In this document: positions 1 through 64,000 of the stretch, piece after piece
How the letters are laid out: every line of letters begins with the position of its first letter
Numbering within the stretch: the stretch's first letter is position 1
From: an uncultured Halomonas sp.
Lineage (GTDB): Bacteria; Pseudomonadota; Gammaproteobacteria; Pseudomonadales; Halomonadaceae
Length of the DNA: 64,000 nucleotides
Direction: 5' to 3'
NCBI RefSeq assembly: GCF_946887195.1
Contig: NZ_CAMPKE010000003.1
Coordinates: 62,001-126,000, forward strand
Made by a program: the position numbers and the translations under genes
The notes under the pieces: model-generated
Database searches by the model: none
Seen by the model: the letters and a program-made list of their open reading frames with translations, nothing else
Told to the model about the DNA's origin: nothing

Positions 1-1
1 G

Positions 2-1678
2 AGCGAGACGCCGACCTCGGTCGAGCATGCGGGCGAGATTGCGGCGTTGCTGGAGGCGATGAGCCAACCCGGTGGCGTGGCCTTGTCCTTTGAAGAGCCG
101 ACGGCACCCCCGGTACCGGTACTGCTGGTCGATACGATCGCTGGCCAGCAACTGATTCTCGACGTGACCGCGGTCGCGTCGATTGCCGGCGCATTGACCG
201 CCGAGCGCGCCTTTCGGCTGACCGGCCAGGCGGATGGCGCCATGGTCGCGACCGAAGCGCTCGTTGCGACACCGCTCAACGACGTGCCGGGTAGGCTGCG
301 TTTCGCCTGCCCTTATCCGCAGCGTCTCGAGGTCTGGCATCGCCGTAACGATTTTCGCGCCGAGTTGGTTGCGGGCATGACGGTCGCCGTCGAACTCGAT
401 ACCGACATACCGGGTGAGGTGGTGCATGGCGAACTGCTCAACCTGTCGCTGGGCGGTTGTCTACTCAAATTGCCGTTGGCCAAGGCGGTGGCGCTGCGCC
501 ACGGTCAGCCGCTATCACGGCTGGAGGCGATCTTTCCCAATGGCCAGCGCATGGTCGCACGCGGCGAAGTGCGTCACGTGCAGACCGATGAAGCCTGGCA
601 ACGCGCATTGGTCGGTTGCAAATTCACCACATCGACGCCGCGTTTCGAGCGACTGGTGTGGTTCCTGGTCCAGGAAACCGAGCGCGAGAGCGCGCGTCGA
701 TCGATGGCCGGCGAACATGACACCAGGCCGCCTTCGTCGCTCTTTCAGGCGGTAACGGCGGCGGAGGAGCCTTTGGTAAAACGCGCGCTGCCCGCCTACG
801 CGACTCCCATGGCGCGGCGCCTCGCGAAGATCGCCGATTACCTGAATGCCCAGTTGTTACAGTTGCAGCAAGGGGCGCCGATCGATAGCGCTCTATTGTC
901 ACGCAACAGCGACACGCTGCTGAGCCTGTTGGAGGAGGATCGCGAGGCGCTGCTGTTCGCCAGTGTCTGCCTGCACCGCGAGCCGAGCCTGGTACAGCAC
1001 TGCCTGAGCGTGGCGATTCGCCTGGCCGATCTGGCCCGGGCTCGCAGTGCGCCGCGCGAACTGCTCAAGGCGTTGGCCGCCACCGGCTTGGTGCACGATC
1101 TGGGCAAGGCGCTGCTACCCGACTCCCTGCGAGACAGCCCAGCGTTCGACGACGACCAGCGCCGGCAAATGGCGACCCATGTGTCGCTGATTCAAGAGCG
1201 CCTGCGCAGTTGCCGCTGGTTGGCGCCGGCGGTCGTCAAGAGCGTGATTCTCGAAGCCAACGAACGTATCGATGGCAGTGGTTACCCGGGCGGCCTGGAA
1301 GGCGAGTCGCTATCCGCGCTGAGCCGCATGGCGGCGGTCGTCGATGTCATCGATGCCATGGGGCGCCCAAGGGCCGATCGTGCGGCCTGGTCCACCGAGG
1401 ATATCTATCGCCATCTGCTCACCCACGGCAGAACCTTCGACAGCCAATGGGTACAGCGCTATATCCGCCATTTCGGCCTGCATCCCATCGGCAGCCTGGC
1501 GCATTTCAGCGCTGGCGCGCGGGGCTGGGTCCAGCGTCTCGACCGGCATGGATTGCCGCGTCAGGTCGCGCTGATAAGCCCGACGACGCAGGTGCGTGTC
1601 GACAGCGAAATCAATGCGCTCGGCGGTATCGACTCCCTGGTAACGGCACCCTCCGCCGAATGGCTGCCACGCCAATGA
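2..1678 (+). CDS. PilZ and HD-GYP-like signalling protein, 5' end outside or at the edge of the window
   Basis: Likely a cyclic-di-GMP signalling protein. The frame is open to the left edge; internal starts exist (TTG at 47, ATG at 59), so the true start may lie upstream. Numbered from the TTG, residues 80-210 form a YcgR-like/PilZ module with the RxxxR-type arginines near 99-104 and NLSLGG at 132-137. Residues 300-480 resemble an HD-GYP domain: H318, HD at 350-351, H378 and DGSGYPGG at 409-416. The usual His-His pair before the GYP motif is replaced by Ala-Asn (EANERIDGSGYP), so phosphodiesterase activity may be altered or lost. PilZ would bind c-di-GMP; the output is unknown. It is followed by a short gap and an unrelated peptidase gene. 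Confidence 0.8.
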   Translation, partial: SETPTSVEHAGEIAALLEAMSQPGGVALSFEEPTAPPVPVLLVDTIAGQQLILDVTAVASIAGALTAERAFRLTGQADGAMVATEALVATPLNDVPGRLRFACPYPQRLEVWHRRNDFRAELVAGMTVAVELDTDIPGEVVHGELLNLSLGGCLLKLPLAKAVALRHGQPLSRLEAIFPNGQRMVARGEVRHVQTDEAWQRALVGCKFTTSTPRFERLVWFLVQETERESARRSMAGEHDTRPPSSLFQAVTAAEEPLVKRALPAYATPMARRLAKIADYLNAQLLQLQQGAPIDSALLSRNSDTLLSLLEEDREALLFASVCLHREPSLVQHCLSVAIRLADLARARSAPRELLKALAATGLVHDLGKALLPDSLRDSPAFDDDQRRQMATHVSLIQERLRSCRWLAPAVVKSVILEANERIDGSGYPGGLEGESLSALSRMAAVVDVIDAMGRPRADRAAWSTEDIYRHLLTHGRTFDSQWVQRYIRHFGLHPIGSLAHFSAGARGWVQRLDRHGLPRQVALISPTTQVRVDSEINALGGIDSLVTAPSAEWLPRQ

Positions 1679-1812
1679 GACCGGGCCGATGTCGTTGACG
1701 GGAAGAGAAACAAGCGATCGCTAACATGATCGGGAACTCTAGCGGGAATTGTGGGCCACACTGGAAGACGCTGGCGTAGGGAGAGACGCCACGCATTCAT
1801 GCCGGAGGCCAA

Positions 1813-2871
1813 ATGACGAGTTCTCGATCCGCAATGACCCGCCAAGGGTTCATGCCGCCTTTCATTCTCGAGCGCATCATCGAACGGGGCGGTACGAAGC
1901 TCAAGGCATCCGCCCGCCAGACGCTCGATGCCGACCATGGTTTTCGCGCCCGGCGCGCGCCCGTGCCCGGCACCGTCGAGGCAATGCCGCCCGGCAGTGC
2001 CCCAGGTGAGCCGGCGCGATATATCTATACCGCCGAGAATCGCCAGGATCTGCCCGGCACGCTGGTGCGCGAGGAGGGGCAGGCTGCGTCCAGCGACCCC
2101 GCCGTCGATGAGGCCTACCGCTGGCTGGGCGCCACGTATCGTTTCTACTGGGATGTTTTCGAGCGTCACTCGATCGACCGTCAGGGCATGCCATTGCTGG
2201 GTACCGTGCATTACGGTCAGGACTACGAGAACGCCTTCTGGAATGGCTCCCAGATGGTTTTCGGCGATGGCGACGGCGAGTTGTTCAATCGCTTCACCGC
2301 GGCTCTCGATGTGGTCGCCCATGAGCTCGCCCATGGCGTTACCGAGCGCGACGCGGGATTGATCTACACCCAGCAGTCCGGGGCGCTAAACGAATCGATG
2401 TCGGACGTGTTCGGTAGCCTGACCAAGCAGCACCATCTCGGCCATGGCGCCGCCGAGGCCGATTGGCTGATCGGTGCCGAATTGCTCACCGAGCGTGTTC
2501 AGGGCAAAGCGCTGCGTTCGATGGCGGCGCCCGGCACGGCCTATGACGATCCGGTGCTGGGCAAGGATCCCCAGCCGGGGCATATGGCCGACTACGTCGA
2601 GACCCAGGCCGATAACGGCGGCGTACATATCAATTCGGGCATTCCCAATCATGCCTTCTATCTCGTCGCCAGCGCACTCGGTGGCTATGCCTGGCAAGCG
2701 GCGGGGCGCATCTGGTACGACACTCTCCAGGATCGCCGCCTGACGCGCGACATCGATTTCGCCGCCTTTGCGGCGCTGACGGTGGATAACGCCGACCGGC
2801 GCTTTGGCAGTCATAGCCGGGAAGTCGACGCGGTACGCGACGCCTGGCGTCGCGTAGGGGTGTTGTCATGA
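1813..2871 (+). CDS. M4 family neutral metallopeptidase, protealysin type
   Basis: Zinc endopeptidase of the thermolysin family. The 352-residue protein has a short N-terminal propeptide of about 50 residues and no signal peptide, the hallmark of protealysin-like intracellular or leaderless members. The zinc motif is HELAH at 170-174 with GVTE following (thermolysin has HELTH), and the third zinc ligand is in NESMSD at 193-198. A C-terminal NSGIPNHAF segment corresponds to the thermolysin catalytic-His region. The ATG at 1813 is preceded by GGAGG at about 1803-1807. Its stop codon overlaps the start of an emfourin-like inhibitor gene (ATGA), so the two are translationally coupled as in the Serratia protealysin operon. 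Confidence 0.9.
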   Translation: MTSSRSAMTRQGFMPPFILERIIERGGTKLKASARQTLDADHGFRARRAPVPGTVEAMPPGSAPGEPARYIYTAENRQDLPGTLVREEGQAASSDPAVDEAYRWLGATYRFYWDVFERHSIDRQGMPLLGTVHYGQDYENAFWNGSQMVFGDGDGELFNRFTAALDVVAHELAHGVTERDAGLIYTQQSGALNESMSDVFGSLTKQHHLGHGAAEADWLIGAELLTERVQGKALRSMAAPGTAYDDPVLGKDPQPGHMADYVETQADNGGVHINSGIPNHAFYLVASALGGYAWQAAGRIWYDTLQDRRLTRDIDFAAFAALTVDNADRRFGSHSREVDAVRDAWRRVGVLS

Positions 2872-3236
2872 ATGCCGAATCGCCGCCGCCATTGGGGGAG
2901 AAAAGCGTTCTGGCGATTCGCCGCGAGGGTGGGCTGGCGCACTTTCCCGGCCTGGCGGAGCCACGGCGCATTCGTTGTGCCGAGTGTAGCGAAGGCCAGC
3001 GCCGCTGGCTGGAGCGACTACTGACCGAGGCCGCCGCCCACGATGCCGCCCATTCATTGCCGGGGGCGGATCGCCGCGTGTTTCGTCTGGATATCGACGA
3101 GCAGCACGACGCCGCTCGGATCAGCACGGTATGGACGTTGATTCTCGCCGAGGAGCAGACGCCGCCAGCCCTGGTAAGCTTATGGCGACAAGGGCAGGTG
3201 GAAGAGGATGGCAAGACGGATGAGCAGGCGCAGTAG
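2868..3236 (+). CDS. Emfourin-like inhibitor of protealysin-type M4 peptidase
   Basis: A 122-residue protein encoded immediately after the M4 peptidase with an ATGA overlap. Near the N-terminus it has LAIRREGGLAHFPGL, resembling the R-x-GG-x-x-G motif of emfourin, the proteinaceous inhibitor encoded beside protealysin in Serratia. A C-terminal PPALVSLW segment also fits small emfourin-family proteins. The inferred role is to hold the cytoplasmic peptidase inactive until release or lysis. The assignment rests on size, the GG motif and operon context rather than strong sequence identity. The ATG at 2868 is the only sensible start given the overlap. Confidence 0.7.
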   Translation: MNAESPPPLGEKSVLAIRREGGLAHFPGLAEPRRIRCAECSEGQRRWLERLLTEAAAHDAAHSLPGADRRVFRLDIDEQHDAARISTVWTLILAEEQTPPALVSLWRQGQVEEDGKTDEQAQ

Positions 3237-3342
3237 CGATTAGCATGCGTAGTAGCGATCGCTCTCGCCCGTGCATAAACACGCCCACTTGGACATACTG
3301 ACACTTCGATGCCTCTTCACTCATCACTGCAACGAGACCGCC

Positions 3343-3591
3343 ATGACCTATACGCCGGAAATGCTCGAAGAACTCAAGGTATTGTGTCTGTTCAACCTCG
3401 CGACGACCCATGAGGGCATCAAGGTTCACTCGAGCGCCGATGCGGCGAAGGTCGCCGCAACCCAGCGCTTGCATGAGCGCGGTCTGGTAACCCAGCCGGA
3501 TGGCGGCTACCTGACCGGCCTTGGCCACGACGCGGCGGTACAGGCGCAAAGCCTGTTGACCATCCTCTCGACGGCACCGGTCACGACCTGA
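3343..3591 (+). CDS. TIGR02647 family protein
   Basis: A conserved small protein of 82 residues, common in Pseudomonas and Halomonas, with no defined function. The recognisable family pattern is a start like MTYTPEMLEEL, then FNLATTHEGIKVH, then AAATQRLHERGLVTQPDGGYLT as a helix-turn-helix-like middle, and a C-terminal helix. The order suggests a small winged-helix or DNA-associated fold, but that is inference. The start is set at the ATG matching the family N-terminus; an upstream in-frame start would add 24 residues not typical of the family. It stands alone between the inhibitor gene and convergent epmB. Confidence 0.8.
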   Translation: MTYTPEMLEELKVLCLFNLATTHEGIKVHSSADAAKVAATQRLHERGLVTQPDGGYLTGLGHDAAVQAQSLLTILSTAPVTT

Positions 3592-3604
3592 GGATTCCCG
3601 GCAC

Positions 3605-4651
3605 TCAGTCGGGCGAAATCAGCGGCGTCTTGCTGGCTTCACCGGGCACCTCGCGTACCAGGCGCGGCAGCAGGAAACCGGCCAACCGTTGACGCAAGCT
3701 ATCGACCAGCCGAATCGCTTCGGCGTCCGTCACCTGGAAATGCGCGGCACCGGCCACTGGATCGAACGCATGCAGGTAGTAGGGCAGTATCCCGGCGGCG
3801 AATAGCCGCTCGGAGAGTTCGGCCAGGGCATCGACATCATCGTTCACGCCGCGCAGCAACACGCTCTGATTGAGCAGGGTAACGCCGGCGCTGCGCAGCC
3901 GGGTGCAGGCATCGATGACCGCGTCGTCGATCTCGTTGGCATGATTGATATGCAGCACCATCACGGTCTGCAGGCGCGTGGCACTCAGCCAACCGAGCAA
4001 CGCATCGTCGACGCGGTCGGGAATGACGACCGGTAGGCGAGTGTGGATACGCAGGCGCCCGATATGCGCAATGCCTTCCAACTGCCCGGCGAGCCAGGCC
4101 AGGCGCTTGTCGCTTGCGGCCAACGGGTCGCCACCGGAGAGAATCGCTTCCCGAATGCTCGCGTCGTCGCGCAGATAATCGAGGGTCTCCTGCCACTGCG
4201 CCCGCGAAGGCGAGTTCTCGGCATAGGGAAAGTGGCGACGAAAGCAGTAGCGGCAATTGATCGCGCAAGCTGGGCTCGCGATCAACAGGACCCGGCCATG
4301 GTACTTGTGAATGAGCCCGCGACGCGGCGTATGATCGGCCTCCGCCAGCGGATCGTCGACAAAGCCGCTGACCCTATCCCCCTCCGCATCCAACGGCAGT
4401 ACCTGACGCAGCAGCGGGTCGTGCGGATCGCCATGGCGCATGCGCGCAAGATAAGCCTCGGGTACGCGAATGGCGAACAGCCCATGACCGGTCTCGGCGC
4501 CGGGCAGCCAGGAATCATCCAGGCCCAGACGCGAGAGCAGGGCGCGCGGGTCGCGTACGGCAGCGCTCAACTGCGCTTGCCAGTCGCGCTGTTGCACCGG
4601 CTCGGCCGGGATGGCGGTGCGCTGCAAAAGATTCGGGCTTCGGGTTATCAT
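3605..4651 (-). CDS. epmB: EF-P (R)-beta-lysylation-pathway lysine 2,3-aminomutase EpmB
   Basis: A radical SAM, PLP-dependent aminomutase that converts L-alpha-lysine to (R)-beta-lysine for attachment to elongation factor P. The 348-residue length fits EpmB (about 340) rather than the longer clostridial lysine aminomutases. The radical SAM cluster is CAINCRYC (C-x3-C-x2-C), followed by FRRHFPY. A later LSGGDPLA motif is also typical of the family. The gene is divergent from efp, and epmA follows efp, so the whole modification pathway sits together. Control is probably from the roughly 100-bp shared intergenic region. Confidence 0.93.
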   Translation of the reverse strand: MITRSPNLLQRTAIPAEPVQQRDWQAQLSAAVRDPRALLSRLGLDDSWLPGAETGHGLFAIRVPEAYLARMRHGDPHDPLLRQVLPLDAEGDRVSGFVDDPLAEADHTPRRGLIHKYHGRVLLIASPACAINCRYCFRRHFPYAENSPSRAQWQETLDYLRDDASIREAILSGGDPLAASDKRLAWLAGQLEGIAHIGRLRIHTRLPVVIPDRVDDALLGWLSATRLQTVMVLHINHANEIDDAVIDACTRLRSAGVTLLNQSVLLRGVNDDVDALAELSERLFAAGILPYYLHAFDPVAGAAHFQVTDAEAIRLVDSLRQRLAGFLLPRLVREVPGEASKTPLISPD

Positions 4652-4754
4652 GCGTCACACCATTGAAGGTCGAAGCCCATGCGGCGCTTCGTCGGTTATA
4701 CAATGCGCGCGGGCTCAGTGATGGCTACCGCGTCCAGATCATTTGCGAGGAATC

Positions 4755-5321
4755 ATGGCGAACTATTCTACCAACGAATTCAAGGGCGGTCTGAAGGTGA
4801 TGCTGGATGGCGATCCCTGCAGCATCGTCGAGAACGAATTCGTCAAACCGGGCAAGGGGCAGGCGTTCAACCGCGTCAAGCTGCGCAACTTGATTACCGG
4901 GCGCGTCTGGGAGCGCACTTTCAAATCCGGTGAATCGCTGGAAGGCGCCGATGTACTCGATCTGGAGATGGAATATCTCTACACCGATGGCGACATGTGG
5001 TACTTCATGAAGACCGATGGCTCCTTCGAGCAGTACGCGGTGGAGAAGAAAGCCCTCGGTGACACCGAGAAATGGCTCAAGGAGCAGGTGCCTTACACCG
5101 TGACGCTATGGAACGACAATGCCATCAGCGTCAGCCCGCCCAATTTCATCGAATTGGAAGTCATCGAAACCGATCCGGGCCTGAAGGGCGATACCGCCCA
5201 GGGAGGCTCCAAGCCGGCGACGCTGTCGTCCGGCGCCATGGTGCGCGTGCCGCTGTTCATCAATCAGGGTGAGGTACTAAAAGTCGATACGCGCAGCGGT
5301 GACTACGTTAGTAGGGCATAA
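4755..5321 (+). CDS. efp: Elongation factor P
   Basis: A translation factor that rescues ribosomes stalled at polyproline stretches. The 188-residue protein begins [12 protein letters not shown] and has three beta-barrel domains. The modified residue is Lys34 in the loop KPGKGQAF, which matches the E. coli-type beta-lysylation loop and agrees with epmA and epmB flanking the gene. The ATG at 4755 follows GAGG at 4747-4750; the in-frame ATG at 4743 is rejected because family proteins start at MANY. A structured intergenic repeat starts 25 nt after the stop and may act as the terminator. Confidence 0.97.
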
Positions 5322-5345
5322 CGGAGCTATTGCGCTCGGTGATAC

Positions 5346-5450
5346 GGCGTTAAAAACAGGCTCACCATGCTCATTTACAACGTGTAAACTCCGCTGGCTC
5401 GCCTGTTTTTGCCTTGTCTCACCTTCGCTCATCACGCTCCTGGAATGGCA
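5346..5450. repeat. Palindromic intergenic element, copy 1 (after efp)
   Basis: A folded element with an outer 10-bp inverted repeat, aaaaacaggc at 5352-5361 and gcctgttttt at 5401-5410. It encloses a conserved core ATGCTCATTTACA...GTAAACTCCGC with a 6-bp inner stem (tttaca 5374-5379, tgtaaa 5383-5388). GCCTTGT follows the outer arm. The same architecture recurs after sufB at 26752. The outer arm ending in a T run could terminate efp transcription. I do not recognise a named repeat family with certainty. Confidence 0.75.
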
Positions 5451-5482
5451 AATTATATGGCAGCAATGAAGCAGCATGAGTT

Positions 5483-6451
5483 ATGAGCGACTGGCAACCC
5501 TCGGCGAGTATCGAGACGCTGCGCCAGCGGGCGCGATTGCTGGCCAAGGTGCGCCGCTTCTTCGCCGAGCGTGACGTGCTGGAAGTGGAAACGCCGGTGT
5601 TGGGGCATGCTGGCAGTACCGACGTGCATCTCGATTCGTTATCGCTGACGGCAACGACGTCGGCGGGGCGCGAGCGGTTATGGCTGCAGACCTCGCCGGA
5701 ATTCCACATGAAGCGCCTGCTGGCGGCGGGCAGCGGGTCGATCTTCCAACTGGCGCGCAGTTTTCGCGACGGTGAAGTGGGGCGGCGCCACAATCTCGAG
5801 TTCACCCTGCTCGAATGGTACCGGCCGGGGTTCTCGCTTGCCGAGCTGATCGACGAGACCGAGGCGCTGATCCGCGCCCTGCTGCCCGATGCGGGGCCAC
5901 GGCGGTTACGCCGCTATCGTGAACTGTTTCGCGAGCAGCTGGCGATCGATCCCTTCACCGCATCGCTCGATACGTTGCGCAGCGTGGCGGGCGAGAGGGG
6001 CGGCCTCGACATGCGGGACAGCGATCGCGATGGCTGCCTGGATCTGCTGATGAGTCATGTTATCGAGCCGGCACTGGGTCGTGCCGGCATCGATGTGGTG
6101 GTCGATTATCCGGCCAGCCAGGCGGCGCTGGCGCGGCGCCGGCGCGATCCCGAGGATGGCGCCGAAGTTGCGGCACGCTTCGAAGTTTACGTGCAGGGTC
6201 TGGAGCTGGCCAATGGCTATGACGAACTCACCGATGCGACCGAGCAGGCCGCGCGTTTCGCCGATGATAATCACCGCCGCGAGCGTCTGGCGAAAGCGCC
6301 CATCGATATGGATATCAGGCTGATCGCCGCGCTGGAATCCGGCATTCCCGCTGGCAGCGGCGTGGCGCTGGGGTTTGATCGCCTGGCGCAACTGGCGCTG
6401 GGCAAGCGCAGCGTGGCCGAGGTGATCGCCTTCGCCACGCCGGTCTGCTGA
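5483..6451 (+). CDS. epmA: EF-P--(R)-beta-lysine ligase EpmA
   Basis: Attaches (R)-beta-lysine to Lys34 of EF-P. The 322-residue protein is a class II lysyl-tRNA synthetase catalytic core lacking the N-terminal anticodon-binding domain, as expected for EpmA (GenX/PoxA). Motif 2 is visible as FRDGEVGRRHNLEFTLLEWY, and motif 3 is the C-terminal GVALGFDRL. It lies downstream of efp after an intergenic repeat and ends 14 bp from the convergent psd gene. The start is the ATG at 5483, just after an in-frame-free TGAGTT leader with weak Shine-Dalgarno. Confidence 0.95.
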   Translation: MSDWQPSASIETLRQRARLLAKVRRFFAERDVLEVETPVLGHAGSTDVHLDSLSLTATTSAGRERLWLQTSPEFHMKRLLAAGSGSIFQLARSFRDGEVGRRHNLEFTLLEWYRPGFSLAELIDETEALIRALLPDAGPRRLRRYRELFREQLAIDPFTASLDTLRSVAGERGGLDMRDSDRDGCLDLLMSHVIEPALGRAGIDVVVDYPASQAALARRRRDPEDGAEVAARFEVYVQGLELANGYDELTDATEQAARFADDNHRRERLAKAPIDMDIRLIAALESGIPAGSGVALGFDRLAQLALGKRSVAEVIAFATPVC

Positions 6452-6465
6452 TTTTTTTGCGGTTT

Positions 6466-7365
6466 CTACGTAGCCGACCTGATATCGCCCAACGATTGAC
6501 CCATGCTCACCATGCTATTGTCGATATGTAGATCGCTACGGAAATCGACTTCGTTGGCGAAGCAGAGGATGACCGTCGAACCGAGCTTGAAGCGACCCAT
6601 CTCGGCACCTTTGGTCAGCTCAATGGGCGCATTGAAACGGGTGGTCTGGATTTCGCCGGAGAGCGGCGTGATCTGCCCGGCCCATACCGTTTCGATGGCG
6701 GCGACGATCATCGCACCGACCAGCACCATGACCATGGGGCCGAACTCGGTATCGAAGATGCACACCAGTCGCTCGTTGCGGGCAAATAGCCCCGGTACGT
6801 GAGCGGCGGTGGCGAGATTGACCGAAAACAGCCGCCCGGGAACGTAGATCATTTCGCGCAGCGTGCCGGTCAGCGGCATGTGGACGCGGTGATAATCCTT
6901 GGGTGACAGATAAACGGTCGCGAAACTGCCCTGGCGAAAGGGGGCCGCGCGATGGACATCGCCGCCCAGCAGCGAGGTCAACGAGTAAGCCTGCCCCTTG
7001 GCCTGAATCAGCGTGCCATGCTCGATGCGGCCGGATTGCGATAGAAACCCATCGGCCGGCGATACCATACCGTCGCCGATCGGCCGTGCATCGTCACGCA
7101 TTGCCCGAGTGAAGAATTCATTGAAGCAGCCATAGGCACGGGGGTCGGGCTCGCGCGCCTGACTCATATCGACGCCATAAATGCGAATGAACTGCTCGAT
7201 CAGCAAATTCTTGAGCCACGGGGAGCGGCTCTCGGCGAACCGACCCACCAGGCGCGACAACAAATGGTGGGGTAGCGGGTACTGGCTCAGGGAAAATAGC
7301 TGATCGCGATCCACGGCAAGGTATCCATGATGAGACGACCCGCCACGATAATCGTAGCGGGCCAT
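6466..7365 (-). CDS. psd: Phosphatidylserine decarboxylase proenzyme
   Basis: Makes phosphatidylethanolamine from phosphatidylserine at the inner membrane. The 299-residue proenzyme contains FKLGSTVI near the C-terminus; family members self-cleave between Gly and Ser of LGST to give the pyruvoyl-bearing alpha chain and the beta chain. The HRVHMP motif of the catalytic beta chain is also visible. The chosen ATG gives 17 residues ahead of the usual [12 protein letters not shown] start; a GTG at 7314 is an alternative. It is followed upstream in transcription order by rhdA, as in Pseudomonas. Confidence 0.95.
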
Positions 7366-7619
7366 GGGGGCAAGACTCTGGCTTCGGGCTAAGGGCTAGC
7401 GCAGTTGAGGTATGCGGGAGGCCAGGGGCAGGTCGAAGCGAGGGTCTTTTGCCATGGCCAGAAAAGGCTTCCATGCAATTCTGGCATTCCCGCCATCCAT
7501 GGCGGTCAGACAGCAAAATAGCGCCCAAGGATGGGTTCACAGCGCCCTCGCGAAGGCCTGCCGCTGGACAAGTCCGAGCCGGAAGTCGAGCTTCGGCCGT
7601 TGGTTTTCGTTGCTCGCGG

Positions 7620-8450
7620 CTACTTCTCTATGGGTGTGTCGTCGCGATTCCCCCACTCCTGCCACGAGCCGGCGTAGCCGCGCATGCGCTCGAAGCCCAG
7701 CGCCTTGCCCACCAGCCAAGTGAAGCCACTACGATGATGACTCTGGCAGTGAGTGATCACTTCCATGTCCGGCGTCAGACCCAGCGACTCGAGCTCGGTA
7801 ATCAGCTCGGCATAGTCGCGAATGCGTAGGCCACGCTTGCGATCCATGGCATCGGTCCACTGCATGTTGACCGCGCCGGGAATGTGTCCGAGGTGCCTGT
7901 TCTGGCCTTTTTCACCGCGATACTCCTCGGGCGAGCGCGCGTCCCAGACCGCCAGGTGTCGTTCGCCCAAGCGCTCGACGAGTTCCTCGCGCTCGATGAT
8001 TGCCTGAGGGTTGAGAACCTCGGCCTGGTAATCGCTGGGTTGCGGCGCATGATCCTCGGTGGATTGCGCCAGGCCGGCTTCGCGCCAGGCATGAATGCCA
8101 CCATTGAGGTAGGAGTAGCGGGTGTGACCGATCAGTTCCAGGGTCCATAACAACCGCCCGGCCCAGCCGCCACCTTCGTCGTCGTAGGCCGCCACATGGG
8201 TGTCGCGGGTCAGTCCCAGCGATGAAAACAGCGCGGATAGCGCGTCCTCGTCGGGCACGTCGTTGGGTACATCGCCGGCACCGCGCAACAGCCGGCGATG
8301 ATCGAGGAAGACCGCACCGGGCACATGGCCTTCGGCATAGCTATCCGCCTTGAGCGGCACGTCGACGATCAGCAGTTGCGGGGTATCGAGATGCGCGGCG
8401 AGCTGCTCCGGCTCGACGATCAGCGGCAGCGCATTGGCTTCGGAACTCAT
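7620..8450 (-). CDS. rhdA: Two-domain rhodanese, thiosulfate sulfurtransferase RhdA type
   Basis: A cytoplasmic sulfurtransferase of 276 residues with two rhodanese domains. The catalytic cysteine is in the C-terminal domain in CQSHHRSG, very close to the CQTHHRS active-site loop of Azotobacter RhdA, and unlike the CG-starting loop of mercaptopyruvate sulfurtransferases. Preference for thiosulfate over mercaptopyruvate is inferred from this loop. The N-terminal domain is the usual inactive one (DVPLKADSYAEGHVPGAVF). Psd follows 254 bp downstream; that spacer holds no gene I can support. Confidence 0.88.
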   Translation of the reverse strand: MSSEANALPLIVEPEQLAAHLDTPQLLIVDVPLKADSYAEGHVPGAVFLDHRRLLRGAGDVPNDVPDEDALSALFSSLGLTRDTHVAAYDDEGGGWAGRLLWTLELIGHTRYSYLNGGIHAWREAGLAQSTEDHAPQPSDYQAEVLNPQAIIEREELVERLGERHLAVWDARSPEEYRGEKGQNRHLGHIPGAVNMQWTDAMDRKRGLRIRDYAELITELESLGLTPDMEVITHCQSHHRSGFTWLVGKALGFERMRGYAGSWQEWGNRDDTPIEK

Positions 8451-8533
8451 GGGACCACTCCTTGCTCACAAGAGAATGTCTCGGGGATGCCTGGATAATG
8501 GCACAGCCGCAAGGCCCCTCGCGACTGTCGACC

Positions 8534-9547
8534 TCAATCGTCTTCGAGGCTGTCGAGAATGCGCCGGTAGCTGGCGAAACGCGCTGCAAGAATATCGCCA
8601 CGCTCGACGGCGCCGAGCAGTGCGCAACCGGGCTCGTTGCGGTGACGGCAATCACGGAAACGGCAATGACCGAGCAGGTCGCGAAATTCGATGAAGCCTT
8701 CGGTGACCTGGCGTTCGTCGAGGTGGGTGAGCCCGAACTCGCGAATGCCTGGCGAATCGATCAGCTCGCCGCCGGCGGGAAGCCGATAGAGCCTCGCCGT
8801 GGTGGTGGTATGGGTGCCCTTGCGGGAGTCGGTCGATAAGGCACCGATGCGCAGCGCCTCGTCGGGCAGCAGGCGGTCGATCAGTGAGGACTTGCCAACC
8901 CCGCTCTGGCCGACGAACACCGAGGTCCGCCCGGTGAGGCGATCGTGCAGGGCAGCCAGGCCATGCTCACCCGCGGTGGTCGCCTTGAGAACCGCATAGC
9001 CGAGCGCTTCGTAGCGGGCGAGCAACTGGCCCAGCGCGCCGCCGTCATCGGGTAGCAGGTCGATCTTGTTGAGCACCAGTACCGGCGCGATGCCGGTCGC
9101 TTCGGCGGCGACCAGATAACGGTCGATCAAGTTGGCATGCGGTGCCGGTTCGACGGCGAAAACGATCAGGATTTGGTCGATATTGGCGGCCACCGGCTTG
9201 AGCCGACCGCTCGGGTCGGGGCGCTCGAGGACGTTATCGCGGGTATCGCGGGCGACGACCACGCCCGTGCCATCGCGCGCCTGACGCCAGATCACCCGGT
9301 CGCCGGTAACCAGCCCATCGAGGTTGGCGCGCAGGTGGCAGCGGCACGCCGCGCTGTCGCCCGGCGCCTGGACATCGAGGGTGCGACCGAAGTGGGCGAT
9401 CACCCGCCCCGACTGCTCGGGGCCGTATTCGCCGGCCTCCAGCGACTCGGCGTCGCGCGCGTCCCGCTTGTCGGCGCGTGCGGCTCGCTCGGCCTGGATC
9501 TTTTCGACCCGCCAACGCTGCTGGCGCGATAGCTTGCGTTTGTTCAT
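8534..9547 (-). CDS. rsgA: Ribosome small-subunit GTPase RsgA
   Basis: A circularly permuted GTPase that matures the 30S subunit. From N to C it has an OB-fold, then G4 (NKID), then the P-loop GQSGVGKSS, then G3 (DSPG). A C-terminal zinc-finger follows in CRFRDCRHRNEPGC. The 337-residue form starts at the ATG giving MNKRKLSRQQRWR, the conserved basic N-terminus; an upstream ATG adding six residues is less likely. It is divergent from orn with about 95 bp between the starts, the order found in E. coli and Pseudomonas. Confidence 0.96.
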   Translation of the reverse strand: MNKRKLSRQQRWRVEKIQAERAARADKRDARDAESLEAGEYGPEQSGRVIAHFGRTLDVQAPGDSAACRCHLRANLDGLVTGDRVIWRQARDGTGVVVARDTRDNVLERPDPSGRLKPVAANIDQILIVFAVEPAPHANLIDRYLVAAEATGIAPVLVLNKIDLLPDDGGALGQLLARYEALGYAVLKATTAGEHGLAALHDRLTGRTSVFVGQSGVGKSSLIDRLLPDEALRIGALSTDSRKGTHTTTTARLYRLPAGGELIDSPGIREFGLTHLDERQVTEGFIEFRDLLGHCRFRDCRHRNEPGCALLGAVERGDILAARFASYRRILDSLEDD

Positions 9548-9642
9548 GCAGTCTCTAGTGCGCATACAATGGTGCTATTGTAACCAGCGCTGGCCGGCTT
9601 GTCCGCCGCTGGCTTGGCCGTCACCCGCTTATCGGAGCCCGC

Positions 9643-10236
9643 ATGTCTGACAACCACGCCATCACGCCTCGCAGCGACCTGCTGATCTGGATCGACCTGG
9701 AAATGACCGGTCTCGACCCGAACAAGGAACGCATCATCGAAGTGGCCACGCTGGTGACCGACGGCGATCTCAAGTTGATCGCCGAAGGCCCGGTGATCGC
9801 CGTGCACCAGCCAGCCAGCCTGCTCGATGCCATGGATGACTGGAACACCAAGACACATGGTGAATCGGGGCTGATCGAGCGGGTCAAGGAAAGCCGAATC
9901 GACACCGCCGAGGCCGAGCGTCAAACGCTGGATTTCCTAAAGCGCTATGCGACACCGGGTTCGTCGCCGGTATGCGGTAACAGCGTGCATCAGGACCGGC
10001 GTTTCCTGGAGCGCGAGATGCCTGAGCTGCTGGCCTTCTTTCATTATCGCAACCTGGACGTCTCGACACTCAAGGAGCTGGCCAAGCGCTGGAACCCGGC
10101 GGCGCTCGATGGCTTTACCAAGCGCAACACCCACCAGGCGCTGGACGATATCCGCGAATCGGTGGCCGAGTTGATTCATTATCGCCAGACGTTTCTGCGC
10201 CTGGAGCCGGCGGTGCCGGATGAGGAAGAGCAGTAA
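9643..10236 (+). CDS. orn: Oligoribonuclease
   Basis: A 3'-to-5' exoribonuclease of the DEDDh group that degrades 2-5-nt RNAs and pGpG, so it also completes c-di-GMP turnover. The first acidic pair is D18 and E20 in [11 protein letters not shown]; the later DEDDh residues are in [11 protein letters not shown] and the C-terminal NTHQALDDI. At 197 residues it is slightly longer than the E. coli enzyme because of a short N-terminal extension and an acidic tail. It is divergent from rsgA and convergent with queG. Confidence 0.96.
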
Positions 10237-10241
10237 GCGAG

Positions 10242-11387
10242 CTACTCGCTACGAACTATCAGTTGCTGTCGTTTTTCATATTGCCGCATGAGCGCCCAGC
10301 GCACATGCTCGCGGACCAGATCGGATGGATAGGCCAGCCGCGCGCGTAGCGCGGCTTCCAGCGCCTCGCTCCAAGGGGCGTTACCGAGTCCCACGGCAAG
10401 GTTGCGCAGCCAGCGCGTATAGCCGATGCGGCGAATCGCGCTGCCCTCGGTCTTGGCCAGAAACTCCTCCTCGCTCCAGGCGAACAGGCGGACCAGCGAG
10501 GCGCGGTCGAGATCGTGGCGCGGCGCGAAATCCTCCTCGGTGCTGGCACGGGTGAAGCGGGTGAACGGGCAGACCAACTGGCAGTCGTCGCAACCGTAGA
10601 CGCGATTGCCCATCGCCGCGCGGTACTGCTCGGGAATGCTGCCCTGCAATTCGATGGTCAGATAGGAAATGCAGCGCCGCGAGTCCACCACCTTGTCGTC
10701 GACGATCGCGCCGGTGGGGCAGGCCGTTCGGCACTGCGAGCAATTGCCGCAATGCTCGCTCTCGAAGGAGGCATCCACCGGCAACGGCAGATCGGTATAG
10801 AGTTCGCCCAGAAAGAACAGCGATCCCGCCTGCGGATTGAGCAGCATCGAGTTCTTGCCGAACCAGCCGAGTCCGGCTTTCTGCGCCAGGGCGCGCTCCA
10901 TGACCGGCGCCGAATCGACGAAGGCGCGATAGCCGAAATCACCGACCTCATTCTCGATGCGCCTGGCCAATGTCGCCAGGCGCTTGCGGATCAGCTTGTG
11001 ATAGTCGCGGCCCAATGCATAGCGTGATACATAGGCTCTGTCGGGCTGGCCCAATAGCTTGGCGGTTTCGACGTCGGGCGGCAGGTAATCCATGCGCACG
11101 CTGATGACCCGCAACGTGCCGGGTATGAGCTCATCAGGGCGGGTCCGCTTGCTACCATGCTTAGCCATGAAACCCATCTCGCCATGATGGCCGGCCGCCA
11201 GCCAGCGCTCGAGATAACGCTCGTGCGCTTCGAGATCGGTATCGGTGATGCCGACCTGGGCAAAGCCCAACTCGCGGCCCCACTGCTTGATGCGCTCGGC
11301 CAGCGCTGTCAGTTCCCGGGAGGAATAATCCTGAATATCGGCGACCGTGGTCCGCATGGGCTTGTCGTGATGAGCGCTTGTGTTCAT
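10242..11387 (-). CDS. queG: Epoxyqueuosine reductase QueG
   Basis: Cobalamin- and iron-sulfur-dependent enzyme for the last step of queuosine formation in tRNA. The two [4Fe-4S] sites are visible as CGNCSQCRTACP and CDDCQLVCPF. The N-terminal half has the family segment ERIKQWGRELGFAQVGITDTDL, and SRYALGRDYHKL follows. The full frame gives 381 residues; an internal ATG at 11357 gives 371, closer to the family core. Neither has a strong Shine-Dalgarno. It is convergent with orn and divergent from nnr. Confidence 0.95.
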   Translation of the reverse strand: MNTSAHHDKPMRTTVADIQDYSSRELTALAERIKQWGRELGFAQVGITDTDLEAHERYLERWLAAGHHGEMGFMAKHGSKRTRPDELIPGTLRVISVRMDYLPPDVETAKLLGQPDRAYVSRYALGRDYHKLIRKRLATLARRIENEVGDFGYRAFVDSAPVMERALAQKAGLGWFGKNSMLLNPQAGSLFFLGELYTDLPLPVDASFESEHCGNCSQCRTACPTGAIVDDKVVDSRRCISYLTIELQGSIPEQYRAAMGNRVYGCDDCQLVCPFTRFTRASTEEDFAPRHDLDRASLVRLFAWSEEEFLAKTEGSAIRRIGYTRWLRNLAVGLGNAPWSEALEAALRARLAYPSDLVREHVRWALMRQYEKRQQLIVRSE

Positions 11388-11539
11388 GAGCGTGAAAAAA
11401 CGATGGAAGGCGCCGCCAGAGCGGGGCGCCGATATGAATGGCCACTCTAAACTAGGCTTTGCCTGAATGTCGCTCGCCGCCTTTTGCGGCAGAGCCTAAC
11501 ACGCAGCAACCACACGTCACATTATATCGGGAGGCCGGC

Positions 11540-13036
11540 ATGACGAGCCAGGTTACGCATCCTCTTTATCTGGCTGCCCAGATACGCGAACTCGATCGGC
11601 GCACGATAGCCGGGATCGACGGTGATGGAACGGGCGGGTTCGAGTTGATGCAGCGCGCGGCCACGGCAGCCTATGACGCATTGCGCCAGCGCTGGCCGCT
11701 GGTTCGGCGTTTGAGCGTGCTGTGCGGTGCGGGCAATAACGCCGGGGATGGCTACGTCATCGCGGCACTGGCGGCTCGCGATGGATTCGAGGTGCAATTG
11801 ATTGCATTGCGCGATCCCGCCGAACTCAAGAGTGACGCCGCCTGCGCCTTCGATATGGCGCGCATGGCGGGGCTCAAGACACAGCCCTGGCAGGACGACA
11901 TGGTGCTGACGGGCGAGATAATCGTCGATGCGCTGCTGGGTACCGGTCTTGGCGGCGAGGTGCGCGAGCCGTACCGCGCCGCGATCGACACGATCAATGC
12001 CTGCCGACGGCCGGTGTTGGCGGTGGATGTTCCCTCGGGGCTCTCGGCCGATACCGGCGCGGTGCTGGGCGTTGCGGTAGAAGCCAGCGTCACCGTGACG
12101 TTCATCGCCGACAAGTTCGGACTGCATACCGGGGCGGCTGCCGATCATGTTGGAGCGCTGGCTTTCGAGCCGCTGGGCGTCGACTCCTCGCGGCACGACG
12201 ATCTCGCGCCGGTCGCCGAGCGCCTCGATGCGTCGATCGTCGCGCGGGCGCTGCCGCCGCGACGTCGCGGCAGCCACAAGGGCGATTTCGGCCATGTGCT
12301 GGTGATCGGCGGTGCGCCGGGCTTCGGCGGCGCGGCGCTACTGGCGAGCCAGGCCGCGGCCAGGCTGGGTGCCGGCAAGGTCAGCCTGGCGACCGCGCCC
12401 GAGCATGTCGGCGCCAGCCTGATGCGCACGCCCGAGGTCATGGCGCGAGGCGTGCGTGGCGTGCCCGATGTGGCGCCGCTGCTATCGGGCGCCGATGTCA
12501 TCGTCATCGGGCCTGGTCTTGGCCAGGACGCCTGGGGGCAGGGGCTATTGCAGGCCGCGCTCGAGGCGGGCAAGCCGCTGGTGATCGATGCCGATGGCTT
12601 GAATCTGCTGGTCACACATTGGCCTGAGGCGCGGCGCGACGATTGGCTACTCACGCCGCATCCGGGCGAAGCCGCAACACTGTTGGGTAGTAGTGGTCGC
12701 GAGGTCCAGGCGGATCGGCTCATGGCGATACGCGAGTTACAGCGTCGACGCGGCGGCGTCACGCTGCTCAAGGGTGCCGGTAGCCTGATCGCTGGGCCCG
12801 GCGGCGTGGGCGTTTGCCCCTATGGCAATCCGGGTATGGCCAGCGGCGGCATGGGCGATGTGCTATCAGGGCTGCTGGGTGCGCTTGTCGCCCAGGGTCT
12901 TGCGCTGGAAACGGCGGCGCGGGTCGGGGCCGTTCTGCATGCGAGCGCGGCCGATAAGGCCGCTGGCGAGGCCGGCGAGCGTGGTCTGCTGGCGGGCGAT
13001 CTGGCATGCTATGCGCGATCTCTGGCGAACCCCTGA
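11540..13036 (+). CDS. nnr: Bifunctional NAD(P)H-hydrate epimerase and ADP-dependent dehydratase
   Basis: Repairs hydrated NAD(P)H. The N-terminal half (to about residue 215) is the YjeF_N epimerase, with CGAGNNAGDGYVIA. The C-terminal half is the ribokinase-like ADP-dependent dehydratase, with RGSHKGDFGHVLVIGG, TPHPGEAATLLG and NPGMASGGMGDVLSG. The 498-residue size is normal for the fused protein. The ATG at 11540 follows GGGAGG; an in-frame start 27 codons upstream is rejected. tsaE begins 8 nt after the stop. Confidence 0.95.
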   Translation: MTSQVTHPLYLAAQIRELDRRTIAGIDGDGTGGFELMQRAATAAYDALRQRWPLVRRLSVLCGAGNNAGDGYVIAALAARDGFEVQLIALRDPAELKSDAACAFDMARMAGLKTQPWQDDMVLTGEIIVDALLGTGLGGEVREPYRAAIDTINACRRPVLAVDVPSGLSADTGAVLGVAVEASVTVTFIADKFGLHTGAAADHVGALAFEPLGVDSSRHDDLAPVAERLDASIVARALPPRRRGSHKGDFGHVLVIGGAPGFGGAALLASQAAARLGAGKVSLATAPEHVGASLMRTPEVMARGVRGVPDVAPLLSGADVIVIGPGLGQDAWGQGLLQAALEAGKPLVIDADGLNLLVTHWPEARRDDWLLTPHPGEAATLLGSSGREVQADRLMAIRELQRRRGGVTLLKGAGSLIAGPGGVGVCPYGNPGMASGGMGDVLSGLLGALVAQGLALETAARVGAVLHASAADKAAGEAGERGLLAGDLACYARSLANP

Positions 13037-13044
13037 CGAGCCCG

Positions 13045-13548
13045 ATGCCGAAACAGACAACTTCAGAAGCCGACGACGCCATCGCACTACCCGACGAAGC
13101 CGCCCAGGTGGCGTTCGGCGAAGCGCTGGGTCGTGCACTCGATGGCCGCGGTCGCGTCCACCTGCAGGGCGAGTTGGGCGCCGGCAAGACCACACTGTCG
13201 CGCGGCATATTGCGGGCGTACGGCCACTCGGGCGCGGTAAAGAGCCCCACCTACACCCTGGTGGAGCCCTACGCGCTTGGCGACGTGCGTGTGCATCACT
13301 TCGATCTGTATCGTTTGGGCGATCCGGAGGAGCTGGAGTTCATCGGGGCGAGGGAACTCCTGGAGGACGATAGTCTGAACCTGATCGAGTGGCCGAGCCG
13401 CGGCGAGGGGTGGCTGCCACCGGCCGATCTGGTGATCGAGCTGACCGTGATCGATGGCGGTCGGGAAGCCCGACTGACGGCCGGCACTCGCTACGGCGAA
13501 ACCGTTCTAGCGCGATTGATCGCGCATTGCGCCGACAAGGATCCGTAA
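13045..13548 (+). CDS. tsaE: tRNA t6A biosynthesis ATPase TsaE
   Basis: ATPase that drives the TsaB-TsaD complex making N6-threonylcarbamoyladenosine at position 37 of ANN-decoding tRNAs. The Walker A motif is GELGAGKTT, and the switch region HFDLYRLGDPEELEFIG is characteristic. At 167 residues it is normal length. The start at 13045 lies 8 nt after the nnr stop; an upstream frame-internal ATG at 13006 would overlap nnr. It is followed by amiB after 6 nt, so nnr-tsaE-amiB-mutL-miaA-hfq-hflX form one likely operon. Confidence 0.94.
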   Translation: MPKQTTSEADDAIALPDEAAQVAFGEALGRALDGRGRVHLQGELGAGKTTLSRGILRAYGHSGAVKSPTYTLVEPYALGDVRVHHFDLYRLGDPEELEFIGARELLEDDSLNLIEWPSRGEGWLPPADLVIELTVIDGGREARLTAGTRYGETVLARLIAHCADKDP

Positions 13549-13554
13549 CACGTT

Positions 13555-15033
13555 ATGACATGCTTCAACAGGCATCACCGCCTGCGTATCACGTATCGTC
13601 AGCGCCTGCGCCGAATGGGCGCGACGCTCGCGGGCCTGGCGCTGGTAACGCTATCGACCCTGACGATGGCCAGCGAGGTCGACAACATGCGACTGTGGGC
13701 GGCGCCCGATCATGCTCGCCTGGTATTCGATCTGTCGGCGCCGGCGCAGGCCGAGGTTTTCACGCTGGAGGATCCGCGACGTCTGGTGATCGACATCGCC
13801 GATAGCCGTCTCGAGGCGAATCCCGCCAGCCTGGACCTGGAGGGCAGCGCGATCAGTGAGATTCGCACCGGGGTGCGTAACGGCGACGATCTGCGCGTGG
13901 TGCTGGATCTCAGCCGCGAGATCGTGCCCAAGCACTTCACGCTGCAACCCAACGCCCAGTATGGGCACCGCCTGGTGGTGGACCTGGAATACCCCGGCGA
14001 GAGCGCGATCGAGGACCCCATCGATCCGATCGCCGCCAAGATTCGCGAGCAAGAGATCGCCGCCGCCCGGGCGCAGGCCCGCGGTGATGCCGTGCCCGCG
14101 CAACCCGCTACTGCGCAGGACCAGGCCCAACCGCACCCCAAGCGCGATATCATCATCGCCGTCGATGCCGGCCATGGTGGCGAGGATCCCGGTGCTATCG
14201 GGCCGCATGGCACGCGTGAAAAGGACGTAGTGCTGGAAATCGCCCGACGACTCGAGGAGATCGCCGACAGCACGCCCGGCTTCAATGCGGTAATGATCCG
14301 CGACGGCGACTACTATGTCGGGCTGCGCGAGCGAACGCTGCTGGCCCGCGAGCAGAAGGCCGATTTCTTCGTGTCGATTCATGCCGATGCCTTCAAGAGC
14401 TCGCGCCCGAGCGGGAGTTCGGTCTTCGCGTTATCACAGAGTGGTGCCACCTCCGAGACCGCCAAATGGCTGGCCGCCAGCGAGAACCGTGCTGATCTGA
14501 TCGGTGGCGTCGATGGCAGCCTGAGCCTGGCCGACAAGGACGAAGTGCTGCGCGGGGTATTGCTCGATCTGACCATGACCGCGACACTCAACGACTCGCT
14601 GGCGGTCGGCGGGCGGGTGCTCGATCAGCTTGGCGAGATCAACAACCTGCACAAGCCCAATGTCGAGCAGGCCGGGTTCGTGGTTCTCAAATCGCCGGAT
14701 ATCCCCTCGTTGCTGGTCGAGACCGGCTTCATCTCGAATCCCGAAGAGGAGCGCCAGCTTCAGGACCCGGAGTATCAGCAGCGTCTCGCCGAAGCGATCT
14801 TCGCCGGGCTCAACGCGCATTTCCGACGCAATCCGCCGCCAGCCAGCCTATTGGCCTGGCAGCGCGATCAGGGCCGGGGAAGCGAGGCCAACGAGTACCG
14901 CATCCAGCCCGGCGATACCCTGTCGGAGATCGCGACGCGCCATCAGGTGCCGGTCAGCGCGCTGCGTCAAGCCAATGAATTGAACGGCGATGTGATCCGC
15001 GTGGGCCAGGTGCTGCGTATTCCACGCGGATAG
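13555..15033 (+). CDS. amiB: N-acetylmuramoyl-L-alanine amidase AmiB type, with LysM
   Basis: A periplasmic zinc amidase that splits septal peptidoglycan. Order: a basic N-terminal stretch and hydrophobic signal (about residues 20-40), an AMIN domain (about 45-155), amidase_3 (about 195-430) with DAGHGGEDPGA, SIHADAF and ETGFISNPEEE, and a C-terminal LysM repeat (YRIQPGDTLSEIA). The second ATG at residue 21 would give a more usual signal peptide. Activation probably needs an EnvC-type partner, not seen here. It sits between tsaE and mutL. Confidence 0.94.
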   Translation: MTCFNRHHRLRITYRQRLRRMGATLAGLALVTLSTLTMASEVDNMRLWAAPDHARLVFDLSAPAQAEVFTLEDPRRLVIDIADSRLEANPASLDLEGSAISEIRTGVRNGDDLRVVLDLSREIVPKHFTLQPNAQYGHRLVVDLEYPGESAIEDPIDPIAAKIREQEIAAARAQARGDAVPAQPATAQDQAQPHPKRDIIIAVDAGHGGEDPGAIGPHGTREKDVVLEIARRLEEIADSTPGFNAVMIRDGDYYVGLRERTLLAREQKADFFVSIHADAFKSSRPSGSSVFALSQSGATSETAKWLAASENRADLIGGVDGSLSLADKDEVLRGVLLDLTMTATLNDSLAVGGRVLDQLGEINNLHKPNVEQAGFVVLKSPDIPSLLVETGFISNPEEERQLQDPEYQQRLAEAIFAGLNAHFRRNPPPASLLAWQRDQGRGSEANEYRIQPGDTLSEIATRHQVPVSALRQANELNGDVIRVGQVLRIPRG

Positions 15034-15060
15034 ACCACCCGCTTTTTCAGGTGAGGCGAG

Positions 15061-17022
15061 ATGACTCAGACACGACGCATCCAGATTCTCAATCCGCGCC
15101 TGGCCAACCAGATCGCCGCCGGTGAAGTGGTCGAGCGGCCCTCCTCGGTGGTCAAGGAGCTCGTCGAGAATGCCATCGATGCGGGCAGTCGGCGTATCGA
15201 GATCGAACTGGAAGGCGGCGGCGCGCGATTGATCAGGGTGCGCGACAATGGCGGCGGCATCGCCGAGGACGATCTGCCATTGGCATTGTCGCGCCATGCC
15301 ACCAGCAAGATCGCTTCGCTGGAGGATCTCGAGGGCGTGGTTAGCCTGGGCTTTCGTGGCGAAGCGCTGGCGTCGATCAGCTCGGTGTCGCGTCTCGAGC
15401 TGATCTCGAATACCGACGGCGACCCGACCGCTGGTTGGCGTGTGGTGGCCGAAGGCCGCCAGATGGAGCCGCGTGTGTCGCCGTCGCCGCACCCTCGCGG
15501 TACCTCGGTGGCGGTTCGCGATCTGTTCTTCAATACGCCGGCGCGACGCAAGTTCCTGCGCACCGAAAAGACCGAATTCGCGCATGTCGAGGAGGCCTTT
15601 CGGCGCCTGGCGCTGTCGCGCTACGACATCGGCTGGACGCTGCGCCACAATCAGAAAACCATTCATCAATTGCGTCCGTCGACCGATGCCGCCGCCGGTG
15701 AGCGCCGTGTCAGCGCGCTGCTGGGCGGCAAGTTCCTCGACAATGCGCTGCATGTAAATATCGAAGCGTCGGGGCTGCGTCTGTGGGGCTGGGTCGGGTT
15801 ACCCACGCATTCGCGTGCCCAGGCCGACCAGCAGTATTTCTTCGTCAACGGTCGTGTGGTACGCGATCGCCTGGTGGCCCATGCGATTCGTCAGGCCTAC
15901 CGCGACGTGCTGTTTCATGGCCGCCAGCCGGTGTTCGTGCTCTATCTGGAACTCGACCCCGCGGTGGTCGATGTCAACGTACATCCGACCAAGCACGAAG
16001 TGCGTTTTCGCGACGGCCGGTCGGTGCATGACTTCCTGTTCTCGAGTCTGCATCGCGCGTTGGCCGAGGCCAGGCCCAATGAAGGCCGGCAGGCTAGCGA
16101 GACGCTGGACGACGATACGCCAGGCAGGGAGCATGCCGCCTCGCAGGTGGCTACGGGCGAACAGCCACGCTGGCAACAGCAGCCCATGGCGCTGCGCTCG
16201 CCCGATGGGGTCTCGCGTCCCGGCGCCTTGCGGGTGCGCGAATTCATGGCCGGCTACCATGCGCTGCATCCCGAACACGAGCAGAGCCTGCTGACGCCGC
16301 AGCCATCGGCTCCCGGCGGCACGGCGGCTACCGCTGCCCTGTATGAGCGCGACGCGGATGAACCGCTCCCGGTTACGGTGCCCGCGCCTGTGCGGGCATT
16401 GCCCGAGGACGATCCCGCTCAGGCGCCGCCGCTGGGCTATGCCATCGCCCAGTTGCATGGCGTGTATATTCTTTCGCAAACCGCGCGTGGCCTGGTGGTG
16501 GTGGATATGCACGCGGCGCATGAGCGGATCACCTATGAGGGCATGAAAAACCAGATCCATGGACGCGCCGGGCAACCGGGCGAACTGAGCGCCCAGCCCT
16601 TGCTGGTGCCGGTGTCCCTGGCGGCGAGCGCTGGGGAAATTGAAACCGCCGAGCGCTGCCGCGAGGCGTTCTCACGCCTGGGTGTGGAACTCGATGTGGC
16701 CGGCCCCGAGACGCTACTGGTTCGCCAACTGCCGACGCTACTCGCGCATGCCGATGTCGAGCCGCTGATTCGCGACATGCTCGCCGATCTCGACCGCTAT
16801 GGACGCTCTGACCGGCTCGAGGCGCATATCAACGAGTTGCTGTCGACCATGGCCTGCCACGGCAGCGTGCGCGCCAACCGGCGATTGAGCGTACCCGAGA
16901 TGAACGCGCTGCTGCGCGACATGGAGCGTACCGAGCGCAGCGGCCAGTGCAACCATGGGCGCCCGACCTGGACCGAAATGACCATGCACGAGCTCGACAA
17001 GCTGTTCCTGCGAGGCCAGTGA
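15061..17022 (+). CDS. mutL: DNA mismatch repair protein MutL
   Basis: The mismatch-repair matchmaker linking MutS to downstream nucleases. The N-terminal GHKL ATPase has ENAIDAG, DNGGGI and GFRGEAL. A variable linker from about 340 to 450 is followed by a C-terminal dimerisation domain containing [11 protein letters not shown] and [10 protein letters not shown]. The 653-residue length is a little above the E. coli protein. I do not see the DQHA(X)2E(X)4E endonuclease pattern intact, since the first residues are DMHA. It overlaps miaA by GTGA. Confidence 0.95.
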
Positions 17023-17990
17023 CCATCGAGAACCCAACGGATAGCCCGGCAGGCAGAGACACGCGGCCTTTAGCCATTCTGCTGATGGGGCCCACCGCGG
17101 CGGGCAAGACCGATCTGGCGATCGGCCTGCACGAGCGGCTCGGGGCCGAGTTGATCAGCGTCGACTCGGCGCTGGTCTATCGCGGCATGGATATCGGCAC
17201 CGCCAAACCGTCGGCCGAGGAACTGGCGCGCGCGCCGCACCGCCTGATCGACATTCGCGACCCCGCCGAGCCCTATTCGGCGGCGCAATTTCGCGACGAT
17301 GCGCGTATCGAGATGCAGCGAATCACCGAGGGCGGGGGCATTCCGTTATTGGTGGGCGGCACCATGATGTACTACCAGCGATTGTTGGCCGGGGTGGCCA
17401 GCCTGCCGGCGGCCGATGCCGGATTGCGCGCCGAGTTGGAAGCCTGGGCCGCCACGGCGGGGCTCGGTGCACTGCATGATGAATTGAGGCGGGTCGATCC
17501 CGAGTCCGCCGCGCGCATTCACCGCAACGATCCACAGCGACTGATACGGGCGCTGGAAATCCAGCGCCTCAGTGGCCGCCCGATGAGTGCACTGTGGCGC
17601 GAGCAGCGCCGGGAAAACTTTCCCTGGCGTACGCTGTCCATTGGTGTCGCGCCAGCCGAGCGCAGCGTGCTGCATGAGCGCATCGCGCGGCGCTTCACCG
17701 AGATGCTGGAACGGGGTTTCATCGACGAAGTCGCGGCCCTGAAAGCGCGGGGCGATCTGCATCTCGGCCTGCCCTCGATGAAAAGCGTGGGCTATCGTCA
17801 GGTATGGGAGTATCTGGATGGCGCGGGGGATGAGGCTAATCTACGCCATAAAGGCGTGGTCGCCACGCGTCAGTTGGCCAAGCGGCAACTGACGTGGCTG
17901 CGCAGCTGGCCGGCGTTGCAGTGGGTCGATTCGATGAATGGAAATCCGTTGCAGCAAGCCTTGAAAATCGTGCGCCAATGCGGCACTTAG
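17019..17990 (+). CDS. miaA: tRNA dimethylallyltransferase MiaA
   Basis: Adds the dimethylallyl group to A37 of UNN-decoding tRNAs. The P-loop is GPTAAGKT, and [16 protein letters not shown] follows, with GGTMMYYQ for the catalytic core. The start is set at GTG 17019, which overlaps the mutL stop (GTGA) and has GAGG a few bases upstream. A longer reading from an ATG within mutL is unlikely. The next possible ATG would remove the residues ahead of the P-loop. At 323 residues it is normal length. hfq follows after about 125 bp. Confidence 0.93.
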
Positions 17991-18114
17991 CGTAAGATAC
18001 CGCTTTCGCAGCGGCGGTTCGTTCGGCATCATTGGCTAGCGTTCGTGCGAAGACTCACTTAAGCGAAGCGGGCAAAAAGACATCAACATTAAAGAGACAG
18101 TTAGGGAGAGCAAA

Positions 18115-18363
18115 ATGTCCAAAGGGCAGTCCCTTCAGGATCCGTACCTGAACATCCTGCGCAAGGAGCGCATTCCGGTGTCCATTTTCCTGGTCAACGG
18201 GATCAAGCTGCAGGGTCAGATCGAGTCCTTCGACCAGTTCGTGATTCTGCTGCGCAACACCGTCAGTCAGATGGTGTACAAGCACGCCATTTCCACGGTG
18301 GTGCCATCACGTAACGTGCGCTTGCCGGCTCAAGATCCCAATGCGGCCGTTCAGGAAGGCTAA
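18115..18363 (+). CDS. hfq: RNA-binding protein Hfq
   Basis: A hexameric Sm-like RNA chaperone for small-RNA regulation. The 82-residue protein has [27 protein letters not shown] as Sm1 and [10 protein letters not shown] as Sm2; Gln8 and the YKHA lysine mark the proximal RNA site. The C-terminal tail is short. It has an AGGGAGAG ribosome binding site. The miaA-hfq-hflX order is the conserved gammaproteobacterial one. Confidence 0.98.
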
Positions 18364-18377
18364 TCGCGAGGCTCTGA

Positions 18378-19706
18378 TTGTTTTTCGAACGTCCCGACGC
18401 CGGTGAAACGGCAGTACTCGTCCATATCGATTTCCAGGACGAGCTGGAGCGTGAAGACCCGGGCGAGTTCCTGGAGCTGGTACGCTCCGCCGGGGCCGAA
18501 CCGGCGACCCTTCTGCAGGGTAGCCGGCGGCGCCCCGATTCCCGCACATTCATCGGTAGCGGCAAACTGGAAGAGTTGCGTGAGCTGCTCGCGATCCATC
18601 ATGCCGAGCTGGTGATCTTCAATCACGCGCTCAGCCCATCGCAGGAGCGCAATCTCGAACGCACGCTGAAGTGCCGAGTGCTCGACCGCACCGGCCTGAT
18701 CCTGGATATTTTCGCCCAGCGCGCGCGTACCCACGAGGGCAAGTTGCAGGTGGAGCTGGCCCAACTGGAATACATGTCCACTCGCCTGGTGCGAGGCTGG
18801 ACCCACCTGGAGCGTCAGAAAGGCGGTATCGGTCTGCGTGGGCCGGGTGAAACCCAGCTCGAAACCGACCGTCGTCTGCTGCGTGCGCGGATCAAATCGA
18901 TCCACAAGCGCCTGGACAAGGTGCGCATGCAGCGCGAGCAGAACCGCCGGGCACGCTCGCGCGCCGAAATTCCCAGTCTTTCGCTGGTGGGCTACACCAA
19001 CGCCGGCAAGTCGACGCTGTTCAATGCGATGACGACGGCCGAGGTCTATGTAGCCGATCAGCTTTTCGCTACGCTGGACCCGACATTGCGGCGCCTCGAA
19101 ATAGCCGATGTCGGGCCAGTGGTGCTGGCCGATACCGTAGGCTTCATTCGCCATCTGCCGCACAAGCTGGTCGAGGCCTTCCAGGCGACGCTTCAGGAAG
19201 CCGCCGAAGCCTCGCTACTGATTCATGTGATCGATGCCGCCGACTCGGACCGCGAGACCAATATCGCCGAGGTCGAGGGTGTGCTCGATGAGATCGGTGC
19301 CGATGACGTACCCTGCCTGCGGGTGATGAACAAGATCGATCTGCTCGATAGCGCGCCGCGCATCGAACGCGATGGCAATGGGCTGCCCGAGGTGGTCTGG
19401 CTGTCGGCGCGCCAGGGATTGGGCCTCAATCTGCTGGCCGAGGCGCTTTCGGAGCGCCTCGCCGAGGACGTCGTCGAAGCGCATCTGAGACTGTTGCCGG
19501 AACAGGGCCGGCTGCGTGCCGGCTTGCATGACCTGGATGCGGTACGTGGGGAGCGTTTCGACGAGCAAGGCCATGTGCTGCTCGATATTCGTCTACCGCG
19601 TCGCGATTTCATGCGCCTTCTCTCCCGACTGGGTGAGCGGGCGGAAGATTATCTACTGCCGGAAGACAGGGAGTCTCCGGTATGGGGCGACGAGATCCGA
19701 GGATGA
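18378..19706 (+). CDS. hflX: Ribosome-associated GTPase HflX
   Basis: A ribosome-splitting GTPase induced by heat in relatives. The N-terminal domain has HIDFQDELERED and GSRRRPDSRTFIGSGKLEEL. The G domain begins at about residue 205 with GYTNAGKST, and NKIDLLD is G4. The start is TTG at 18378, giving (M)FFERPDAGETAVLVHI, which aligns with the family N-terminus; E. coli hflX also starts this way. It lies 14 nt after hfq. At 442 residues it is normal length. Confidence 0.95.
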   Translation: MFFERPDAGETAVLVHIDFQDELEREDPGEFLELVRSAGAEPATLLQGSRRRPDSRTFIGSGKLEELRELLAIHHAELVIFNHALSPSQERNLERTLKCRVLDRTGLILDIFAQRARTHEGKLQVELAQLEYMSTRLVRGWTHLERQKGGIGLRGPGETQLETDRRLLRARIKSIHKRLDKVRMQREQNRRARSRAEIPSLSLVGYTNAGKSTLFNAMTTAEVYVADQLFATLDPTLRRLEIADVGPVVLADTVGFIRHLPHKLVEAFQATLQEAAEASLLIHVIDAADSDRETNIAEVEGVLDEIGADDVPCLRVMNKIDLLDSAPRIERDGNGLPEVVWLSARQGLGLNLLAEALSERLAEDVVEAHLRLLPEQGRLRAGLHDLDAVRGERFDEQGHVLLDIRLPRRDFMRLLSRLGERAEDYLLPEDRESPVWGDEIRG

Positions 19707-19787
19707 GTCGCTCGGTGCTGGTAGCATCGGCGCCCCGTGCATACGCAATCAATGCATATCGCAATCAACGCCTAGTGGAGACGACGT

Positions 19788-21017
19788 ATGGCTTGGAATG
19801 AGCCTGGTGGTGGTGGCAATCAGCACGACCCCTGGAGTGGCGGTGGCCGACGCGGTGGCGACGGCAACGATGGGGGCAACAAGGGAGGCGGCGGCAAGAA
19901 CCAGGGGCCGCCCGATCTCGATGAGGCGCTGAAGAAGTTTCAGGACAAGCTCAACAAGATGCTCGGTGGCGGGCGCGGCAAGCGTGGCGGCAACGGCGGC
20001 GGCGGTGCTGGCGGCGGCAAGCGCAATGCCTTGGCGCTACCGGCTCTGCTGATCATCGTGGCCCTGGCGATCTGGGTTGCCTCCGGTTTCTATCTGGTCG
20101 ATCAGTCCGAACGGGGTGTGGTGCTGCGCCTGGGCAAGTTCCAGGAAGTCGTCAATCCCGGCCTGCACTGGAACCCGCCGCTGATCGATGACGTGCGTCT
20201 GGTCAATGTCACTCGGGTGCGCTCGCTGTCCCAGACCAAGTCGATGCTGACGCGTGACGAGAACATCGTCCAGGTCGCCATTTCAGCACAGTACCAGGTC
20301 GCCGATCCGCGTGCCTATGCCCTGAACGTGCGTGCGCCCGAGCAGACCATCGAAAGTGCGCTGGATTCCGCGCTGCGCCACGTAGTGGGCGGCACCGACA
20401 TGGACGACATCCTGACCTCCGGTCGTGAGCTGCTGGCGAACAGCGTGGCTACCCGGCTGCAGGCGTATCTCGATAGTTACGGTGTCGGTCTGCACGTTCA
20501 GGCCATCAACGTCGAATCGACGTCGGCGCCGGATGCGGTGCAGGACGCTTTCGACGACGTCATCAAGGCCCGCGAGGATCGCCAGCGGCTGATCAACGAG
20601 GCGATCGGTTATGCCAACGCCATCATCCCCGTCGCGCAGGGTGAGGCCCAGCGCCTGCTCGAACAGGCGCAAGGGTATCGTGAGTCGGTCGTCGCCGAAG
20701 CCCTGGGTAATACCAATCGCTTCAACTCGCTGCTGAGCGAATATCGCAACGCACCCGAGATCATGCGCGATCGCATGTATCTCGACGCCATGTCCGATGT
20801 GCTGGGCAACACCAGCAAGGTGTTGGTCGATGTCGACGAGAGCAGTCCGTTGATGGTGCTGCCACTCAATAAACTGCTTGGTAGCGAAGGTCGGCAGGCT
20901 GCCCAGGATGGGCAATCGGGTCAATCGGGCCAGGAGATCGAGGTCGATCCTTACATGCTCGAGCGCATGCGCAATGAACAGCAGCAGAGTAGTGGCATCC
21001 GCAGGGAGGGCCGTTAA
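19788..21017 (+). CDS. hflK: FtsH protease modulator HflK
   Basis: An SPFH/prohibitin-family membrane protein that with HflC surrounds FtsH and tunes its proteolysis. The N-terminus is a glycine-rich cytoplasmic stretch of about 80 residues. One transmembrane helix follows (ALALPALLIIVALAIWVASG), then the periplasmic SPFH domain starting FYLVDQSERGVVLRLGKF. At 409 residues it is normal length. It overlaps hflC by one base (TAATG), indicating coupling. Confidence 0.95.
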   Translation: MAWNEPGGGGNQHDPWSGGGRRGGDGNDGGNKGGGGKNQGPPDLDEALKKFQDKLNKMLGGGRGKRGGNGGGGAGGGKRNALALPALLIIVALAIWVASGFYLVDQSERGVVLRLGKFQEVVNPGLHWNPPLIDDVRLVNVTRVRSLSQTKSMLTRDENIVQVAISAQYQVADPRAYALNVRAPEQTIESALDSALRHVVGGTDMDDILTSGRELLANSVATRLQAYLDSYGVGLHVQAINVESTSAPDAVQDAFDDVIKAREDRQRLINEAIGYANAIIPVAQGEAQRLLEQAQGYRESVVAEALGNTNRFNSLLSEYRNAPEIMRDRMYLDAMSDVLGNTSKVLVDVDESSPLMVLPLNKLLGSEGRQAAQDGQSGQSGQEIEVDPYMLERMRNEQQQSSGIRREGR

Positions 21018-21919
21018 TGATCAATAACCGTTCCCTGCTCATCGTCGCCGGCCTGGCCGTGGTCGCCTGGGTGGGCAGCAACAGTCTCTACATCGTCGAT
21101 GAAACCGAGCGGGCCATCGAGTTGCGCTTCGGCGAGATCGTAGTGGAAGACGTCGAACCGGGCCTGCACTTCAAGGTGCCGATCACCAACACGGTACGCA
21201 CCTTCGATGGCCGGGTCCTGACGCTGAATACCGAAGCCAGCCGTTACCTGACAAACGAGAAGAAGGCGGTCATCGTCGATTATTACACCAAGTGGCAGAT
21301 CGTCGATCCGGCCCGCTATTACGAGGCCACGTCGGGCGACGAGCAGATCGCCGAGCGATTGATAGCGCCACGGGTGGATGAACGATTGCGCAACCAGTTC
21401 GGTCGCCTCGAATTGCAGGAGATCATCGCCGAGCAGCGCGATGCGCTGTTGGTCGGTCCTACCGAGGAGCTCAACGAGATCCTGCGTGACGAGTTGGGGG
21501 TGGCGATTCTCGATATCCGCATCAAGCGTATCGACCTGCCCGATGAAGTGACCCAGGCGGTCTACGAGCGGATGCGCACCGAGCGTAATCGCGAAGCGCG
21601 TGAATATCGCGCCCAGGGGCAGGAGCAGTCCGAGAAGATCCGCGCCGTTGCCGATCGCCAGCGCCAGGTGTTGCTGGCCGAGGCGCAATCCAAGGCGGAA
21701 ACCCTGCGCGGTCAGGGCGATGCCGAGGCGGCTGCAATTTACGCCGAAGCCTATCAGCAGGATCCCGAGTTCTTCCGCTTCTTCCGCAGCCTGAGAGCGT
21801 ATCGCGAGAGTTTCGATGGCAAGGACGACTTGCTGGTGCTGGAGCCGGATAGCCAGTTCTTCCGCTATCTGGACAGCGCGACTCCGCAGCAGGGCGCGAA
21901 TGAGCAGAGCGGCGGTTAA
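21017..21919 (+). CDS. hflC: FtsH protease modulator HflC
   Basis: Partner of HflK in the FtsH-HflKC complex. The 300-residue protein has a single N-terminal membrane helix, the SPFH domain with YIVDETERAIELRFGEI, a long charged helix rich in Glu, Arg and Gln, and the conserved segment FRFFRSLRAYRESF. The start ATG shares a base with the hflK stop. A strong terminator follows at 21992. The small DUF2065 gene found here in Pseudomonas is absent. Confidence 0.95.
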   Translation: MINNRSLLIVAGLAVVAWVGSNSLYIVDETERAIELRFGEIVVEDVEPGLHFKVPITNTVRTFDGRVLTLNTEASRYLTNEKKAVIVDYYTKWQIVDPARYYEATSGDEQIAERLIAPRVDERLRNQFGRLELQEIIAEQRDALLVGPTEELNEILRDELGVAILDIRIKRIDLPDEVTQAVYERMRTERNREAREYRAQGQEQSEKIRAVADRQRQVLLAEAQSKAETLRGQGDAEAAAIYAEAYQQDPEFFRFFRSLRAYRESFDGKDDLLVLEPDSQFFRYLDSATPQQGANEQSGG

Positions 21920-21991
21920 GCGTTAGCGCACAGAGCCGCCGGCCGCGGCCTCCGGGGTTCACCCGGGGGCCAGGCGTGGTAATATTGCGAT

Positions 21992-22013
21992 ACCGGGCGC
22001 GGCCCGGTTTTTT
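21992..22013 (+). terminator. Rho-independent terminator after hflC
   Basis: A 7-bp hairpin accgggc/gcccggt with loop gcg is followed by a run of six T. It closes the long nnr-to-hflC block and sits 30 nt ahead of the hisZ start, so hisZ needs its own promoter or read-through. Confidence 0.85.
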
Positions 22014-22043
22014 GTGGCCATTCATCTTTGGCAGGACAGGCTA

Positions 22044-24592
<2,549 letters not shown>

Positions 24593-24616
24593 CCCCGACT
24601 CGATGCAGCACATCAA

Positions 24617-24645
24617 GAAGAAGCCGGCCCCGTGCCGGTTTCTTC
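24617..24645 (+). terminator. Hairpin after purA
   Basis: A 12-bp hairpin, gaagaagccggc and gccggtttcttc with one G-U pair and a 5-nt loop, starts 25 nt after the purA stop. It has no clean T run on either strand, so termination strength is uncertain. Confidence 0.6.
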
Positions 24646-24701
24646 ACTTCCGGGCCACGCTTATCCTGCACCCGTGAAAGCCCCAACGAGCGCCGCCGCC
24701 C

Positions 24702-24740
24702 TTCACATCGACAGCATACAGGACTAAAATGGTCCCAATT
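24702..24740 (+). promoter_or_regulatory. suf promoter with IscR-like operator
   Basis: A -35 TTCACA (24702-24707) and -10 TAAAAT (24725-24730) are separated by 17 bp. The -10 is embedded in the inverted repeat GGACTAAAATGGTCC (24721-24735) flanked by ATACA and CAATT. It resembles the IscR type-1 site with GAC...GTC half-sites. The adjacent Rrf2 regulator is the probable ligand, giving autorepression of the whole suf operon when iron-sulfur clusters are sufficient. Confidence 0.65.
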
Positions 24741-24760
24741 GAAAGGGCAGGAGTGCAGGC

Positions 24761-25228
24761 ATGTTGAAGCTGTCCAAACTGACCGACTATGCCGCCGTGG
24801 TGATGGCGCAAATCGCTCGCCATCCGGAGCATCCCTATGCCGCCCCTGAATTGGCGGATGCGGTGATGCTGCCTCACCCCACCGTGAGCAAGACCCTGAA
24901 AATGCTGGTGCGAGCGGGCCTGCTCACGTCGTTTCGCGGCTCGCAAGGGGGTTATCGGTTGGCGCGCCCCGCGTCGCGGATCACGGCCAGCGATATCATC
25001 GCCGCCATCGAGGGGCCGGTGGCGATGACCGAGTGCAGTCATGCCAATGGCGATTGTGAACTCGTGGGCAATTGTGGCGTGGCTGATAACTGGCAACGTG
25101 TCTCGCTCGCGGTGCGCACGCTGCTCGATGGCGTGACATTGGTGCACCTGGCCCAGACGACGCCTATCAAGCTGCCCGTGCAGCTACCCATACAGAGCGT
25201 GACCCTGGCCGCCTCGGCGGAAAGCTAA
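24761..25228 (+). CDS. Rrf2-family SUF system iron-sulfur regulator
   Basis: A 155-residue winged-helix repressor of the Rrf2/IscR type (the SUF regulator subfamily first noted in Xanthomonas). The N-terminal HTH is [14 protein letters not shown] to [17 protein letters not shown]. The cluster-binding region has three cysteines in [14 protein letters not shown]. The gene heads the suf operon and has an IscR-like operator over its promoter. The 56-bp gap to sufB contains no terminator, so co-transcription is likely. Confidence 0.9.
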
Positions 25229-25284
25229 GCGCCGTTACTACCGTTGCTCTAGGGGGCGATGCATCGCCCGGGAGAAGAGAGACC

Positions 25285-26727
25285 ATGGCTACCGAGGAAA
25301 TGGAACAGCTCGTTCGTCGCGAATATACCCAAGGGTTCGTGACCGACATCGAAAGCGATACCGTGCCGCCCGGTCTGGACGAGAGCGTGATCGCCTTCAT
25401 CTCGCAGAAGAAGGGCGAGCCCGAGTGGATGCTGCAGTGGCGCCTGGATGCCTATCGGCAGTGGCTGACGATGAAGACGCCGAGCTGGACGCATCTCGAC
25501 TATCCGCCCATCGACTATCAGGCGATCTCCTATTTCAGCGCGCCCAAGTCCAAGGACGACGCGCCGAAGAGTCTCGATGAAGTCGATCCCAAGCTGCTCG
25601 AAACCTACGAAAAGCTGGGCATTCCGCTGCACGAGCGCGCCGCGCTGGCGGGTGTCGCGGTGGATGCGGTGTTCGACTCGGTATCCGTCACCACCACCTT
25701 CAAGGAGAAGCTGGCCGAGGCCGGCGTGATCTTCTGTTCGATCTCCGAGGCGATCCGCGAGTACCCCGAACTGATCAAGCAGTATCTGGGCAGCGTGGTA
25801 CCCAAGGGCGATAACTTCTTCGCCGCGCTCAATTCGGCGGTCTTCACCGATGGCTCCTTCGTGTTCGTTCCCGAAGGCGTGACCTGTCCGATGGAGCTAT
25901 CCACCTATTTCCGTATCAATGCCGCCAATACCGGCCAGTTCGAGCGCACGCTGATCATCTGTGAAAGCCGTGCCCAGGTTTCGTACCTGGAGGGTTGCAC
26001 CGCACCGCAGCGCGACGAGAACCAGTTGCACGCCGCGGTGGTCGAGCTGGTGGCGCTGGAAGACGCTTATATCAAATACTCCACGGTGCAGAACTGGTAT
26101 CCCGGCGATGAAGACGGCAAGGGCGGCATCTACAACTTCGTCACCAAGCGTGGCGACTGCCGTGGCGATCGTTCGCGAATCAGCTGGACCCAGGTCGAGA
26201 CCGGTTCGGCAATCACCTGGAAATATCCCTCCTGCGTGTTGCGCGGCAAGCATAGCGTCGGCGAGTTCTATTCGGTGGCGGTGACCAATGGCCGCCAGCA
26301 GGCCGATACCGGCACCAAGATGATTCACATCGGTGAAGGCACGAAATCGACCATCGTGTCCAAGGGCATCGCCGCCGGCAACAGCGATCAGGCTTACCGA
26401 GGGCTGGTCAAGATCGGCCCGCGCGCCAAGGGCGCACGCAACTATACCCAGTGCGATTCGCTGTTGATCGGCGATCGCTGTGGCGCGCACACCTTTCCCT
26501 ACCAGGAAATCGGCAACAGCACCGCCATCGTCGAGCATGAGGCGACCACCTCGAAGATCGGCGAGGACCAGCTCTTCTATTGCCGTCAGCGCGGCATTTC
26601 CGAGGAGGATGCGGTCAGCATGATCGTCAATGGCTTCTGCAAGGACGTCTTCCAGGAATTGCCGATGGAGTTCGCCGTTGAAGCCGAGGCATTGCTCAAC
26701 GTTACTTTGGAAGGCGCGGTGGGTTAA
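25285..26727 (+). CDS. sufB: Fe-S cluster scaffold protein SufB
   Basis: The scaffold subunit of the SufBC2D complex, on which iron-sulfur clusters assemble in the cytoplasm. The 480-residue sequence is closely family-like, with [30 protein letters not shown] and the C-terminal [18 protein letters not shown]. The start is the ATG at 25285 with GGAGAAGAGAG upstream. A palindromic repeat element separates it from sufC; read-through of this element would be needed for a single operon. Confidence 0.97.
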
Positions 26728-26751
26728 GAAACGGCTGCGCGGCGCCTGCAC

Positions 26752-26856
26752 GGCGTTGGAAGCGGGTTCGAGAATGCTCATTTACACCAGTAAACTCCGC
26801 TTCTCTCTCCAGCTTCCGCCTTGTTCAGATGCCGCTCGCTCGTTTCTCGTCCTTGG
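26752..26856. repeat. Palindromic intergenic element, copy 2 (between sufB and sufC)
   Basis: The same architecture as the element after efp. It starts GGCGTT, has an outer arm ggaagc (26758-26763) paired with gcttcc (26812-26817), and the core ATGCTCATTTACA...GTAAACTCCGC. The inner stem is tttac/gtaaa (26781-26785, 26790-26794). GCCTTGT follows. The arms differ in sequence from copy 1 but still pair. Both copies start 25 nt after a stop codon. Confidence 0.75.
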
Positions 26857-26914
26857 CTAGGTTTGAATTTTCAGGAGCCGCCACAGCGGTTCGCCAGATT
26901 CGAAAGGTAACAAC

Positions 26915-27667
26915 ATGCTCGAAGTCAAAGATTTGTACGTCACGGTGGAAGGCAAGGAAATCCTCAAGGGCCTCAGTCTGACGATCAACGCCGGTGAGGT
27001 TCACGCCATCATGGGCCCCAATGGGGCCGGCAAGTCGACGCTATCGGCGGTGATCGCCGGTAAGGACGGCTACGAGGTGACGTCCGGCACGATTACCTTC
27101 GAGGGCCGCGATGTGCTGGAGATGGAGATCGAAGAGCGCGCCCAGGCCGGGCTGTTGCTGGGTTTCCAGTACCCGGTGGAAATCCCCGGCGTCAAGAACG
27201 TCTACCTGCTCAAGGCGGCGCTCAACGCCCAGCGCACGGCGCGCGGCGAGGGGGAGATTGCCGCGCCCGAGTTCATGAAGCTGGTCAAGGAGAAGCTGGC
27301 GTTCATGAAGATGGATGCCAGCTTTTTGCAACGCGCGGTCAATGAAGGTTTTTCGGGCGGTGAGAAGAAGCGCAACGAAATCCTGCAGATGCTGCTGCTC
27401 GAACCCAAGCTGGCGATGCTCGACGAGATCGACTCGGGGCTCGATATCGATGCCATGAAGATCGTCGCCGATGGCGTCAACTCGTTGCGTGCAGCCAACC
27501 GCGCGATCCTGCTGGTGACTCACTATCAACGTCTGCTCGATTACATCACGCCGGATGTCGTGCATGTTCTCCTCGATGGCCGCATCGTCAAGAGTGGCGA
27601 CAAATCACTGGCGCTGGAACTGGAATCCCGGGGGTATGAATGGGTCCAGGAGGAGTCCGCGGCATGA
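26915..27667 (+). CDS. sufC: Fe-S assembly ATPase SufC
   Basis: ABC-type ATPase of the SufBC2D complex; soluble, with no membrane partner. Walker A is GPNGAGKST, the signature is FSGGEKKRNE, and the Walker B region is LAMLDEIDSGLD, all characteristic of SufC. At 250 residues it is normal length. The start has AGGTAACA upstream. It overlaps sufD by ATGA. Confidence 0.97.
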   Translation: MLEVKDLYVTVEGKEILKGLSLTINAGEVHAIMGPNGAGKSTLSAVIAGKDGYEVTSGTITFEGRDVLEMEIEERAQAGLLLGFQYPVEIPGVKNVYLLKAALNAQRTARGEGEIAAPEFMKLVKEKLAFMKMDASFLQRAVNEGFSGGEKKRNEILQMLLLEPKLAMLDEIDSGLDIDAMKIVADGVNSLRAANRAILLVTHYQRLLDYITPDVVHVLLDGRIVKSGDKSLALELESRGYEWVQEESAA

Positions 27668-29040
27668 GTGCAGTGCAACCGTTCATGACTCGCTTCGAGG
27701 AGCGCAGCGCCGAACGACGCCGCGTTTTGCCGGGCGGGGAACCGACTTGGGTCGCCGCCCGGCGCCAGGCCGGCGCGGCGCGTTTCGAAGCGCTGGGCTT
27801 TCCGACCAAGCGTGACGAGGCATGGAAATACACCGACGTGCGGCGCATCGGCGAGGGCGATTTCGCGCTGGCGAGCGATGCCGGCTTTTCCCAGGCCAGC
27901 GCCGCGGCATTGACCCTGGCGCACGATGCCATTCGCCTGACCTTCGTCGATGGTCTGTTTTCGGCTGAGCTCTCCGATCTCGCGAGACTCCCCTCGGGCG
28001 TTGGCGTCGAGCCATTGTCACAGGCGCTGGCCACCAATCACGAAGCCGTGGGTGGCGTTCTGGGCAGGCTGACCGGGGTCGAGTTCTCGCCGTTCTCGGC
28101 GCTCAACACCGCATTCAGCGAAGAGGGTGCGGTGATTCGCATCGCTCCCGGCACGCGGGTCGATACGCCCATCATCGTGCAGTTTTTTTCACGCGCCAAC
28201 GAGGCGCCGGTGATGAGTCACCCACGGGTGCTGATCAACGCCGGTGCACGCAGCCAGGCGACGATCATCGAGCACTACGCCGGCGAGCGTGATGCCGCCA
28301 ACTTCACCAACGTGGTCGGCGAGGTGCTGCTCGAGCGTGGCGCGATGCTGACGCACTACAAGCTGCAGGAAGCGCCGCTCGGCGATCTGCACATTGCTAG
28401 CCTGCATGTCGATCAGAGCCGCGACAGTCGCTTTATTTCGTTCAATATCAACCTGGGCGGGGCGCTGGTACGCAACGACCTGATTGCCGACCTCAACGGC
28501 GAAGGCGCCGAGGCCAGCTACTATGGGCTGTTTTTCGCCCAAGGTCGCCAGCATGTGGACAACCACACCCTGGTCAACCACAACGCGGCGCATACGTTCT
28601 CCAACGAGAACTACAAGGGCATTCTCGGCGATCGTGCGCGTGGCGTGTTCAATGGCAAGGTCATCGTCAAGCGCGACAGTCAGAAGATCGAAGCGCACCA
28701 GAACAACGCCAACCTGCTGCTTTCCGATCGTGCCGAGATCGATACCAAACCGGAACTGGAAATCTACGCCGATGACGTCAAGTGCTCGCACGGCGCCACT
28801 ACCGGCCAGCTTGACGAGGACGCAGTCTTCGCGCTGCGCAGCCGGGGCATCGACGAGCAGACCGCGCGCGGCTTACTGACACTGGCCTTTGCCGGCGAGG
28901 TGATGGAGCAAGTGGGGCTCGATGTCGTGGCCGAGCGGGTCGAGCGCACCGTGGCCGGCAAGTTGCCGGAGCGTTTCAACCTGGCCGGGCTGGTCGAACT
29001 GGCGGCCGCGGGCGAAGACAGCCTCCAGCGAGGGGAGTGA
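27664..29040 (+). CDS. sufD: Fe-S cluster assembly protein SufD
   Basis: A SufB paralogue that heterodimerises with it in SufBC2D. The 458-residue protein has the family DEAWKYTDVRRI near the N-terminus, and the C-terminal core HTLVNHNAAHTFSNENYKG and CSHGATTGQLDEDAVFALRSRGI. The start at 27664 overlaps the sufC stop (ATGA) and has AGGAGG upstream; the ORF extension to 27640 is rejected. sufS begins 3 nt after the stop. Confidence 0.95.
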   Translation: MSAVQPFMTRFEERSAERRRVLPGGEPTWVAARRQAGAARFEALGFPTKRDEAWKYTDVRRIGEGDFALASDAGFSQASAAALTLAHDAIRLTFVDGLFSAELSDLARLPSGVGVEPLSQALATNHEAVGGVLGRLTGVEFSPFSALNTAFSEEGAVIRIAPGTRVDTPIIVQFFSRANEAPVMSHPRVLINAGARSQATIIEHYAGERDAANFTNVVGEVLLERGAMLTHYKLQEAPLGDLHIASLHVDQSRDSRFISFNINLGGALVRNDLIADLNGEGAEASYYGLFFAQGRQHVDNHTLVNHNAAHTFSNENYKGILGDRARGVFNGKVIVKRDSQKIEAHQNNANLLLSDRAEIDTKPELEIYADDVKCSHGATTGQLDEDAVFALRSRGIDEQTARGLLTLAFAGEVMEQVGLDVVAERVERTVAGKLPERFNLAGLVELAAAGEDSLQRGE

Positions 29041-29043
29041 GCG

Positions 29044-30285
29044 ATGACCGCAATGACCGATCTGACGCTGGATGTGGTGCGTGTGCGCCGTGACTTTCCG
29101 ATTCTCGAGCGCGAAGTGCATGGCAAGCCATTGGTCTATCTGGATAACGCCGCGACCAGTCAGACGCCACGTCAGGTGATCGAGACGCTGGATGATTACT
29201 ACCGGCGTTACAACGCCAACATCCATCGTGGCTTGCATACCCTGGCCGATGAGGCCACGGCGGCCTTCGAAGGCACGCGCGAGACCGTGCGCGCCTTCAT
29301 CAATGCCCATGATCGTCGCGAGGTCGTCTTCACCCGCGGTACTACCGAGGCGATCAATCTCGTCGCCCAGAGTTGGGGCCGCGCCAACCTCGTGCCTGGC
29401 GATGAAGTGCTGATCTCGCAGCTCGAACATCACTCCAACATCGTGCCCTGGCAACTGCTCGCCAGCCAGTTGGACCTGAATATCAAGGTGATTCCCGTCG
29501 ACGCGCATGGCGCGCTGGATCTTGTCGCCTACCGTGAGCTGTTCACCGAACGCACGCGACTGGTGGCGGTCAATCACATCTCGAACGCGTTCGGCACCAT
29601 CAACCCGGTGCGCGAGATGGCGGCCATCGCTCATGCCCACGATGCGCTGATCCTGATCGATGGCGCCCAGGCCGCACCGCACGAGCCGGTCGACGTGCGT
29701 GCCATCGATGCCGACTTCTATGCGTTCTCGGGCCATAAAGTCTACGGACCCACCGGGGTTGGCGTGCTTTACGGCAAGGCGACGCTACTCGAAGCGATGC
29801 CGCCGTGGCAGGGTGGCGGCGAGATGATTCGCTCGGTGTCCTTTACCGAACGAACCACGTTCGCCGATATTCCTCATAAATTCGAGGCCGGTACACCGGC
29901 GATCGCCGAGGTGATTGCGCTGGGCCGCGCACTTCGGTGGATCGACGAGATCGGTATTTCCTTGATCGGTGCCTGGGAGCAGCGCCTGCTGGCGCATGCC
30001 AATGAGCAATTAGAGCGTGTCGATGGTCTGCGTATTCTCGGCACCGCGCCGCACAAGGCAGGCGTGATCTCTTTCGTCGTCGAAGGCGCCCATGCCCAGG
30101 ATATCGGTCTGCTGATCGATCAGCTCGGCGTGGCGATTCGCACCGGGCATCACTGTGCGCAGCCGCTGCTCAATCATTTCGGGGTCGACGCCACGTGTCG
30201 CGCCTCCTTTGCCGCCTACAACACGCCCGAGGAGATCGATGTTTTCGTCGAGGCATTGGAGCGCGTTGTCAATATGGTTCGGTAA
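29044..30285 (+). CDS. sufS: Cysteine desulfurase SufS
   Basis: PLP-dependent desulfurase that supplies persulfide sulfur from cysteine. The PLP lysine is in FSGHKVYGPTGVG, and the active-site cysteine is in RTGHHCAQPLL near residue 360, the group II (SufS) arrangement. At 413 residues it is normal length. No sufE is seen in the window, so the sulfur acceptor must be encoded elsewhere. It is 3 nt after sufD. Confidence 0.96.
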   Translation: MTAMTDLTLDVVRVRRDFPILEREVHGKPLVYLDNAATSQTPRQVIETLDDYYRRYNANIHRGLHTLADEATAAFEGTRETVRAFINAHDRREVVFTRGTTEAINLVAQSWGRANLVPGDEVLISQLEHHSNIVPWQLLASQLDLNIKVIPVDAHGALDLVAYRELFTERTRLVAVNHISNAFGTINPVREMAAIAHAHDALILIDGAQAAPHEPVDVRAIDADFYAFSGHKVYGPTGVGVLYGKATLLEAMPPWQGGGEMIRSVSFTERTTFADIPHKFEAGTPAIAEVIALGRALRWIDEIGISLIGAWEQRLLAHANEQLERVDGLRILGTAPHKAGVISFVVEGAHAQDIGLLIDQLGVAIRTGHHCAQPLLNHFGVDATCRASFAAYNTPEEIDVFVEALERVVNMVR

Positions 30286-30299
30286 TGCACGAGGGATGT

Positions 30300-30863
30300 A
30301 TGCAGCAACTGGATAGCCTCTACAAGGGCCAGGAGATGCCCTTGCAGCGAGACGTCGAGGCGATTTCGATTCCCTTCGGCAAGGGCGTCACACTGGCCGA
30401 GGATAGCGTCGTTTCGGTGATGCAGGCCAAGGGCAGTACGCTGAGCGTAGCCTACGAAGGGCGCCTGTACCTGATCGAAGGTAGCGATCTGGACGCTCTG
30501 GGGCTGGAACCGTTACCGCGCCCGACACTGGCCGAGGATGCCAGCGAGGAAGCGATCGAACAATTCGTCTGGGACCAACTGCGTACCTGCTTCGATCCGG
30601 AGATTCCGATCAATATCGTCGATCTGGGGTTGGTTTATGGATGTCGTATCGAGCGCTTGATTACAGGTGAGCGTATCGTCACCGTGCGTATGACGCTCAC
30701 CGCACCCGGCTGCGGCATGGGGGATGTCATTGCCGCGGATGCACGGCGCAAGATTCTCGGTGCGCCGCAGATATCCCAGGTGCATATCGATACCGTCTTC
30801 GACCCGCCCTGGCGTCGTGAGATGATGACCGAAGAAGCGCGGCTGGAACTGGGCCTGTTCTAG
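30300..30863 (+). CDS. sufT: Fe-S carrier maturation protein SufT (DUF59)
   Basis: A 187-residue protein with the MIP18/DUF59 domain (CFDPEIPINIVDLGLVYGC, then TLTAPGCGMGDVIAADAR). SufT proteins help mature iron-sulfur targets under high demand. The ATG at 30300 follows GAGGGA; an alternative ATG at 30285 overlaps the sufS stop (TAATG) and adds five residues. It ends the suf operon. Confidence 0.9.
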   Translation: MQQLDSLYKGQEMPLQRDVEAISIPFGKGVTLAEDSVVSVMQAKGSTLSVAYEGRLYLIEGSDLDALGLEPLPRPTLAEDASEEAIEQFVWDQLRTCFDPEIPINIVDLGLVYGCRIERLITGERIVTVRMTLTAPGCGMGDVIAADARRKILGAPQISQVHIDTVFDPPWRREMMTEEARLELGLF

Positions 30864-30930
30864 ACAGCCCTTCCAGAATAGTACCGGGTCTAAACGACAA
30901 GGCCACTGAGCATGCTGAGAAGGAGTCGTG

Positions 30931-31599
30931 ATGCGGCTGGCTGTGGCCTCGATACTGAAAAAACTGATCGGAATACTGATTGCCCTGGCATCGATGAGTG
31001 CCGGTCTGGTGCTGGCCGCCAATCTGTGGGTGTTGACGGCGACCCAGGAGCGTATCGAAGAGGACTTGCTGCTGTGCGCCGCCGAACCGGTCGGCATCGT
31101 CTTCGGTACCTCCTATTGGTCGCGAGGCGGTGGCAGCAATCCCTATTACGTCGCCCGGCTAGGCGCCGCGGCCCGCCTGCTGCGCATGGATCGGGTCGAG
31201 CATCTGTTGCTTTCCGGCGATAATCGCACGCGTTATTACAACGAGCCCGTGACCATGTGGCGCGATCTGCGCGAGGTCAATGTGGCCGATGCCGACATGA
31301 CGCTGGACTACGCCGGCTTCAGTACCTTCGATACGCTGGTTCGGGCGCGCAAGGTGTTCGGCGCCGAGCGGGTCATGTTGATCAGTCAGAGTTGGCATCT
31401 GCCGCGTGCGTTGTTCATTGCCGATGCCGTGGGGCTCGAGGCAAGTGGCTGTGCGGTGCCATCGCGTTCGGTGGATGGCATGTGGCAGTTGCGGATGCGT
31501 GAGTGGCTGGCGCGCGTGGCGATGCTGGGCGATCTGTATCTTTGGCAGCGCGAGCCGCATTTTCTTGGCCCGCACGTGCCGTTACCAGTCCCGAAATAG
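30931..31599 (+). CDS. sanA: SanA-like envelope barrier protein (DUF218)
   Basis: An inner-membrane-anchored DUF218 protein related to E. coli SanA, which affects envelope permeability and vancomycin entry at high temperature. One N-terminal membrane helix (about residues 8-30) is followed by FGTSYWSRGG, LLLSGDN, YNEPVTMWRDL, LDYAGFSTFDTLVRARKVF and REPHFLGP, all shared with SanA. The ATG at 30931 has AAGGAG five bases upstream; a GTG one codon earlier is in frame. At 222 residues it is slightly shorter than E. coli SanA. Confidence 0.88.
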   Translation: MRLAVASILKKLIGILIALASMSAGLVLAANLWVLTATQERIEEDLLLCAAEPVGIVFGTSYWSRGGGSNPYYVARLGAAARLLRMDRVEHLLLSGDNRTRYYNEPVTMWRDLREVNVADADMTLDYAGFSTFDTLVRARKVFGAERVMLISQSWHLPRALFIADAVGLEASGCAVPSRSVDGMWQLRMREWLARVAMLGDLYLWQREPHFLGPHVPLPVPK

Positions 31600-31618
31600 T
31601 CGCAGGAAGATGCCGAGG

Positions 31619-32065
31619 CTAGCGCCGCGATTTGGGCTTCTGCAGCCGATACAGTTCTCGAATCAGTGACCGGCAGCCTTTCCAGCAGCGCTCGATCATT
31701 GGTTCGATGGGGTCGGGAAGAGGATGCGTATAGAGCGTCGAAAGCGCCTGCATGAGCACGCGCTCCTGCTCGAGCAACTCGCCGACCAGGACCTGGCTGT
31801 CATCGCCGACGAAGCTCTTCAGTCGGCTCCACAACCATAGGTAGTCGTCACGCTCGACATCGGCATCGCGGGGGAGCAGGTTGAGGTGCCGCTTGGCCAG
31901 GGTCCGCAGTTCGCGCATGGCGTCGCTGCGCTCGTCGTAATGGGGTTTCAGAGCGTCGCGCAGCGAAGGACGCAGGCGTTCGAGATTGTCCTGGAAATAG
32001 TCGAGACTGTCGGCCAGCGCTTCCAGCACGCTGTCCATCGCCACCTGGCGATTATCGAGAAACAT
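31619..32065 (-). CDS. Hypothetical helical protein
   Basis: A 148-residue protein I do not recognise. It is nearly all helical by composition, rich in Leu, Arg and acidic residues, with no signal peptide or membrane segment. A basic tail (LQKPKSRR) ends it. The start is well supported by an AGGAGG in the leader. The Shine-Dalgarno lies in the loop of a 6-bp hairpin at 32071-32088, which suggests translational control. It is flanked by convergent sanA and by rimK in the same direction, 129 bp away. Confidence 0.7.
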   Translation of the reverse strand: MFLDNRQVAMDSVLEALADSLDYFQDNLERLRPSLRDALKPHYDERSDAMRELRTLAKRHLNLLPRDADVERDDYLWLWSRLKSFVGDDSQVLVGELLEQERVLMQALSTLYTHPLPDPIEPMIERCWKGCRSLIRELYRLQKPKSRR

Positions 32066-32070
32066 GAGCG

Positions 32071-32088
32071 GTCACCTCCTCCGGTGAC
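32071..32088 (-). promoter_or_regulatory. Hairpin presenting the ribosome binding site
   Basis: On the minus strand GTCACC pairs with GGTGAC around the 6-nt loop GGAGGA, which is the Shine-Dalgarno of the gene starting at 32065. A GGA in a hairpin loop over the ribosome binding site is the arrangement bound by CsrA/RsmA proteins. Binding here is inferred. Confidence 0.5.
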
Positions 32089-32194
32089 ACGGATTGTGCG
32101 GGGGGAAACAGTGTTTTGCTACCCCTGACGACAAGAAAAAGTGTGTTTCCAATCATTGTTATTCAGGATGTCATGGCGATGCCTCATCTGGCGA

Positions 32195-33103
32195 TCATCC
32201 TTTGGGCTTGGGCGGCGCCTTGCGTGGTGGAAAGGCATGCTTTTCCAGATGCTCGATGATCAGCCCCGCGATGTCCTTGCCGGTCGCGGTCTCGATGCCC
32301 TGCAGCCCTGGCGACGAGTTGACTTCCATGATAACCGGCCCGTGATTGGAGCGCAGCAGATCGACGCCGGCAACCCGCAGCCCCATGGCCTTGGCCGCGC
32401 GGATGGCGGTCGAGCGCTCCTCGGGGGTAATGCGAATCACGCTGGCGCTACCGCCACGATGCAGGTTGGAGCGGAACTCACCTTCAGCGGCCTGACGTTT
32501 CATCGATGCCACGACCTTGTCGCCGATCACCAGGCAGCGGATGTCGGCACCCTTGGCCTCCTTGATGTACTCCTGAACCATGATATTGGCCTTCATGCCC
32601 ATGAATGCCTGGACCACCGATTCGGCCGCCTTGTTGGTTTCCGCCAGTACCACACCGATGCCTTGGGTGCCTTCCAGCAGTTTGATCACCAGCGGTGCGC
32701 CCTTGACCATGGTGATCAAGTCGGGGATGTCATCGGGCGAGTGAGCGAAGCCGGTAATCGGCAGGCCGAGCCCCTTGCGCGAGAGCAGTTGCAACGAACG
32801 CAGCTTGTCGCGCGAGCGGGTGATGGAGACATTGTCGTTGAGTACATAGGTACTCATCATCTCGAACTGGCGCAGTACCGCACAGCCATAGAACGTGACC
32901 GAAGCTCCGATACGCGGAATGACGGCATCGAAGGGCTCGAGCTCGGCGCCCTTGTAATGAATCGACGGGCGATGCGAGGCGATGTTCATGTAGCAGCGCA
33001 AGGTGTCGACCACACGCACGCTGTGGCCTCGGTTCTCTCCCGCCTCGATCAGGCGGCGCGTGGAGTACAGGTTGCGATTACGCGATAGAAGGGCGATATG
33101 CAT
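32195..33103 (-). CDS. rimK: Ribosomal protein S6--L-glutamate ligase RimK
   Basis: ATP-grasp ligase that adds glutamates to the C-terminus of ribosomal protein S6. The 302-residue protein has [19 protein letters not shown], the glycine-rich [10 protein letters not shown] loop, and the Mg-binding [14 protein letters not shown]. The C-terminal tail is Pro/Lys-rich. It follows rimB with 43 bp between, the Pseudomonas rimB-rimK layout in which RimB limits RimK action. Confidence 0.94.
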
Positions 33104-33146
33104 GGTGTTCTCCAGGCCAGGTGAAATGGGAAAAGAGCGTGGTGTG

Positions 33147-33584
33147 TCAGGGCTCGCCGTGCAGGAAGGCGGCGCCGGGCGCCACCAATAGCCGGCGCAT
33201 GGCGCGGCGCCCGAGCAGCATGGGGTGGCGCATGTCGCGTCGGTCGGTGAGGGTCAATTCCACCGGGTAATCCAGTTCGCCGAGCTGCATGCGCGTGCGA
33301 ACGACATAGCGCCACTGCGCATGCCCATTGGAGCTGGTGACCTTGCGCCGGTCGTGCAAGTGCATCTTGACCGGATGAACCGGGCTGTCGGGGCCTCCGC
33401 CACGTGTGGTGAAACTGACCCACATATGGCCATCTTCTTCATAGGCCTCGATATCCTCGGCGTGGAGCGCCGAGGTGCGCGCCCCTGAGTCGGTCTTGCA
33501 GCATAGTGTCAGGCCCAGTTCCGGCAAGGTCACCATTTCGCGGCGGCCGATGACCGCCTTGGCGTGATAGGGCAGTGCTTTCAT
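33147..33584 (-). CDS. rimB: RimB-type retropepsin-like protease (PF05618)
   Basis: A 145-residue member of the putative ATP-dependent zinc protease family, which structurally resembles retropepsins. The Asp-containing motif is [13 protein letters not shown], and a C-terminal [15 protein letters not shown] is typical. In Pseudomonas, RimB is a small protease that opposes glutamylation by RimK. It lies directly upstream of rimK on the same strand and probably shares a transcript. A DUF3549 gene precedes it. Confidence 0.85.
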
Positions 33585-33608
33585 GGTTCGAACACTCAGC
33601 TCAGCGGT

Positions 33609-34655
33609 TCAATTCGGTCTGGCCAGATCGGCCAGGCGCCGGGCCACGGCGCTATTCGGCGCGGCCTGGCGAAGGTTCATCATCAGTAGCAGCCGCAAGC
33701 GCGGAATCAGCGCCAAATCGCGGATCATGGCGGTGAAATCGGTACGTTCATCGCTGGCCAGCGCATCGAGAAAGCGCGGCAGGCGCTCGCCATCCTCTAG
33801 CTGGGCCCAGCCGCGCGCGGCAATCGCGGCCAGCAGATCCGGACCCCGGGCCGATGCGTCGGCAAGCAGCGCGTCGTACCAGGCGCCGACAAGATCTCGC
33901 GCGCCCTGGCCGACAGCCCGCACGCAGGCACAGAACGTTTCGATATCGCCCTGCGTTGCGGCCCGCTCACCGCGCTCGACCAGCGCCCTGCAGAGCAACG
34001 GCGCTGGCTCGATATGCTCCAGACAGTGACATAACGGTCGCAACACTTCCACCGGGAGCATCGGCAATCGTATGGCTAGCCGCTTGGCTTGCTCAGTGTC
34101 GTGGCGTATCGTGAAATCGGCAAGTCCCTGCAGCCCGAGCGCCTGCCACTGGCCTGTAGCCGCCGAATCGTCGAGCTGGCCGGTGAGATAGGCTTCGGCG
34201 AGTTCGAGGTGCACACTGGCGATGCGCTCGAGATCGGCATTGACGCGGGCATGCAGTACGGCCCGCTGGGTCATGTCGGGCATGAAGGCCAGTGGATTGT
34301 CCTGCATCAGGTTGGCGATGGCGCCGTTATCGGTCGAGTGGTCAGAGTTGCTGCTACCGAGGGTTTCCAGCAATCGCTGAAGGAAAGCGTCGCGCGGCGC
34401 CGGGTCGAGATGACCCTGTTCATCCAATGGTAGCGACAGGAACCAGATCAGCGGATCGTTGCTGACGTCGCCGATCTGAAAGACGCAGGCCAACTGGGCA
34501 CGGCCCAGCCATGGGCAGGGCCAAGCGATCCCGCCATCTTCGAAACGCTTGAATGTCTCGGTAGAACAGGGCGCAACGTGTCTGCCCAAGGTATAAATGC
34601 GCGCACGAGCGCCACTGCGCACGAAGAAATCGCCAAGAGAAAGAATCGGTTGCAT
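33609..34655 (-). CDS. DUF3549 family protein
   Basis: A conserved 348-residue cytoplasmic protein with no known function. The N-terminus MQPILSLGDFFVRSGARARIYTLGRHV is typical for the family in Pseudomonas and Halomonas. The rest is mostly helical and has no catalytic pattern I can see. The start at 34655 has GAGGAC upstream; a 35-residue in-frame extension is rejected. It is 24 bp upstream of rimB on the same strand, so it may be co-transcribed. Confidence 0.85.
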   Translation of the reverse strand: MQPILSLGDFFVRSGARARIYTLGRHVAPCSTETFKRFEDGGIAWPCPWLGRAQLACVFQIGDVSNDPLIWFLSLPLDEQGHLDPAPRDAFLQRLLETLGSSNSDHSTDNGAIANLMQDNPLAFMPDMTQRAVLHARVNADLERIASVHLELAEAYLTGQLDDSAATGQWQALGLQGLADFTIRHDTEQAKRLAIRLPMLPVEVLRPLCHCLEHIEPAPLLCRALVERGERAATQGDIETFCACVRAVGQGARDLVGAWYDALLADASARGPDLLAAIAARGWAQLEDGERLPRFLDALASDERTDFTAMIRDLALIPRLRLLLMMNLRQAAPNSAVARRLADLARPN

Positions 34656-34964
34656 GACGTCCTCATAGTCAGGCCGCGCACTGTAGCGTGTCGGCTGCGT
34701 TCTTTCCATGCTTTCGGATTGGCCCTGGTTAAAAAGTGATCGTCTGGCGCGGATAACCATGGGCTATGGGCAAGCGCGGTTTTTCCCCTGCTTATCCACA
34801 ACCTCTTTCAAGAATTCTGTGAACTGCCATCAGCGTTTACCGTTATGCTGAAAATAGCCAGGCATCGGTAGCCAAAATGCACACCATTCTCTAAGCTATG
34901 TAACCAAACGGAATAAATGGCCAAGCTGTTTATTCTCTTTATCCCCAGATATTGGAGTATGACC
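34656..34964. other. Intergenic region between the DUF3549 gene and the ABC transporter
   Basis: About 309 bp, richer in A and T than the flanks, between divergent genes. It must hold promoters for both sides, but I see no convincing -35/-10 pair. A perfect DnaA box, ttatccaca, lies at 34792-34800; it is single and not part of an origin. No gene is supported. Confidence 0.5.
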
Positions 34965-35738
34965 ATGCTACGTACCGTTTCGATTGCGCTGCTCGCCGCC
35001 GTGCTGGGGCTGGGGAGCCAGGCCCATGCGCAGGATCAGAGTCAGGCTGGCGACGATACTCTCAAGGTTGGTATGTCGGGGCGCTATTTCCCCTTCACCT
35101 TTGTCGAACAGGACCAACTGAAAGGCTTCGAGGTCGATGTGATGAAGGCCATTGCCGATCGCATTGGCGTCGAGGTGCAGTTCGTCACCGCCAATTTCTC
35201 GGGGCTGTTCGGTATGCTCGAATCCGGCCGTATCGATACCATCGCCAATCAGATCACACTGACCGACGAGCGTCGCGAAGCCTATGCCTTCACGCAGCCA
35301 TACGTCTATGACGGTGCCCAGGTGGTAACCCGGGAAGGCAACGACGAGATCGATGGCGTCGAGGATCTGCGTGGCAAGACGGTAGCGGTCAATCTGGGCT
35401 CCAACTTCGAGAGCCTGCTGCGTGAGCTGCCCTATGCCGATGAGATCGAGATTCGCACTTATGAGTCGAATCTCGAGCAGGATACCGCGCTGGGCCGTGT
35501 CGATGCCTTCGTCATGGATCGCGTCAGTGCCAGCCAGGTAATCAAGGAAAAGCCGCTACCCTTGGAGTTGGCCGGTAAGCCGTTCTCGGAAATCCACAAC
35601 GCACTGCCATTCCGCGATACCGATGAGGGCCGCGCGCTGCGCGACCGTGTCGATGCCGCATTGACCGAGCTGAAAGAGGACGGCACCCTGGCCGCCATTT
35701 CCCAGGAGTGGTTCGGCAACGACATTACCCAGCCCTGA
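34965..35738 (+). CDS. Cystine-type polar amino acid ABC transporter, substrate-binding protein
   Basis: A periplasmic family 3 binding protein of 257 residues. The signal peptide runs to about residue 22 with AHA before the mature QDQS. The mature part begins LKVGMSGRYFPFTFVEQDQLKGFEVDVMKAIA, and GMLESGRIDTIANQITLTDERR is close to cystine-binding members such as TcyJ/FliY. Cystine is the likely ligand, but other polar amino acids cannot be excluded. The ATG at 34965 fits the GGAG spacing better than the one at 34959. Permease and ATPase genes follow. Confidence 0.88.
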   Translation: MLRTVSIALLAAVLGLGSQAHAQDQSQAGDDTLKVGMSGRYFPFTFVEQDQLKGFEVDVMKAIADRIGVEVQFVTANFSGLFGMLESGRIDTIANQITLTDERREAYAFTQPYVYDGAQVVTREGNDEIDGVEDLRGKTVAVNLGSNFESLLRELPYADEIEIRTYESNLEQDTALGRVDAFVMDRVSASQVIKEKPLPLELAGKPFSEIHNALPFRDTDEGRALRDRVDAALTELKEDGTLAAISQEWFGNDITQP

Positions 35739-35758
35739 GCGCGTCCATGGAGAGATGA

Positions 35759-36433
35759 ATGAACGTGCTCGATATCGACTACATGTTGGGGCTGGTGCCG
35801 ATTCTACTCAGTTACCTGCCCCTGACCCTGGAGATGGCCGTCGCCGGCATGCTGCTGGCGCTGGTGCTGGCCTGCCTGTTGGCGGTGGTGCGGGTGCTCC
35901 AGATTCCCGGTCTCAATGCCTTCACACTGCTATTCATTTCGTTTTTTCGCGGTACGCCGCTGTTGGTTCAGCTATTTCTCTTCTATTACGGATTGCCGCA
36001 GATTTTCAGTGTGCTGACCCAGATCAATGGCATCACCGCGACCATCATGGGGCTGACACTGCATTTTTCAGCGTACATGGCCGAGTCGATCCGTGCCGCC
36101 ATCGTCGGGGTCGACCGTAGCCAGACGGAGGCCGCGCTATCGGTCGGCATGACCAATGCCCAGTTGATGCGCCGCATCGTACTGCCTCAGGCGACCCGGG
36201 TGGCCGTGCCGACCTTGATGAACTACTTCATCGACATCATCAAGGCGACCTCGCTGGCCTTTACGCTGGGTGTCACCGAACTGATGGGCGCGACGCAGCA
36301 GGAGGCGGCCGGCAGCTTTCTCTACTTCGAGGCTTTCATTACCGTGGCGGTGATTTACTGGGGCATCGTCGAGCTGCTGTCATGGCTGCAGCGGCGTCTG
36401 GAAGCACGCTTCAACGAGGCTTATCAACGATGA
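35759..36433 (+). CDS. Cystine-type polar amino acid ABC transporter, permease
   Basis: A 224-residue inner-membrane permease of the HisM type with about five membrane helices. Conserved parts include [23 protein letters not shown] and the ABC-contact EAA loop around [21 protein letters not shown]. It is likely to act as a homodimer since there is only one permease gene. It sits 20 bp after the binding-protein gene and overlaps the ATPase gene by ATGA. Confidence 0.9.
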
Positions 36434-37185
36434 TCGCACTCCAGGGGCTGACCAAGCGTTTCGGCGATGCCACGGTGCTCGATGATATCGACCTGACTAT
36501 CGAAAAGGGCGAAATCATCGTCATCATCGGCCCATCGGGAACGGGTAAGTCGACACTGCTGCGCTGCGTGAACTTTCTCGAGCGACCCAATGCGGGGCGA
36601 ATCCAGATCGGCGATCTGAGTGTCGATGCCACCCGGGCCCGCAAGAGAGAGATCCTGGAGCTACGCCGGCGCACCGCATTCGTATTTCAGAATTATGCGC
36701 TGTTTGCCAACAAGACGGCGCTTGAGAACATCGCCGAAGGCTTGATCGTGGTCAACGGCTGGGAGAAGTCGCGCGCGCATGCCAGGGCACGCGAGATTCT
36801 CGAGCGCATCGGGCTGGCCGATAAAGCGGACGCTTACCCGGCCTCGATGTCGGGCGGCCAGCAGCAACGTGTGGGTATCGGCCGAGCGATGGCCGCCCAG
36901 GCCGAGGTGATCCTGTTCGATGAGCCGACCTCGTCGCTGGATCCCGAGTGGGTCGAAGAGGTGTTGGGCTTGATGAAGCAGCTCGCACACGAGCGCCAAA
37001 CCATGCTGGTGGTAACCCACGAGATGGGCTTTGCACGCGACGTTGCCGATCGGGTGCTATTCATGGATGGTGGCAAGATCGTCGAGCAGGGTCCGCCGGA
37101 GACGTTGTTTTCCGCGCCGCGCGATGAACGTACACGTAGCTTCCTGCGTAAGATATTGGCCAACCAGGTCGAGGTACAGCCATGA
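36430..37185 (+). CDS. Cystine-type polar amino acid ABC transporter, ATPase
   Basis: A 251-residue ABC ATPase powering the upstream permease. Walker A is GPSGTGKST, the signature is [15 protein letters not shown], and Walker B is [14 protein letters not shown]. The start at 36430 overlaps the permease stop; the longer frame from 36382 is rejected. Its own stop overlaps the YqcC-like gene by ATGA, making a four-gene unit. Confidence 0.92.
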
Positions 37186-37532
37186 TGAAAGAGCCTTCAG
37201 CTATGACAAGAGAGCCAAGCGAACTCGATCAGGCACTGACTCGCCTCGAGGCGACATTGCGCAGCGTCGACCTGTGGAACACGGCATGCCCCGATAACGA
37301 AGCCTTCGATAGCTCGGAGCCCTTCTGCCTGGATACCATGACAATGCCGCAGTGGCTGCGTTATGTATTCATCGCTCGGTTACGGGCACTGATGGATGCG
37401 CAGCGCTCCTTGCCTGCAACCTGCCAGGTGGCGCCAGCCGCCGAAGCCTATCTGCAACATGCCAAACCGAGCACGCGCCTGCTGGTGGTCGAGGCGATTG
37501 CCGATGTGGATCGTATCGTCACCCAAGCATGA
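37182..37532 (+). CDS. YqcC family protein (DUF446)
   Basis: A 116-residue cytoplasmic protein of the YqcC family. It keeps the pattern of a tryptophan near the N-terminus (VDLWNTACP), [29 protein letters not shown], and a C-terminal helical segment. The function is unknown. In other genomes yqcC tends to lie near pseudouridine synthase truC; here it is coupled to the transporter (ATGA), which may just be positional. Alternative starts lie at 37185 and 37203. Confidence 0.85.
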
Positions 37533-37550
37533 GCGACGATAGCCAATCAT

Positions 37551-37578
37551 AAAAAAACGCCGGGTAAGAACCCGGCGT
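37551..37578 (-). terminator. Terminator after ompW, possibly bidirectional
   Basis: An 8-bp hairpin cgccgggt/acccggcg with loop aaga. Seven A on the plus strand before the hairpin give a seven-T run on the minus strand, so it is a strong terminator for ompW. On the plus strand, after the YqcC gene, the T run is weak. Confidence 0.85.
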
Positions 37579-37609
37579 TGCCAATTGGCTGGCTAGCAAG
37601 ACGGTAGAA

Positions 37610-38191
37610 TTAGAAGCTGAACGTTACGCCGCCGCCGATCATGACCGGGTCGATATCGGCTTCACCGCTGACGCCGTTGAGGCTGTAGTCGGCATCGAGA
37701 TTGGTATAGGACGCGAAACCGTTGAGCGCGAGATAGTCGGTGATCAGCAGATCGACACCCAACTCGCCTTTGGCCGCCCAGGTATTGTCGATGCTCAGAC
37801 CGGCACTCTCACTGGAGAAACGTGTGTAGTTGGCGCCGACTCCGGCATAGGGCTGGATACGTGAGTCAAGCCCGCCCAGCGGATAATACTGCACCATCAG
37901 ATCGAACGGCTGCTGCTCGAAGTTACCGCTGGTGGCACCAGAGTCGAAGTCATGCTCGAACTCTTCGCCAGCGCCCAGGGTAACGGCCAGCTTGTCGTGC
38001 ACCATATAGCCCAGGCTGCCGACAAAACCGTTCTCGTTACTGAGCATGCCCTCGGCATCGCCCTCGGGGTTGTACTTGGCGACACCTCCGCGAATCAGGA
38101 TATCGCCCGCTTCATAGGCCAAGGCAGCCTGAGATGCGGCGAAAGCGCTACCGGCGATGATCGCGGCGGAAAGCAATTTGAACTTGGTCAT
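37610..38191 (-). CDS. ompW: OmpW family outer-membrane protein
   Basis: A small eight-stranded outer-membrane barrel thought to pass small hydrophobic molecules. The 193-residue precursor has a signal peptide to about residue 25 (ALAYEAG), then the family GDILIRGGVAKYNP. Later features are YYPLG, QPYAGVGANYTRF and a C-terminal GGGVTFSF ending in Phe. AAGGAG precedes the start. It is monocistronic, with a terminator 30 bp after the stop. Confidence 0.93.
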   Translation of the reverse strand: MTKFKLLSAAIIAGSAFAASQAALAYEAGDILIRGGVAKYNPEGDAEGMLSNENGFVGSLGYMVHDKLAVTLGAGEEFEHDFDSGATSGNFEQQPFDLMVQYYPLGGLDSRIQPYAGVGANYTRFSSESAGLSIDNTWAAKGELGVDLLITDYLALNGFASYTNLDADYSLNGVSGEADIDPVMIGGGVTFSF

Positions 38192-38281
38192 GGGGTATTC
38201 TCCTTGAAGTGAAGCCCGGAACGTCCGGTGTGACGGTACTTGCTGAAACCTTAAGAAACAGTGTTTTTTTACTGTGTTGGC

Positions 38282-38310
38282 AGTATAGGAAACGCTGTTC
38301 GCATTGTCTT
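38282..38310 (-). promoter_or_regulatory. Candidate ompW promoter
   Basis: On the minus strand, -35 AAGACA and -10 TATACT are separated by 17 bp, about 90 bp before the ompW start. The leader then has an inverted repeat ACAGT...ACTGT around an A-rich loop. The -35 is weak, so activator control is possible. Confidence 0.5.
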
Positions 38311-38449
38311 GTTGAATTTAATTATTAGACCAATGGCTAACGACTATCTCTCGCTATTGCGTCCTGCTTGCCTACTCTCGGTGAAATGGCACTTAGCCAT
38401 CGAGCGAGCTTTACTGAAAGTAAGGAACGACGCATTGGAGGCCAAGAGC

Positions 38450-38740
38450 ATGATCGAGACGCAACGCTGGCATGGGCAGGGCGCACAACTGCTGTCGCTA
38501 GGGGTATCCGTGCTACTGGCGCTTTGGCTGCTGGTCAGGCCGGAATTGATCAGCGGGCTTGCATTCGGTTGGCGTTTGCCGATGCTATGCCTCGGCGTCT
38601 GGGCGCTGGGTGCGGGATTTTATCACGGCATGGGGTTGGCGGCAGCGCAGGGCGGTTGGCCACGGCGCCTGCTGGGCGCACCGTTATGCTGGGTGCTGCT
38701 GGCATTACTATTCGTTCTGCTGTTACTGCGCAACGTCTAG
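38450..38740 (+). CDS. YbgE-like small membrane protein (orphan of cyd operon type)
   Basis: A 96-residue protein with three hydrophobic helices. LGVWALGAGFYHGMGLAAAQGGWPRRLLGAPLCW resembles E. coli YbgE (HGLLLMWAVCAGVIHGVGF), a protein normally encoded in the cydABX operon. No cyd genes are near. The start at 38450 has GGAGG eight bases upstream; longer frames back to 38336 or 38261 are less likely. The role is probably linked to cytochrome bd, but this is inference from similarity. Confidence 0.65.
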   Translation: MIETQRWHGQGAQLLSLGVSVLLALWLLVRPELISGLAFGWRLPMLCLGVWALGAGFYHGMGLAAAQGGWPRRLLGAPLCWVLLALLFVLLLLRNV

Positions 38741-38753
38741 GAATGCAGGCAGT

Positions 38754-38779
38754 AAAAAAGGGCTCCCGCAGGAGCCCTT
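38754..38779 (-). terminator. Terminator between ybgE-like gene and putP
   Basis: A 9-bp hairpin aagggctcc/ggagccctt with loop cgca. Six A on the plus strand before it give a T run on the minus strand, so it is a good terminator for putP. It can also end the convergent ybgE-like transcript. Confidence 0.85.
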
Positions 38780-38810
38780 CGATTGCCTTGATTGCGTAAC
38801 GCGCACTCTT

Positions 38811-40301
38811 TCAGCGCGTGATTTGCCGATATTCACCCGCATCGGCGGTCACACTGCTCACTACCATGATTGCGATGAAGGACGCGATGAAGCCAGGAAT
38901 GATCTCGTACACACCGGGACCCCCCATGAATTCTCCACCCCAGCCCAGTAGAATCCAGATCGCGACGGTGGCGGCACCCACAACCATGCCCGCAATGGCG
39001 CCGGCGCCGTTCGTGCGCGACCACATCAGCGACAGGATGATTAGCGGGCCGAACGCCGCGCCAAAGCCTGCCCAGGCGTTACTGACCAGCCCCAGAACCT
39101 TGGAGTTCGGGTCGGAAGCAATGACGACCGCAACCAGGCCCACCAGCACGACACAAATCCGGCCCACACCGACGATCTCCTTGTCGCTCGCCTCCTTGCG
39201 CAGGAACAGGCGGTAGAAGTCCTCGGTCAGTGAGGAAGACGCCACCAGCAGCTGGCTGGAAATGGTGCTCATGATCGCGGCAAGCAGTGCGGCATAGAGG
39301 AAACCGGTGATCAGCGGGTGGAACAGCAGGTTCGCCAGGATGATGAAGATCGTTTCCGGATCCTGGACATCCAGGCCATTGCGGATCGCAAAGGCCCGAC
39401 CGAACAAGCCCAGGGAGACCGCGCCGATCAGGGAGATGAGCATCCAACTCATACCGATGTTACGGGCAACGGGAACATCCTTCAGAGAGCGGATGGCCAT
39501 GAAGCGCACGATGATATGCGGCTGCCCGAAATAACCCAGCCCCCAGGCCACCGCAGACAACCAGCCGATGAAGGTCAGTCCCTCCGTCCACGAGAGTAGC
39601 GTGGGATCGACTTCGTTCAGGGTCTGTGACGCTTGAGAGAAACCGCCGCCACCCTCGCCGAAGATCACGACCGCCGGCATGATCACCAGGGCCAGCATCA
39701 TGATGCAGCCTTGCACGAAGTCTGTCAGGCTCACGGCCAGGAAGCCGCCGACGACCGTATAGGCGAGTACCACGACCAGGGTGATGATGACGCCCGCCGC
39801 GTAATCGCTCAGGCTGCCGATATTGATGACCCCGGCAAACGCGCTTTCGAACAACTTGCCGCCAGCAACCAGGCCCGACGCCGTATAAACCGCAAAGAAG
39901 ACGACGATGACGATGGCGGATACCGTTCTCAGCGACATTGCCTGAGTCGGGAACCGGTTGGCCAGGAATTCCGGGATGGTTATTGCATTGCCGTAGTGAA
40001 CCGTCTGTTCACGCAGGCGCGGCGCGACCAGAATCCAGTTGAACAGCGCACCCACGAGCAGGCCGATACCGATCCAGGCCGAACCCAGGCCGGATACGAA
40101 CATCGCCCCGGGCAAGCCCAGCAGCAACCAACCGCTCATGTCCGAGGCACCGGCCGACAGGGCCGCCACCTGTGGGCTGAGCGATCGGCCACCCAGCATG
40201 TAATCCTCGGAATTGGACGTGGCTTTGCGCATGGCATAAAGGCCGATGGCGATCATGAGCGCAAAGTAAATGAAAAGGCTGATCCAAACACCGATAGCCA
40301 T
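38811..40301 (-). CDS. putP: Sodium/proline symporter PutP
   Basis: A Na+-coupled proline importer of the sodium-solute symporter family, with about 13 membrane helices over 496 residues. YMLGGRSLSPQVAALSAGASDMSGWLLLGLPG is the conserved Na+-binding start of PutP. SSQLLVASSSLTEDFYR is another PutP marker. In a halophile, proline also serves as an osmolyte, so this may act in osmoadaptation as well as catabolism. It follows putA on the same strand, 185 bp downstream. Confidence 0.95.
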   Translation of the reverse strand: MAIGVWISLFIYFALMIAIGLYAMRKATSNSEDYMLGGRSLSPQVAALSAGASDMSGWLLLGLPGAMFVSGLGSAWIGIGLLVGALFNWILVAPRLREQTVHYGNAITIPEFLANRFPTQAMSLRTVSAIVIVVFFAVYTASGLVAGGKLFESAFAGVINIGSLSDYAAGVIITLVVVLAYTVVGGFLAVSLTDFVQGCIMMLALVIMPAVVIFGEGGGGFSQASQTLNEVDPTLLSWTEGLTFIGWLSAVAWGLGYFGQPHIIVRFMAIRSLKDVPVARNIGMSWMLISLIGAVSLGLFGRAFAIRNGLDVQDPETIFIILANLLFHPLITGFLYAALLAAIMSTISSQLLVASSSLTEDFYRLFLRKEASDKEIVGVGRICVVLVGLVAVVIASDPNSKVLGLVSNAWAGFGAAFGPLIILSLMWSRTNGAGAIAGMVVGAATVAIWILLGWGGEFMGGPGVYEIIPGFIASFIAIMVVSSVTADAGEYRQITR

Positions 40302-40486
40302 AAGGACGTCTCCTTCTTATTGGTCTGGACTTAAGTCCGACGGGTTATTGGTTACGCATGCCGGCCAGGAGAACACCCGCGGCGAGCACGCAATCGGGGA
40401 GAGCGCGAGCGTAAAGCCTATGGTGGCGTTGTTTTCAACCATGAAAAGCTCCCTTCAGTTTGTTGTCGTTTGATGGCGAGTGAGTA

Positions 40487-43400
40487 TCACTCGTCTCCCA
40501 GCGCAAGCAGTGATGCATTGCCGCCTAGCGCGGCGGTGTTGATCGTCAGTGTCTTCTCGGTGGCGAAGCGGATCAGGTAGTGCGGCCCGCCGGCCTTGGG
40601 ACCGGTGCCCGAGAGCCCCTGGCCACCGAACGGCTGCACGCCGACCACTGCGCCGATGATATTACGGTTCACGTAGACGTTGCCTACACGAATTTTCTGC
40701 GCAATGGCTTCGGCGAACGATTCGTTGCGGCTATGCACGCCGAAGGTCAGGCCGTACTGCTTGGCATTGATCGAGGCGATGATGCGATCGATGTCGGTGG
40801 CCTTGTAGCGCACGACGTGTAGGATCGGGCCGAACTGCTCGCTCTGCAGGGCGTCGATGCCGTCGATCTCGAAGGCGGTCGGCGCGACGAAGGTGCCATG
40901 GGCGGTATGTGCCGGGTCGAGCGCGGTCTCGCAGATCAGGCGGCCTTCGCCCTTGAGCTTGTCGATATGCGCCTGCAGGCTCTGGCGTGCGTCGTCGTCG
41001 ATCACCGGGCCGACATCGGTGCCCAGATTGCGCGGGTCGCCGACACTGAGCTCGGCCATCGCGCCCTCGAGAATCTCGATCACGCGATCGGCGATATCCT
41101 CCTGGAGAAACAGCACGCGCAGCGCCGAACAGCGCTGGCCGGCGCTCTGGAACGACGAGCTGACCACGTCGGCGACGACCTGCTCGGGCAGCGCGGTGGA
41201 GTCGACGATCATCGCGTTGAGGCCGCCGGTCTCGGCGATCAGCGTGGAGAGCGCGGCGTTCTCGCGTGCGGCCAGCGCGCGGTTGATGATGTTCGCGGTA
41301 TCGGTGGAGCCGGTGAAGGCCACGCCGGTGATACGTGGGTCGCTGGAAAGCACACTGCCCACGGTGGGGCCATCCCCGGGCAGCAGTTGGACCACATCGC
41401 GTGGCATGCCGGCTTCATGGAGCAGCTCGACGACTCGGTGGGCGACCAGCGAGGTCTGTTCGGCGGGCTTGGCCAGCACGCTGTTCCCGGAAACGGCGGC
41501 GGCAACCATCTGGCCGCAGAAGATCGCTACCGGGAAGTTCCATGGGCTGATCGTCGCGAACACGCCCTTGCCGCCCATCATCAACTGGTTGGATTCGCCG
41601 GTGGGGCCGGGCAAAGTGGTGGGCTCGCCGAACAGCTCGCGGGCGCGATTGGCGTAGTAGCGGCAGAAATCCACGGCTTCGCGAATCTCGTCGACGCCAT
41701 CGGTGAGCAGCTTGCCACCCTCGCGTGAGCACAGCGTCATCAGCTCGGCCAGATGGCTCTCCATCAGATCGGCGAAACGCTCGAGTATCAGCGCGCGCTC
41801 TTCGACCGGCGTGGCCTCCCAACGGGGAAAGGCGGCCCAGGCGGCATCGACCGCCTTTTCGGCCTGCTCGCGGGTGGCCCACTGCACGCTGCCAACCCGT
41901 TGCGTCGTGTCGTAGGGGCTTCTCACGTCGTGGCGGTTTGCCGGGTCGTCGGCGACGTCGAAGGCCAGTAACGGCCCCACGTGATGCTCCTTGTCCATGA
42001 ACTGGCTCATGGCGTCGATGAGCGGTTGGTACTGGCTATCGATATTCAAATTGACTCCCTGCGAGTTCTTGCGGGACGGGCCATAGATATCCCTGGGCAG
42101 CGGTATTCCCGCGTTGGTATAGCTCTGGTACTGCCGTAGAGTCTCCACCGGATGCACGCATAGCGATTCGACCGGCACTCTGGGATCGACCAACTGATGC
42201 ACGAACGAGGAGTTGGCGCCATTCTCGAGCAGGCGGCGAACCAGGTAGGGCAACAGATCCTTGTGCGCGCCGACCGGGGCATAGATACGGCAGTAAGTCC
42301 CCTTGGTTGCGCGCTTCAACGCGGCGTCATAGAGCGCCTCGCCCATGCCATGCAGGCGCTGGAATTCGAAAGGACGGCCCGCGTCGTTGGCGATCTCGAG
42401 AATCGCGCTGATGGTATGGGCGTTATGCGTGGCGAACTGCGGGAAGATTCGGCCTCGCGTGTTCTCGGAGAGCAGAAAGTAGACGCAAACCAGATAGGCG
42501 ACATCGGTATTGGCCTTGCGGGTGAATACCGGGTAGCCATCGACGCCGAGCTGTTGGGACTCCTTGATCTCGGTATCCCAGTAAGCGCCTTTCACCAGGC
42601 GCAAGGGAATTTCGTCGCCCTGAATGTCGGCCAGGCGGTTGATGTAATGCAGCGCCGGCAAGGCGCGCTTGGAGTAGGCCTGCACGACCAGCCCGAAGTG
42701 CCCCCAGCCGCGGCACACATCGCTTTCATACACGCTGCGGAAGACTTCCAGCGATAGTTCGAGGCGGTCGACTTCCTCGGCGTCGATGGTGATCGCCACA
42801 TGGCGCTCGCGAGCCAGCGCGGCGAGTTGCTTCACGCTATCGACCAGCTCGCTGAGCACCTGAGCGCGACGTCCGAACTCGTAGCGCGGATGCAGTGCCG
42901 ATAGTTTGATCGAGATCGATGGCGCCGGCGTCCTGTCGCTCAGCGTCTTGCTGGTTGCGCCGACCCGTTCAATGGCATGGGCGTAATCGTCGAAATAGCG
43001 CTTGGCGTCGCTGCGCGTGCGTGCGGCTTCGCCGAGCATGTCGTAAGAGTACGTATAACCCTTGTCGAACAATGGTTTGGAGCGCTTCAAGGCTTCGTCT
43101 ACGGTGCGCCCGAGCACGAATTGCCGACCCATGATCTTCATCGCCTGGTACATCGCGCTGCGGATCACCGGCTCGCCCATGCGATTCGTCAGTTTGTTGA
43201 TGAAGCTGGCCGGCTTGCCATCCTGGGGCTTGTCCATCTGGATGACGCGACCCGTCATCAGCAGACCCCAGGTCGAGGCATTGACGAACCACGATTCGCT
43301 CTGGCCAAGATGGGATTTCCAATCGGCCGGCCCGAGCTTGTCCTCGATCAGGGCGTCGGCGGTGGCCTTGTCGGGAATGCGCAGCATGGCTTCCGCCAGG

Positions 43401-43678
43401 CACATCAGCATCAGGCCCTCATGGGTATCGAGGCTGTACTGCTGAAGCAACTCATCGATGGAGTCGACGGCGGTATCCATGTCGCGGACTTCGCGAACCA
43501 GCTCGGCCGTTTTTGCCGCAACACGTTTGAAGTCGTCTTCGCCGGCTTGCAGAAAATCGACGAACTCGCCGACATAGGCGTTTTCATCGACGATGTAATG
43601 TTCGCTCACGCGTCTGAGCAGGGTATCCGGATCCTGTTGCCAGGTAGCGGTATCCAGCATGGTCTTGGCATTAAGCAT
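40487..43678 (-). CDS. putA: Bifunctional proline dehydrogenase / P5C dehydrogenase PutA
   Basis: Oxidises proline to glutamate in two steps. The N-terminal half is the FAD proline dehydrogenase barrel, with LVKGAYWDTEI. The C-terminal half is the NAD P5C (aldehyde) dehydrogenase, with ETGGLNAMIVDST and the catalytic cysteine in SAGQRCSALR. At 1063 residues there is no N-terminal ribbon-helix-helix DNA-binding domain, so unlike E. coli PutA it cannot autorepress. Control is probably through the upstream AraC-type gene. Confidence 0.96.
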   Translation of the reverse strand: MLNAKTMLDTATWQQDPDTLLRRVSEHYIVDENAYVGEFVDFLQAGEDDFKRVAAKTAELVREVRDMDTAVDSIDELLQQYSLDTHEGLMLMCLAEAMLRIPDKATADALIEDKLGPADWKSHLGQSESWFVNASTWGLLMTGRVIQMDKPQDGKPASFINKLTNRMGEPVIRSAMYQAMKIMGRQFVLGRTVDEALKRSKPLFDKGYTYSYDMLGEAARTRSDAKRYFDDYAHAIERVGATSKTLSDRTPAPSISIKLSALHPRYEFGRRAQVLSELVDSVKQLAALARERHVAITIDAEEVDRLELSLEVFRSVYESDVCRGWGHFGLVVQAYSKRALPALHYINRLADIQGDEIPLRLVKGAYWDTEIKESQQLGVDGYPVFTRKANTDVAYLVCVYFLLSENTRGRIFPQFATHNAHTISAILEIANDAGRPFEFQRLHGMGEALYDAALKRATKGTYCRIYAPVGAHKDLLPYLVRRLLENGANSSFVHQLVDPRVPVESLCVHPVETLRQYQSYTNAGIPLPRDIYGPSRKNSQGVNLNIDSQYQPLIDAMSQFMDKEHHVGPLLAFDVADDPANRHDVRSPYDTTQRVGSVQWATREQAEKAVDAAWAAFPRWEATPVEERALILERFADLMESHLAELMTLCSREGGKLLTDGVDEIREAVDFCRYYANRARELFGEPTTLPGPTGESNQLMMGGKGVFATISPWNFPVAIFCGQMVAAAVSGNSVLAKPAEQTSLVAHRVVELLHEAGMPRDVVQLLPGDGPTVGSVLSSDPRITGVAFTGSTDTANIINRALAARENAALSTLIAETGGLNAMIVDSTALPEQVVADVVSSSFQSAGQRCSALRVLFLQEDIADRVIEILEGAMAELSVGDPRNLGTDVGPVIDDDARQSLQAHIDKLKGEGRLICETALDPAHTAHGTFVAPTAFEIDGIDALQSEQFGPILHVVRYKATDIDRIIASINAKQYGLTFGVHSRNESFAEAIAQKIRVGNVYVNRNIIGAVVGVQPFGGQGLSGTGPKAGGPHYLIRFATEKTLTINTAALGGNASLLALGDE

Positions 43679-43899
43679 AGAAGGACCCCATGGTTGGGTA
43701 GAGACTTGAACGCTCGATGACCTCGACGCGCCTATTGGATGATAGCGCGGAGATCGGTCGGCACTATCAAGTCTCGGTGATGATTCCGTGGTGTGCTGAA
43801 TTTAGGTTGCGTGACAGTGAAGCGTCTTGCCAATTTCTCGGGCAGTTTTGTCGAAAGCACGGGTTTTTCGTGGAATCGACGAAAAAATTAGACATTGGT

Positions 43900-44724
43900 C
43901 TAACATTTGCTACGGGCTAGGAGAGACGGAAAGGAGGGCGTCGAGCCATCGCCCGTGCCACGATTCGATAATAGTGGGTTGCGCCTGAGTTGGCTGGGCG
44001 GATGACCGAAAGCACGCCGAAACGCATGCGACAGGGCGCTCTGGTTGGCGAAGCCGGTGTGTGCGGCCACTTCGCTGAGTGGCAGGCGGGAGGCGGTGAG
44101 TAGATCGCGCGCCGCGGCGAGGCGCTGGCGTAACAGGTACTGATAGGGCGTGACGCCGGTCTGCACGCGGAAACACTCGCTGAAATGCGCTTCGCTCAGG
44201 CACGCCTGGCGAGCAAGGTCGGCGACGCCCAGGCGTCTGGCCAGGTTGCGCTGGATGAAACGATCCAGCTCGGCGAGATCCAAGCGGCGGGTCTGTTGCG
44301 ATGACGATTCGAGATTCAAGCGCGAATGCAGGCAGCCGAGGAAGGTGGCCGCCAATAGATCGCCTTGGGTGTGGCGCGGCTGGGCCAGTTCCTGGACCAG
44401 AAAGTTGAGATAGACGCGCAGTGGATCGTCGAGCGCGAAGAAACGCGGCGCATCGAATAACCGGGCCATTTCACGGTGAGGACCCGAAAGCGATGGCGCG
44501 TCGTCGGGTAGATCGAAGATCAACTGGCGGTTGATCCCCACGCCCTCGTAATAGTGCACATGGCTGGCGGGCACGATGCAGCCGGTCAATGGGGCTATAC
44601 TGCCGCCGAGCCCTTCGATCTCGAATTCGGCATGCCCCGATAGACCGATTACGATCTGATGAAACTCATGGGCATGATGCTTGATGGCGTTATCTAATGG
44701 CGTCAAACGAATGGCGCTGGTCAT
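43900..44724 (-). CDS. pruR: AraC-family regulator, PruR-like proline catabolism activator
   Basis: A 274-residue AraC/XylS-family activator. The N-terminal cupin sensor has HAHEFHQIVIGLSGHAEFEIEG; the C-terminal double HTH begins near LDRFIQRNLARRLGVADLARQACLSEAHFSECFRVQTG. In Pseudomonas, PruR (PA0780) sits beside putA-putP and activates them with proline; here the order pruR, putA, putP on one strand is the same. The symbol is given by this synteny, so it is an inference. Confidence 0.8.
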   Translation of the reverse strand: MTSAIRLTPLDNAIKHHAHEFHQIVIGLSGHAEFEIEGLGGSIAPLTGCIVPASHVHYYEGVGINRQLIFDLPDDAPSLSGPHREMARLFDAPRFFALDDPLRVYLNFLVQELAQPRHTQGDLLAATFLGCLHSRLNLESSSQQTRRLDLAELDRFIQRNLARRLGVADLARQACLSEAHFSECFRVQTGVTPYQYLLRQRLAAARDLLTASRLPLSEVAAHTGFANQSALSHAFRRAFGHPPSQLRRNPLLSNRGTGDGSTPSFPSLLARSKC

Positions 44725-44851
44725 GTCGCGACCTCGTGACGACGGAAACTGCTATTGTAAGCCGCCATGGTGCCAATGGCTAAAATTCTCGGTGTGTCGC
44801 TGAAACGTAACCCAAGCGACTCGCGGATCGCTGGGTTCGGTAGAATAAAAA

Positions 44852-44880
44852 AATACCGCCCGATTGGACCGGGCGGTATT
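44852..44880 (-). terminator. Terminator after the acidic secreted protein gene
   Basis: An 11-bp hairpin, aataccgcccg (44852-44862) with cgggcggtatt (44870-44880) and a 7-nt loop. The plus-strand A run just before it gives a T run on the minus strand, 16 bp after the stop at 44896. Confidence 0.85.
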
Positions 44881-44895
44881 CCTGAAACGGGTGAA

Positions 44896-45279
44896 TTACA
44901 TTCCTTCGTCTATTTCCTCTTCATGGTTGGTGGTGTCCTTTTTCACCATACCTTCCTGATCGGTGGTACTGATCGGTGCATCGTCTTCCATGTCCTGCAT
45001 GTTGTCCTGCTCCATGCTCATACTTTGATCACTGGACATGTCGCTATGATCCATACCCTTGTTCAACGCTTCATGATTGGCGGAATTCTTGCCGGCCATA
45101 CCTTCCTGGTCCGATCTTCCATTCCGGATTTCTTGGTTATCGCCGCTCAAGCCAGTCGTCTCTTCCTCACTCATACCAAGAGCGTTTGTTTCTTCGGATT
45201 CGGCCATGGCTACGCTGGAGAGCGCGAACGTCGCCAAGCTAGCGAAAATGAACTTCGAAACGGTTGAGTGCACGTTCAT
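44896..45279 (-). CDS. Secreted Met/Asp/Glu-rich low-complexity protein
   Basis: A 127-residue protein I cannot assign to a family. It has an N-terminal signal peptide (MNVHSTVSKFIFASLATFALSSVAMA). The mature part is acidic and Met/Ser/Asn-rich, with no cysteine. It contains two related blocks, DQEGMAGKNSANHE and DQEGMVKKDTTNHE, each followed by a GM motif. It could bind metal in the periplasm, but this is a guess from composition. The ATG at 45279 has GGAGTAAGGAT upstream and is preferred to a longer frame. Confidence 0.65.
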   Translation of the reverse strand: MNVHSTVSKFIFASLATFALSSVAMAESEETNALGMSEEETTGLSGDNQEIRNGRSDQEGMAGKNSANHEALNKGMDHSDMSSDQSMSMEQDNMQDMEDDAPISTTDQEGMVKKDTTNHEEEIDEGM

Positions 45280-45499
45280 ATCCTTACTCCTGTCGTCCAT
45301 GAGGGGAAGGGGTATGCCCACCCATTCTACTAAGGCAAATTCGATTTGCCTCTTTCATGTGTAGAAGACGTGTACAAGGCATGCAAGCCGAGACCGCATC
45401 ACGCCAGCTACACGTGACTGTGACTACTAGCCGTTCATACAGTTCCTGGCTTTTCATTCTGAACCTTCGCTCGACCAGGACGACGGCGCGAAGCTCCGT

Positions 45500-45748
45500 T
45501 CAGCCGGGGTGGATTTCTCGCAGCCGATCGACGCAGTTGCGTAGCTCGGCCAGATGGCGCTCCATCCTGATATTGCACGCCTTCAGTCTAGCGGTCGCTT
45601 CCTGAAGTTTATGATTGGCGTCCCGCATGCGATCGAGCGGTGCATAGGATTCCTGCCGCGCGTCCTCCAGCGGTTGTACGCTCTCTAGCTCTAGCGATGC
45701 CATCAGGCTTGCAAAGGTATGCGTAGAAGGGACATGGACGTGTAGCAT
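45500..45748 (-). CDS. Hypothetical small coiled protein
   Basis: An 82-residue protein of unknown function. The C-terminal two thirds is heptad-like (LDRMRDANHKLQEATARLKAC then RMERHLAELRNCVDRLREI), suggesting a coiled coil. GAGGTGGGAAA ahead of the ATG at 45748 supports translation. It lies downstream of the split tRNA locus on the same strand, with the 72-bp repeats between. Confidence 0.5.
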   Translation of the reverse strand: MLHVHVPSTHTFASLMASLELESVQPLEDARQESYAPLDRMRDANHKLQEATARLKACNIRMERHLAELRNCVDRLREIHPG

Positions 45749-45927
45749 TTTCCCACCTCGTTCGCCGTACGGTATGTAACGCAGCGTAACAGCTCGCGCG
45801 GCGCCTCGTAGGCTGGAAATCGTCCATTGCCCAAGGGGAGAAATACCATGTTCGATGGCTGAGCCATCTACCGTGGATCTGGCGATACGGGCTCAAGGAA
45901 GGGGTCGTCGTAAGGAGAGAAGAAAAA

Positions 45928-46071
45928 TGGAGCGGGCAAAGGGATCGATCGGACTGGCGCTCCAGCCCGAGACCCGAGCTATCGTTGCTGAAGCGAAAAT
46001 GGAGCGGGCAAAGGGATCGATCGGACTGGCGCTCCAGCCCGAGACCCGAGCTATCGTTGCTGAAGCGAAAA
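45928..46071 (-). repeat. Two exact 72-bp tandem repeats carrying the tRNA 3' end
   Basis: Units 45928-45999 and 46000-46071 are identical. Each starts (plus strand) with tggagcgggcaaagggat, the reverse complement of the last 18 nt of the split tRNA-Gly at 46072-46089, so the 3' end of the tRNA occurs three times at 72-bp spacing. Each unit also has a 9-bp hairpin TCGGGCTGG/CCAGTCCGA with an AGCG loop on the minus strand. The last copy is followed by TTTTTCTT and may end the tRNA transcript. No protein is supported in either strand here. Confidence 0.9.
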
Positions 46072-46148
46072 TGGAGCGGGCAAAGGGATTCGAACCCTCG
46101 ACCCTCAGTCGGGTAGGGACGTGGCCTCACGGCCATGTCCCCCCCTAA

Positions 46149-46182
46149 GAACTGAGCGTGCAAGTCTCCCTGCACTCAGCTC
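46149..46182 (-). other. Group II intron domain V
   Basis: A 34-nt hairpin starting GAGCTGAG and ending CTCAGTTC. The lower helix is 8 bp, then a 2-nt bulge (CG), then a 6-bp upper helix capped by GAGA. The AGC catalytic triad is at the 5' side. It starts 9 nt after the maturase stop codon, the usual placement. Confidence 0.92.
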
Positions 46183-46191
46183 AAGCAGCCA

Positions 46192-47835
46192 TTAAGCCTG
46201 GCTCTTCAGCCAAGCCGGTGGCCAATTTGTGCAGCCTCTTGCATGTAGCTGCCGATGGCAGTTGCCATGTAAGAGAACCAAGTTTGTTTCCTCATCACCT
46301 CCACCGAGACTTTTCCAGACCTTATGGTGTATATCCCACTCGGTCTGCTGAGTGATCGGTTCGAGGCAAATCGGACATTTCCCGTGCTGGGCACGCCATA
46401 TCCGGTTTATCTTGGATTTGGCCTGTTCAATCATCCACCGCTTGACCCTCCCCTCGAAGTACTCCTCGTGGCTGGGGTCATATGGGTTGGCGACTGCCCG
46501 GATCTTGAGATGCTTAGAGATCCTTATCTTGGACAGCATGAACAGTTCGTACTCAGCACTGACGAACATCCAATCTCGACCACGGATCGCCGACCAATAG
46601 CGTCGTTTGATCCACCTACGGCCTTTATTTGGATGCCTCCTTTTTGCCCATCGCCAAAGCAACTGCCAGATTTTATGGTCCATTTTGGCGAATGTCCGCG
46701 TGGCACTGACGTGCTTGTGGTACATCCCCCAGCCCCTGAGAACAGGGATCAGTTCGGTAATCAGTAGCTGCTGGGGAGAACCCCGGTGCTTTCTGACCAC
46801 CTCCCTGACGTTCGAGTAGAACCGTTTCTGGTTTTTCAACGATGGCGTCATTCGCCACTTGCCGTTCGGCTTCCGGAACGTCCAACCGAGAAAATCAAAC
46901 CCATCCTTGATATGGGTCATCTTGGTCTTCTGCTCCGATAGTTCCAGACCACGCTCTGTCAGAAAACTCCGGATCAGGCGCTTGGCCTTCTCCAGTGTCT
47001 CTGGGTCGGTGGCCGTGACTATGAAGTCATCGGCGTAACGAATGAAGTTTACTTTCCGGCGTCTCGGGAAATGCTCTTTAAGCATTCCCTCCATGCCATC
47101 AAGTGCCAGGTTAGCCAGTACGGGGGAAATTATGCCCCCTTGTGGCGTGCCTGCGTCAGTAGGGAAAAGTCTACGCAGCTCGATATAGCCAGCTTTGAGC
47201 CATTGTTTCAGCACTGGCCGCTCTAGCGGCACGTGCGTCATCAACCACTCGTGACTGATATTATCGAAGCATCCACGGATGTCGCCTTCAAGGATCCACT
47301 GCGGGGAGTGCTGACGAGAAAGTGCGTTACAGCACTGCATCATCGCATCCTGCGTGGATCTGTAGGGGCGAAACCCGTATGAGTTAGCATCCCCTGTAGT
47401 TTCCGAAACAGGTTCGAGAGCCAGCAGGAACAGTGCCTGCATCGCCCGGTCACCCATCGTCGGAATGCCAAGCGGGCGTTTGCCGCCATTGGCCTTAGGG
47501 ATGTGGATTCTGCGTAGTGGCCTGGCTTTGTAACCTCTCGGTGAGAGATTCCGCAGCGCAAGCACCTTGGTTGCTGGCGTGGACCATATGGCACCATCAA
47601 CTCCCGGTGTCTTATGGCCCCGATTTTCGGTTACGCGTTTGACGGCTAATGCCTTCGCACTTGTAGACCGAGTCAGTAGGCGTTGGAGCTTTCTGACTTT
47701 ACGCCAGTCGCACTCGTTGGCCGCCTTTGCTATTCGGACTTGCAGTCTCCTAACCCGCTGGATCGTAGTACGCCACTCGATTGAGTGCCATTCGGACCAT
47801 TGGGGGGAGACGACATCACGATTGCTCGTGTCCAT
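46192..47835 (-). CDS. ltrA: Group II intron reverse transcriptase / maturase with HNH endonuclease
   Basis: The intron-encoded protein for splicing and retrohoming. The 547 residues run as: RT domains with HIPKANGGKRPLGIP, GDIRGCFDNISH, GTPQGGIISPVLANL and the catalytic YADD (FIRYADDFIV); the maturase X domain around LIPVLRGWGMYHKHV; and a C-terminal HNH nuclease with CPIC, WDIHHKVWKSLGGGDEETNLVLLHGNCH. All active residues look intact. The ATG at 47835 has GGAGG five bases upstream. The frame stays open through the internal tRNA, but translation from there is rejected. GC content is visibly lower than in surrounding genes. Confidence 0.93.
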   Translation of the reverse strand: MDTSNRDVVSPQWSEWHSIEWRTTIQRVRRLQVRIAKAANECDWRKVRKLQRLLTRSTSAKALAVKRVTENRGHKTPGVDGAIWSTPATKVLALRNLSPRGYKARPLRRIHIPKANGGKRPLGIPTMGDRAMQALFLLALEPVSETTGDANSYGFRPYRSTQDAMMQCCNALSRQHSPQWILEGDIRGCFDNISHEWLMTHVPLERPVLKQWLKAGYIELRRLFPTDAGTPQGGIISPVLANLALDGMEGMLKEHFPRRRKVNFIRYADDFIVTATDPETLEKAKRLIRSFLTERGLELSEQKTKMTHIKDGFDFLGWTFRKPNGKWRMTPSLKNQKRFYSNVREVVRKHRGSPQQLLITELIPVLRGWGMYHKHVSATRTFAKMDHKIWQLLWRWAKRRHPNKGRRWIKRRYWSAIRGRDWMFVSAEYELFMLSKIRISKHLKIRAVANPYDPSHEEYFEGRVKRWMIEQAKSKINRIWRAQHGKCPICLEPITQQTEWDIHHKVWKSLGGGDEETNLVLLHGNCHRQLHARGCTNWPPAWLKSQA

Positions 47836-47841
47836 ATCTGC

Positions 47842-47864
47842 CTCCACTTTCATAGGAAGTGGAG
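47842..47864 (-). promoter_or_regulatory. Hairpin pairing the internal tRNA 3' end with the maturase ribosome binding site
   Basis: On the minus strand CTCCACTT (47864-47857) pairs perfectly with AAGTGGAG (47849-47842) across a 7-nt loop. The first arm includes the last five nt of the internal tRNA (CTCCA); the second includes most of the GGAGG that serves the maturase ATG at 47835. Folding would hide the ribosome binding site until the tRNA is cut away. The control role is inferred. Confidence 0.6.
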
Positions 47865-47933
47865 CGGGCGATGGGAATCGAACCCACGTACCTTGGTTGG
47901 GAACCAAGTGCTCTACCATTGAGCTACGCCCGC
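47860..47933 (-). tRNA. tRNA-Gly(CCC), complete, inside the group II intron
   Basis: A 74-nt gene with encoded CCA. Acceptor GCGGGCG/CGCCCGC, D arm GCTC/GAGC with loop AATGGTA, anticodon stem CTTGG/CCAAG with loop TTCCCAA (anticodon CCC), variable GTAC, T arm GTGGG/CCCAT with TTCGATT, discriminator T. It resembles the standard glyU type of E. coli. I see no separate promoter, so it is probably transcribed with the intron from the split tRNA promoter. Its anticodon stem differs from the intron target site. Confidence 0.95.
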
Positions 47934-48267
47934 CCATGAGAACCCATGAGGCAAACACTTACGGCCCCAACGGGGCAAAGTGATTGCCCCGTTGGGTCAT
48001 TTGACGTGCAGCGTCTGTCTAGCAACAGACTACCTGATGGAAGTCAGCACCCTTTCAGGTTGGGGCGATCATTGCATCCCCTATCCGCGCCATTACAGTG
48101 CGGCATTCGCTTTTTCCATCATCCTTTGACCGCTGTCACTTCGCAGCCCCTTGCGGTTCGCTAGTCCTGACGGACATGACATCGGCCTTACCCTGTTCCG
48201 TGTAAGTAACACGGGCTGGGAGGGTTCCATCTTAACGCCGGTGGTTGTACTGCCAACGTAGGGCAAC

Positions 48268-48273
48268 CAAGCA
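48268..48273 (-). other. EBS1 of the group II intron
   Basis: GCTTGG on the minus strand in the loop of a GGGCA/TGCCC-type stem. It is the exact complement of CCAAGC, the last six nt of exon 1 (IBS1). Confidence 0.8.
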
Positions 48274-48333
48274 ATGCCCTAACCAACCACTCCTCCTGGC
48301 GGAGGTTGGACCACTTATCCGCATAAGTCCATT

Positions 48334-48339
48334 CAGCTT
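48334..48339 (-). other. EBS2 of the group II intron
   Basis: AAGCTG on the minus strand is the exact complement of CAGCTT, exon 1 positions -13 to -8 (IBS2). It lies 5' of EBS1 in the intron, the usual order in domain I. Confidence 0.75.
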
Positions 48340-48741
48340 GACGACGCTTCGACGATGGTTCGCTTACGCTAACCCTTCAGCTCAACCTAGCATCTCACCT
48401 GCTTACGGAAGCAGGATCCTGCTGTCACCCTCACGGGTCACAACAGACCCGTGAGGGTGATTACATTGTCAGAGCGCTTAGCACCCAGTCGTTGCCGACC
48501 ACGCACCGCTCCTAGGTTACGGACGGTTGGACATCCGGTCCGCTACGGACATAAGCCCGCCGGACAATTACTTACACGGCTTTCACCGCGGTTTGGGCTC
48601 GGCACGAAGGCCGGGAACCCGTTTAGTGCTAGTTTCTTCATACTCAACGTGATGAAGAGGCTAGCTACCTCCGCGACTCGCAGGTCGCACGCTTGGGAAG
48701 CTGATGCTCTACCAACTGAGCTATGCCCGCCCGGCGAGCCG

Positions 48742-48771
48742 ATAGTAATGAATTTGGCGCCAGCCTGGCAA
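48742..48771 (-). promoter_or_regulatory. Promoter of the split tRNA-Gly
   Basis: On the minus strand, -35 TTGCCA (48771-48766) and -10 TACTAT (48747-48742) are 18 bp apart. The following GC-rich stretch CGGCTCGCCG is a discriminator typical of stringently controlled stable-RNA promoters. Transcription would start a few nt before the tRNA at 48730. Confidence 0.75.
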
Positions 48772-48914
48772 GCAGGCAGGGCGAAACAGCCGGATGCAAA
48801 GAAATTTTACGGTCCAGGGATAATTCTCGATATGGCGTGGTCACAATCTTGCAAGCGCAAATTTTCATGCAGTCGCTGAAGTTTGTGTCCTTGCTTACTG
48901 CATTCGATCCCTTG

Positions 48915-48943
48915 CCGCCGCGCTCCGTCGCGGCGGTTTTTTT
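48915..48943 (+). terminator. Plus-strand terminator without an obvious gene
   Basis: An 8-bp GC hairpin ccgccgcg/cgcggcgg with loop ctccgt followed by seven T on the plus strand. No plus-strand gene lies upstream; on the minus strand, after the CBS gene, there is no T run. It may end a small RNA from the 48780-48915 region, in which I see nothing else. Confidence 0.7.
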
Positions 48944-48959
48944 ATGGGCGCGATTCGAT

Positions 48960-49367
48960 TCAATTGCCACGCATGAAAAGCAGCGCACTAAGAATGTCGC
49001 GGCGCGTGACGATTCCCACCAGTCGCTCCTGCTCGACCACTGGATAGACCTTGGGTTTGTTGCCAAGCATCTCCTGGGCCAGATCGGTGATGCTCTTGTT
49101 GGGCGTGACCGTCAGTACCTCATGGCGCATCAGCTCCCGCACCAGTGCCGGTTGCTCGCAGTGGTAGGCGCTATCGAGCAACTTGCCAAGAACATCCTGC
49201 TCGGAGATGAATCCGATCAGGTGGTCGCGTTCATCGACCACCGGCGCACCGGGCAGCCGATGCTTTGCGAGGCCGGCGACCAGCGTGGCGACCGAAGCGG
49301 TCGCATTAATCCGGAAGCAGTCCCGTGACATGATTTCGCGAACGCTGGTCACTGTCTTGGTGGACAT
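48960..49367 (-). CDS. Tandem CBS-domain protein
   Basis: A 135-residue stand-alone CBS pair, likely binding an adenine nucleotide or derivative. The first CBS is VREIMSRDCFRINATASVATLVAGLAKHRLPGAPVVDERDHLIGFISEQDV and the second runs VRELMRHEVLTVTPNKSITDLAQEMLGNKPKVYPVVEQERLVGIVTRRDIL. There is no attached catalytic domain, so it probably modulates another protein or senses energy status. It is divergent from the PMP3 gene. Confidence 0.88.
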   Translation of the reverse strand: MSTKTVTSVREIMSRDCFRINATASVATLVAGLAKHRLPGAPVVDERDHLIGFISEQDVLGKLLDSAYHCEQPALVRELMRHEVLTVTPNKSITDLAQEMLGNKPKVYPVVEQERLVGIVTRRDILSALLFMRGN

Positions 49368-49480
49368 GGGGAGTCTCCTTCTGCCACGTTTGATTTCAGT
49401 CTAGTCGATTCGCCTGATGCGTTGAAAACGCGTCCCTCGCCCCCATCTCTCGAACAGCGTCATCGACAAGGAGTCTTCCA

Positions 49481-49639
49481 ATGGATGTGATTCGTATCAT
49501 CTTCGCCATCTTGCTACCGCCCGTGGGGGTGTTTCTCCAGGTTGGGTTCGGGATGCACTTCTGGCTCAATATCCTGCTCACGCTACTGGGCTACATACCC
49601 GGTATCATCCACGCCATCTGGATCATCGCCCGGCGCTGA
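49481..49639 (+). CDS. PMP3/YqaE family small membrane protein
   Basis: A 52-residue protein with two hydrophobic helices, starting MDVIRIIFAILLPPVGVFLQVG and continuing FWLNILLTLLGYIPGIIHAIWII. These match the LPP-x-GV and GYxPGxxHA motifs of the PMP3 stress-linked family, which affects membrane potential and salt tolerance in yeast and plants. AAGGAG lies seven bases before the ATG. A hairpin follows the stop at 49652. Confidence 0.9.
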   Translation: MDVIRIIFAILLPPVGVFLQVGFGMHFWLNILLTLLGYIPGIIHAIWIIARR

Positions 49640-49651
49640 TCGAATCTGCAT

Positions 49652-49688
49652 AGGCCCTGCTACCTGAAGCGCGGTAGCGGGGCCTTTG
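49652..49688 (+). terminator. Terminator after the PMP3 gene
   Basis: A long hairpin, aggccctgctacc with ggtagcggggcct and a short loop, ending in TTTG. It lies 12 nt after the PMP3 stop and just before the convergent sigma54 activator stop, so it may serve both. Confidence 0.65.
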
Positions 49689-49703
49689 TCGTTATGAAGG
49701 CGT

Positions 49704-51569
49704 TTACGATAATGCCTCGGTCTGCTCGCGCAGGCGCTTGTAAAGCGTCGTGCGGCTGATGCCCAGCTCTCGCGCCAGCGCGGAATGGTTGCCACGATGC
49801 TCTGCGAGGCGCTCCTTGAGGCTGGCCTTCGATGCCGACAGGGCGAGAGCGTTCGATGGCGGATGAACAGGCGCGCTCGCCGAGGGCGGCATGCCGATCG
49901 CCAACAGGCTGGCCGGCAAATGATGCAGCTCTAAGGCCGGGCCATCGGCCATGGCCAAGCTGACGCGCAGTACGTTTTCCATTTCGCGAATGTTGCCCGG
50001 CCAGGGCTGCCGGATCAGCCAGTCCATCAACTCCGGGGTCGGGGTTGGAATAGCGCTATGTTCTCCCCGTTCGCCGGTCGCTCGATCGGCATCGATCTGA
50101 TTGGCCAGCACCACCTGAACCAACGCCCGAATATCCTCCCGCTCGCGAAGCGGCGGCAGCACCAGTTCGACACCGCAAAGGCGATAATACAGATCGGCGC
50201 GAAAACGCCCGGCGGTTATTTCCTGGGCCAACGGGCGATGGGTCGCGGCGATGACCTCGATATCCACCGGGTAGGATTCGCCACCGCCTAGCGGTGTCAC
50301 CCGGCGCTCCTGCAACACACGCAGCAATCGGGCTTGCACGCCGAGCGGCATGTCGCCGATCTCATCGAGAAACAGTCGACCGCCATTGGCTTCACGCAGG
50401 CGGCCGATATTGCCGCGCGGGTCGGCGCCGGTGAAGGCGCCGCGCACATAGCCGAACAGCTCGGCTTCGACCAGGTCGCCGGGAATCGCCGCGCAATTGA
50501 TGGCGACCAATGGCTGATCGGCACGCCGGCTGGAAGCGTGCAGCGCCTTGACGAAGACCTCCTTGCCGGTCCCGGTCTCGCCATGGATGAGCATGGCAAT
50601 GCCACGATCCTTGAGCCGCGAGGCCAGCATGATCGATTGATGCAGCCGCGGGTCGCCCAGGTCGAGTCGCTCGAGCGGCGAGATCGATGCCGCCGGCGAG
50701 CCCTGTGGTGGCGGCGATTCGAGGCGGCAGTGGCAGTGATAGCGTCCCGCGAAGCGCAGCGTCAAGGGATCTTCATCGCCGGCCGTTATCGCCTGCCACT
50801 GCGCATCGCAGAGTGTCTCGAAGGGTCGCCCGCGATCGTGCTCGCCATCGAGCCCGAGTAGCCAGCGCGCGCGCGTATTGCTGGCTGCCAGGCGCCCCTG
50901 AGTATCGAAGATCAACAGTCCCGAGCGAGGGCTATCGAGGTTGTCGCGGCTGGAATTGAACGTCAGGTGATAATGGTCGTGACGATACAGGTTGATCAGA
51001 CGGCGGTTCTCTATCTGCATCGATAGCACCTGCAACAGCCCGCTATGCCGATGCGTGCGGTCGCGGTAAGGGTCGCTGATCAGCGCCAGGCAGCCATCGA
51101 TGACGCCATGCGGTGTCTTCAGGGGCACCGCGAAGCCCGCCAGGTGCTGCATCTGTTGGCAGGAGTGCTCGCCGGCGATGACATCGATCGCCTCGCGCTC
51201 GATCAGGCAGGTGCCGATGGCATTGCAGCCGCTGTGCGTTTCGCTCCAATTGGCGCCGGGCATCAGCCATTCCCCTTGCGCGGTGGGCATTAGTCGAGCA
51301 TCTCCCCAGCGCTTGACGATGACGCCGTCCCGGTCGGCAAGCAGTAAACAACACTGCCAATGGCGCAGCATGTCGCCAACCTCGGCGATTACGCCCTGCT
51401 CCAGCAGCGACAAGAGGGGCCGCATGGCCGCCAGGCGCTGCGCAATGTCGACATTCGTGCAAATCCCCGGTTGCCAGTGGCGCTCGGCACCGGCGTGGCG
51501 CCGCCGAGCGTGGGCGACATGCCGGCGCTGAGATTTCTTGTTATCGGTATCGGTATCGGCTTCGCGCAT
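49704..51569 (-). CDS. Sigma54-dependent Fis-family activator, AcoR-like
   Basis: An enhancer-binding protein of about 621 residues. The N-terminal half is a GAF-like sensor domain (FAVPLKTPHGVIDGCLALISDPYR) and a PAS-like segment. The central AAA+ domain has Walker A GETGTGKE and the sigma54 contact GAFTGA. The C-terminus is a Fis-type HTH (ALARELGISRTTLYKRL). AcoR-like members respond to small molecules such as acetoin or alcohols; here the gene is divergent from glpSTPQUV, so control of glycerol uptake is the likely role. The ATG at 51569 is chosen over a TTG at 51587. Confidence 0.88.
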   Translation of the reverse strand: MREADTDTDNKKSQRRHVAHARRRHAGAERHWQPGICTNVDIAQRLAAMRPLLSLLEQGVIAEVGDMLRHWQCCLLLADRDGVIVKRWGDARLMPTAQGEWLMPGANWSETHSGCNAIGTCLIEREAIDVIAGEHSCQQMQHLAGFAVPLKTPHGVIDGCLALISDPYRDRTHRHSGLLQVLSMQIENRRLINLYRHDHYHLTFNSSRDNLDSPRSGLLIFDTQGRLAASNTRARWLLGLDGEHDRGRPFETLCDAQWQAITAGDEDPLTLRFAGRYHCHCRLESPPPQGSPAASISPLERLDLGDPRLHQSIMLASRLKDRGIAMLIHGETGTGKEVFVKALHASSRRADQPLVAINCAAIPGDLVEAELFGYVRGAFTGADPRGNIGRLREANGGRLFLDEIGDMPLGVQARLLRVLQERRVTPLGGGESYPVDIEVIAATHRPLAQEITAGRFRADLYYRLCGVELVLPPLREREDIRALVQVVLANQIDADRATGERGEHSAIPTPTPELMDWLIRQPWPGNIREMENVLRVSLAMADGPALELHHLPASLLAIGMPPSASAPVHPPSNALALSASKASLKERLAEHRGNHSALARELGISRTTLYKRLREQTEALS

Positions 51570-51595
51570 GGGCGTATCCCAAAACAATCAGGAAA

Positions 51596-51657
51596 TGTTC
51601 GATTTCGAACAGATAATGTTCACTCTCGACTGTCCATTATTGTTCAGACTTTGTCCA
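51596..51657. promoter_or_regulatory. Candidate upstream activator sites for the sigma54 activator
   Basis: A perfect 16-bp palindrome TGTTCGATTTCGAACA at 51596-51611, followed by half-sites TGTTCA (51617), TGTCCA (51631), TGTTCA (51641) and TGTCCA (51652). They lie 120-180 bp before the candidate sigma54 promoter, the usual distance for enhancer-like sites, and also just upstream of the activator gene. Confidence 0.5.
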
Positions 51658-51778
51658 CTCCAGCGTAGCGTGATTGTCCGTAATTACGCTTATACTAAGG
51701 TATAACTTCGTTTTTTAATTTTATAAAACAAAGGCTTAACAATTACTTTTGTTATTTTTGGAAGCGCCGGTTTCAAGC

Positions 51779-51794
51779 TGGCATGGCGTTCGCA
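51779..51794 (+). promoter_or_regulatory. Candidate sigma54 promoter for glpSTPQUV
   Basis: TGGCATGGCGTTCGCA matches the -24/-12 consensus TGGCACGNNNNTTGCW with correct GG-to-GC spacing; it has two mismatches (ATG for ACG and TCGC for TTGC). It lies 46 bp before the glpS start and downstream of candidate activator sites. Confidence 0.5.
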
Positions 51795-51839
51795 AGTGAA
51801 CTCATCAAATGTGCGAACACGAAAGGATGCTGGCGATTC

Positions 51840-52928
<1,089 letters not shown>

Positions 52929-52940
52929 GCGAGAACAACA

Positions 52941-54053
52941 ATGGCGGAAATTCGTCTCGATGGACTGGCGCACAGCTATGCGGCTCATCCCGGCGGCGCC
53001 GAGGACTATGCCATACGCCGGATGGATCATGTCTGGGAGCAGGGCGGCGCCTATGCGCTGCTCGGGCCCTCGGGCTGCGGCAAAAGCACACTGCTGAATA
53101 TCATTTCGGGGCTGCTCGAGCCCTCCGAGGGCAAGGTGCTGTACGACGGCAAGGCGGTGAATGCGCTATCGCCCCAGCAGCGCAACATCGCCCAGGTTTT
53201 TCAGTTTCCGGTGATCTACGACACCATGACCGTTCACGATAACCTGGCCTTTCCGCTGCGCAATCAGCGCCAGCCGGCAGCCAAGATCGCCGAGCGTGTC
53301 CAGGAGGTGGCCGAGGCACTGGAGATCGCCCATCTGCTGCATCGCAAGGCCAGCAACCTGACCGCCGACGAGAAGCAGAAGGTGTCGATGGGTCGTGGTC
53401 TGGTACGCGATGACGTCGCGGCGATCCTGTTCGACGAGCCGCTGACCGTCATCGACCCGCAACTGAAGTGGCGCCTGCGCCGCAAGCTCAAGCAGATCCA
53501 CGAGCGCTTCAACATCACCATGGTCTACGTGACCCATGACCAGCTCGAGGCCTCGACCTTCGCCGACAAGATCGCCGTGATGTACGACGGTCAGATCGTC
53601 CAGTTCGGCACCCCGCGCGAACTCTTCGAGAATCCCGCGCACACCTTCGTCGGTTATTTCATCGGTAGCCCCGGCATGAACCTGTTCGAGGTCGAGTTGA
53701 CGACCGGCGGCGTGCGCCTGGCGGGTGTCGAATTGACCCTCTCGCCAACGGTGCGCCAGGCGCTCGAAGCCCATGCCGGGCAGCGCCTGAAACTGGGGAT
53801 TCGGCCTGAGTTCGTGCAACTGGTCGAGCCCGGGGAGTCGCCGCTGTGCGCCAGGCTCGATCTGGTGCAGGACCTGGGCACCTACAAGGTTCTCGATCTG
53901 CAATTGGGCATGACGAAACCGCTGCCGATCAAGGCCCGCATCGAAGAGGACCACAAGGTGCCTCAGGGCGAGGTCGGGCTGATATTCCCCGAGCGTTGGA
54001 CCAAATTCTACGCCGACGATTTCCTGGTGGAGATGCATGATGGACAAGATTGA
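52941..54053 (+). CDS. glpT: Glycerol ABC transporter ATPase GlpT
   Basis: The second ATPase of the glycerol importer, 370 residues. Walker A is GPSGCGKST and Walker B is AAILFDEPLTVIDP. The ABC signature is degenerate: NLTADEKQKVSMGRG stands where LSGGQ is normal, so the GlpS-GlpT pair probably has one strong and one weak ATP site. It lies 12 bp after glpS and overlaps glpP by about 15 bases. Confidence 0.88.
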   Translation: MAEIRLDGLAHSYAAHPGGAEDYAIRRMDHVWEQGGAYALLGPSGCGKSTLLNIISGLLEPSEGKVLYDGKAVNALSPQQRNIAQVFQFPVIYDTMTVHDNLAFPLRNQRQPAAKIAERVQEVAEALEIAHLLHRKASNLTADEKQKVSMGRGLVRDDVAAILFDEPLTVIDPQLKWRLRRKLKQIHERFNITMVYVTHDQLEASTFADKIAVMYDGQIVQFGTPRELFENPAHTFVGYFIGSPGMNLFEVELTTGGVRLAGVELTLSPTVRQALEAHAGQRLKLGIRPEFVQLVEPGESPLCARLDLVQDLGTYKVLDLQLGMTKPLPIKARIEEDHKVPQGEVGLIFPERWTKFYADDFLVEMHDGQD

Positions 54054-54906
54054 TAACAACAAAGCCTGGCTGTTGGTGCTTCCCGTTTTCGCGCTGGTGG
54101 CGTTCAGCGCCATCGTGCCGCTGATGACGGTGGTCAACTACTCGGTGCAGGATATTTTCGGGCCCGGCAATCGTTACTTCGTCGGCACCGAATGGTTTCG
54201 CGAGCTGCTGCGCGACCCGTTGCTGCACGATTCATTGCTTCGCCAGTTCGGCTTCACCTTTAGTGTATTGGCGATCGAAATTCCGCTGGGGATCGCCGTG
54301 GCACTATCCATGCCGCGCCGCGGTATCGGTGTGCCGACCTGCCTGATCCTGCTGGCGCTGCCACTGCTGATTCCCTGGAACGTGGTCGGCACCATCTGGC
54401 AGATCATTGGCCGCGGGGATATCGGGCTCTATGGCTGGGCGCTCAATGAAGTGGGCGTCGACTACAACTACGCCTCCGATACGGCGGATGCCTGGATCAC
54501 GGTACTGATCATGGATGTCTGGCACTGGACTTCGCTGGTGGCGCTGCTGTGCTACTCGGGGCTGCGTGCGATTCCCGACGTCTACTATCAGGCCGCGCGC
54601 ATCGACCGGGCCTCGCACTGGGCGGTGTTCCGCTATATCCAGTTGCCCAAGCTCAAGAACGTGCTGTTGATCGCCGTGATGCTGCGCTTCATGGATAGTT
54701 TCATGATCTACACCGAGCCCTTCGTGCTGACCGGTGGCGGCCCCGGTACCAGTACCACCTTCCTCAGCCAGACGCTGACCAAGATGGCCGTGGGCCAGTT
54801 CGATATCGGCCGTGCCGCCGCCTTCTCGCTGATCTACTTCCTGATCATCCTGCTGGTCACCTGGCTGTTCTACACCGCCATGACTCACTCCGACGACAAG
54901 GCCTGA
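54040..54906 (+). CDS. glpP: Glycerol ABC transporter permease GlpP
   Basis: Inner-membrane permease of the MalF type with six helices, about 288 residues. The EAA-type loop is YYQAARIDRASHWAVFRYIQLPKLKN. Its start overlaps glpT; ATG at 54040 fits the GGAG spacing, and an ATG one codon earlier is possible. It partners GlpQ to form the glycerol channel. Glycerol specificity is assigned from the operon, not from the permease sequence. Confidence 0.87.
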   Translation: MDKIDNNKAWLLVLPVFALVAFSAIVPLMTVVNYSVQDIFGPGNRYFVGTEWFRELLRDPLLHDSLLRQFGFTFSVLAIEIPLGIAVALSMPRRGIGVPTCLILLALPLLIPWNVVGTIWQIIGRGDIGLYGWALNEVGVDYNYASDTADAWITVLIMDVWHWTSLVALLCYSGLRAIPDVYYQAARIDRASHWAVFRYIQLPKLKNVLLIAVMLRFMDSFMIYTEPFVLTGGGPGTSTTFLSQTLTKMAVGQFDIGRAAAFSLIYFLIILLVTWLFYTAMTHSDDKA

Positions 54907-54914
54907 GGTGCGCG

Positions 54915-55715
<801 letters not shown>

Positions 55716-55777
55716 GCCGCCTGAGGCTCGGTATCGACAAAGGCACCAATCAATAACGAATCGGCAAGGAGAAAGAC

Positions 55778-56050
55778 ATGGAGTGGATGGCATGGACAAT
55801 GCCGACGGCGATTTTCTTCATCGTCATCGGCCTGATTCTGGTTGGCATGACGATCTGGCAGACCGTATCGCCGGGCGTGCAGCGTCGGGGATTCCTACCG
55901 ATCTCGACGACCCGCGGAGATCGTCTGTTCATCAGCCTGCTGGCTTCCGGTTACGGGCATCTGATGCTGCTCGGATTGACCGATTGGCCACTGTGGATCG
56001 CCACGCTCGTCAGCGTGGTGGCATTTCTCATCATCATGAAATGGGGGTAA
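55778..56050 (+). CDS. glpU: Glycerol ABC transporter small membrane protein GlpU (DUF2160)
   Basis: A 90-residue protein with two or three membrane helices. MPTAIFFIVIGLILVGMTIWQ and RGFLPISTTRGDRLFISLLASGYGHLMLLGLTDWPLW are the DUF2160 pattern found only in this operon type. The role in transport is unknown. AAGGAG lies ahead of the start. Confidence 0.88.
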   Translation: MEWMAWTMPTAIFFIVIGLILVGMTIWQTVSPGVQRRGFLPISTTRGDRLFISLLASGYGHLMLLGLTDWPLWIATLVSVVAFLIIMKWG

Positions 56051-56117
56051 CGCATCGCCGATAAAAACCATGAGCCGCACCAAGCGCAGCACCGAACTCC
56101 ACAATAACGAGGTAGCT

Positions 56118-57857
56118 ATGTCTTCTATCAATTACATGCCACGACCGACGCGCATCGCGATGGCCATGAGCCTGGTCGCCTGCCTTGCGGCGCCTTCGCT
56201 GGCGTTTGCCGACCAGTATCAGGACGCCGCCAAGCGTTGGATCGAGAGTGAATTTCAGCCCTCCACGCTGACGCCCGAAGAGCAGATGGCGGAGATGCAG
56301 TGGTTCATCGACGCGGCCGAGTCGCTGCGGGGCCAGGAGATCAACGTCGTCTCCGAGACACTGACCACCCACAAGTATGAAGCCGAGGTGCTGGCCAAGG
56401 CGTTTCGTGAGATCACCGGGATCAACCTGACCCATTCGCTGCTGCAGGAAGGCGACGTCATCGAGAAGTTGCAGACCCAGATGTATTCGGGCACCAACAT
56501 CTACGATGGCTACGTCAACGATTCCGACCTGATCGGTACCCACTTCCGCTATGGCAAGGTCGTGCCGATTTCCACGCTGATCGAACAGAACCCCGATTTC
56601 ACGTCGCCGACGCTGGATCTCGACGACTTCATCGGCCTGTCGTTCACCACCGCGCCGGACGGCAAGGTCTATCAACTGCCCGACCAGCAGTTCGCCAACC
56701 TTTACTGGTTCCGTGCCGACTGGTTCGCCAACCCCGAATACAAGCAGCAGTTCAAGGAGAAGTACGGCTACGAGCTGGGCGTACCGGTCAACTGGTCGGC
56801 CTACGAGGATATCGCCGAATTCTTCACCAACGACATCAAGACCATCGATGGCGAGCGCATCTACGGCCACATGGATTACGGCAAGAAGGATCCCTCGCTG
56901 GGCTGGCGTTTCACCGATGCCTGGTTCTCCATGGCCGGTGCCGGCGACAAGGGCATTCCCAACGGCTTGCCGGTCGATGAGTGGGGCATCCGGGTCGAGG
57001 AGTGTCATCCGGTCGGTTCCAGCATGTCGCGCGGCGGCGCCACCAATAGCCCGGCGGCGGTCTATGCGACCGAGAAATACGTCGAATGGCTGAAGAAATA
57101 CGCGCCACCCGCGGCGCAGGGCATGACCTTCTCCGAAGCGGGGCCGGTGCCGGCGCAGGGCAATATCGCCCAGCAGATTTTCTGGTATACCGCCTTCACC
57201 GCCGACATGACCAAGGAAGGCTTGCCGGTGGTCAACGAGGATGGCACGCCCAAGTGGCGCATGGCGCCGTCCCCCGTTGGCGCCTACTGGCAAGATGGTA
57301 TGAAGAAGGGTTATCAGGACGTGGGTGCCTGGACCTTCCTCGAGTCGACACCCGAGAAACGCCGCCTGGGCGCTTGGCTGTATGCGCAGTTCGTGACTTC
57401 CAAGACCGTCTCGCTGAAGAAGACGCTGGTCGGCCTGACGCCGATTCGCGAGTCCGACATTCAGTCCCAGGCAATGACCGACGCCGCACCCAAGCTGGGT
57501 GGTCTGGTCGAGTTCTATCGCAGCCCGGCGCGTTTGCAGTGGTCGCCGACCGGTACCAACGTGCCGGACTATCCGAAACTGGCCCAGCTGTGGTGGCAGT
57601 ATGTCTCCCGCGCGGCCAGCGGCGAATCGACCGCCAAGGAAGCGCTCGATGGCCTGGCCGAGGCACAGGATCGCATTATGGAGCGCCTGGAGCGTGCCGG
57701 TGTGCAGGACGTCTGTGGCCCGAAACTCAACGAGCCGCGCGATCCGCAGTACTGGCTCGATCAGCCGGGTGCACCGAAGCCTGAACTCGAGAACGAGAAG
57801 CCGCAGGGTGTGACCGTGGCTTATGAAGAGTTGATCAAATCCTGGCAGCAGGAGTGA
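56118..57857 (+). CDS. glpV: Glycerol ABC transporter substrate-binding protein GlpV
   Basis: A periplasmic family 1 binding protein of 579 residues, longer than most, as is usual for this subfamily. The signal peptide is MSSINYMPRPTRIAMAMSLVACLAAPSLAFA with cleavage before DQYQD. Mature features include HSLLQEGDVIEKLQTQMYSG and TNSPAAVYATEKYVEWLKKY. The ATG at 56118 has GAGG five bases upstream; the longer frame from 56070 would spoil the signal peptide. A terminator follows. Confidence 0.9.
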   Translation: MSSINYMPRPTRIAMAMSLVACLAAPSLAFADQYQDAAKRWIESEFQPSTLTPEEQMAEMQWFIDAAESLRGQEINVVSETLTTHKYEAEVLAKAFREITGINLTHSLLQEGDVIEKLQTQMYSGTNIYDGYVNDSDLIGTHFRYGKVVPISTLIEQNPDFTSPTLDLDDFIGLSFTTAPDGKVYQLPDQQFANLYWFRADWFANPEYKQQFKEKYGYELGVPVNWSAYEDIAEFFTNDIKTIDGERIYGHMDYGKKDPSLGWRFTDAWFSMAGAGDKGIPNGLPVDEWGIRVEECHPVGSSMSRGGATNSPAAVYATEKYVEWLKKYAPPAAQGMTFSEAGPVPAQGNIAQQIFWYTAFTADMTKEGLPVVNEDGTPKWRMAPSPVGAYWQDGMKKGYQDVGAWTFLESTPEKRRLGAWLYAQFVTSKTVSLKKTLVGLTPIRESDIQSQAMTDAAPKLGGLVEFYRSPARLQWSPTGTNVPDYPKLAQLWWQYVSRAASGESTAKEALDGLAEAQDRIMERLERAGVQDVCGPKLNEPRDPQYWLDQPGAPKPELENEKPQGVTVAYEELIKSWQQE

Positions 57858-57881
57858 TCCAGGCTAGGCAAGCAAGTCGAC

Positions 57882-57910
57882 AACGGCGCCCATGTGGCGC
57901 CGTTTTCTTT
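57882..57910 (+). terminator. Terminator after glpV
   Basis: A 9-bp hairpin aacggcgcc/ggcgccgtt with loop catgt followed by TTTTCTTTT, 25 nt after the glpV stop. It ends the glycerol operon. Confidence 0.9.
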
Positions 57911-57938
57911 TGATGGGAGTCCAGCCATGCTCGATGCG

Positions 57939-58418
57939 CTACCTATCGACAACACTGCGATAGCGATAAGCGAGATGTTCGTCTTTCTTCGGCCCGCTGA
58001 TGATCCAGTCGAGATCGAAACCGTCGTCGACGAACGTTAACTGTGCCCGGTAACGATCTTCGATGCACAGGTGCGCCTCGCGCGAGACGAGATCGGCTCG
58101 CTCGCCATCTTCAGCGGCGATCAGATCGAACAGCCAAACGGCGGCATCGGCGCCACGGCGTTCGTGCGACAAGCCAATATGCTCACCGCCCGGCGTCCAG
58201 CGAAAGACATTGCGAAACGGCACTGCAGTGGCGGAGGAGGATAAACGAAACTGCCCGGTTTCGCTGAACCGTACGCTGGCGTCGGCGCAGGTAACCACCG
58301 CGACCTCGCCATGGCCTTCGCCCGACCAGGCGCAGCGCGAGCCGCTGCCCGAGCGTGAGCTGAATTCGAGATGGCGAATGGTTGGCAGCAGCGCTTGCAG
58401 GCGTATAATCGCAGTCAA
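57939..58418 (-). CDS. DUF6314 family protein
   Basis: A 159-residue cytoplasmic protein of unknown function that fits the DUF6314 pattern: SGSRCAWSGEGHGEVAV, FRNVFRWTPGGEHIGLSHERRG, VWLFDLI, and HLCIEDRYRAQLTFVDDGFDLDWIISGPKKDEHLAYRYR. These suggest a lipocalin-like barrel. The 5' end overlaps the promoter of the divergent EamA gene, so the two may interfere. Confidence 0.75.
   Translation of the reverse strand: MTAIIRLQALLPTIRHLEFSSRSGSGSRCAWSGEGHGEVAVVTCADASVRFSETGQFRLSSSATAVPFRNVFRWTPGGEHIGLSHERRGADAAVWLFDLIAAEDGERADLVSREAHLCIEDRYRAQLTFVDDGFDLDWIISGPKKDEHLAYRYRSVVDR
58382..58409 (+). promoter_or_regulatory. Promoter of the EamA transporter gene
   Basis: -35 TTGGCA (58382-58387) and perfect -10 TATAAT (58404-58409), spaced 16 bp. 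The predicted start is near 58416, giving a leader of about 27 nt. It lies inside the 5' end of the DUF6314 coding region. Confidence 0.75.
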
Positions 58419-58442
58419 CTATTTGTTCCTCAAGAGTTAACT

Positions 58443-59342
58443 ATGGGCTATCTCATTGGTGTCACGGCCCTGTGGGCCTTCTCGTTCTCGCTGATCGGCG
58501 CTTATCTGGCCGGTCAGGTCGATAGCTATTTCGCGGTACTGGTGCGTATCGGCCTGGCCAGTTTGCTGTTTTTGCCGTTCCTGCGGCCTGCGGCGCTACC
58601 CAATCGCATGAAGCTGGCGCTGATGGCTGTCGGAGCGATTCAGTTGGGGCTGATGTACATCTTCTTCTATCAGTCCTTCCTGCTGCTGACGGTGCCCGAA
58701 GTACTGCTGTTTACCATTCTGACGCCGGTTTACGTCACGCTGATAGACGACATGCTCAGCGGCCGCTTCGCGCCATTCTACCTGCTCACGGCGGCGTTTG
58801 CGGTGCTCGGCGCAGCGGTGATTCGCTATGAAGGTGTCAATAGCGATTTCTGGCTGGGCTTTGCCGTCGTGCAGGGCGCCAATCTGTGCTTCGCGATCGG
58901 CCAGGTGGCTTACCGGCACCTCGCCAGGCGCTTGCCCGCCGAGTTGCCCCAACGCAGCCTATTCGGCTGGTTCTATCTCGGCGCGCTGGCGCTGGTGATC
59001 GTCGCCTTTGGGCTGTTCGGCTCCACCGACAAGCTACCCACCAGCGGCGTGCAATGGGGCGTATTGGGCTGGTTGGGTCTGGCGGCTTCGGGGCTTGGCT
59101 ACTTCCTGTGGAACAAGGGCGCGACCCGGGTCGACGCAGGCGCCTTGGCGATCATGAACAACGCACTGATTCCGGCGGGCCTGCTGGTCAATCTGCTGAT
59201 CTGGAACCGTGACGCCGACCTCTCGCGTCTGGTGCTGGGCGGGGCGATCATCGTCGCTGCGCTGCTGGTCAACGAAGGGTGGGCGAGATGGCGGTCCGCT
59301 AAAGGGGTGGCAGGGGAATCGCAAGCGGCCAGTCATCGCTGA
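58443..59342 (+). CDS. EamA family transporter (DMT superfamily)
   Basis: A 299-residue protein with about ten membrane helices in two EamA repeats. It is close to the carboxylate/amino acid/amine transporter subfamily, with VPEVLLFTILTPVYVTLIDD and FLWNKGATRVDAGALAIMNNALIPAGLLVNLLIW. It is probably an exporter of a metabolite or amino acid; the substrate cannot be told. The start at 58443 is preferred over an upstream frame. Its 3' end overlaps the convergent DUF1853 gene by 44 bp. Confidence 0.85.
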   Translation: MGYLIGVTALWAFSFSLIGAYLAGQVDSYFAVLVRIGLASLLFLPFLRPAALPNRMKLALMAVGAIQLGLMYIFFYQSFLLLTVPEVLLFTILTPVYVTLIDDMLSGRFAPFYLLTAAFAVLGAAVIRYEGVNSDFWLGFAVVQGANLCFAIGQVAYRHLARRLPAELPQRSLFGWFYLGALALVIVAFGLFGSTDKLPTSGVQWGVLGWLGLAASGLGYFLWNKGATRVDAGALAIMNNALIPAGLLVNLLIWNRDADLSRLVLGGAIIVAALLVNEGWARWRSAKGVAGESQAASHR

Positions 59343-60270
59343 CTATGAACAGCCGTTGCCAGTAGCCGTTGGCATGCTTGAGCACTAGCTGGCGTGGCGA
59401 GTGGCGGCTGGCGAAATGCTGCTCCAGGCCGGCGCTGAGTGTCGCAAGGCTCGCCAACCCGGCCTCGGGTGGCGGCGCCAACCAGTGCGGTTTATCGAGA
59501 AAGGCGCCGTGTGTATCAGCCTCGGCCTGTCGGCGAAAAGTCGGCCAGCGGCCCAGCGTCAGCCAAACGCCGAACGGCGCTTGCAGTGCGCTGTCGCGAG
59601 GCGGCGGTAACGGGGTATCGCGTGCCCAGGGCTGGAACAGTACGCCGAGCATGGCGAGGCGCTGACTCAGTGGCGGTATGCCATAGGCGAGCAGCGTGGC
59701 CGCCGACTCGGGGCGTGCGGCCAGCGGTAATTGGTGCGTCGTCGCGCGGTGGTGCTTGATCATTAGCGAATCGGCGCAGCCGGGGCCGATCCAGCGTGCC
59801 TGGCTGGCGCTGTCTTCGGGGCCATCGGGCAGGCCGAGATAGTACTTGATCGCCAGTTCGAGATGAATCGGTCGCGGATCGTGTCGGGTGACATACAGCA
59901 GATCGAGTTCGCCCAGGGTGCGCTTAGCGTCGCGAATGGTCAGGTTGTGAGCCAGCAGGCGCGTATTCGGCGCGTGGTCGAGCAGAAAATGCCACAGCGC
60001 TTCGTGATAGTGGCCAAGGCGGCCCTTGATACTCGCGCCAACCGTCGCTGCCAATCCTTGCGGGCTAGCCTCTATCTCGCTCAGCCAGGCGTTGCGCCGT
60101 TGTGGGTCGGCCAGGCCCAACTCATCGAGCGTCGGTCGCCCGGGGTAGGCTGTCGTCAGCAGATTCGGCGCATGCAGCAGCCAGGCGAGATCGCGTACCA
60201 GGGGATGGCGAAGCCGATGAAGATCGGCATCGAGCGCGGCGAAGCTGGGGTCGGGCATCGACGTGGTCAT
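59299..60270 (-). CDS. DUF1853 family protein
   Basis: A 323-residue cytoplasmic protein of unknown function. RTLGELDLLYVTRHDPRPIHLELAIKYYLGL is the family core and looks like a PD-(D/E)xK nuclease-type motif (E-x-D...E-x-A-x-K), so nuclease activity is possible. It overlaps the 3' end of the EamA gene and is divergent from nadK. Confidence 0.82.
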   Translation of the reverse strand: MTTSMPDPSFAALDADLHRLRHPLVRDLAWLLHAPNLLTTAYPGRPTLDELGLADPQRRNAWLSEIEASPQGLAATVGASIKGRLGHYHEALWHFLLDHAPNTRLLAHNLTIRDAKRTLGELDLLYVTRHDPRPIHLELAIKYYLGLPDGPEDSASQARWIGPGCADSLMIKHHRATTHQLPLAARPESAATLLAYGIPPLSQRLAMLGVLFQPWARDTPLPPPRDSALQAPFGVWLTLGRWPTFRRQAEADTHGAFLDKPHWLAPPPEAGLASLATLSAGLEQHFASRHSPRQLVLKHANGYWQRLFIVSDDWPLAIPLPPL

Positions 60271-60410
60271 CGAACATCCACTCGGCAGGGCATATGGCTG
60301 CCAGTCTGGGCGGGTCGGGGTGTGGATTCAATGCAGCGCTGCGGGCGTGTTTGCCCACCCCTTGCCGAGCCCGCATAATGGCGGCCCGCGACGTGGCTTG
60401 GGAGCGCCCC

Positions 60411-61292
60411 ATGAAACCCTTCAAGAGCATCGGTCTGATTGGCCGGATCGGCAGCGCCAAGGTGGTCGATACGCTCAGACGGCTGATTCGTTTTCTCAAT
60501 ACTCACGATTACCACGTCATTCTCGAAGATCGCACCGCCACGGTGCTGCTCGATCATGGCCAGCAGGAAGCGAGCCGCCGCTTGCTGGGCGAACTCTGCG
60601 ACCTGGTGATCGTCGTCGGTGGCGACGGCAGCATGCTCGGCGCGGCGCGAGCCTTGTGCAGCACCGGCACGCCGGTGCTGGGCATCAATCGGGGGCGGCT
60701 GGGCTTTCTCACCGATATCTCGCCGGACGAGCTCGAAGAGCGGGTCGGTGAGGTGTTGGCCGGCGATTTCATCAGTGAGGAGCGCTTTTTGCTGGATGCC
60801 GAGGTCTATCGTGAAGGCGCGCTGGTCGGCACCGCCGATGGTCTGAACGATGTGGTGATCCACCCTGGCAAGGCGGCGCGAATGATCGAGTTCGAGCTGT
60901 TCGTCAACGATCAGTTCGTTTACAGCCAGCGCTCGGATGGGCTGATCATTGCCACGCCGACCGGCTCGACCGCCTATGCGCTATCCGGCGGTGGGCCGAT
61001 CATCCACCCGGGACTCGAAGCGATTACGCTGGTGCCGATGTTTCCGCATACGCTATCGAGCCGGCCGATCGTCGTCGACGCCGCCAGCGAGATCAAGGTG
61101 CACATCGGCGAGGTCAACGAAGCCTACCCGCATATCAGTTGCGATGGTCAGACCCAGGTGGTCTCGAAGCCTGGCGATATGCTCTACGTGCGGCGCAAGC
61201 CTCAGCGGCTGACGCTGATTCATCCACGCGGCCACAATTATTACGAGATCTGTCGCAGCAAGTTGGGCTGGAGCAGCCGGCTGGGGGAATGA
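60411..61292 (+). CDS. nadK: NAD kinase
   Basis: Makes NADP from NAD with ATP or polyphosphate. The 293-residue protein has the GGDGSML catalytic motif, GINRGRLGFLTDI, and the conserved PTGSTAYALSGGGPI. The N-terminal start MKPFKSIGLIGR fits the family, so the long upstream frame is rejected. It is 1 nt from the phosphatase gene that follows, so the two are probably co-transcribed. Confidence 0.96.
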   Translation: MKPFKSIGLIGRIGSAKVVDTLRRLIRFLNTHDYHVILEDRTATVLLDHGQQEASRRLLGELCDLVIVVGGDGSMLGAARALCSTGTPVLGINRGRLGFLTDISPDELEERVGEVLAGDFISEERFLLDAEVYREGALVGTADGLNDVVIHPGKAARMIEFELFVNDQFVYSQRSDGLIIATPTGSTAYALSGGGPIIHPGLEAITLVPMFPHTLSSRPIVVDAASEIKVHIGEVNEAYPHISCDGQTQVVSKPGDMLYVRRKPQRLTLIHPRGHNYYEICRSKLGWSSRLGE

Positions 61293-61293
61293 C

Positions 61294-62298
61294 ATGAGCA
61301 TGACCGGCGACATCGATGGCTACGACCTGATCGGCGACATCCATGGCTGCGGCGCGACGCTTGCCGCGCTGCTCGAAAAGATGGGCTATCACCAGCGCGG
61401 TGGCGTTTATCGTCACCCGCGACGCAAGGTGATCTTTCTTGGCGATCTCATCGACCGCGGCCCACGCATTCGCCTCGCGGTGTCGATCGCCCGACGCATG
61501 GTCGAGGATGGCCAGGCCTATATCGTGATGGGCAATCACGAAGTCAACGCGCTCTCCTACAGCCGCAGATGCCGCGATGGCAGCGGTTGCGAGTGGCTGC
61601 GCGAGCATACGCCGCGCCACAATCGCATCGTTCAGGAAACCCTGGAGCAATACCGTGACCATCCGGCCGAATGGGAAGATACCCTGGCCTGGTTCATGGA
61701 GATTCCGCTGTGTCTGGAAATCGACGGCTTGCGTGTGGTGCACGCCTGCTGGGACGCGCCGCTGATCGAGCAGTTTCTGGCGCGGTATCCTGAGGGCCGC
61801 ATCGACGAGGATTTTCTCTATGACTCGGTGGAACCCGACAGTTTTGCCTTTCGCGTGCTCGAACGGCTGACCCGGGGCATTCACCTGCGTTTGCCCGAAA
61901 ACGTCGAAATCCACTCCGGCGATGGCTTTACCCGGCGTACCTTCCGCGCGCATTTCTGGGCCGAGTCGCCACGCACCTATGGCGATGTGGTCTTTCAGCC
62001 CGACAACCTGCCCGGCGATCTGGAACTGCGACCGCTCTCCGTCGAGGAGCATGCCAAGCTTCCCTATTACGCACCGAGCGAACCGCCGCTGTTTCTCGGC
62101 CACTACTGGTGCGAGGGCGTGCCGGCGCTGCCGGCACCCAACATCGCCTGCCTCGATTACAGTGCGGTCAAGTTCGGCCGTCTCGTCGCTTACCGCTGGG
62201 ATGGCGAGCAGACATTGAATGCCGATAAATTCACCTGGATTCGCGTGCCGCGCGACGAGCGAACTCGAGAAAAGCCTTGGGAAATCGATCTGGATTGA
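61294..62298 (+). CDS. Metallophosphoesterase, serine/threonine phosphatase-like
   Basis: A 334-residue calcineurin-type phosphoesterase with GDIHG near residue 15, GDLIDRGP near 50 and GNHE near 77; further metal ligands are probably H in VVHACW and the C-terminal FLGHYW. It resembles bacterial PrpA-type protein phosphatases, but substrate is unknown. GGGGGA lies before the ATG. It follows nadK by one base, and a terminator lies about 100 bp downstream. Confidence 0.85.
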   Translation: MSMTGDIDGYDLIGDIHGCGATLAALLEKMGYHQRGGVYRHPRRKVIFLGDLIDRGPRIRLAVSIARRMVEDGQAYIVMGNHEVNALSYSRRCRDGSGCEWLREHTPRHNRIVQETLEQYRDHPAEWEDTLAWFMEIPLCLEIDGLRVVHACWDAPLIEQFLARYPEGRIDEDFLYDSVEPDSFAFRVLERLTRGIHLRLPENVEIHSGDGFTRRTFRAHFWAESPRTYGDVVFQPDNLPGDLELRPLSVEEHAKLPYYAPSEPPLFLGHYWCEGVPALPAPNIACLDYSAVKFGRLVAYRWDGEQTLNADKFTWIRVPRDERTREKPWEIDLD

Positions 62299-62397
62299 GA
62301 TATTTACAATTTGTTACGTAATTTTATTCGGCGGTAGGAAACTTGTGCCGCTGGTTGCCATCAGAGTCTGTGTTCCCTTGAATGATCCCTTGCTCTT

Positions 62398-62429
62398 GTC
62401 CGGCGGCCCCCTCCGCCGGACTTTTCTTT
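62398..62429 (+). terminator. Terminator after the nadK-phosphatase pair
   Basis: A perfect 9-bp hairpin gtccggcgg/ccgccggac with loop ccccct followed by TTTTCTTT. Confidence 0.9.
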
Positions 62430-62501
62430 GTGCGATGCTTACCGGAAGATCACTTGCTGGGGCGGCTATCCCGGCATTACCGTCGGGATGAGGATTTACC
62501 C

Positions 62502-63383
62502 ATGCATAAAGTGCTGATGCTACCCCACGACGTCGATACGCGAGCGCTGCGCAAGGCGTTATGGGCGCAGCGTATCGGTCATCGCTTCACCGAGGAGGGC
62601 GATGCGCAGGTGCTATGGCTCGCCGACCCTCGCCAGCACGACGACATGATGCAAGTGATTGCTCACTGGCAACGTGGCGAGCCGATCCCCGCGACTAACG
62701 AAGGCTCCGCCTCGTCGCGGTCGTGGCGCCAGGGACCGCTCGCCGAAGCGCCGGTCGCGGCGGCATTGATCGGCTTGTGTGTGGTGGTATTCGGCCTGAT
62801 GGCGATCTTCGGCGATTTGATGATCGCCGCCCTGACCATTACCCCGATCGGCGTGGTCGGTAACAGCCTCAGCATCGGCACGCTTGGCGATACGTTAGCC
62901 TCTGGCCAATTGTGGCGGCTGGTATCGCCGGCGTTCCTGCACTTCGGCTGGATGCACCTGATCTTCAACATGCTGTGGTTATGGTATTTCGGTCGCCAGA
63001 TCGAGGCACTGCAGGGCTCGTTGCGGCTGCTGGGCGTGGTGATGCTCAGCGCACTGGTCTCGAACCTGGCCCAGTACGCCACCGGCACGGTGCTGTTCGG
63101 CGGCATGTCCGGCGTCGATTACGCGCTGCTCGGGTATGTCTGGCTGATGGCGCTGCGCGTGCCGAAGAGCGGTTTTTTCGTGCCGCAGATGCTGGTGGTC
63201 TTCATGCTCGGCTGGATGCTGTTCACCATGACCGATCTGGCCGAGCCGGTCGGCTTCGGCAACGTCGCCAACGAAGCGCATTTGGGAGGGCTGTTGGTGG
63301 GTCTGGCGATCGGTTGGATAGCCAGCAGTAGTGCCCGAAAAAAATCCGATACAGCAGGCCCAGAGGAGAGAGACGATGAGTGA
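62502..63383 (+). CDS. Rhomboid family intramembrane serine protease, GlpG-like
   Basis: An intramembrane protease of 293 residues. An N-terminal cytoplasmic domain of about 80 residues is followed by six membrane helices. The catalytic serine is in GMSGVDYALLGY and the histidine in NEAHLGG; HFGWMHLIFNMLWLWYFG carries the conserved H and N of helix 2. GAGGAT lies eight bases before the ATG at 62502. YeaC follows with an 8-base overlap. Confidence 0.9.
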   Translation: MHKVLMLPHDVDTRALRKALWAQRIGHRFTEEGDAQVLWLADPRQHDDMMQVIAHWQRGEPIPATNEGSASSRSWRQGPLAEAPVAAALIGLCVVVFGLMAIFGDLMIAALTITPIGVVGNSLSIGTLGDTLASGQLWRLVSPAFLHFGWMHLIFNMLWLWYFGRQIEALQGSLRLLGVVMLSALVSNLAQYATGTVLFGGMSGVDYALLGYVWLMALRVPKSGFFVPQMLVVFMLGWMLFTMTDLAEPVGFGNVANEAHLGGLLVGLAIGWIASSSARKKSDTAGPEERDDE

Positions 63384-63636
63384 AATGACGTTTGAGCGCA
63401 TGATCGAGCAGATGACGCCGACGATCTACGAGAGCCTCAAGCAGGCGGTACAGCTGCGCAAATGGCCCGATGGGCGTGTCCTCAGCGTTGCGCAGACCGA
63501 GCTGTGCCTGGAGGCGGTGATGCGCTACGAGATCGAGCACAAGGTGCCCGAGAACCAGCGCGTGGGCTATCTCGAAAGCCCCAACTGCGCCAGTGCCAAG
63601 CGCGATGAAGGAGACCGCATCACGTGGGTGAACTGA
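63376..63636 (+). CDS. YeaC family protein (DUF1315)
   Basis: An 86-residue conserved protein of unknown function, with [40 protein letters not shown] typical for YeaC. AGGAG lies upstream of the ATG at 63376. It overlaps both neighbours, so glpG-like, yeaC and the DUF2797 gene form one translationally coupled unit. Confidence 0.88.
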
Positions 63637-64000
63637 TCACGCCGCTGCGCGGTTGTCTGAACAAGATGGCCATCGAGCTCGACGCTGGCGGTACCGCCGC
63701 TCGCTATACGCTGCGTGCCGGCGAACACCGGCTCGATCTCAATGCGCGTCTCGGCCAATCGCTGCGCCTGACCCACACGGGGGCGATCGCCTGCGCCCAT
63801 TGCGGGCGCGCCACGCGCAAGAGCTTCGCCCAAGGCTACTGTTACCCCTGCTTCAAACGCCTGGCGCAGTGCGATACCTGCATCGTCAGGCCGGAGGTTT
63901 GCCATTTTCATGCCGGTACCTGTCGTGAGCCCGAGTGGGGCGAGCGTCACTGCTTCCAGCCGCACGTGGTCTATCTGGCCAACTCATCGGGGCTCAAGGT
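63624..64000 (+). CDS. DUF2797 family protein, cut by the right edge
   Basis: The N-terminal 125 residues of a DUF2797 protein. It starts at a GTG with GAAGGAG upstream and overlaps yeaC by 13 bases. Zinc-type cysteines are seen in [21 protein letters not shown] and [18 protein letters not shown]. The function is unknown. Full proteins of this family are about 270 residues, so roughly half is missing. Confidence 0.85.

What the first reader, a model, noticed from the sequence alone, without database searches (positions are those of the whole stretch)
46072..48730. Group II intron splitting a tRNA-Gly(CCC) gene and carrying another intact tRNA-Gly(CCC)
Seen: exon 1 (48691-48730) and exon 2 (46072-46107) join to a perfect 76-nt tRNA-Gly(CCC); the 2583-nt insert begins GTGCG, ends AC, has a textbook domain V, and pairs with exon 1 through 6-nt EBS1 and 6-nt EBS2 at the exact IBS spacing. 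It encodes an intact RT-maturase-HNH protein. A complete 74-nt tRNA-Gly(CCC) lies between domains I-III and the maturase gene. Known: group II introns sit in tRNA genes of chloroplasts, while bacterial tRNA introns are usually group I. Inference: the intron disables a host tRNA and supplies a replacement isoacceptor from the same transcript, which would make insertion tolerable. I know of no described bacterial system of this type.
Basis: partly seen in the sequence, partly recalled or inferred. Interest (0 to 1): 0.95.

Follow-up and report, generated by a model that had tools for sequence, protein, structure and literature searches.

The report
Intron carrying spare for interrupted tRNA
A group II intron (a self-splicing, usually mobile kind of element) sits inside a bacterial gene for a glycine transfer RNA and carries, within itself, a second complete tRNA gene with the same anticodon, which likely keeps the cell supplied with the tRNA that the insertion interrupts; the same arrangement is found in four other bacterial genomes.

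Summary
It is no artefact: five further introns in four other genomes share the site, the length (2582-2590 nt) and the internal tRNA. Cargo and interrupted gene have the same anticodon in 6 of 6 introns, including one UCC cargo in a UCC gene. The cargo keeps all 21 cloverleaf pairs through 15 double-sided changes and tracks the maturase more than the host tRNA. Relatives outside the lineage have no tRNA in 26 of 26 genomic loci and no tRNA-like 3' exon in 25 of 25 read. My reading: a self-rescuing intron lineage that homes into tRNA-Gly genes and brings a working replacement. Splicing, cargo expression and rescue are inferred. Proofing of the cargo against the intron's own targeting holds in 5 of 6. 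New variant of a known kind.

The parts
48691..48730 (-). 5' half (nt 1-40) of the interrupted host tRNA-Gly(CCC) gene
   Evidence: joins with 46072-46107 to a complete 76-nt tRNA
48698..48704 (-). IBS2, TCAGCTT, in exon 1
   Evidence: 7 of 7 pairs with EBS2; assigned by sequence match, not by experiment
48691..48696 (-). IBS1, CCAAGC, last six bases of exon 1
   Evidence: 6 of 6 pairs with EBS1
46108..48690 (-). Group II intron, 2583 nt, GTGCG...AC, between tRNA positions 40 and 41
   Evidence: same site and 2582-2590 nt in five further introns
48391..48538 (-). Part of intron domain I (Rfam RF02012)
   Evidence: 95 bits, E 1.6e-18
48333..48339 (-). EBS2, AAGCTGA (intron nt 352-358)
48267..48272 (-). 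EBS1, GCTTGG (intron nt 419-424)
47860..47933 (-). Cargo: complete tRNA-Gly(CCC) gene with CCA end, inside the intron ahead of the maturase gene
   Evidence: 73.1 bits; conserved with covariation in six introns
47836..47859 (-). 24-nt spacer with the likely ribosome-binding site GGAGG of the maturase; may pair with the 3' end of the cargo
   Evidence: predicted fold
46192..47835 (-). Intron-encoded reverse transcriptase-maturase with HNH domain, 547 aa
   Evidence: TIGR04416 363.6 bits, cut-off 300
46108..46184 (-). Intron domains V and VI (Rfam RF00029)
   Evidence: 60.7 bits
46114..46114 (-). [quoted passage not shown]
   Evidence: an A at this place in six of six introns; role recalled from the family
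46072..46107 (-). 3' half of the interrupted host tRNA-Gly(CCC) gene

Best explanation
A lineage of group II introns sits in host tRNA-Gly genes, in the 3' strand of the anticodon stem, and carries ahead of its maturase gene a complete tRNA-Gly gene with the anticodon of the interrupted gene, which likely replaces the tRNA whose gene the insertion splits. Inferred course: intron RNA and RT-maturase retrohome into the tRNA-Gly gene by EBS1/EBS2 pairing and HNH nicking. The interrupted tRNA then depends on splicing, which must compete with folding of the pre-tRNA. The cargo, cut by ordinary tRNA processing enzymes from the transcript or from the excised intron, keeps tRNA-Gly available from the moment of insertion, so that even an essential tRNA gene becomes a tolerable site. 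In five of six introns the cargo's anticodon stem no longer fits the intron's own EBS1, so it would be spared as a target. Shown: anatomy, recurrence, anticodon match, selection on the cargo, its linkage to the intron. Not shown: splicing, mobility, cargo expression, rescue.
For: Six introns in five genomes with the same site and a cargo tRNA-Gly. Anticodon of cargo equals that of the interrupted gene in 6 of 6, one of them UCC in UCC. EBS2 matches the gene each copy sits in: AAGGCTGG with the UCC host, AAGCTGA with the CCC host of the same genome. 126 of 126 cargo pair cells standard, 15 cells changed on both sides, covariation score reached by 0 of 500 shuffles. Cargo distances follow maturase distances (r 0.86, 3 of 720 permutations as high) more than host tRNA distances (r 0.32). 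Relatives without cargo are outside tRNA genes, 25 of 25 read, and form the other side of a branch with support 100. By pattern the cargo is the only contiguous CCC gene in G001, G002, G884, G957, and in G884 the only contiguous UCC gene too. IBS1 pairing of the cargo broken in 5 of 6.
Against: Host exons are intact in 6 of 6, so splicing may suffice and the cargo may be dispensable. No expression data. Only one of six is UCC, so the anticodon match rests on few cases. L030's cargo keeps IBS1 intact and differs in one IBS2 position, and the P0115 cargo read from protein also seems to keep the AAGC form, so proofing is a tendency. One covariation measure (further pair types) was not above shuffles (399 of 500 as high). 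The pattern for intact tRNAs is not exhaustive: no UCC match in 10 of 40 and no CCC match in 4 of 40 genomes, and no CCC match in 14 of 30. Cutting out the cargo would split the intron.
Confidence: 0.72

Rival explanations
1. The internal tRNA serves the intron, not the host: its cloverleaf is a processing or folding signal ahead of the maturase gene, or controls access to the maturase ribosome-binding site, and decoding is irrelevant.
For: The cargo lies 14-24 nt ahead of the maturase start in 6 of 6. In the predicted folds of cargo end plus spacer its 3' end pairs with the ribosome-binding site in three introns and with the start-codon region in the other three.
Against: A folding signal would not need a glycine anticodon, nor one that changes to UCC in a UCC gene. 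Relatives without cargo manage without it: 26 of 26 genomic loci.
Confidence: 0.12
2. The intron splices efficiently, the host tRNA is made normally, and the cargo is a spare gained once that is kept because hosts come to rely on it as one more tRNA-Gly gene (addiction or dosage), not because insertion needed rescue.
For: Exons intact in 6 of 6; in P. profundi the joined host tRNA is identical, 74 of 74, to that of a genus-mate.
Against: Exon identity could also reflect recent insertion. It does not explain why cargo and tRNA targeting occur together and are both absent outside the lineage, nor why the cargo anticodon matches the interrupted isoacceptor.
Confidence: 0.13
3. Assembly artefact or a one-off rearrangement that put a tRNA into an intron.
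For: A 2.3-copy tandem repeat of 72 bp adjoins exon 2 and shares the tRNA 3' end.
Against: Five further introns with the same structure, one in a chromosome titled complete genome, with diverged cargo that keeps its pairs.
Confidence: 0.01

Closest known systems
Mobile bacterial group II introns encoding RT-maturase-HNH proteins (nearest relatives here: the cargo-less introns L004-L027, L048, L051)
   Same: Ribozyme parts RF02012 and RF00029, GTGCG...AC ends, EBS/IBS pairing with exon 1, maturase gene in the same place
   Different: Those relatives carry no tRNA (26 of 26) and their 3' exons are not tRNA-like (25 of 25 read)
Group II introns in chloroplast tRNA genes (recalled, for example trnK with matK and trnG-UCC)
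   Same: Group II intron in a tRNA gene; one of them encodes a maturase
   Different: Recalled: no second tRNA of the same kind inside, and organelle introns mostly no longer move. Not compared by sequence here
Group I introns of bacterial tRNA genes (Synechocystis tRNA-fMet, table entry seen in PMC3073962)
   Same: Self-splicing intron in a bacterial tRNA gene
   Different: Other ribozyme class; no spare tRNA mentioned in the passages read
tRNAs inside mitochondrial introns of fungi (figure legend of PMC7902536)
   Same: A tRNA gene lies within an intron
   Different: The legend places them under the gene that holds them; nothing there says that such a tRNA replaces the interrupted gene
Integrative elements that rebuild the 3' end of the tRNA gene they enter (recalled)
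   Same: Works alike in part: the element makes up for damage to a tRNA gene
   Different: They restore the same gene at a DNA junction; here the element carries a complete separate tRNA gene and the host gene stays split
Engineered home-and-rescue gene drives (recalled)
   Same: Works like: homing into a needed gene plus a recoded working copy of that gene
   Different: Engineered, nuclease-based; here a natural retroelement in bacteria, with the copy proofed in 5 of 6

Membership tests
Mobile group II intron | Domain V/VI and domain I ribozyme parts | tested here: met
   RF00029 and RF02012 over their gathering scores in all six introns
Mobile group II intron | GUGYG...AY ends and bulged A near the 3' end | tested here: met
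   GTGCG...AC and an A at -7 in six of six
Mobile group II intron | EBS1/EBS2 pairing with exon 1 | tested here: met
   EBS1 6 of 6 pairs in all six; EBS2 5 to 7 pairs of the 7 or 8 compared; sites found by sequence match
Mobile group II intron | Intact RT-maturase (with endonuclease) gene | tested here: met
   Pfam and NCBIfam models over cut-off for the window's protein
Mobile group II intron | Splicing and retrohoming | not testable with these tools
   Precise empty sites in relatives fit insertion; no experiment
Group II intron in a tRNA gene | Exons join to a complete tRNA | tested here: met
   Six of six joined genes are 74-76 nt tRNA-Gly
Group I intron | Group I ribozyme core | tested here: not met
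   cmscan of the window found no group I family at gathering score
tRNA-targeting integrative element | Integrase gene within the insert | tested here: not met
   The insert's recognised gene is the RT-maturase-HNH protein; other small ORFs of the insert were not searched
Self-rescuing element (works like home-and-rescue) | Carries a complete copy of the gene it interrupts, with the same specificity | tested here: met
   Same anticodon in 6 of 6
Self-rescuing element (works like home-and-rescue) | The carried copy escapes the element's own targeting | tested here: inconclusive
   Predicted from IBS1 in 5 of 6; L030 fails
Self-rescuing element (works like home-and-rescue) | The carried copy functionally replaces the interrupted gene | not testable with these tools
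   Needs expression and deletion tests

The most novel reading that the evidence does not exclude
A natural lineage of self-rescuing retroelements: group II introns specialised on tRNA-Gly genes, each with an anticodon-matched and mostly target-proofed replacement tRNA-Gly on board, so that they can enter even the single essential tRNA-Gly(UCC) gene, and which in passing move tRNA genes between bacterial genomes (cargo identical to free-standing or host tRNA genes of other genomes).
Probability: 0.6. Interest if true: 0.95.

Novelty: new variant of a known kind. Interest (0 to 1): 0.9.

Why it matters
It would be a natural case of a selfish element that brings a working copy of the very gene it breaks, a logic known mainly from engineered gene drives (recalled). 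It would explain how a retroelement can live in single-copy RNA genes, whereas a review says that most bacterial group II introns lie outside housekeeping genes (passage of PMC4424553). It makes direct tests possible: is the cargo charged, does the host pre-tRNA splice, and which of the two supports growth. It also suggests a route by which tRNA genes move between genomes, and warns that a tool which lists only contiguous tRNA genes reports the intron's tRNA and misses the chromosomal one (as ARAGORN did here).

Tried and rejected
Artefact: rejected by five further copies. Cargo as a duplicate of the host's own gene: rejected for the window, where cargo and host tRNA are 78.9% identical while the cargo is 97.3% identical to the Marinobacterium cargo. 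A strict rule that every cargo is target-proofed: rejected, L030 fails, and the AACC anticodon-stem form also occurs in free-standing genes: 3 of 47 CCC genes (G1053, G1054, G1057) and 0 of 29 UCC genes. These are my hand counts of the rows, cargos taken out, G038 counted once, and two rows that are not tRNA-Gly-like (G1067, G730) dropped.

Led nowhere: viral contigs (none; none; 101 relatives, 80 kept, none in the lineage by identity (at most 56%); 28 of the 80 scanned for tRNAs, none found). Plasmids: 1439 records, all under 60% identity. E. coli genomes: no place covering 80% of the query. A protein search for other maturases read through a tRNA returned only its own query P0115 among 4 candidates. 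No promoter stood out at the cargo (3 sites in the region, 1.6 expected). How common: the lineage was seen in 1 of 390 (order sample), 0 of 275 (family of G038), 3 of 369 (class sample) and 2 of 398 (phylum sample) genomes, under high score cut-offs and with overlap between samples. No structure prediction was run.
Full report
Observation. On the minus strand of the window, 48691-48730 and 46072-46107 are the halves of a tRNA-Gly(CCC), and the 2583 bases between them are a group II intron. It begins GTGCG and ends AC, matches RF02012 (95 bits) and RF00029 (60.7 bits), has an A seven bases from its end, and encodes a 547-aa protein with RT N-terminal, RT, maturase and HNH domains. Ahead of that gene, at 47860-47933, lies a complete tRNA-Gly(CCC) with CCA. 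By standard numbering the insertion point is between positions 40 and 41, in the 3' strand of the anticodon stem. Homologues of a neighbouring gene place the organism near Modicisalibacter, Halomonadaceae. No whole genome is held for the window.

Relatives with the same arrangement. A scan of species genomes found two close relatives, in Marinobacterium sediminicola (83% identical protein) and Pseudomonas profundi (75%); both split a tRNA-Gly(CCC) at the same base and carry tRNA-Gly(CCC) inside. A search of 369 genomes of the class found three more introns, two in G884 and one in G957 (58-61% identical). All six introns are 2582-2590 nt, with the cargo within intron nt 754-835 and the maturase start 14-24 nt after it.

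The anticodon follows the target. Of the two introns in G884, one (L031) sits in tRNA-Gly(CCC) and carries a CCC cargo. The other (L029) sits in tRNA-Gly(UCC), between tRNA-Tyr and tRNA-Thr(GGT), ahead of what reads by eye as an EF-Tu gene, and carries a UCC cargo. EBS2 changes with the host: AAGGCTGG for the UCC host, AAGCTGA for the CCC host. Cargo and host anticodons agree in 6 of 6. Only one of the six is UCC, so this rests on few cases.

The cargo is under selection as a tRNA. Across the six cargos 126 of 126 pair cells are standard, 7 of 21 pairs changed on both sides, 15 cells in all. The covariation score, 0.343, was reached by 0 of 500 shuffles and the slid controls reach at most 0.083; 2 of 500 shuffles reached the number of pairs changed on both sides, and one measure, further pair types, did not exceed the shuffles (399 of 500 as high). 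The cargo is more conserved than the 100 bases before it: between the window and L029, L031, L030 it is 82.4, 87.8 and 82.9% identical against 60.2, 55.1 and 56.0%. Cargo distances correlate with maturase distances (r 0.86; 3 of 720 permutations as high) and weakly with host tRNA distances (r 0.32). The cargo thus travels with the intron; six rows are few for such a test.

Phylogeny. In a quick tree of 73 maturases the seven with cargo and the 24 without lie on two sides of a branch with SH-aLRT 100. Six have cargo by DNA. The seventh, P0115, is a protein record whose N-terminus reads, by eye, as a translated tRNA-Gly, most likely CCC. P0115 branches apart from the other six within the lineage, so one early gain is the simplest reading; the outgroup rows did not form one side of a branch, so the root is unsure. 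A strict N-terminal motif of the lineage fits 100 of the 120 best database proteins, but whether those carry a tRNA was not seen. Outside the lineage ARAGORN finds no tRNA in 26 of 26 genomic loci (two pairs of these loci are copies in one genome) and the 3' exon is not tRNA-like in 25 of 25 read (L051 not read).

Empty sites. In nine of nine genus-mates of P. profundi that were examined (of 36) the tRNA-Gly(CCC) is uninterrupted and upstream sequence is shared; the joined tRNA of P. profundi is identical, 74 of 74, to one of these. G1107 shows the empty site of the G957 copy with matching flanks on both sides, and G1060 that of the G884 CCC copy on the downstream side. For the window, G038 has an uninterrupted tRNA-Gly(CCC) (90.8% identical to the window's host tRNA, 79.2% to its cargo) in a similar gene neighbourhood but in the other orientation, so that comparison is looser.

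How much the cell may rely on the cargo. By pattern the only contiguous tRNA-Gly(CCC) in G001, G002, G957 and G884 is the cargo, and in G884 the only contiguous tRNA-Gly(UCC) is the other cargo. The pattern is not exhaustive: 10 of 40 genomes gave no UCC match and 4 of 40 no CCC match, and 14 of 30 no CCC match. Host exons are intact in 6 of 6. Whether cargo, spliced tRNA or both are used is open.

Is the cargo proofed against the intron? In five of six the pair next to the anticodon loop is inverted (AACC for AAGC), which breaks IBS1 (predicted -2.4 against -7.7 kcal/mol) and weakens IBS2. The same form occurs in 3 of 76 free-standing tRNA-Gly(CCC/UCC) genes (hand count; Fisher p about 1e-5, not corrected for kinship). 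L030 is the exception, so proofing is a tendency.

Exchange with chromosomes. The L031 cargo is identical, 74 of 74, to free-standing tRNA-Gly(CCC) genes of two order-mates, G1053 and G1054, at another locus, where cmscan finds no intron. The L030 cargo is identical to the host tRNA that L031 interrupts. The direction is unknown: capture from a host and escape from an intron both fit.

Mechanism and its tension. Retrohoming, splicing in competition with tRNA folding, and processing of the cargo are inferred from family knowledge. Cutting out the cargo would split the intron; split group II introns can splice in trans in organelles (recalled), or the cargo may be cut from the excised intron. 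In predicted folds of the cargo end plus spacer, the cargo's 3' end pairs with the maturase ribosome-binding site in three introns and with the start-codon region in three, so maturase translation might depend on tRNA processing. This is a prediction only. Placement in domain IV is inferred from the position between domain I and V matches and from the maturase gene.

What is in print. Passages seen, not whole papers: PMC4424553 (most bacterial introns outside housekeeping genes, maturase ORF in domain IV, three target types), PMC8919778 (no such case in the passages), PMC4390854 (self-splicing introns in Bacteria), PMC3073962 (a group I intron in tRNA-fMet in a table), PMC7902536 (intron-encoded tRNAs of fungal mitochondria in a figure legend), PMC4465626 (not relevant). 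Searches listed no paper whose title or abstract start describes a bacterial group II intron with a spare tRNA; most listed papers were not opened. The library holds open-licence papers only, so a description elsewhere is possible.

Verdict. Real, recurrent and striking: a new variant of a known kind, a group II intron with a replacement tRNA as cargo. Rescue is the best-supported reading, not a demonstrated one.

Noticed in passing
window 45924-46089: 2.3 tandem copies of a 72-bp unit that includes the last about 20 bases of the interrupted tRNA-Gly plus flank; cause unknown.
   Followed up: partly
L001 and genomes G1050, G179, G1051, G220, G350, G1052, G260: Seven of seven genus-mates of Marinobacterium sediminicola gave no tRNA-Gly(CCC) pattern match (14 of all 30 genomes there gave none), while its joined host tRNA is identical to that of G392 from the family of G038. 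The host gene itself may have been acquired.
   Followed up: partly
L029 47-180: An RtT RNA match (RF00391) lies upstream of the interrupted tRNA-Gly(UCC), next to a run of N.
   Followed up: no
L022 and L027 (genome G612): Two neighbouring copies of a cargo-less relative; the 3' exon of the L027 copy begins with a group II intron start, as does that of L017.
   Followed up: no
protein P0003: A member 80% identical to the window's protein is recorded from Photorhabdus africana, an enterobacterium far from the marine and halophilic hosts; its DNA was not fetched.
   Followed up: no
protein P0042: A truncated 440-aa member without the HNH domain is recorded from Halomonas sp. EGI 63088; possibly a decaying copy.
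   Followed up: no
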